DNA of 27,219 bases, taken from positions 1 to 27,219 of IMG/VR virus record IMGVR_UViG_3300042542_004689; one strand, 5' to 3'. A model generated the notes under the pieces. The model ran no database searches and was not told where the DNA came from. It saw nothing but the letters and a program-made list of their open reading frames with translations. Below are positions 1 to 27,219 of the stretch, in pieces. The translations under genes were made by a program, and so were the position numbers. The DNA is from a virus. Within the stretch, counting starts at the first letter, position 1; each line of letters opens with the position of its first letter.

Positions 1-213
1 GGGATCGCTCACGGCTTCTCCGGATCCAAACGCGCCGCCCCCAAGTTGGATGTCAAGGATTTCCTGCCGTTCCCGGATTGGAACCCCGAGAGCGCAACCC
101 GTATCGGGCCCAGCGACGAAACTGTGGCCCAGTTGAAAAATCTATTGCTCAAGCGTCAGATTCCTATGCATGTGTTTACTTCTCTGATTACCCCGATCAG
201 CCAATCCACGTAA
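1..213 (+). CDS. C-terminal fragment of a tail gene upstream of the tape measure (possible tail assembly chaperone)
   Basis: The window opens inside a reading frame (frame 1) of 70 codons ending with TAA at 211-213. The fragment is basic and proline-rich, with the segment KDFLPFPDWNPES followed by a probable helix (VAQLKNLLLKRQIP). In lambda-like tail operons the gene directly before the tape measure encodes the tail assembly chaperone (gpG/gpGT), so position suggests that role. The family itself was not recognised from this short piece. It is separated from the next gene by 28 bases. No convincing slippery heptamer for a G/GT-type frameshift was seen in the visible part. The start lies outside the window. 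Confidence 0.6.
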   Translation, partial: GIAHGFSGSKRAAPKLDVKDFLPFPDWNPESATRIGPSDETVAQLKNLLLKRQIPMHVFTSLITPISQST

Positions 214-241
214 AATACGATTAACGTATAGGACCCAGTCA

Positions 242-3200
242 GTGCCTGACTTTCAGATCAGAGTAACATCTGACACTAAATCAGCAGAGGAAAACCTTAG
301 AAGATTAGATACAGTCGCGACTTCTGCTACTAAAGAAAGAAAGCTTTCTATAGATACAAGTGCTTTATCTAAAAGTCTTGAGCAATTAAAGCATGTTGAT
401 ATTGGTAAGTTCAGTAAAGGATTAAACGATATTCAAGATAATGTCAAAGAAGCGTCTAATACTATTAAGCAATTCTATAGTGTCGCAAAAATGGCGCCTA
501 CGCCTTTAGGTGACCAAATACGACAGTACGAGCAACTAGCTAAAGGCACAATGGAAGTAGCGAAAGCTGCTCCTCAAGCTGCTGCTTCACTAAAACAAAA
601 CGCAGAAGCTGGTCAAATACTAGCTAACTCCTATAACGCCGCAAGTGGTGGCGCGATGAAGTTAGTTGAGAACCTCGCCAAAGTGGGCTTTGCGATGTAC
701 GGCATACAACAAGCCGTAGGTATGGTCAAAGGTGCATTCCAGGGTTTTTTTAACGAGACAGTGGGGCGAGAGATCCAACTACGTGAAACAATCTTAAAGA
801 CGCAGACTACACTAGCTTCTACAAGTAAAGTCCTAAAGAACGGAAAAGAGATCACTGATCCATACGAGAAGATTGTCAGTCTTACAGGTTCTATCGAAGG
901 ACGAATTGACAGCATTCGAAAGCGATCTATTGAGCTTGCTGGAGTCACATCCAATGATGTCATCGAAGTTTTCGGCATCGTATCGTCTCAAATTGGCAAT
1001 ATAGGTGGAGGTCTTAAGGAAGCAGAAGACCTTGCAATCAGTTTCTCGGCCGCTCTCGGGACATTCGGCATCCCGCTGTACCAGGCACGCCAGGAGATTG
1101 GATCGATTCTTCGCGGACAGATCACAGAAGATTCTTACTTAGCAAAAGCATTAGGTATTACATCACAGGATATTCAAAAAGCTAAAACGCAAACCGGCGG
1201 TGTCGTTGCTTTTATTCAGAAGAAATTAGAAGCTTCTGTTGCTGGTCAAAGGATCGCAGCTCAAAGCTTCTCTGGAGTCATGAGCAATATTAAAGACTTG
1301 CAAGAACTTGTAAATCAAGAGTTCGGCAAAGGCCTGCTCGACCCTATGATCAAGGGACTGTCTAGTGTGTTTAACTATCTAAACAGTATCCGTGACACCC
1401 TTTTCGCAATCAGTAAGGAAGCTGGAGCGGGTTTAGGTAAGCTTTTTAGTTCAAATCTAACCTCTATATTTGGCGGATCAGACCTGTTTAAAGGATTAGG
1501 AGAAAACGCCGCGCGGGGTGCCCAAGGATTCGCCACTGCTATACAAAAGGCCTTTTCCTCCCTACAGTCGGATATTAATACTTTTATCGCACCGCTTCGC
1601 AATATATTCGAAGAACTAGTCAAAATCGCCGCTGTTTTACTGCAGGGTTTTGCCGAGCTCGGTAAAGGCTTTGTTTCCATCAAAGTGGAAGAGTTCAAAG
1701 CACTACTAACCATCTTTTCTAATCTTAGCGAGATAGCGACCGTATTTGCTGCTGGCTTATCCGAAGTCCTTAAAGTCTACGGGCAGCTTCTGCAACTACC
1801 TCCTGTCCAAGCCTTTGCCCAGCTCCGCGCCGAGATCGAGATTCTAGATCGCTTAGGTGTCACCAAGATTATCCAATTCGGTGTAGTAGCAGTTGGTCTT
1901 ATCAAGCCTTTCCAATCGGTTGTTACATTCTTCCGTACTCTTGTAGCAAGAGTATCTGCCAGTCTTTCTGAAATTATCGGAAAGGTCGCTGCTGCTGTTA
2001 ATAAAATTGCAGCAATGATTGAAGCAATGAATAATAAGCTTGTATCAGCAAGTACTGCTGCAAGTTCTGTCGCTACATCTAATGCTGGTGCAGCCCGTGT
2101 CAGATCCACTGCTGCGTCGGCCGGAGGAGCCGCCACGAGTGCTTTTACTACTGCAGCTACTGACTACGGTAAGAATCTCTCATCGCAACTAAATACAGCT
2201 TTAGCCAGTCCTGTTGTTACTAAACTGCAGGATAGATTCTCTGTATTAGGTTCTGCATTAGCTGGTAAAGCTATTCCAGCTGTATCCGCATTAAAATCAG
2301 AAGTCCAAAGTCTTAACGCATCATTTAGTAATACCGGGCCTATGGTCTCAGGCTTCTACCAAAAGCTTCAAGGATTCAGCATGGCTGCACGGAATACTGT
2401 AACACCAGCTATATCTAATATTAAAGAGTCTGTAAACTCATTTCGTTCTAACGCAGTAAATTCAACAGGTACACAAGCTTTCCGTACTACACCTATAGAT
2501 GCAGCCCCTAATAGAGGCGTCCCAAATATCCCTGTAATACCCACTCAAGTAACAGCTAGTTATCAAAGCGCCAAAAAGAATATAGCTGATCTCACTTCGT
2601 CGCTGTCGTCTGTATCGGCCCCTGCTCAGGCATTTAAACAAGAAATGTCGAATGTAGGTTCTGCAACTACGAATACCGCACAACAGACCCAGGGCTTTCT
2701 TGGATCTGTCAAAAATATGGGAGGTGCTTTTACGAATTTAGGGCAACAGCTCGATAGAGGTAGCGTCAACCTCCAGAAATTCTCAAAAGCAGCAACCAGC
2801 GGCAGCGCTGCTGCAGCTTTAGCCATAACTGCTATGGGTAACGCTGTGGGCACATTCATTAAAGCGAATCTTATAATGCTGGCTATTCAAGTTACAATCA
2901 CAGCTTTAATTAACGTATTCGGTCATTTCCAGCGTCAGCAAGAAGCTATTGCGCGTTCTCGTAAGGCTGACGAAGCTCTAAAAGAATTAAATACAAAATA
3001 TAAAGACCTTAGTGAGAGTGCATCAGAAGCTGAAAAAGCACATAAAGCATATTTAGAGACTCTTGTAAGCGGCGAGTACAGCAGTGTTATTGATGAGCTA
3101 AATACTATCAGAGAGGAGATACAAGAACAAAAAGGTCCAAACATATTCGAAAAAATGGGTAATAGCGTCAAATGGTTTGCTGGTGAACTCCAAAAACTTG

Positions 3201-6200
3201 CTCGACAATTCGGTCCGCTGCTGACACTTCTTGGCGGCAGTGCAGCAGGTATCGGAATGGCCAGTCTGCTTAAAGCACCATTTTCTAAGCAAGATCCTAA
3301 TACTAAAAATAAACCGGGTGATAACACGGTATTCGGTTTCGACACGCGCAATATTACCGATTTCATGGGCCGTCACAGTAAAGACGGGTGGTACATGCAG
3401 GAAAAACAAAAGCGCGAAGCTTACTTACTATCCCGTTCTGTAGAGTTCGCACCTAAAAACAAAGACGGCACTGCTGCAAACGATAACGTAACAACCCAGG
3501 CTGCTGAAAACCGTGCCAATCTCGAACGACAGCGGCAGCTTGAAAAAGAATTTGCCGAGCGTCGTCGCGCCTTCGAGGAAGATCTTGCCAACTTCCGCAA
3601 GTCCCAGGAGGACGCGGTCTTCGAGCGTCGTCAGTCCCTGGCCCAGAAGGAAATCGACATCTTCCGCGCTGCTGGAGAGCTCCGCATCGCCCAGATGGAG
3701 CAGGCCAACGCGAAGCTCCTCGAAGGTGAAGAAGGTGCCTCCCGGGCGGCCATGGAAGCGCTGAACACCTATATCACCGAGCGCGAGAAGGGAGAACTGG
3801 ATATTGAAGCGCAGAAGAAAGAGATGTCTATCGAGCTCGTAAAAGTAGAGAAGACGCTAGCCGACTATAGGCTTGAGCAGGAGAAGCGAATTGCTGAGAT
3901 CCGTAGAAAGGCGGATCAGTATGCTTTTGACATTGCTAAAGCAAATGCACAGATAGCAAGTAGTGGTGCGATGTCTGCAGGTAGCAGCGGTACCGGTGGT
4001 GTAACTGCTGTATCCGGTGGTAAAGCCTTCGATACCGGCCTACGCACTGGTCCTGCTCACCTAATAGGAGGAAGCGCGGAGTATCACCAAGATATGGCAT
4101 TCGGCACTATGGTGTCATTGAAAGAGCAAGTGGCTCTTGTGAGACAAATGGCACAAGAGTACGACAAAATTGGACGGAAGATGGAGCTATCTAATAATGG
4201 TGTTGCGGGGAAAGTCTTTCCAGTAAATGGATCAGAAGCTGAACAAACCGAATGGGTAACCTCAGCCCGAGCAGCTCACCGAGCCCGTAACGGAGGAACA
4301 GGTAGAGATGCTATTGATTTCTATACACCCCTAAAAGGCACAAATCGGTATCACAAATCTGTCGAAGACACCCCAATGCTGGCTCCTGTAATACCTGGAG
4401 CAGAAAAACAGTATTTCAGTGGTGGACCTGCAGGGGCAGGTATGCGCCTGGTGAAGAACGGGCAGAAAATGTTCTCTCTAATCCACGGACGTACAGATAG
4501 AGTATTACCCCAAAACGGCATGTTACCCGCGAGCATTCCTGCTCAAACCACGGCAACTGCTTCTGCTAGACCATCTCAGTCAACAGCGAATGCCAATACG
4601 ATCACGGGGAAAGAGCAGTTCTTAATAGGCGAACTAATCAGACGTGGTTTTAAGGATGTGCAAGTAGCCGCGATAATGGGATCTGCAATGCAAGAGTCTA
4701 CATTAAATCCAAGCGCACGAGAGAAGGGGGGTGCAGGACTTGGTCTATTCCAGTGGACTGATTCCTTCCGCAGGAATCAGGTTCCTGCACTTACGGGTAA
4801 CTTCCAAACAGATGCTAAAAATCAATTAGACCTCTTCCAAAAGGAACTCGCTTCAACTGAGAGTGTTGCCGGTACTGCCTTGAGAAAGGCGAATACTCTT
4901 CAGGAAGCTGGCGCGGCTATGAAGCAGTATGAACGTTATGGTAAAGCGGGTAATAGATATAAATACATGGAAGAGTATTATAATCGTATAAAGAGCGGCA
5001 ATCTACAAGGAGCGCCTAGTTCAGGCGCTCCTAATGCGCCAGGCGGTACTAGCGGTGGACTGAATATTCCACTCCCCGAGTACGGATCCACCGTTGATAA
5101 TCCGCAGCACATGCGGACGATTACAGACTTAGAGAACAAGCTGGTTGCTAGTACTCAGAAACTAGCGGATCTCCGTGCTTCTCTTGCTGACATCGGCAAT
5201 TCTAAGAACTTTGAAGCTGTCGGTAAAGCATTCGAGCAAGCGCTTCCGGGGAAAGAGGACTTCGAAGCGATGGAAAGTGAAATGTTCGGCACAATGCAGA
5301 CCATTGCCGCATTAGGCACCGCCACTAATGCAGCCTTCGACCCAGAAGCTTCCAAGCTCACTGTGGAGCACGCAAAGAATCGCATGATTGCAGAACGCGA
5401 ACTAGCTCAAATGAGAGCACACATTGCTGGTGATACGCGACTTACAGACCAAGAAAGAGTAAAGATGCAAGAAACACTCAACGGTATAGCTGCTAAATAC
5501 AATGAGACTCAAGCACGGACGCTTGAACTCAAGCAACAGCAGCTAGGTGCCGAGCGGGCTCTTGCTTACATTCAGGAAACCCAGCAGCGCACTCAGCAAC
5601 TGAAACAATCGGCTGGAGATAACCGGAAACGAGCTGAGATGCGGCGTAGCGGGATGCGACAAGAAGACATCGACTACCAAATGCAAGTTGATGCGATTAA
5701 TCGTGATTATGAAGAAAAAGTAAAGGGCTTTAGCTCAGTCAATCCCATGGCTAACAAGATCGGGCAGGCTTTTAATGGGTCAGTAGATACTAGCTTTCTC
5801 GCACCAGCACTCCCAGCTAACAACATCGTCCCCACGACGGGTAAATCTACCCCCGGCACTACAGCAGCCACAACCCCGAGCACGAATCCACTTACAGCTA
5901 TCACAAGTGGTTTCTCTCAGAACATTGTAAAAGTAGAAGCCGCAATGTTTTCTGCTGCTGCCACTGCATCGGGGACCTTAGGACCAGCCCTTACTGCTGC
6001 TCTATCACCTGAAAGTCTCCCAACTCTGCTGGGTGATCTATCAAAGATCGGTACTGAAATAACGGATCCTTCTGGCGGTCTACGTGCGCAAGCAGGACAG
6101 GCGAAAGAAGGTCTCTTAGCAGCGGCACAAAGTGACTACGAAAGTGCTAGAGCCTTAAACAGCCCTATTCTACAACTCGTCGGACAGTGGCGGCAAGAAT

Positions 6201-6973
6201 TAGCCGATACTGAAGGCATGGTTGCTAGCCTTGCTGGCACGATCCAATCAGAGCTCTCCGGTGCCATGAGCACCAGCCTTATTGGACTCGTCAACGGCAC
6301 CAATACGGCGAAAGAAGCCTTCGGTTCGATGTTCCAAAGCATCGGTAAAACGATGGTCGATACCGCAACACAGATGCTGTCGAAATCTCTGATGACAGGT
6401 CTGCTGGGCGGTGGGGCACCGGGCGGCGGCCTCCTCGGCAGCATCTTCGGTCTCGGTGGCGGTGGCGGCGGCGGTGGCCTCGGGAGCCTCTTGGGAGGCC
6501 TCTTCGGTGCTCGTGCTGCTGGTGGTAACGCGGACGCTAACCGTCCCCTCCTGATTGGTGAACGCGGCCCTGAGATCTTCGTACCCGACATCGGTGGCCA
6601 GATCGTCCCGAATCACCGCAGTCAGGCCTACGCCGCGATGTCCAGCCCTATTGACGACGGCGCTTTTCCAGTAACGCAGAAAGGCGGCACAAATATTGAG
6701 CCCTCAGACCCCTTTGCTGCTAACAAGAAAATTCTCGATTCAATCGCTAGTGTGTCGCAGAAGCGCAATGCAGATAAGTCTTTATCAGCTATCGGTGGTT
6801 CTGCAGAGATTAAATACAGTCGCGTCAACTCAGGTGACCTACCCTTCATCACCGAGGACGATGCCTTGCGAATAGCCAAACAAGCCGAAATGAACGGCGC
6901 TAAGATGGGTCAACAGCGCACCCTCGCGGCTCTGCGCAATAATCCCAGTACAAGAAGAGGTATAGGCATCTAA
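242..6973 (+). CDS. Tail tape measure protein with embedded tail-lysozyme and M23-like domains
   Basis: This 2243-residue protein would set tail length and travel down the tube at infection. The start is GTG at 242, with an AGGA eight bases upstream. Visible order: N-terminal helical region; hydrophobic stretch at about 140-170; low-complexity Ala/Ser/Thr region; probable membrane segments at about 867-897 and 991-1015; charged coiled coil at about 1089-1235; a region at about 1270-1425 with scattered histidines (H1273, H1282, H1415) that loosely resembles an M23 peptidase; a phage tail-lysozyme (Phage_lysozyme2-type) domain at about 1455-1585 with candidate catalytic E1485 in MQESTLNP and a GLFQW motif; a second helical region; a glycine-rich tract near 2051-2090; and the common tape-measure ending LIGERGPEIFVP. 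The peptidoglycan-cutting domain fits wall penetration. The M23 reading is weak. The stop overlaps the next start (TAATG). Codon use switches to strongly GC-ending over 3542-3790 and about 6270-6640. Confidence 0.95.
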   Translation: MPDFQIRVTSDTKSAEENLRRLDTVATSATKERKLSIDTSALSKSLEQLKHVDIGKFSKGLNDIQDNVKEASNTIKQFYSVAKMAPTPLGDQIRQYEQLAKGTMEVAKAAPQAAASLKQNAEAGQILANSYNAASGGAMKLVENLAKVGFAMYGIQQAVGMVKGAFQGFFNETVGREIQLRETILKTQTTLASTSKVLKNGKEITDPYEKIVSLTGSIEGRIDSIRKRSIELAGVTSNDVIEVFGIVSSQIGNIGGGLKEAEDLAISFSAALGTFGIPLYQARQEIGSILRGQITEDSYLAKALGITSQDIQKAKTQTGGVVAFIQKKLEASVAGQRIAAQSFSGVMSNIKDLQELVNQEFGKGLLDPMIKGLSSVFNYLNSIRDTLFAISKEAGAGLGKLFSSNLTSIFGGSDLFKGLGENAARGAQGFATAIQKAFSSLQSDINTFIAPLRNIFEELVKIAAVLLQGFAELGKGFVSIKVEEFKALLTIFSNLSEIATVFAAGLSEVLKVYGQLLQLPPVQAFAQLRAEIEILDRLGVTKIIQFGVVAVGLIKPFQSVVTFFRTLVARVSASLSEIIGKVAAAVNKIAAMIEAMNNKLVSASTAASSVATSNAGAARVRSTAASAGGAATSAFTTAATDYGKNLSSQLNTALASPVVTKLQDRFSVLGSALAGKAIPAVSALKSEVQSLNASFSNTGPMVSGFYQKLQGFSMAARNTVTPAISNIKESVNSFRSNAVNSTGTQAFRTTPIDAAPNRGVPNIPVIPTQVTASYQSAKKNIADLTSSLSSVSAPAQAFKQEMSNVGSATTNTAQQTQGFLGSVKNMGGAFTNLGQQLDRGSVNLQKFSKAATSGSAAAALAITAMGNAVGTFIKANLIMLAIQVTITALINVFGHFQRQQEAIARSRKADEALKELNTKYKDLSESASEAEKAHKAYLETLVSGEYSSVIDELNTIREEIQEQKGPNIFEKMGNSVKWFAGELQKLARQFGPLLTLLGGSAAGIGMASLLKAPFSKQDPNTKNKPGDNTVFGFDTRNITDFMGRHSKDGWYMQEKQKREAYLLSRSVEFAPKNKDGTAANDNVTTQAAENRANLERQRQLEKEFAERRRAFEEDLANFRKSQEDAVFERRQSLAQKEIDIFRAAGELRIAQMEQANAKLLEGEEGASRAAMEALNTYITEREKGELDIEAQKKEMSIELVKVEKTLADYRLEQEKRIAEIRRKADQYAFDIAKANAQIASSGAMSAGSSGTGGVTAVSGGKAFDTGLRTGPAHLIGGSAEYHQDMAFGTMVSLKEQVALVRQMAQEYDKIGRKMELSNNGVAGKVFPVNGSEAEQTEWVTSARAAHRARNGGTGRDAIDFYTPLKGTNRYHKSVEDTPMLAPVIPGAEKQYFSGGPAGAGMRLVKNGQKMFSLIHGRTDRVLPQNGMLPASIPAQTTATASARPSQSTANANTITGKEQFLIGELIRRGFKDVQVAAIMGSAMQESTLNPSAREKGGAGLGLFQWTDSFRRNQVPALTGNFQTDAKNQLDLFQKELASTESVAGTALRKANTLQEAGAAMKQYERYGKAGNRYKYMEEYYNRIKSGNLQGAPSSGAPNAPGGTSGGLNIPLPEYGSTVDNPQHMRTITDLENKLVASTQKLADLRASLADIGNSKNFEAVGKAFEQALPGKEDFEAMESEMFGTMQTIAALGTATNAAFDPEASKLTVEHAKNRMIAERELAQMRAHIAGDTRLTDQERVKMQETLNGIAAKYNETQARTLELKQQQLGAERALAYIQETQQRTQQLKQSAGDNRKRAEMRRSGMRQEDIDYQMQVDAINRDYEEKVKGFSSVNPMANKIGQAFNGSVDTSFLAPALPANNIVPTTGKSTPGTTAATTPSTNPLTAITSGFSQNIVKVEAAMFSAAATASGTLGPALTAALSPESLPTLLGDLSKIGTEITDPSGGLRAQAGQAKEGLLAAAQSDYESARALNSPILQLVGQWRQELADTEGMVASLAGTIQSELSGAMSTSLIGLVNGTNTAKEAFGSMFQSIGKTMVDTATQMLSKSLMTGLLGGGAPGGGLLGSIFGLGGGGGGGGLGSLLGGLFGARAAGGNADANRPLLIGERGPEIFVPDIGGQIVPNHRSQAYAAMSSPIDDGAFPVTQKGGTNIEPSDPFAANKKILDSIASVSQKRNADKSLSAIGGSAEIKYSRVNSGDLPFITEDDALRIAKQAEMNGAKMGQQRTLAALRNNPSTRRGIGI

Positions 6974-7440
6974 TGCAGATCGCGATTGGTACTTATATTA
7001 ACTTCAGATTGTTCGCCGGTGCTGATACGGGTTACGCCTTCCAGAACTTCCACACAAATGCGACACGTAGCTATGGAGGAGTGAACTATATCTACGCTGG
7101 TTTTGGATTTAGCGGCACAAGTATCGACTTACAGGGTAGTTCCATCGAGGCTCAGCTAGTGTTTGCTGTTAGCGATCTGCTGCTGTCTTTTATTCAGCAG
7201 GCTGCTGATGATCGGTGGATCCTCCGAGTGCGGACAGTTTGGTTAAACCCTGACTCACTGGTGGAAACCTCCACCTTCATGGAGGAAATTTATCAAGTCA
7301 ATGGTTTTCAGCATGATGGTAGCCGCTTAAGTCTCAAGCTGGGTAGTCCGTTAGATGCTGTTAAAAGTCATATTCCAAAACGGACTCTTAGACAAGAACT
7401 TGTTGGTTCTCTACCTTCCTCGGGGCAGATTAACTTCTGA
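6973..7440 (+). CDS. Lambda gpL-like / DUF1833-like minor tail protein
   Basis: A 155-residue protein between the tape measure and the J-like protein, the place taken by M, L, K and I in lambda. It is mostly beta-rich. The C-terminal part reads LSLKLGSPLDAVKSHIPKR, matching the pattern of distal tail proteins of the gpL/DUF1833/DUF2163 type, in which a PLD motif is followed by an I/VPxR motif. The cysteines that bind the Fe-S cluster in lambda gpL are absent here, so only the beta-structured base is inferred. It probably links the tube end to the tip. The start overlaps the upstream stop (TAATG) and the stop overlaps the downstream start (TGATG), so all three genes are likely translationally coupled. 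The family call comes from position and a short motif. Confidence 0.75.
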   Translation: MQIAIGTYINFRLFAGADTGYAFQNFHTNATRSYGGVNYIYAGFGFSGTSIDLQGSSIEAQLVFAVSDLLLSFIQQAADDRWILRVRTVWLNPDSLVETSTFMEEIYQVNGFQHDGSRLSLKLGSPLDAVKSHIPKRTLRQELVGSLPSSGQINF

Positions 7441-10400
7441 TGTCATTAACCCCTTACAAAGGTCATATTGTCCTTCTCCCTGAAGACAGGGAGCTCATTG
7501 ATGTCTTAGGTATCACTGAGGAGGAGTACCGCTCCTTTGTTCGAGAGGCGATGAAGCGCTCTCGGATTGAACCAGGGAAACCGCAGGCGCTACTCCTCAT
7601 ACCTTTTGTTGCAAATCTTGTTATAGGTCTTGCCCTTAGCTATGTAGGCAATCTTCTCGCCCCTAAGAACACAGGGGGCAAGGGACCGAATATCCGACAG
7701 ACCCAGAAGCAGGGTCAAAATATTGTAAGCCAAACAGAATTTGCCCCTAAAGTTGGCTTTGATTCACTACAGAACGTAGTAGAACTCGGCTCAAGTGTTC
7801 CCGTCATTTATGCAAAGAGGGAAGTCATCAATGGTTTTACATACGGTGGAGTACGTGTTAATACAAACCTCGTTTGGTCCCAGATGCAATCCTATGGAGG
7901 TAACCAACTCTTTAGGGCAATCTTCTTAATTGGTGAAGGAGCTATCGGCGCTCTTGACCCAACTCAATTCGCTTTTGGTGATAATACGATTAACGGCTAC
8001 GATTTAGGACTAGGTAATTCTTCCAATAGTAGAGTTACCTTTTATCAGAAAACCAACGGCGGTCGCATCACAAGCGCTGATCGCATAGCGGGCCGAACAG
8101 CAGATAAAGATCCAGGTAACGCCCAGAACCAGGGAGCACCTGATGTCTTCCATGTGCAGAGTATAAATAATGAATGGAGACCCGACTTTTGCTATTCATA
8201 CAAACCGGCCACTCAAACGCAATTCGGTGTCTATTCACCTATTGGTGTTGGCTTAGGCTACCGAATTAACCCCAGTATGCGTCCCGCTGTCGCAGTGCGG
8301 ACAGTCCCCGAGGGCGATAAAGGAAAAGTCAAATTACAATGTGATAAAGATGGTGTAGCACTAGCGCAGCGTAACAAGTACAATACTAAGTTCAAATCAC
8401 GTAGCGGTATCATCCGTATTAATGGAGTCAACTTCAACAATGATGACGGAGAAACTAGAACACTAAATGTAAACGATACTGTTACTTACTTCCTTGAACG
8501 TAGGAGCGATGCACGGCGTGAATTTAGAGGTGGGCAACCTGGCAATGACCACAAAGAGACTTGTAATGATGTTGCTCAAGCAGTTGCAAGCCGTCAGAAG
8601 AACTGGGACGACTCCTGTTCTATCGGGGATCTCTACAAGCTCGGGACTGCTCAACTGATATGCGAATCACGCTCTCCCATTGATGAAGTCTTCTCCTCCG
8701 AGGTCGATCAGGACCCGATCGGCGGCGGACAAGACATGGCGGTCACCTTCCGTGTCGTCAAAAGCGGCATAGCCGAACTTACCAGCCTTTCTGGAGTTGG
8801 CACAGGCACTTCAAGATCACATCTCTTGAAACTGTCTATCTGTGCTTTTACTTTATCAAGGGCTACTCAAGTTATCGAACTAGGCTTCAAAAGCACCCTC
8901 GGTATCCGCATCAATGGCTTATGTAATTTTAAAGATGCGATCAGTCATAGAGAAATCGACGGCAGAGCATGCGAACACTACAGAAATAGAGTATTCGGCA
9001 AGGGGCAGAGCCTAGGACTGAGCAATTATTCCTCCGGATCCTTTTCAGGATCAGAGCGCCGCTACTCCTTTTTCCGTATTGGTTACCGTGTAGCAGGCAG
9101 CACCGACGCTTATATCTACATGAGTCAGTGCTTCGGTTTTGCCGGAGTAACGCAACAGAACCAATTCAACTATATCCGCCTTCAAATGCCCAGATTTGAA
9201 GTCTGGGAGTTCAAGATAGAACCCTTATCAGGTTGGGAAATACGTTCTAACCAGGCTACAGGATCATTAGAAGTTCTTGATGCGAAGATTAGTCAAACCA
9301 GAACTGTGTGGTCTTCTGACGTTGGCGCTACATTCAATGGACGGGCCATAAGCCGGGAAAGAAAGACCTTTCAAATGGCCTGTACGAGAGATCGTAATCT
9401 AGGTGTTGAGAAGCAGGATACACGAGATTATGCAGACGATTGGGGTAAGTTAGCCGAAGCCTTCGTTTATGACGAGATCCAAAGCTCAGCTCGCACTCCT
9501 GAGCATGAATTAGCGTACATCAATATTATTACACCTAATACTGTAACGCCTACTTATGATAATCTAGCGCTTATTGGCATGAATATTCGGAGTAGTACCG
9601 AATTTTCACAGCTGAAACAGCTTTCCGTTTACGTTACTAGCGGCTTAGGAGGATACCACACTTTCCCACAAGTCCTACAAGATCTCTTATCTAACTCGCG
9701 CTACGGTCTCGGTGCGACCCTAAGTGCAGAACAGATCGACAATGATCTACTGCTGTCGGCTACATCGTGGACATACTCTCGCCGCTACTTCTGGGATGGC
9801 GCTCTCCCCGAGCCCGTCAACATCCGGCAGTGGGCCAGCACTACAGCACCCCATTTCCTACTCGAATTTGTAATCAAAAATGGTAAGTTTGCTTTACAAC
9901 CTGCCGTTTATTTTAATCAGCCGGAAGTAATAACTAATCTATTCACAAGTGGAAATATTCTGGAAGACTCTTTTGAATTTTCTTATGCTGATACGGAAGA
10001 ACGTATACCGAAACGAGTTTCTGTAAAGTGGCGACACGAAAGACCGGCGAATACAAATGATTCAGCTGGGATTTTCCCATTAATCCGTGAAATTAATATC
10101 CGTGAGGTAGGCACGCCCGCTGATGCTCCGCTAGAAACCCTCGATTTAACCGATTTCTGTACCAATCAGGAACATGCAATAGATGTTGCAAAATACATTT
10201 GTAGAGTTTCTCGTCTTGTTACACACTCGGTATCTTTTAAGACTGTCCCAACAGAAGCCGGCCTGGAAATCGGTAGATGTTTCAAGCTAGGCCTTGAAAC
10301 AGTCAATTATGCACAACCTAATAACGGTGCTATAAGTTCTGACGGGACGATTACAAGTATAGATCCGATTTCTAATGGTACTTATGATGTACTACTGTGG

Positions 10401-13400
10401 AATGGCACTACAAATGCGATTCAGCAGGTTCAGCTTAATGTAGTTAATGGAAAGGCGACGAATTTCTCAAACGCTGTCTTCTGTATAAAAACTGCTACAG
10501 TATCTACTGTAGCCTACAAAGTTCAATCACTTTCTTTTGACGAGGAAGGGAATCTGCAAGTAGAAGCTTCTGTCTTCCCTCTTAAATCAAATGATTACAG
10601 CTTAATTACCGAAGGTTGGGAAGTCCCAGGAAACTGGATTATAGAAGGCGAAATTGCCGGAGGAGAAACAGACGCATTTGAAGAAGCCTTCTTCGATGGC
10701 GTTAACATCCTTGGTCCCAGCTCTTTAACCAAGAATGTAGCCAATGAGTACACTGCTTTAATCAGCGGAACCGTTGGGGTTTACACGTACCAATGGTCTA
10801 CAACCAACTCTGGCGTCACTTTTAGCGCCCCTACAGCAGCGACTACACAAATTACAGCCGCGAATGAAGGTAATGTGCAAATACAGGTTACGGTTGCACA
10901 AATCCTGCCTGGGGGAACTGGGAATACAGTAACGCAGACCAAAACAATAGAAGTTCTAGGTGCGAATACACTTCTTAACCTTATTGGAGATGTAGAGATT
11001 AAAGGGCCCGCTACTGTTGGGACAGACATACCTGCTGTTTATACTGTCGAATACACAGGACAGTCCACGCCTATCAGTAGTACTTCTATTCAGGTTGGGG
11101 GGTCTTACCAGATACGAAGTATAGGTACTACGAATTTCACTTTAATCGGCGCACCTAGCAATACGGTAGGCACAGTATTCACAGCCACGAATGTCGGGAC
11201 GGGCACTGGAAGCGTAACCGATCTCGATGATGTCTTCATTTCATGGAATTGGGATTCCACAAACTTAGGCGCAGATGTAGACATCACCGAGTCCGGCGCT
11301 CCGATAACAGGTGTCACGTTCCTTGCGGGTGGAACATACAATCTCAGAGTTACTCTTAGCTCAGCGACAGCCGCTGATAGCCCTAAAACAGCAACTTTGT
11401 CTGTTGTTGTTGATGCCCCGACTATCACTGTAGTCGCGACAGATCCTGATGCGAATGAAGTAACACCGCCAGCGGTTGCAGATGGTGGGCTTTTTACTTT
11501 AACTCGCACAGGACCAACAACAAATCCATTAACTGTAACTGTAGCCCTAACCGGAACGGCTATAAATGGCATCGATTACACTCATTCTTTACTGACTAAC
11601 GCGCCATCTGCTGGTTACAAAGTTGTATTCCAAGCAGGGTCTGCCACAAGTCTGATTCCTATCACCATAACTCCAGACGCCCTCACAGAAGCACCTGAGA
11701 CAATTACATTAGAAATAGTCAGTGATCTGGGCTACGAATCGGGTACTCCTTCTAGTGCAACCATAGTTATAAGAGAAAAGGCTGGACCTAATCAAGTCTT
11801 TGCAGGACCTTCTACAGGGATAGACTCTGCTCCACCGTCCTTCAGACAATTAACTACTAATGATTTACCTAGTATAGGCACTGCGGGCACTTACACCAAA
11901 GTCACTACAGACTTAAAAGGCCGCGTTATTTCGGGTTCTAATCCTACAACCCTCGAAGGATACGGAATCACAGATACATATACTTCAGAATATATAGACG
12001 CTATGGTGCAAGGGCTAAAGCCTAAGCAACTTGTACGAGTCGCTACGACAACAAATATCACGCTATCGGGGGCGCAGACTGTTGATACTGTCACTACTTT
12101 AGCTGCAGGCGACCGTGTCCTGGTAAAAGACCAGACTAATAAATCTCAGAATGGCTTTTACAACTACAATCCAGCAGGAGCATGGACGCGCACAGCGGAC
12201 TTTGATGAATGGTCAGAAGTCCCAAATGCTTATGTATTTGTTAGAGAAGGTCTGGTCAATGCGGGCGATAGTTTTGTCTGTATAAGTGGCAGCAATTTGT
12301 TTGGTGCTAGTGAAATAGGCTCTTCAGATATTGAATTTATCTTATTCAGTACTGCTCTTGAGGTATTTGTTTCAACAGGCCTTAATAAAATAGGAAACAC
12401 TATATCTCTGGCCAATACCTCTGTTACTGCAAATAACTACGGAAGCGCTTCTCAAGTTGCGACATTCACTGTCGATGCGCAAGGACGCCTCACTGCTGCA
12501 GCGAATGTCGCTCTAGGTATCGGTACGGTTGCCAATAAGCCAATTATTACAGGCACCGGCGGAGCTTTGGTCGCAGGATCTTTTGGCACAACAGCTAATA
12601 CTTTTTGTGAAGGTAACGACAGTCGTCTGTTAACTGCTGGAACAGTAACCAGCGTGGGACTATCACTCCCCACGAGCCTGTTCCAAGTAACCGGCAGTCC
12701 CGTAATTTCAAGTGGTGATCTCACCGCTACTCTTTCGCCTCAGAGTCCTAATCGAGTATTCGCAGGCCCCGCTGCGGGCGGTTTAAATTTTGCGCCTGTT
12801 TTTAGAGCGTTAGTAGCTGCTGACTTACCGGATTCTGGAGTTGTTGACGGGAATTATGGAAGTGCGAATGCTGTTCCTACAGTTACTTTAGATAAAAAAG
12901 GTAGAATTGTTTCTATTGTTAATACACCTATTGCCATTAGCAATACTGCTATTACTGGATTAGGTACTGCCTCCACGAGGAACGTTCCAGCAAGTGGCAA
13001 TGCCGCAGATACTGAAGTCGTTCTCGGGGGCGATAGCCGGTTGAGCGACGCTAGAGCGCCGTTGTATGGGAATCAGAATCCGAATCTGGTACTCGCTGGA
13101 CCATCTGCTGGTACTACTGCAGGAACACCAACGTTCAGAGTTTTAGTAGCTACTGATATACCAACACACAACCAAGATGCTTCAACTATAACCAGTGGAA
13201 CACTCAGTTCAGCAAGACTACCTGCTTTTACAGGAGATGCTACCAGTACATCCGGTACGTCAGCTCTTACTCTTTCTAACACAGGTGTTACAGCCGGTAC
13301 CTACAATTCTTCTACATCAATTACACCTTTTACAGTAGATGCTAAAGGCAGACTAACATCTGTCGGTACAGCAGTAACCATTACTCCAGCCTTTAGCTCT

Positions 13401-16400
13401 ATCACTAACAAGCCTACAACCCTTAGTGGTTACGGTATTACAGATGCACTGTCAAACGGTAATCAGAATCCAAATCTGGTACTCGCTGGCCCTTCCACTG
13501 GCAGTACTGCAGGACCACCAACTTTCAGAGCTTTAGTAGCTACTGATATACCAACACACAACCAAGATGCTTCAACTATAACCAGTGGAACACTCAACGC
13601 ACTGAGACTACCTGCTTTTACAGGAGATGCTACCAGTACATCCGGTACGTCTGCTCTTACTCTTTCTAACTCAGGTGTTACAGCCGGTACTTACAATTCT
13701 TCCACATCAATTACACCTTTTACAGTAGATGCTAAAGGTAGACTAACATCTGTCGGTACAGCAGTAACCATTGCTCCAGCCTTTAGCTCCATCACTAACA
13801 AGCCTACAACCCTTAGTGGTTACGGTATTACAGATGCACTGTCAAACGGTAATCAAAATCCAAATCTGGTACTCGCTGGCCCTTCCACTGGCAGTACTGC
13901 AGGAACACCAACTTTTAGAGCTTTAGTAGCTACTGATATACCAAACATAGATGCTACAAAAATAACCAGTGGAACACTCAGTTCAGCAAGACTACCTGCT
14001 TTTACAGGAGATGCTACCAGTACATCCGGTACGTCAGCTCTTACTCTTTCTAACTCAGGTGTTGTAGCCGGTACCTACAACTCTTCCACAGAAATCAGAC
14101 CTTTTACAGTAGATGCTAAAGGCAGACTAACATCTGTCGGTACAGCAGTAACCATTGCCCCAGCCTTCAGCTCTATCACTAACAAGCCTACAACCCTTAG
14201 TGGTTACGGTATTACAGATGCACTGTCAAACGGTAATCAAAATCCAAATCTGGTACTCGCTGGACCATCTACTGGCAGTACTGCAGGAACACCAACTTTC
14301 AGAGCTTTAGTTGCTACTGATATACCAACACACAACCAAGATGCTTCAACTATAACCAGTGGAACACTCAGTTCAGCAAGACTACCTGCTTTTACAGGAG
14401 ATGCTACCAGTACATCCGGTACGTCAGCTCTTACTCTTTCTAACTCAGGTGTTGTAGCCGGTACCTACAACTCTTCCACAGAAATCAGACCTTTTACAGT
14501 AGATGCTAAAGGCAGACTAACATCTGTCGGTACAGCAGTAACCATTGCCCCAGCCTTCAGCTCTATCACTAACAAGCCTACAACCCTTAGTGGTTACGGT
14601 ATTACAGATGCACTGTCAAACGGTAATCAAAATCCAAATCTGGTACTCGCTGGCCCTTCCACTGGCAGTACTGCAGGAACACCAACTTTTAGAGCTTTAG
14701 TAGCTACTGATATACCAAGCATAGATGCTACAAAAATAACCAGTGGAACACTCAACGCACTGAGACTACCTGCTTTTACAGGAGATGCTACCAGTACATC
14801 CGGTACGTCTGCTCTTACTCTTTCTAACTCAGGTGTTACAGCCGGTACTTACAATTCTTCCACATCAATTACACCTTTTACAGTAGATGCTAAAGGTAGA
14901 CTAACATCTGTCGGTACAGCAGTAACCATTGCTCCAGCCTTTAGCTCCATCACTAACAAGCCTACAACCCTTAGTGGTTACGGTATTACAGATGCACTGT
15001 CAAACGGTAATCAAAATCCAAATCTGGTACTCGCTGGCCCTTCCACTGGCAGTACTGCAGGAACACCAACTTTCAGAGCTTTAGTAGCTACTGATATACC
15101 AAACATAGATGCTACAAAAATAAACAGTGGAACACTCAGTTCAGCAAGACTACCTGCTTTTACAGGAGATGCTACCAGTACATCCGGTACGTCAGCTCTT
15201 ACTCTTTCTAATTCAGGTGTTGTAGCCGGTACCTACAATTCTTCCACAGAAATCAGACCTTTTACAGTAGATACTAAAGGCAGACTAACATCTGTCGGTA
15301 CAGCAGTAACCATTGCTCCAGCCTTTAGCTCCATCACTAACAAGCCTACAACCCTTAGTGGTTACGGTATTACTGATGCACTGTCGAACGGTAATCAGAA
15401 CCCGAATCTAGTACTCGCTGGTCCTTCCACTGGCAGTACTGCAGGTACACCAACTTTCAGAGCTTTAGTTGCTACTGATATACCAACACACAACCAAGAT
15501 GCTTCAACTATAAACAGTGGAACACTCAGTTCAGCAAGACTACCTGCTTTTACAGGAGATGCTACCAGTACATCCGGTACGTCAGCTCTTACTCTTTCTA
15601 ATTCAGGTGTTGTAGCCGGTACCTACAATTCTTCCACAGAAATCAGACCTTTTACAGTAGATACTAAGGGCAGACTAACATCTGTCGGTACAGCAGTAAC
15701 CATTGCTCCAGCCTTTAGCTCCATCACTAACAAGCCTACAACCCTTAGTGGTTACGGCATTACAGATGCACTAGCCTCCAACAGTGACCGACTAACCCCT
15801 TCTGGTGCCATCACTCAATTCGCTGGCGCGACACCCCCGGCTGGCTGGCTTAAGTGCAATGGTGACACCATACCCAATGGAACTGGCACAGTTCAAGGCG
15901 TCACTGCTAATTTTGCACCACTATATGCAGTCCTACAAAATACCTACGGCGCATTCGGTAAACTGCCCGACCTCCGTGGTGAATTCATCCGAGGCTGGGA
16001 CGATGGTCGTGGCGTGGACAGTGGACGGGGACGCGGCACGTCACAAAGCGGACAGCTGGAGCAGCATGCTCACAGCATGAATCACGGGCACACGATTACA
16101 GACAATGGCCACGTTCATGCAGTCACCGACAATGGCCATAGTCATTCAGTCACCGACCCTGGCCATAGTCATAATATACAGCTATATAACACCGCTAATC
16201 AAATTATTTATGATGCCAACGGAGTCAACTTTTGGAATACTGTAGGTGAGAATACTCCTCAAAGTACCTCCGGTATCACAAGCTTCATACGAGGAACAGA
16301 GGCACTGCGGAGATTCTTGGCCCTTAAAGGTGCCGGTTCTGGCATTTCCATCAATACCAGCGGCACCGGTATTTCCATCGCTAACAGCGGCACCAGTATC

Positions 16401-16505
16401 TCGGTCAACGGCATGACCGGCAGTACAGGCACAGCAGGAGGAGCGACAGGCGCAGACGCCAACAGGCCGCGCAACATTGCGATGCTAGTCATTATCAAAA
16501 TATGA
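7440..16505 (+). CDS. Giant J-like tail tip attachment protein fused to a repeat-rich receptor-binding fibre
   Basis: A 3021-residue protein, much longer than lambda J (about 1130). Visible order: N-terminal helical part with one hydrophobic segment at about 50-74; conserved tip/baseplate core to about residue 1080 (GFDSLQNVVELGS, RAIFLIGEGAIG); Ig/PKD-like domain 1087-1173; a second Ig-like domain 1182-1325 interrupted by a module with GTTNFTLIGAPSNTVG; Calx-beta-like domain about 1329-1448; a fibre beta module about 1525-1617 (GDRVLVKDQTNKSQNGFY); two divergent FAGP...FR(A/Q)L units; seven near-identical units of 128-130 residues (about 1878-2781); phage tail collar domain 2784-2856 (PAGWLKCNGD, LPDLRGEFIRGWD); five HxH motifs at about 2872-2913; and the collar-fibre ending RPRNIAMLVIIKI. 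I infer a trimeric central fibre that both closes the tail and binds the receptor. No frameshift is seen across the 9 kb. Confidence 0.93.
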   Translation: MSLTPYKGHIVLLPEDRELIDVLGITEEEYRSFVREAMKRSRIEPGKPQALLLIPFVANLVIGLALSYVGNLLAPKNTGGKGPNIRQTQKQGQNIVSQTEFAPKVGFDSLQNVVELGSSVPVIYAKREVINGFTYGGVRVNTNLVWSQMQSYGGNQLFRAIFLIGEGAIGALDPTQFAFGDNTINGYDLGLGNSSNSRVTFYQKTNGGRITSADRIAGRTADKDPGNAQNQGAPDVFHVQSINNEWRPDFCYSYKPATQTQFGVYSPIGVGLGYRINPSMRPAVAVRTVPEGDKGKVKLQCDKDGVALAQRNKYNTKFKSRSGIIRINGVNFNNDDGETRTLNVNDTVTYFLERRSDARREFRGGQPGNDHKETCNDVAQAVASRQKNWDDSCSIGDLYKLGTAQLICESRSPIDEVFSSEVDQDPIGGGQDMAVTFRVVKSGIAELTSLSGVGTGTSRSHLLKLSICAFTLSRATQVIELGFKSTLGIRINGLCNFKDAISHREIDGRACEHYRNRVFGKGQSLGLSNYSSGSFSGSERRYSFFRIGYRVAGSTDAYIYMSQCFGFAGVTQQNQFNYIRLQMPRFEVWEFKIEPLSGWEIRSNQATGSLEVLDAKISQTRTVWSSDVGATFNGRAISRERKTFQMACTRDRNLGVEKQDTRDYADDWGKLAEAFVYDEIQSSARTPEHELAYINIITPNTVTPTYDNLALIGMNIRSSTEFSQLKQLSVYVTSGLGGYHTFPQVLQDLLSNSRYGLGATLSAEQIDNDLLLSATSWTYSRRYFWDGALPEPVNIRQWASTTAPHFLLEFVIKNGKFALQPAVYFNQPEVITNLFTSGNILEDSFEFSYADTEERIPKRVSVKWRHERPANTNDSAGIFPLIREINIREVGTPADAPLETLDLTDFCTNQEHAIDVAKYICRVSRLVTHSVSFKTVPTEAGLEIGRCFKLGLETVNYAQPNNGAISSDGTITSIDPISNGTYDVLLWNGTTNAIQQVQLNVVNGKATNFSNAVFCIKTATVSTVAYKVQSLSFDEEGNLQVEASVFPLKSNDYSLITEGWEVPGNWIIEGEIAGGETDAFEEAFFDGVNILGPSSLTKNVANEYTALISGTVGVYTYQWSTTNSGVTFSAPTAATTQITAANEGNVQIQVTVAQILPGGTGNTVTQTKTIEVLGANTLLNLIGDVEIKGPATVGTDIPAVYTVEYTGQSTPISSTSIQVGGSYQIRSIGTTNFTLIGAPSNTVGTVFTATNVGTGTGSVTDLDDVFISWNWDSTNLGADVDITESGAPITGVTFLAGGTYNLRVTLSSATAADSPKTATLSVVVDAPTITVVATDPDANEVTPPAVADGGLFTLTRTGPTTNPLTVTVALTGTAINGIDYTHSLLTNAPSAGYKVVFQAGSATSLIPITITPDALTEAPETITLEIVSDLGYESGTPSSATIVIREKAGPNQVFAGPSTGIDSAPPSFRQLTTNDLPSIGTAGTYTKVTTDLKGRVISGSNPTTLEGYGITDTYTSEYIDAMVQGLKPKQLVRVATTTNITLSGAQTVDTVTTLAAGDRVLVKDQTNKSQNGFYNYNPAGAWTRTADFDEWSEVPNAYVFVREGLVNAGDSFVCISGSNLFGASEIGSSDIEFILFSTALEVFVSTGLNKIGNTISLANTSVTANNYGSASQVATFTVDAQGRLTAAANVALGIGTVANKPIITGTGGALVAGSFGTTANTFCEGNDSRLLTAGTVTSVGLSLPTSLFQVTGSPVISSGDLTATLSPQSPNRVFAGPAAGGLNFAPVFRALVAADLPDSGVVDGNYGSANAVPTVTLDKKGRIVSIVNTPIAISNTAITGLGTASTRNVPASGNAADTEVVLGGDSRLSDARAPLYGNQNPNLVLAGPSAGTTAGTPTFRVLVATDIPTHNQDASTITSGTLSSARLPAFTGDATSTSGTSALTLSNTGVTAGTYNSSTSITPFTVDAKGRLTSVGTAVTITPAFSSITNKPTTLSGYGITDALSNGNQNPNLVLAGPSTGSTAGPPTFRALVATDIPTHNQDASTITSGTLNALRLPAFTGDATSTSGTSALTLSNSGVTAGTYNSSTSITPFTVDAKGRLTSVGTAVTIAPAFSSITNKPTTLSGYGITDALSNGNQNPNLVLAGPSTGSTAGTPTFRALVATDIPNIDATKITSGTLSSARLPAFTGDATSTSGTSALTLSNSGVVAGTYNSSTEIRPFTVDAKGRLTSVGTAVTIAPAFSSITNKPTTLSGYGITDALSNGNQNPNLVLAGPSTGSTAGTPTFRALVATDIPTHNQDASTITSGTLSSARLPAFTGDATSTSGTSALTLSNSGVVAGTYNSSTEIRPFTVDAKGRLTSVGTAVTIAPAFSSITNKPTTLSGYGITDALSNGNQNPNLVLAGPSTGSTAGTPTFRALVATDIPSIDATKITSGTLNALRLPAFTGDATSTSGTSALTLSNSGVTAGTYNSSTSITPFTVDAKGRLTSVGTAVTIAPAFSSITNKPTTLSGYGITDALSNGNQNPNLVLAGPSTGSTAGTPTFRALVATDIPNIDATKINSGTLSSARLPAFTGDATSTSGTSALTLSNSGVVAGTYNSSTEIRPFTVDTKGRLTSVGTAVTIAPAFSSITNKPTTLSGYGITDALSNGNQNPNLVLAGPSTGSTAGTPTFRALVATDIPTHNQDASTINSGTLSSARLPAFTGDATSTSGTSALTLSNSGVVAGTYNSSTEIRPFTVDTKGRLTSVGTAVTIAPAFSSITNKPTTLSGYGITDALASNSDRLTPSGAITQFAGATPPAGWLKCNGDTIPNGTGTVQGVTANFAPLYAVLQNTYGAFGKLPDLRGEFIRGWDDGRGVDSGRGRGTSQSGQLEQHAHSMNHGHTITDNGHVHAVTDNGHSHSVTDPGHSHNIQLYNTANQIIYDANGVNFWNTVGENTPQSTSGITSFIRGTEALRRFLALKGAGSGISINTSGTGISIANSGTSISVNGMTGSTGTAGGATGADANRPRNIAMLVIIKI
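13071..15783 (+). repeat. Seven tandem ~384-390 bp coding repeats in the J-like fibre
   Basis: Units begin at the anchor NQNPNLVLAGPS at 13071, 13461, 13851, 14235, 14625, 15009 and 15393, giving spacings of 390, 390, 384, 390, 384 and 384, with a last unit of about 390 bases. The two lengths reflect two alternative cassettes: THNQDAST (130-residue units) or N/SIDATK (128-residue units). Two more two-state sites are SSA/NAL before RLPAFTGD, and VTAG...TSITP/VVAG...TEIRP. Units are nearly identical at DNA level and all stay in frame. Less conserved relatives lie upstream at about 11786-11970 and 12748-12960. The repeats should form the fibre shaft. Confidence 0.95.
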
Positions 16506-16560
16506 TGAATAACCAATTCATGTCCAGCGCACATGCCCCCCGAGACCGGAACCAGTAACC

Positions 16561-17787
16561 ATGACTGTCCCTTTCCCTCCTTTGCGACCCTCCAACCGCT
16601 CTTTCACCAAGGGGCAATATCCGGTTAGGCGTCAACTATCCCCAGCAGGTACAGGTATATCGCGGCGCTTTGGCACTAGGCCTATTGATACAGTAATGTC
16701 CTTGGAATTTGCCAATATAACCGATGTAGATGCTGCTGCTATTGCTAGAGCTTACGACGATGCTGCAGGTTCTTACCACACGCTCTTACTCCCCCTTGAA
16801 CTGTGGGCAGACTTAGGCGAGTCACTCCGTAATCAATTGAGCCCTGGAGATAGTCCTTTAGTGACTACCCCTACTTCTCTTACCACTAACGGGAAACTAG
16901 ACACATGGTTCGGCTCTACTCTCGGCCCCCTTTCTGTATCGGGAGGCTTTGAATTTTGGTCATCACCATTAGCTGATAGATGGTTTGCCGCTACTTATAT
17001 TGAACCGTCTAACTCACCTACCGGAACCTTTACGATTGAGAAAAAAATCTCCGGACCAACAGAACTCTCCAGTTTTACTGCCAATAACTATTTAAGATTT
17101 ATCACCGGTCATACTATAGGTACTATTTCACTTAATAATCTAACAACTACTGCTTTCTCTTTCATCCTTCAGCAAATTGAAAATGCAAATACTGTACTTG
17201 GTTCCACGGTTACCTTATCCTTCAAAGCTAGAGCAAGTCAGAATAATACTAGAATTGTTTCTGAGAGCCAAATATTTAGTAGCAATAATTCCTTTTGGAC
17301 TCCTACAATCTGTAAAACATTTAACTTATCTACATCTTGGCAGACATACACGCACATATACACCATGCCAACCTACGCCCAAGTATTAGGCGCTGCTTAC
17401 AACCCCACTGCTGTTAATCCGACTTTAGCCAATCCTACTTATACACCCATTGGCGTAGGGGCTCTACCTCCTCGTTCTAGTTGGATGTTTCAAGTAGATA
17501 TTAAAACTATGTGGTCTCTAGGTGAGTGGAGAAGAGCAGGCAACGCTTATCTAGGCCCACGTCCACCAGGATTTGAAAACACACAACAGACTGAATCCGA
17601 AATGAACGCAATGAATAATAGCTACATCAGTAATGGATATTACGACATTGCTGACATTCAGCTCATGCCTTCTAGTGCATATTCCTCACCTCTTTGGCGC
17701 TTCAGTCAATCACCTGTGTTTTCTAAAGGATCCAGACCGGGTTATAAAACAGTCACGGTTGAACTCATCGGAGATCCGGCATACTGA
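16561..17787 (+). CDS. Virion protein with carbohydrate-binding-like domain inserted in a small structural fold
   Basis: A 408-residue protein. Residues 1 to about 97 (FPPLRPSNRSFTKGQYPVRR ... LEFANITDVDAA ... LPLELW) and the last ~30 residues (LWRFSQSPVFSKGSRPGYKT) match the N- and C-terminal parts of the next protein, which is only 128 residues. The middle, about 98-375, has features of the beta-sandwich carbohydrate-binding-like domain found in phage structural proteins: GSTVTLSFKARA, STSWQTYTHIYTMPT and YYDIADIQL. I infer a tail or fibre-associated protein whose surface was decorated by domain insertion, possibly for sugar binding. The base fold was not recognised. The inserted part is AT-rich. 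It starts 56 bases after the J-like gene, with no strong ribosome-binding site, and is followed after one base by its paralogue. Confidence 0.75.
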   Translation: MTVPFPPLRPSNRSFTKGQYPVRRQLSPAGTGISRRFGTRPIDTVMSLEFANITDVDAAAIARAYDDAAGSYHTLLLPLELWADLGESLRNQLSPGDSPLVTTPTSLTTNGKLDTWFGSTLGPLSVSGGFEFWSSPLADRWFAATYIEPSNSPTGTFTIEKKISGPTELSSFTANNYLRFITGHTIGTISLNNLTTTAFSFILQQIENANTVLGSTVTLSFKARASQNNTRIVSESQIFSSNNSFWTPTICKTFNLSTSWQTYTHIYTMPTYAQVLGAAYNPTAVNPTLANPTYTPIGVGALPPRSSWMFQVDIKTMWSLGEWRRAGNAYLGPRPPGFENTQQTESEMNAMNNSYISNGYYDIADIQLMPSSAYSSPLWRFSQSPVFSKGSRPGYKTVTVELIGDPAY

Positions 17788-17788
17788 A

Positions 17789-18175
17789 ATGGCAGTTACG
17801 TTCCCTTCTTTAAAACCGACAAACCGTACCGTCTCACAGGGTACTTATGCAGTCAAGATGTTCAAATTCATCACGGGACTAACGGCAGCACGTAGATACG
17901 GCACTTCACCGCATAGCGCCACCCTAGATCTTGAATACTCCAACATCACAGACGCCAACGCAAGTCTCCTTACAGCTGCATTTGACCAAGCCTACGGTAC
18001 ATTCGACTCCCTCACGCTGCCTAACGCCCTCTGGGACGACATCGAAGAGCCTCTACGCAGTCAATTAAAAGGCACATTCATATGGCGCTTTGCCCAGGCA
18101 CCAACAGTGAATCAAAGTGCCGTACCCGGCTACAAATCCGTCAGCATCCAGCTGGAAGGTCAGCGTGACGGGTAG
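17789..18175 (+). CDS. Small virion protein, paralogue of the preceding gene without the insertion
   Basis: A 128-residue protein. The reading frame is open upstream to 17633, but the start is placed at ATG 17789, because homology to the preceding protein begins at MAVTFPSLKPTNRTVSQG and the previous gene stops at 17787. Shared blocks include R(R/Y)FGT/RRYGT, L(E/D)LEYSNITDA, LPNALWDD and the C-terminal WRFAQAP...PGYKSVSIQL. The family was not recognised; it looks beta-rich and without membrane segments. Its location among tail genes implies a structural role. The following 56-base gap (18176-18231) contains an AT-rich TTTATATAAC at 18204-18213 that could be a promoter -10 region, but no matching -35 is visible. 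Confidence 0.8.
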   Translation: MAVTFPSLKPTNRTVSQGTYAVKMFKFITGLTAARRYGTSPHSATLDLEYSNITDANASLLTAAFDQAYGTFDSLTLPNALWDDIEEPLRSQLKGTFIWRFAQAPTVNQSAVPGYKSVSIQLEGQRDG

Positions 18176-18231
18176 CTCTCCAATCCCCCCGAGCCCGTTA
18201 AACTTTATATAACGCATAGCGCCCGCGAACC

Positions 18232-18621
18232 ATGGCGGTTCAGACAACTAAAAATGCGGCTTTATTCTGTGATGGCAATCAGGTAGGAAAAGTGGTATCC
18301 GCATCTTTAGACATCTCTTTGGAGGCCATGGAGACGACCACAGTTGAGAAATACTTCCGTACTTTTGTCCCTGGTATTAATAGCGCTACAGGCTCTGTCT
18401 CTGTACTTTACGACCCCGATGACACACAAGCCGTCGCTCTTCTCAATACGATAATCAGTGGGGCTTTGGTTACCTTAGTATTTGTCATTAATACTGTACT
18501 CAGCAAATCAATAACAGTTACAGCATTTGTGACCCAAGCAAGTATCCCATTCGCAGTTAGAGAAGCTGTAGTCATCTCCCTGTCTCTGCAAATAACAGGC
18601 ACTATCACACCTGTTCTCTAA
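18232..18621 (+). CDS. Tail-tube-like protein A
   Basis: A 129-residue beta-rich protein starting at ATG 18232. It resembles major tail (tube) proteins in its layout: an N-terminal strand pair with SLDISLEAMETTTVE, a central GINSATGSVSVLYDPDD and a C-terminal strand set ending LSLQITGTI. The pattern of a short Thr-rich loop, then GxxSxxGS, then a DPD turn is common in tube proteins of the gpV/TP901-1 superfamily, but the match was made by eye. It is unusual for such a gene to lie after the tip protein; the tube gene normally precedes the tape measure. It may instead be an accessory or decorating tube protein. The stop overlaps the next start (TAATG). Confidence 0.65.
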   Translation: MAVQTTKNAALFCDGNQVGKVVSASLDISLEAMETTTVEKYFRTFVPGINSATGSVSVLYDPDDTQAVALLNTIISGALVTLVFVINTVLSKSITVTAFVTQASIPFAVREAVVISLSLQITGTITPVL

Positions 18622-19127
18622 TGGCTGTCATCGGACGTCACGGAATCTTACGGTTAAGCCCCCAGGCTGTACCGCCTAGTACTACTACACCTTACACGGG
18701 TTTTCGAACACAGATCAATCTTGTGGATTGGTCTCTTAACTTATCTCATAATGAAATTGATACTACAGCTATTGGCGAAGCATTTGGTGATGCTGTTAAA
18801 TCCGGTGTTGTCAGCGGTGGCGGTTCTCTTAATTTCCTGGTTGAGCGTTCTCAAGCTAGTACCACAGAAGAAGACAGTACCCTTTTACTTGAACTGCTAT
18901 TCCTAGCAAATCCAGGCGCCAATGCACTTGCTGAATTTTGGATGATACGAAATCGACCTACACTTAGCTGTAGCGTACTAGCCCCAGGTAGTTTGTACTA
19001 TACCGCAGACATTCAGATTACGTCAACAGTAATCAACACCGCCGCTGACAACCTAATCAGTGGATCTGCAGAGTTCATTACTATCGGCGAGATCAGTCTT
19101 GTCGCAACCGGGGCTGCCACTCCCTGA
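18621..19127 (+). CDS. Tail-tube-like protein B (paralogue of A)
   Basis: A 168-residue beta-rich protein translationally coupled to the gene before it. The segment LVDWSLNLSHNEIDTTAIGE followed by SGVVSGGGSLNFLVE parallels SASLDISLEAMETTTVE and SATGSVSVLYD in protein A, so the two are probably paralogues. Longer loops account for the extra length. No membrane segment or catalytic motif is visible. A tail tube or tube-cap role is inferred from fold pattern and location; a head or fibre base protein is possible. A 39-base gap separates it from the next gene. Confidence 0.65.
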   Translation: MAVIGRHGILRLSPQAVPPSTTTPYTGFRTQINLVDWSLNLSHNEIDTTAIGEAFGDAVKSGVVSGGGSLNFLVERSQASTTEEDSTLLLELLFLANPGANALAEFWMIRNRPTLSCSVLAPGSLYYTADIQITSTVINTAADNLISGSAEFITIGEISLVATGAATP

Positions 19128-19166
19128 TCCCCTTTTTGCCTTAAAATTCTATGAGATTCCCGACAC

Positions 19167-19445
19167 ATGGCTGAGCCCCAATTCGACGAGCAACACCCCC
19201 CGACACATTGGCACTTGCTTGTCGAGCTACGTGTAATGCAGGAAAAGCTATCCTTTGTAAGTGGCGCAATAAACACTGCCTTAGAGACCCACAGCAATCT
19301 GAAAAAGGAAGTTGATCTCTTGAAAATCCGTGTCGCCCAAGGCGTTATCTTAGCAGTGACTGTAGCTATTGTCCTGCCTGTAGTAATCAATATGATGAAC
19401 CCTCGTATTCACTTTGAATCACACTCAATAATAAAACCCAAATGA
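19167..19445 (+). CDS. Small membrane protein with N-terminal coiled coil and one membrane segment (holin/XhlA-like candidate)
   Basis: A 92-residue protein. An acidic, proline-containing start is followed by an amphipathic helix at about 17-55 and a clear membrane helix at about 58-77 (VILAVTVAIVLPVVINMM), then a short basic tail. This coiled-coil-plus-single-membrane-helix layout resembles XhlA-type lysis accessory proteins. The pairing with a second small membrane protein through a 4-base ATGA overlap supports a membrane-acting pair. Sequence alone does not prove lysis function; a superinfection or DNA-injection membrane protein is also possible. Confidence 0.6.
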   Translation: MAEPQFDEQHPPTHWHLLVELRVMQEKLSFVSGAINTALETHSNLKKEVDLLKIRVAQGVILAVTVAIVLPVVINMMNPRIHFESHSIIKPK

Positions 19446-19657
19446 ACCGCATACTTGGTATAGCAGCTCTGTTTGTAGTTTCCCTTAGGCTCGTCCTCGG
19501 GGGTCTGTATGTCGCTGATTGCAGGCAGGTCGGCGGTTCTCCCAAAGACTGTTGGGCTGAAGGCTACGAAATGTCCGGTTTCGAATCCCTCGGTCTCGCT
19601 GCAGGCGGCTTCTTAGCTGGATTCTGGACTCATAATCCTGCCCTAGATCGAAATTAG
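19442..19657 (+). CDS. Small two-helix membrane protein (holin candidate)
   Basis: A 71-residue protein with two hydrophobic segments, about residues 4-24 (ILGIAALFVVSLRLVLGG) and 48-62 (ESLGLAAGGFLAGFW), joined by a loop holding two cysteines (C27 and C37) and GGSPKDCW. Size and topology fit a class II-like holin, and it overlaps the previous membrane gene by ATGA. No endolysin gene is adjacent. The only separate wall-acting enzymes visible are the lysozyme domain inside the tape measure and the L,D-transpeptidase at 22854-23450. Function is inferred from topology only. Confidence 0.6.
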   Translation: MNRILGIAALFVVSLRLVLGGLYVADCRQVGGSPKDCWAEGYEMSGFESLGLAAGGFLAGFWTHNPALDRN

Positions 19658-19699
19658 GCTGGCGCTCCCTCCGTAATCCATACAGCGCTAATCTGCTGC

Positions 19700-20053
19700 A
19701 TGAGCATTCAGCCTGCGAATTACGATCTGCTGGTTCCTCAGAGAGCGTCCCTTGAGGAAACATTCCGCTTCCCTTATGACGGCACGGGATCTCAGATCTT
19801 CGCTTCAATCTACGATAATGAAAGACGCCGCCGTAAGTATCTCGATTTAGATGTCTTCTGGGTTAATAGACTGCAAGTAATCAATACATCAACTGTACGA
19901 TCTACAGTCAAAATAAGCGCGTCTTGGGAAGATACGAGGGAAATTACTAAAGAAGGTTACTGGGACCTTTTGTGGGTATGGCCCGATGGCTCAAGAAACT
20001 ACTTAGTCGAAGGTCGAGCTGTTCTCAACCTTAATGTTTCTGAAGCCTCATGA
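19700..20053 (+). CDS. Small beta-rich fibre-associated structural protein
   Basis: A 117-residue protein starting at ATG 19700, 42 bases after the membrane pair. It follows the pattern of the small beta-sandwich proteins that precede tail fibre genes in many phages: an early LLVPQRASLEETFRF, a middle strand set, then GYWDLLWVWPDGSRNYLVEG near the end, where the Gly-Tyr-Trp-Asp and Asp-Gly turns are conserved features. Such proteins are thought to act as baseplate or fibre-base adaptors. The stop overlaps the next start by ATGA, tying it to the fibre genes. Exact family not identified. Confidence 0.7.
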   Translation: MSIQPANYDLLVPQRASLEETFRFPYDGTGSQIFASIYDNERRRRKYLDLDVFWVNRLQVINTSTVRSTVKISASWEDTREITKEGYWDLLWVWPDGSRNYLVEGRAVLNLNVSEAS

Positions 20054-20256
20054 CCGCTTTAACCATTGAAGTAATACAGACTGCTTTAACCATTGAAGTA
20101 ATACAGGATGGGCCCGTCAAAATCGTAGAAGTTCTACACCCCGGGCCGCCGGGAATTAACGCCTACGCCCTAGCACCACTCATCGATGGTGGGGCAGCCG
20201 CGACCGTCTACGGAAATCCTAATACTGACGTGCTTGATGGTGGAGGTGCCGCATAA
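20050..20256 (+). CDS. Short linker protein with internal duplication, before the tail fibre
   Basis: A 68-residue protein placed between two overlapping genes (ATGA at the start, TAATG at the end), which argues that it is expressed. The N-terminus repeats a nine-residue unit, TALTIEVIQ, twice, encoded by a 27-base direct repeat. The rest is rich in Gly, Pro and Ala (HPGPPGINAYALAPLIDGG) and ends DVLDGGGAA. Proteins with a PGPPG-like segment and a closing DGG motif often sit just before tail fibres. No function can be assigned beyond that context. Confidence 0.6.
   Translation: MTALTIEVIQTALTIEVIQDGPVKIVEVLHPGPPGINAYALAPLIDGGAAATVYGNPNTDVLDGGGAA
20056..20106 (+). repeat. 27-bp direct repeat, two copies
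   Basis: The sequence GCTTTAACCATTGAAGTAAT and its next four bases occur at 20056-20079 and again at 20083-20106, period 27. The copies are identical, so the duplication is recent and in frame. Confidence 0.9.
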
Positions 20257-22412
20257 TGGCCACCCGTATTCAAAAACGTAGAGATACTGCCGCGAACTGG
20301 GCTGCAGTAAACCCAGTCTTAGCCCAAGGAGAAGAAGGACTTGAGCTGGATACCAACAAAGAGAAAATCGGCAATGGCACTACCGCTTGGAACAGTCTCC
20401 CTTACAAAACACTTGGGGTCACCCCGAGTGCGATAGGCGCTGCCACTGCAGCTCAAGGAGCGAAGGCAGATTCTGCTGTACAACCTGCAGGCTTGACCAA
20501 GGCTGCTGTAGGCCTTGGAAACGTTGATAACACCAGCGATGTCAATAAGCCTGTCAGCACAGCACAGGCTGCTGCCTTGATAGCCCATGAAGCTGCAGCA
20601 GATCCACACCCCGGCTACCTGACAGCAGCTGAGGGTAACGCAGCTTACGCCACTGCAGCTCAAGGAGCGAAGGCAGATTCTGCTGTACAACCTGCAGGCT
20701 TGACTAAGGCTGCTGTAGGCCTTGGAAACGTAGATAACACCAGCGATGCTAACAAGCCTGTCAGCACAGCACAGGCTGCTGCTTTGATAGCCCATGAAGC
20801 TGCAGCAGATCCACACCCCGGCTACCTGACAGCAGCTGAAGGTAACGCGGTCTATGCCACGGTGGCACAGGGGGCGCTAGCGGTAACAGCAATTCAACCG
20901 GGCAATCCAGCGCTGAGTGATCCCAGGACACCCACAGCGCACAAGAGCAGCCATGCTGTTGGTGGATCCGATGCGCTGAGCCCTGCAGATATCGGCGCGG
21001 TTGGCACCAGTGACAGCAGGCTGAGCGACTCCAGGGAATGGAGCGCTCCAACAGCCACCGAAGCAGAGGCTGTACAGGGCACGTCTATGGAAAGACGCGC
21101 CTGGCCTCCAGTCCGAGTATTCCAAGCCATCGCAAGCTGGTGGAACGGCTCAGCAGCGAAGACGAAGCTCGATGGGATTCAGGACGGGGCCCAGGTGAAT
21201 GTGGCCACCAACCTCAGCTATGACGCAGCGAGCCGTGAGGTGCGCAGCTCGACGGGTGATGATGCGACGTTGCCATTGGCGAGTACCACGGCGGCAGGCC
21301 TGGCGCCTGCTACCGGCACCCCAACCGGGAAGTATCTGAAAGATGATCTCACCTGGGCCCCAGTAAGCGCTGCCCCCGGTGGCAGCAGCGGCCAGGTTCA
21401 ATTCAACAATGGCGGTACCTTTGGCGGGCTCAGCACCCTCACCGCTGATGGCTCGGGCAATCTCACGCTCTCGGCCCGGCTGATCAATGCCTTCAACGCT
21501 GCGGCCAGCGCACCGGCCAAGTTGTTCAGCGGGACGTGGTTCACGGGTGGCACGTCAACCACCACGAAGCCGCATCTGTTAATTGAGCCGGCGGGCACCA
21601 GCTCAACGCACTGGAACACGGCGGGGACGGGATGGGGGGTTAATGGTCCATCAAATTTCCTGGGTGATCTGGCGTGGCTTGGGGTGAACGGCGCTTCTTA
21701 CGCAAGAATCACCGTATCGACATCAAATGTTTTTCTTGGGCAATCTGCAGGACAGAGTGTTACAAACTACACTAGCATTGTAGCCATTGGGCAAAATGCG
21801 TTCGGCAGCGCAAGTACTGCGGGCAATGGTATTATTGCCATCGGTGCAGCGACCTTAAGATACCTTTCCGTTACAAACGGATCTACTGAAGCTGTTGGAC
21901 TTGGCTCAAATGCAGGCACCAGGATAACTGCAGCAACATCATCTGTGCTCTTGGGCGCATACGCAGGTCAAGGAAGCACTGCATTCAGCGCCCGGATTTC
22001 AAGAACAACTTGCGCAGGATTTGAGGCTGGCGCTGGATTTGATGCCACCACTCTTACAGACAATAGCTTTTTCGGATTTAGGGCGGGCTTTGCGGTTAGT
22101 AGCGGGAACCAAAATACCTTCTTGGGTTCAGGTGCGGGGTCTACAGTAACAACAGGATCAAACAATATCGCTATTGGATTTAATGCAGCACTTGATTCAA
22201 TCACGACTAGCAATCAAATCAATATCGGCAATGTTTACTATCACGACAGGATCACTGGATCTAAAAGATTTACTGGAAATGTTGGATTTTATAATGCCAC
22301 TCCAGTGGCTCAGCCTGCCGCCGTTGCCGATGCAACGGATGCTGCTAGCGCAATCACTCAGCTGAATGCGTTGCTTGCGAGACTACGTTCGTTGGGTCTA
22401 ATCGCCACCTAA
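20256..22412 (+). CDS. Tail fibre protein with Mtd-N-like base, tandem repeats and trimeric-fibre-like tip
   Basis: A 718-residue fibre. Residues 1 to about 60 match the N-terminal domain of major-tropism-determinant-type proteins (IQKRRDTAANWAAVNPVLAQ, then KIGNGTTAWNSLPY), the base that docks to the tail. Residues 63-200 are two copies of a 69-residue repeat containing VGLGNVDNTSD.NKPVS, a motif common in phage fibres, plus a diverged third copy. A Gly/Ser-rich central region contains GGSSGQVQFNNGGTF. From about 489 to 650 there are GxxAG/IGxNA repeats (NNIAIGFNAALDS) like those of trimeric autotransporter heads. The C-terminus (about 685-718) is a short coiled coil ending LARLRSLGLIAT. It should be a trimeric receptor-binding fibre. 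Base composition changes from GC-rich (about 20860-21640) to AT-richer toward the tip, which suggests a recombinant tip. Confidence 0.88.
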   Translation: MATRIQKRRDTAANWAAVNPVLAQGEEGLELDTNKEKIGNGTTAWNSLPYKTLGVTPSAIGAATAAQGAKADSAVQPAGLTKAAVGLGNVDNTSDVNKPVSTAQAAALIAHEAAADPHPGYLTAAEGNAAYATAAQGAKADSAVQPAGLTKAAVGLGNVDNTSDANKPVSTAQAAALIAHEAAADPHPGYLTAAEGNAVYATVAQGALAVTAIQPGNPALSDPRTPTAHKSSHAVGGSDALSPADIGAVGTSDSRLSDSREWSAPTATEAEAVQGTSMERRAWPPVRVFQAIASWWNGSAAKTKLDGIQDGAQVNVATNLSYDAASREVRSSTGDDATLPLASTTAAGLAPATGTPTGKYLKDDLTWAPVSAAPGGSSGQVQFNNGGTFGGLSTLTADGSGNLTLSARLINAFNAAASAPAKLFSGTWFTGGTSTTTKPHLLIEPAGTSSTHWNTAGTGWGVNGPSNFLGDLAWLGVNGASYARITVSTSNVFLGQSAGQSVTNYTSIVAIGQNAFGSASTAGNGIIAIGAATLRYLSVTNGSTEAVGLGSNAGTRITAATSSVLLGAYAGQGSTAFSARISRTTCAGFEAGAGFDATTLTDNSFFGFRAGFAVSSGNQNTFLGSGAGSTVTTGSNNIAIGFNAALDSITTSNQINIGNVYYHDRITGSKRFTGNVGFYNATPVAQPAAVADATDAASAITQLNALLARLRSLGLIAT
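20442..20855 (+). repeat. 207-bp tandem repeat, two copies, in the tail fibre gene
   Basis: Copies run 20442-20648 and 20649-20855. They differ at only a few positions (for example GATGTC versus GATGCT after ACACCAGC). A third, strongly diverged partial copy starts at 20856 with GCCACGGTGGC. Each copy encodes 69 residues. Confidence 0.93.
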
Positions 22413-22432
22413 GCCATGACTGGAGACCCCCA

Positions 22433-22837
22433 ATGAACAGCCTCACCATCACCCTCACTGACATCCGCGCCATCGACGGCTGGGTCGAGGCCAGCAATAG
22501 GGCAGGTTTGACGCCTGAGGCCATGGCCGCAGAGCTGCTGCAGCATCAGGGGTTGCGATATGCGGATATGTTTAAGATTGGGGTGCTCACATCTGCTGCA
22601 TTCGTGCAGCGGTTTACAGCCACAGAATATGGCGACATCAGGGCAGCAGCTGAGCAAGTGGCTGAGGTGGCTTCCGCAATCGGAGAGCTGTTGGAGGAGC
22701 CGTTTGTGGTCTTAACGGATCCTCGAATTGCCCCCAGGCTGGCAATGTTTACAGCTGCGGGGCTACTGGGCCAGGGCAGAGCGGAAGAGCTTCAAGCGTG
22801 GGAGCATCCAACCCCGCAGGCGCCGGGGGAAGTATGA
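22433..22837 (+). CDS. Small fibre-associated protein, function unknown
   Basis: A 134-residue, mostly helical protein, last gene of the rightward structural module. A GGAG eight bases before ATG 22433 gives a good ribosome-binding site. It resembles small proteins often found just after tail fibre genes in phages: LTPEAMAAELLQHQGLRYAD, then GVLTSAAFVQRF, then LTDPRIAPRLAMFTAAGLL. These have no established function that I can name; a fibre-bound or assembly role is inferred from position. It is convergent with the minus-strand gene that ends 16 bases later, and no clear terminator lies between them. Confidence 0.75.
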   Translation: MNSLTITLTDIRAIDGWVEASNRAGLTPEAMAAELLQHQGLRYADMFKIGVLTSAAFVQRFTATEYGDIRAAAEQVAEVASAIGELLEEPFVVLTDPRIAPRLAMFTAAGLLGQGRAEELQAWEHPTPQAPGEV

Positions 22838-22853
22838 CCCTGGCGGGGGTGGG

Positions 22854-23450
22854 TTAGACCCTCTTCGCTTCCTGTAGCACCGAGATATACACATTGCCCA
22901 TCCCTATCAAAGGCATCAGCCTTTCTTTCAAATCCTGATTGTGCATACGAATACAACCCAGAGTCGCAAATAAACCTTGTCGGGGCATCCATGCTCCGGG
23001 CCAGCCACAAGCGCTTCCACCCCCATGCACCATAATCCCGTCTCGATACGGTCGACTATCCGGCCCTTCCTGCCCCTCTAACCCCACGAGATCGAGAGAG
23101 TACCAACCGTAAGCACACCTATCCCCTGTCATGAAACTAGAAGAAGGGTTTTTCTCATAATCTCTATAAATACCCTTCTTGTTAACTATGTACAATCCGG
23201 GCGGCGTATCTTCTCCGGTACGATGCCACTCAGCTTCTTTTCCCTGACCCCTGCATAAACACGGTACAGACCACAGTCTCATCCCTTTATGCGTGTACGC
23301 AGTAATAGTCTCATTTATATCATTAGCAATCAAATGGTGATCACCGGCTTTAAGCGGCGGCCTGATCTTCGGTCCCACCATGCCCGAAGGCCACACAGGA
23401 GCCGCGATAGTCACTGAAAACAACCCGTATAGGCCACTGTAGCGACCCAT
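22854..23450 (-). CDS. L,D-transpeptidase (YkuD-type) domain protein
   Basis: A 198-residue protein on the strand opposite to the tail genes. The catalytic signature of YkuD L,D-transpeptidases is visible: a histidine in MVHGGG (H142), and TLGCIRMHN with catalytic C166 and R168, 24 residues later. Upstream, GEDTPPGLYIV fits the family's TPxGxY strand. Family members make 3-3 or lipoprotein-peptidoglycan crosslinks, and some cleave them. The N-terminus has a mildly hydrophobic stretch (about 7-21) but no convincing signal peptide, so export would need a holin, or the protein could be packaged in the virion. Neighbours are a fibre-associated gene (convergent) and an HNH gene (divergent). It could be a lysis enzyme, a virion wall-modifying enzyme, or a lysogenic-conversion gene. 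The domain call is firm; the role is not. Confidence 0.87.
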   Translation of the reverse strand: MGRYSGLYGLFSVTIAAPVWPSGMVGPKIRPPLKAGDHHLIANDINETITAYTHKGMRLWSVPCLCRGQGKEAEWHRTGEDTPPGLYIVNKKGIYRDYEKNPSSSFMTGDRCAYGWYSLDLVGLEGQEGPDSRPYRDGIMVHGGGSACGWPGAWMPRQGLFATLGCIRMHNQDLKERLMPLIGMGNVYISVLQEAKRV

Positions 23451-23536
23451 TCATGAACTGGTCGGCTACCATCGTTTGGTGTTGGAGAGCACAGCGCAAC
23501 TGCCCCTCCTCGGATCACCCGCATAACCGAGTAACC

Positions 23537-23935
23537 ATGACCATTGAACCAGAACAGTGGCGTCCTGTCATCGGCTGGGAAGCGCAATACGAAGTGAGCG
23601 ACCTGGGACGGGTGCGGAGTTTGGACAGACTCATCCCGGCGGTGAACCGTGACGGCAGCCGACGGATGAACCGTCTCAAAGGACAGCTTCTTAAGGGCAC
23701 ACCTGACCGCGACGGTTACTTAAAGGTCAACCTACGTAACGGAACAGGAGCTGTGAGCACTCGAATGATCCACACCCTGGTGCTAGAGGCCTGGATAGGC
23801 CCCCGGCCCCTCAAGCACGACGTTTGTCACGGTGCTGGTGGCACCTCTGACAACAGCCTGGCAAATCTCCGGTACGACACCCGTTCGGCCAACGAGGCGG
23901 ACAAGAGACGGTGGCCCCAGAGACGCTCTGCTTAA
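23537..23935 (+). CDS. NUMOD4/HNH homing-type endonuclease
   Basis: A 132-residue protein. The frame is open back to ATG 23453, but ATG 23537 is preferred because the NUMOD4 DNA-binding motif begins right after it (EQWRPVIGWEAQYEVSDLGR) and the extra 28 residues look non-coding. The C-terminal half carries an HNH_3-type nuclease: H79 (IHTLVLEAW), H98 (VCHGAGG), N106 and N110 (LANLRYDT). Free-standing enzymes of this type nick or cut DNA near their own insertion site and spread between phages. No intron or inteln-like partner is visible. It lies between the L,D-transpeptidase and the putative att site. The GC-rich codon use differs from the tail genes, consistent with a mobile gene. Confidence 0.87.
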   Translation: MTIEPEQWRPVIGWEAQYEVSDLGRVRSLDRLIPAVNRDGSRRMNRLKGQLLKGTPDRDGYLKVNLRNGTGAVSTRMIHTLVLEAWIGPRPLKHDVCHGAGGTSDNSLANLRYDTRSANEADKRRWPQRRSA

Positions 23936-23962
23936 ATGACCCCATCAAAGGGGGCCTCCACC

Positions 23963-23984
23963 ATGCCAGTTTTAAGCCAACCCC
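23963..23984 (+). repeat. Duplicated integrase 5' end or arm-type site, copy 1
   Basis: ATGCCAGTTTTAAGCCAACC plus CC matches 20 of 22 bases of the integrase start region at 24193-24214. It encodes the same MPxLSQ beginning, and then reads through into the tRNA fragment and stops at TAG 24032-24034. It is either a remnant of an integrase 5' end or a pair of integrase arm-binding sites. Confidence 0.6.
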
Positions 23985-24011
23985 AGGAGACCACCCCCCA
24001 AGATCCCAGTT

Positions 24012-24054
24012 CGGGGCGTAGCGCAGCTTGGTAGCGCACCACTTTGGGGTAGTG
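24012..24054 (+). other. attP: Putative attP core: 5' half of tRNA-Pro(GGG)
   Basis: The sequence folds as the 5' half of a proline tRNA. It has acceptor strand CGGGGCG, TA, a D arm with GCGC stems around AGCTTGGTA, then anticodon stem CCACT, loop TTGGGGT (anticodon GGG) and AGTG. Pairing of the anticodon stem fails at the next base (A instead of the expected G), and no T arm or acceptor 3' strand follows, so it is not a working tRNA gene. A tRNA fragment beside a tyrosine integrase is the classic sign of attP. Crossover within or near the anticodon loop is inferred. Confidence 0.8.
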
Positions 24055-24084
24055 ATTGCCCCTTGACAATCCACTAGACTCTAA

Positions 24085-24126
24085 GCCCTGACTGCCACTC
24101 AAAACGCAGTCAGGGCTTTTGTTTTT
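24085..24126 (+). terminator. Strong rho-independent terminator between attP and integrase
   Basis: A perfect 11-bp stem, GCCCTGACTGC (24085-24095) with GCAGTCAGGGC (24106-24116), 10-base loop, followed by TTTTGTTTTT. It would stop rightward transcription entering from the att site or the HNH gene before it reaches the integrase. Confidence 0.88.
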
Positions 24127-24152
24127 CGAGGAAACGGGTTCGACTCTTTAAG

Positions 24153-24176
24153 CCTACGTAGGTCTGTTTAGGCCTA
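24153..24176. promoter_or_regulatory. Palindromic operator-like cluster upstream of the integrase
   Basis: A perfect 10-bp palindrome, CCTACGTAGG (24153-24162), is followed by GTTTAGGCCTA (24166-24176), which contains the perfect palindrome TAGGCCTA. The second element ends 16 bases before the integrase start and recurs upstream of the next gene. This is a likely binding site for a repressor, an excisionase or the integrase itself. Confidence 0.5.
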
Positions 24177-24192
24177 TCTACACCACAGTTTT

Positions 24193-25242
24193 ATGCCAGA
24201 TTTAAGCCAAGCCCCCGAGCTCGTGGGCGCCAATGCCCGCCTGAAAGCATCCAAGCTGAAATGCTCCATTCAGCAGCGCGGTAGTTCCTACGTACTGATC
24301 GCCACCTTGCCTCTGCGCGACGGTTCAGGACGCAAGCAACAGCGCATCAACCTGGGATCGCTCACAGTTATGGAGGCAGAACGCAAGGCCCTCGAACTCG
24401 GACATCAGCTCCGCTCACACTCATTCGACTGGCATCTCTGGGAAGGTCCAAAGACCCTCGCCGCCATTTCAGATGCCGACTTTCACGCAGCTGCAGTCCG
24501 CCTCCACGCCACCAAATACCGCCACTCCCCCGAGCGCGGCTCCACTGCCTGGGCCAAGAAATGGGCCCCAGCCCTCCGCAAGCTGCCCCAGGGCCCTGTT
24601 ACCGAAGCGATCCTCCTCCGCACTGTGCGGCGCCTCCCTGATGGCTCTGCAGCCCGCCGCGATCAGGGAAACATCCTGGCCCAGGTGGCTCGTTCCCTGG
24701 GGATTCCCGACGCCGCCCTGCTGGCAGCCTGCCGGGGCTACGGGGCAGCCTCCCTGCGTCCCCGGGACATCCCCTCCGATCCCGAGATCGAAGCCGCCTG
24801 GAGCTCCCTGCGCCTTCCGCACTGGCGATGGACCTGGGGCATGTGCGCCGCCTACGGCCTGAGGCCCCACGAGTGCGCAGAGCTCACCTGGCTGGATGAC
24901 GATTGGATTGAAATCGCGGATGCCACGAAGACCGGCTCCCGGCGTGTGACCCCCTGCCCAAGTGCCTGGGTGCAGCTCTGGGGCCTGCGGGAGCTGCAGC
25001 GGCCTACCCAGTCTTCACAAACCTTAAGCAAAGCTTTCGCTGATGCTCTCACCCGAGACCGCGTCAGCACCAAGCCGTACTCTTTGCGTCACGCCTACGC
25101 CCTCAGGTTGCTGAGCAGGGGCGTCTCTGCAGATCTGGCTGCCCGCCTGATGGGCCACAGCCTGGCCGTCCATCAGCAGACCTACCAGCGGTGGATCGAA
25201 GCTGACCGGATTCAGAAAGCTATGCAAGGCTGTTCGCTTTAG
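24193..25242 (+). CDS. int: Tyrosine recombinase (phage integrase)
   Basis: A 349-residue site-specific recombinase that would insert the phage at the host proline tRNA gene. The C-terminal catalytic domain shows R224 (AYGLRPHE), K246 (ATKTGS), R299 in YSLRHAYALRL, H322 (LMGHS) and nucleophile Y331 (QQTYQRW). The first histidine of the usual HxxR box is replaced by Y296 (YSLR). The N-terminal ~190 residues should hold the arm- and core-binding domains. The gene starts 66 bases after the terminator and has no obvious Shine-Dalgarno. Codon use is far more GC-rich than in the tail genes, suggesting a different origin or closer fit to the host. The first codons are nearly duplicated upstream at 23963. 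Regulation through the palindromes just before the start is inferred. Confidence 0.93.
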   Translation: MPDLSQAPELVGANARLKASKLKCSIQQRGSSYVLIATLPLRDGSGRKQQRINLGSLTVMEAERKALELGHQLRSHSFDWHLWEGPKTLAAISDADFHAAAVRLHATKYRHSPERGSTAWAKKWAPALRKLPQGPVTEAILLRTVRRLPDGSAARRDQGNILAQVARSLGIPDAALLAACRGYGAASLRPRDIPSDPEIEAAWSSLRLPHWRWTWGMCAAYGLRPHECAELTWLDDDWIEIADATKTGSRRVTPCPSAWVQLWGLRELQRPTQSSQTLSKAFADALTRDRVSTKPYSLRHAYALRLLSRGVSADLAARLMGHSLAVHQQTYQRWIEADRIQKAMQGCSL

Positions 25243-25244
25243 GG

Positions 25245-25268
25245 TATAGTTCAACCAGTTTAGGCCTA
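25245..25268 (+). promoter_or_regulatory. Promoter -10 candidate with operator-like GTTTAGGCCTA
   Basis: TATAGT at 25245-25250 is a plausible -10 with no good -35. The element GTTTAGGCCTA at 25258-25268 is identical to that before the integrase and sits 19 bases before the start of the downstream gene, so bound protein could block initiation. Confidence 0.4.
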
Positions 25269-25287
25269 CACAGGCCCAATCAGACCG

Positions 25288-25590
25288 ATGCCACTGAGCC
25301 TGTTGCCCGATGCCGACGAGCGTTCCGAGCTGTTGTATCGCCTCACACGTATTGAGGCTGTACTAGACAGCCTGGTGCGAGCCCAAGAAAAACATTCCGA
25401 ATGGATTGATTCTGAAGCGTTCTGCAAACAAGTCGGAATCGCTCCAAAGCAACTGACTTATTACATGTCAAAGGGGACACCGGGCGGTGATGCAGTACGG
25501 AACATCGGCACGGTTGCGCGGCCTCGGTATCGGTTCCATCGCGTGAAGGCCGTTGACCAGTTCCTGAATAGGGGTCTGCATAACCGATAA
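25288..25590 (+). CDS. Small DNA-binding protein, excisionase candidate
   Basis: A 100-residue protein 45 bases after the integrase, same strand. After a charged N-terminal helix, residues about 43-94 look like a small helix-turn-helix/winged domain: WIDSEAFCKQVGIAPKQL, then YYMSKGTP, a basic strand pair (RPRYRFHRVKAVDQFL). This fold type is shared by excisionases and MerR-like regulators. Position next to the integrase, size and basic charge favour a recombination directionality factor or a regulator of lysogeny. No known excisionase family was matched with confidence. It shares its upstream 11-mer with the integrase gene, so the two are probably co-regulated. It converges with the minus-strand operon, 26 bases away. 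Confidence 0.65.
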   Translation: MPLSLLPDADERSELLYRLTRIEAVLDSLVRAQEKHSEWIDSEAFCKQVGIAPKQLTYYMSKGTPGGDAVRNIGTVARPRYRFHRVKAVDQFLNRGLHNR

Positions 25591-25616
25591 GTTGAGTGTG
25601 CAAAAGACCCCGACGC

Positions 25617-25829
25617 TCAGAGCTTGGAGATAGAAAGTATTGCTATGTACTTAGGATCAAAAAATGTAAGCGAGTTCTTTAATGCAATCTGCTGGGACAG
25701 TCTTATTCTTAAGTCATCAAGCCACCCTTCTTGTTCTGGATTCTCTAATTCCAGTAAGCAATCAGAATATCCGTAAATATCATCAGTTGAAACAAAACAG
25801 CAAACATGATAAAGATTGTTAGCCCTCAT
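25617..25829 (-). CDS. Small hypothetical protein downstream of dcd
   Basis: A 70-residue protein starting three bases after the dCTP deaminase stop, last gene of the minus-strand operon. It is acidic in the middle (DCLLELENPEQEGWLDDLRI) with a predicted helix and strand mix, and without membrane segments or recognisable motifs. The tight spacing is the main argument that it is real. It is more AT-rich than its neighbours. No function can be assigned. Confidence 0.55.
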   Translation of the reverse strand: MRANNLYHVCCFVSTDDIYGYSDCLLELENPEQEGWLDDLRIRLSQQIALKNSLTFFDPKYIAILSISKL

Positions 25830-25832
25830 TAT

Positions 25833-26408
25833 CTACACCCTCGCTAAAGTCACACCAGCCGCCTGATTCTGGTACTTCCCCTGACCGTAGGGCTTCAGAC
25901 AGGGCTCACCTCGGAAGAACAGCGCCTGGCAAATACCTTCCATAGCGTAGATCCGCACATCAGCGTCGGCTGAATTGCTGATTTCTAAGGTCAGGTGACC
26001 TTCCCAACCCGCTTCAGCAGGTGTCGTATTTACGATAATGCCACAACGTGCATACGTGCTTTTACCGATAAATAGCACCGTAATATCTTCGGGAATCTTC
26101 AAGTAGTCATACACATAAGCCAAGCTGTATGAGTGATGCCTTGCGATGAAAAAACTACCATCTTCATCGGTATGCAGTGGGTCATCCTCCAGATTCTTTG
26201 AATTAAACCGCTTCGGATTTATGACCGTCCCCGGGATATGGCGGAAGCTTTTGAACTGATCCGGAGCCAACCGCAAGTCGTAGCCGTAAGAACTGGCACC
26301 GAAACTGATTGCTGCGATGTCATCAACCTTTCGTATCTTCTCGGGGACGAAAGGTGTAATCATACCCGCTTCCGCCAGTTCGCGAATTTGCAAGTCATTC
26401 AGAAGCAT
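25833..26408 (-). CDS. dcd: dCTP deaminase
   Basis: A 191-residue protein of the trimeric dCTP deaminase/dUTPase superfamily, converting dCTP to dUTP (and in some members to dUMP) in the cytoplasm, the first step toward dTTP. Motifs seen: SSYGYDLRL (39-47), GKSTYARCGIIVN (115-127), AGWEGHLTLEISN (133-145) with E142 matching the catalytic glutamate of the family, and the C-terminal KYQNQAAGVTLAR, which closes over the nucleotide. Length is normal. The Ala-His-Arg segment of E. coli Dcd is replaced by TPAEA, as in the other bacterial subgroup. The start overlaps the 67-residue gene by 14 bases, so translation is coupled. In a phage it would enlarge the thymidine nucleotide pool for the nearby polymerase. 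Confidence 0.93.
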   Translation of the reverse strand: MLLNDLQIRELAEAGMITPFVPEKIRKVDDIAAISFGASSYGYDLRLAPDQFKSFRHIPGTVINPKRFNSKNLEDDPLHTDEDGSFFIARHHSYSLAYVYDYLKIPEDITVLFIGKSTYARCGIIVNTTPAEAGWEGHLTLEISNSADADVRIYAMEGICQALFFRGEPCLKPYGQGKYQNQAAGVTLARV

Positions 26409-26598
26409 TGCTTTTACCTACATTTGTACTACGTGTGTACTGCGCTAAACGGGCTGAAGCCCGCGCTCGCTTTTTACCCAAGTTCCAATCGTAAAAGAAC
26501 TGAGCATCATCAACGAGGCGGACTAACAACCCGTTTGGCAGCTTACGAGCTATTACAGTTAAGCGGTGCAATAGCTCGTTTCTGTGATCAACGCTCAC
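26395..26598 (-). CDS. Small unknown protein between cyAbrB and dcd
   Basis: A 67-residue basic protein. The start overlaps the cyAbrB-like stop by four bases (ATGA) and its end overlaps the dcd start by 14 bases, strong evidence for a translated operon member. It is mostly helical, with a leucine-rich first part (ELLHRLTVIARKLPNGLLVRLVDDAQFF), then a basic stretch (GKKRARASAR). It could bind nucleic acid, but no family was recognised. Confidence 0.65.
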   Translation of the reverse strand: MSVDHRNELLHRLTVIARKLPNGLLVRLVDDAQFFYDWNLGKKRARASARLAQYTRSTNVGKSNASE

Positions 26599-27014
26599 GC
26601 AGCAACGGCTTCGAGTTCCGCTTCTTTTTTCTTGAACCGGCCCTTGGAATCCCGAGGCTCGACTTCAGCCGCCCGTTGGAGGAGCACTACCCGAACTTCG
26701 CCAGGAGAGACAACAATCTGCAGTTTGTCACCGGGATCGAAGCCTGCGTCCTCTGTGTAGGTCTTGCCCAGCAGCATCACACCATTCGTGTGAACAGTTG
26801 TGACATACTGTGCTGCTTTGCCCCTGTTCCGATTCGGATCAGCACCGACTTTCAGATCCTTAGCAGCGAGCAGCTGCGTCATGAAGCTCTTCTTCAGCAC
26901 TTGCGGCTTTCCTGAAGTGGTCGTCCGCACGTACCCAGCTCCGCTAGCTAAGTCAGTTTCAGAAATGCCAGGGTTGGCTTGGACAAATGAAACCAGTTCG
27001 TCGCCTGTCAGCAT
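26595..27014 (-). CDS. cyAbrB-like transcriptional regulator
   Basis: A 139-residue protein with the layout of cyanobacterial AbrB (cyAbrB) proteins: an N-terminal helical region (MLTGDELVSFVQ, then a GYVR motif followed by TTTSGK), a middle KSFMTQLLAAK helix, and a C-terminal SpoVT/AbrB-type DNA-binding part at about 70-113 (YVTTVHTNGVMLLGKTY, DPGDKLQI). Host cyAbrBs are global regulators of carbon and nitrogen metabolism. An extra basic/acidic tail follows (about 120-139, SKGRFKKKEAE). It is the first gene after the polymerase in the minus-strand operon, 67 bases from it. The gap contains TTAGCCTAA (27036-27044), an inverted TTAG/CTAA resembling the integrase-side operators. Whether it controls phage or host genes is unknown. 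Confidence 0.87.
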   Translation of the reverse strand: MLTGDELVSFVQANPGISETDLASGAGYVRTTTSGKPQVLKKSFMTQLLAAKDLKVGADPNRNRGKAAQYVTTVHTNGVMLLGKTYTEDAGFDPGDKLQIVVSPGEVRVVLLQRAAEVEPRDSKGRFKKKEAELEAVAA

Positions 27015-27081
27015 TGGAATGAAAGGAATGCGTTTTTAGCCTAACCCGTGCTGTGGGAAAAAGCAACCAAACCAGAACAGG

Positions 27082-27219
27082 TCATTTTGCGTCAGCCCAA
27101 GTAGCCCCCTTGGACACCTCGGCCACGATGGGCACTTTCTCGCAGATCGATGCCCCCGCCCTCTCCATACATTCCCGCAGGCGCTCGCTCCAGTAGTCAG
27201 CAAACCTAGTCTCAACCTC
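27082..27219 (-). CDS. Family A DNA polymerase, C-terminal fragment
   Basis: The last 45 codons of a minus-strand gene, cut by the window edge; stop TGA at 27082-27084. The ending (VPIVAEVSKGATWADAK, preceded by RLRECMERAGA) matches the conserved C-terminus of DNA polymerase I family enzymes, where VPLxxEVxxGxxWxxAH/K closes the palm. It would be the replicative polymerase of the phage, feeding a replication module that extends beyond the window. Only the end is visible, so subfamily and exonuclease domain cannot be judged. Confidence 0.8.
   Translation of the reverse strand, partial: EVETRFADYWSERLRECMERAGASICEKVPIVAEVSKGATWADAK

Follow-up and report, generated by a model that had tools for sequence, protein, structure and literature searches.

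Nearly all phages that target tRNA genes carry the 3΄ half of the gene, the usual reason given being that the tRNA keeps its own promoter. Among the islands identified with Islander, 159 contain a 5΄ tDNA fragment, compared with 3760 that contain a 3΄ fragment (PMC4383910), and a second paper, which cites Zhao and Williams (2002), describes 5΄-distal recombination as considerably less frequent (PMC6563490). After integration, bacterial target tRNAs use their original promoter, with very few exceptions (PMC8371274). Here, we analyzed a virus record of 27,219 bases (hereafter, the window), a metagenomic fragment of a probably temperate cyanophage in which a block identical to the 5΄ half of tRNA-Pro(GGG) is located just upstream of a tyrosine integrase gene (int).

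Tail genes occupy the left of the window and the lysogeny region its right, the latter in the order L,D-transpeptidase-like gene (minus strand), HNH gene, tRNA fragment, terminator, int, small ORF, dCTP deaminase gene and AbrB-like regulator gene. The features of the att-int region are as follows:

23537–23935, + strand: HNH endonuclease gene (NUMOD4 + HNH_3), with a homologue at the same place in L171
23963–23980, + strand: left (P) tandem arm-type Int sites, ATGCCAG + TTTAAGCCAA, about –72/–61 from the core, at the same offsets in nearly all relatives
23981–24011, + strand: non-coding block of 31 nt between the arm sites and the tRNA half, 94% identical between the two 5΄-half groups
24012–24054, + strand: attP identity block, tRNA-Pro(GGG) nt 1–43 (5΄ half), an exact match to host genes, with the same 43 bp in L171–L175, L183 and L164
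24040–24054, + strand: attP core, CACT-TTGGGGT-AGTG
24083–24126, + strand: intrinsic terminator between core and int, with a 13-bp stem, a 10-nt loop and a T-rich tail
24147–24176, + strand: two further TTTARGCCTA sites (24147, 24167) between the terminator and int
24193–24210, + strand: right (P΄) tandem arm-type Int sites, ATGCCAG + TTTAAGCCAA, about +138/+146 from the core, overlapping the int start codon
24193–25242, + strand: tyrosine integrase gene, 349 aa (PF00589; phrog_1)
25259–25268, + strand: fifth site, TTTAGGCCTA, before the small ORF
25288–25590, + strand: small ORF downstream of int, with DNA matches at 25444–25573 in L122, L124, L125 and L127

The HNH gene is oriented towards the tRNA half and ends 76 nt short of it. 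In the integrase (Int), the columns of R224, H300, the R/H motif and Y331 are invariant in the alignment with relatives, and these are probably the catalytic residues; among known phage isolates, the sole Int relative was that of PSS2 (28%). The small ORF had no Pfam match; relatives share a conserved portion of it downstream of their int genes, and it possibly encodes an excisionase. As for the remaining genes of the window, the AbrB-like regulator (26595–27014, minus strand) is of the cyanobacterial type (PF14250) and is encoded by the phage near its lysogeny genes, and a tail protein of 3,021 aa (7440–16505) contains several near-identical repeats in its C-terminal part (NGNQNPNLVLAGPSTGSTAGTPTFRALVATDIP...GYGITDALS).

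The tRNA-Pro(GGG) 5΄ half and the crossover region

The initial annotation had interpreted the fragment as an attP made from the 5΄ half of tRNA-Pro(GGG), matching the tRNA from its first base to the end of the anticodon loop. Alignment to cyanobacterial tRNA-Pro(GGG) genes was exact over nt 1–43, and a pattern scan of genome contigs located nt 2–43 in at least 116 genome stretches; chance cannot explain an exact match of 43 bp. The identity does not end with the loop: it continues into the 3΄ strand of the anticodon stem and takes in AGTG, four of its five bases. Beyond nt 43, the host loci among the matches listed read GGGGTCG and continue as an intact tRNA gene, and the phage reads ATTG. 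ARAGORN called tRNA-Pro(ggg) on the host gene and no tRNA in the whole 27,219-base window. Matches of the 43 bp to isolate genomes were weaker and were largely complete tRNA-Pro genes of other cyanophages.

Among the close relatives in viral contigs, 21 carry the 3΄ half (from tRNA nt 28–33 to 76), seven carry nt 1–43 (L164, L171–L175 and L183), and two (L121 and L165) carry a diverged 5΄ half; since these counts include many near-copies, the number of independent phages is smaller. All of the phages compared share CACTTTGGGGTAGTG, except for L178 (from CTTTGGGG) and L189 (from TTGGGG), which share less. The core, which constitutes the last 15 bp of the fragment and corresponds to the anticodon stem-loop, is the sole stretch common to 5΄-half attPs, 3΄-half attPs and both ends of integrated relatives. 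Identity to the left of the core is present only in 5΄-half phages and identity to the right only in 3΄-half phages, and the crossover therefore falls in the anticodon stem-loop; together, the two modes narrow its position without an experiment. The 7-bp overlap is most likely 24044–24050, the anticodon loop, and the strand cuts would lie at the ends of this loop, judging from the known behaviour of such sites (PMC8371274). An attP at a tRNA gene is expected to combine an adjoining tyrosine recombinase gene, arm-type sites flanking the core and an identity block common to the host tRNA gene, each of which is found here, and the identity lies on the 5΄ side of the crossover, as far as tRNA nt 1, rather than on the 3΄ side. 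These features support the assignment of 24012–24054 as an attP of the 5΄-half type and suggest that the phage integrates at tRNA-Pro(GGG).

We then considered integrated relatives. In each of four cyanobacterial genomes, a related integrase gene adjoins an intact copy of tRNA-Pro(GGG) (L127, L138, L139, in which int is broken by stops, and L140), and a second, partial att copy was found in three of the four (G242, G005 and G028); in G242, it lies on the same contig at a distance of about 80 kb, and in G005 and G028, it lies on other contigs. These far copies start at CACTTTGGGGTAGTG and continue across the host 3΄ half, which indicates that the phage side carried the 3΄ half in those elements; in G005 and G028, moreover, the arm motifs of the far end match those beside the cognate int. 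Direct-repeat ends at the same gene are therefore found in integrated relatives, all of the 3΄-half kind. It had been proposed that prophages should be sought at this gene and that related prophages integrating elsewhere would speak against the assignment; the outcome favoured tRNA-Pro(GGG), with prophages present for related integrases and none of the 5΄-half kind. In 400 Cyanobiaceae genomes, no integrase of the 5΄ groups was present among the integrase matches, and neither a match to the P arm nor a natural 5΄-mode junction was found; a genus-level search (16 genomes) returned nothing at the set cut-off. All eight viral contigs with the 5΄ half contain it as an unintegrated attP.

Two further observations were made in the host genomes. 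The interval of about 80 kb between two tRNA-Pro(GGG) core copies (L155 and L158; G242:C1:686865-767277), with a family integrase at one end, is a large integrated element. In addition, L137 (G169:C49) encodes an integrase 53% identical to that of the window with no tRNA gene beside it, the tRNA-Pro(GGG) gene of this genome being located elsewhere; L137 is either a remnant or an integrase with another target.

The exact 5΄ half is present in two phage groups, that of the window and that of L171–L175/L183. Their left halves (HNH gene, arm sites and tRNA half) are homologous and 74% identical; the homology extends up to and including 24054, where the core ends, and the sequences to the right are unrelated until inside int. 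This pattern fits an exchange of att halves at the core, and other recombination would account for the sequences equally well. The 43 bp are identical between the groups although the neighbourhood differs by about 26%. If the 28 unchanged positions outside the core were unconstrained, the probability of such identity would be 0.74 to the 28th power, or about 2 in 10,000 under the assumption of independent sites. Unconstrained identity is thus unlikely by this estimate, and the 43 bp are probably under selection in the 5΄-half groups.

An alternative is that the 5΄ half is a relic of a formerly working attP, or of imprecise excision, in a phage that has lost integration at tRNA-Pro(GGG). The close relative L121 could be taken in this sense: its 5΄ half (L121:1592-1640) is changed at 8 of 43 positions, an identity of 81% that equals that of its surroundings, its core is altered to CACTTGAAGGTAGTG, and most of its HNH gene is lost. 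CACTTGAAGGTAGTG occurred in none of the 400 Cyanobiaceae genomes, and its other viral matches were unrelated genes; we accordingly rejected the possibility that L121 is adapted to another tRNA, and decay of the site is more likely. The lack of integrated 5΄-half prophages in the same genomes would also be expected of a relic. However, the 43 bp have remained perfect in both groups despite the divergence of the neighbouring DNA, and the core, arm sites and int of the window are intact, which makes loss of function improbable, and we continue to regard the site as a working attP. An assembly chimera of a host tRNA fragment and phage DNA, for which the metagenomic origin of the contig could be cited, can practically be dismissed: the same junctions recur in contigs of different data sets (L002 and L003 for the phage of the window, and six contigs of the second group) each time as a single copy internal to a contig (up to 72 kb in length).

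Arm-type sites and the swapped cassette

The motif TTTARGCCWA occurs five times in the window, compared with 0.38 expected, always on one strand and always in the att-int region. The motif itself varies between phages (TAAGCCAG, CGGTCCAC, TAGTCCAC, TAGTGAAC and TTAGGCAAG) and is plain to see when the phages are listed together. The offsets of the arm pairs, about –72 and –61 on the left and +137 and +148 on the right of the core, are fixed across the 18 phages compared, regardless of motif and mode, with L190 as the visible exception. The mean best left-right match was 0.84 at –61 with +125/+137, compared with 0.42 (sd 0.05) over the whole offset grid, a value that describes the fit rather than a significance test, since the offsets were chosen from the same data. 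The 5΄-half and 3΄-half phages have the same arm-site geometry, and because the arm sites stay at fixed distances while the tRNA half switches side, the placement of the half does not depend on how the recombination complex is built.

The sequence ATGCCAGNTTTAAGCCAA is present both at 23963 and at the int start codon. We considered a duplicated gene start and rejected it, given that relatives keep the sites without an ATG; the two copies are the left and right copies of the tandem arm sites. The right sites (24191–24210) overlap the int start codon, close to which they also lie in several relatives, and Int could repress its own gene by binding there.

These distances also bear on the proposal that the phage retains the fragment for the RNA made from it, namely a tRNA-like 5΄ half (e.g. 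a decoy or a processed tRNA half), with the att role being secondary. The exact start at tRNA nt 1, the co-directional gene upstream and the conserved 31-nt block before the fragment would suit such a role, although the exact 5΄ end is also explained by selection on the rebuilt tRNA. In contrast, a transcript would not account for a fragment whose end falls just beyond the Int core and is shared to the base by two groups with unrelated right-hand DNA, or for its fixed distance from the arm sites, and we regard this proposal as very improbable relative to an attP function. A separate copy of 21 nt of the 31-nt block and its left edge precedes an ATG in an unrelated viral contig (L269:904-924), where it resembles a ribosome-binding leader and where there is no tRNA half.

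We compared the window with the 3΄-half phage L122 (and its copy L123) by sliding identity and BLAST. The sequences are 88–96% identical to the left of about 23458 and 95% identical to the right of about 24490, and the intervening segment is swapped:

23459–24490, no strand assigned: cassette swapped relative to L122, comprising HNH, attP, terminator and Int residues 1 to about 99

The window cassette contains the HNH gene, the 5΄-half attP and one Int arm-binding domain, whereas that of L122 contains a TnpB-like gene, a 3΄-half attP and another Int arm-binding domain; the catalytic region of Int is nearly identical in both. The arm motif and the Int N-terminus change together between the two phages, which would be expected of a cassette that acts as a functional unit. 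At least two changes are needed to account for the 5΄ mode on the tree of integrases, although Int is mosaic, and this count therefore tracks the history of Int and not that of the left half of attP. Where the window has the HNH gene, L122 carries a TnpB/IS605 OrfB-like gene (L122:3105-4520, minus strand), and the nuclease genes beside attP might drive cassette exchange.

Predicted integration products and the terminator

According to the proposed mechanism, Int would bind the attP core in the anticodon stem-loop together with the tandem arm sites that flank it on either side, and would recombine this core with its identical counterpart in host tRNA-Pro(GGG). On the int side, integration would leave the host promoter and host 5΄ half followed by phage DNA from 24055 (truncated tRNA, terminator and int); the predicted attL is the host leader + 43 bp + ATTGCCCC. 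At the other end, the HNH side with its arm sites and phage nt 1–43 would join the host 3΄ half to give a whole tRNA-Pro(GGG) with phage DNA upstream; the predicted attR is ...GATCCCAGTTC / CGGGGCG...GTAGTG / GGGGTCG. This topology is the reverse of that expected for the 3΄-half attP of the close relatives, as the identity continues from the core in the 5΄ direction only. When the junctions were assembled in silico, ARAGORN called tRNA-Pro(GGG) on the join of the phage 5΄ half and host 3΄ half and no tRNA on the int-side junction. The initial annotation had anticipated the same outcome, with the host 5΄ half and promoter pointing towards int and the intact tRNA at the far end, and this follows from the sequence. 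The 5΄-half attP was brought into the phage background as a cassette with the matching Int arm-binding domain. We assign a probability of about 0.82 to the account as a whole, i.e. a working attP, the reversed topology and the cassette origin with a matching arm-binding domain. As predicted from the sequences, the two modes differ in the tRNA end that is rebuilt and in whose DNA precedes the rebuilt gene.

In the host leader, a TGTGNTA motif is present near –20 at 72 of 113 loci. In the P arm, including the 31-nt block, the host promoter motif TGTGATAACTT was not matched beyond shuffled sequences. The rebuilt tRNA would therefore be transcribed from elsewhere or not at all; as a guess, read-through from the co-directional upstream HNH gene could supply this transcription. 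In the hosts checked, two or three tRNA-Pro genes match the pattern used, GGG being present once in each as an intact gene, and loss of tRNA-Pro(GGG) might thus be tolerated through other isoacceptors. A more far-reaching interpretation, which we offer tentatively, is that the rebuilt tRNA-Pro(GGG) of a lysogen, having lost the host promoter, is transcribed only from the phage side, such that the prophage controls a single-copy host tRNA, and that the family switches between host-driven (3΄-half) and phage-driven (5΄-half) modes by exchanging a cassette of attP and arm-binding domain.

The stem-loop between core and int, reported earlier as perfect, is real: it contains 13 perfect pairs (24083–24095 with 24106–24118), followed by TTTTGTTTTT in a tail up to 24126, and folds far better than shuffled sequences (z –3.8 to –4.5). 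A simple terminator scan missed it only because the loop limit was 8 nt, compared with 10 nt here. The initial annotation had described a purpose-built insulator against host tRNA transcription running into the integrase gene, and selection for this specific purpose, on account of the 5΄-half mode pointing the host promoter at int, could be argued from the position of the hairpin between core and int, its strength (hairpin ΔG about –21 kcal/mol, and a T-rich tail) and a sequence that differs from the tRNA terminators of 3΄-half phages. However, a GC hairpin with a T-run is found about 62 nt after the core in all but one of the 3΄-half phages surveyed (that of L190 is weak), in which the intact tRNA stays under the host promoter, and this indicates that a terminator before int is the normal state of the family. 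Moreover, the 5΄-half phages of the L171 group (L171–L175 and L183) have no terminator between the tRNA half and int, and in L121 the T-run is interrupted. Specific selection as an insulator is accordingly unlikely. The part of the claim concerning placement stands, since, whichever half is carried, a terminator at this place would keep transcription from the host tRNA promoter out of int; the part that made it special to, or required by, the 5΄-half mode does not.

Comparison with known systems

The window shares with the usual 3΄-half tRNA attP (the anticodon-loop subsite of Islander; PMC4383910) a tyrosine integrase with arm and core sites, an anticodon-loop crossover and a phage fragment that restores the split tRNA gene, but it restores the 5΄ half, and the rebuilt tRNA hence has phage DNA upstream. 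In tRNA-dependent lysogeny of mycobacteriophages (PMC10865867), integration likewise occurs at the anticodon loop and affects host tRNA expression, and related integrases likewise differ in their treatment of the tRNA. Those phages, however, rebuild no tRNA and carry a whole one, whereas the phage of the window rebuilds the host tRNA in silico; within the 27,219-base window, a phage fragment, there is no complete cognate tRNA, and in place of a common core of about 10 bp with the tRNA not rebuilt, we found an identity of 43 bp and an in silico rebuilt tRNA. In the T7-like cyanophages P-SSP7 and S-TIP37 (PMC8776855), the integrase is likewise paired with an attP that corresponds to a tRNA gene of the host, but the tRNA is tRNA-Leu and attP lies downstream of int, unlike in the window.

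The reversed orientation was already described for elements with 5΄ tDNA fragments (PMC4383910 and PMC6563490). No account of the two modes occurring together in a single integrase family, on a conserved site geometry, was found in openly licensed papers. Here, in contrast to the described 5΄-fragment elements, the family of the window combines both modes without any difference in target gene, core or arm-site geometry, and both occur in phages that are about 95% identical outside the swapped cassette. The window and L122 thus form a natural near-matched pair with flanks of about 95% identity, the same catalytic region, target gene and core, and opposite tRNA halves, and the rule of the 3΄ half becomes testable through tRNA-Pro(GGG) expression and the cost or gain in a 5΄-half lysogen. 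The 5΄-half mode is a known rarity; the switch within one integrase family on a fixed site geometry is the new part.
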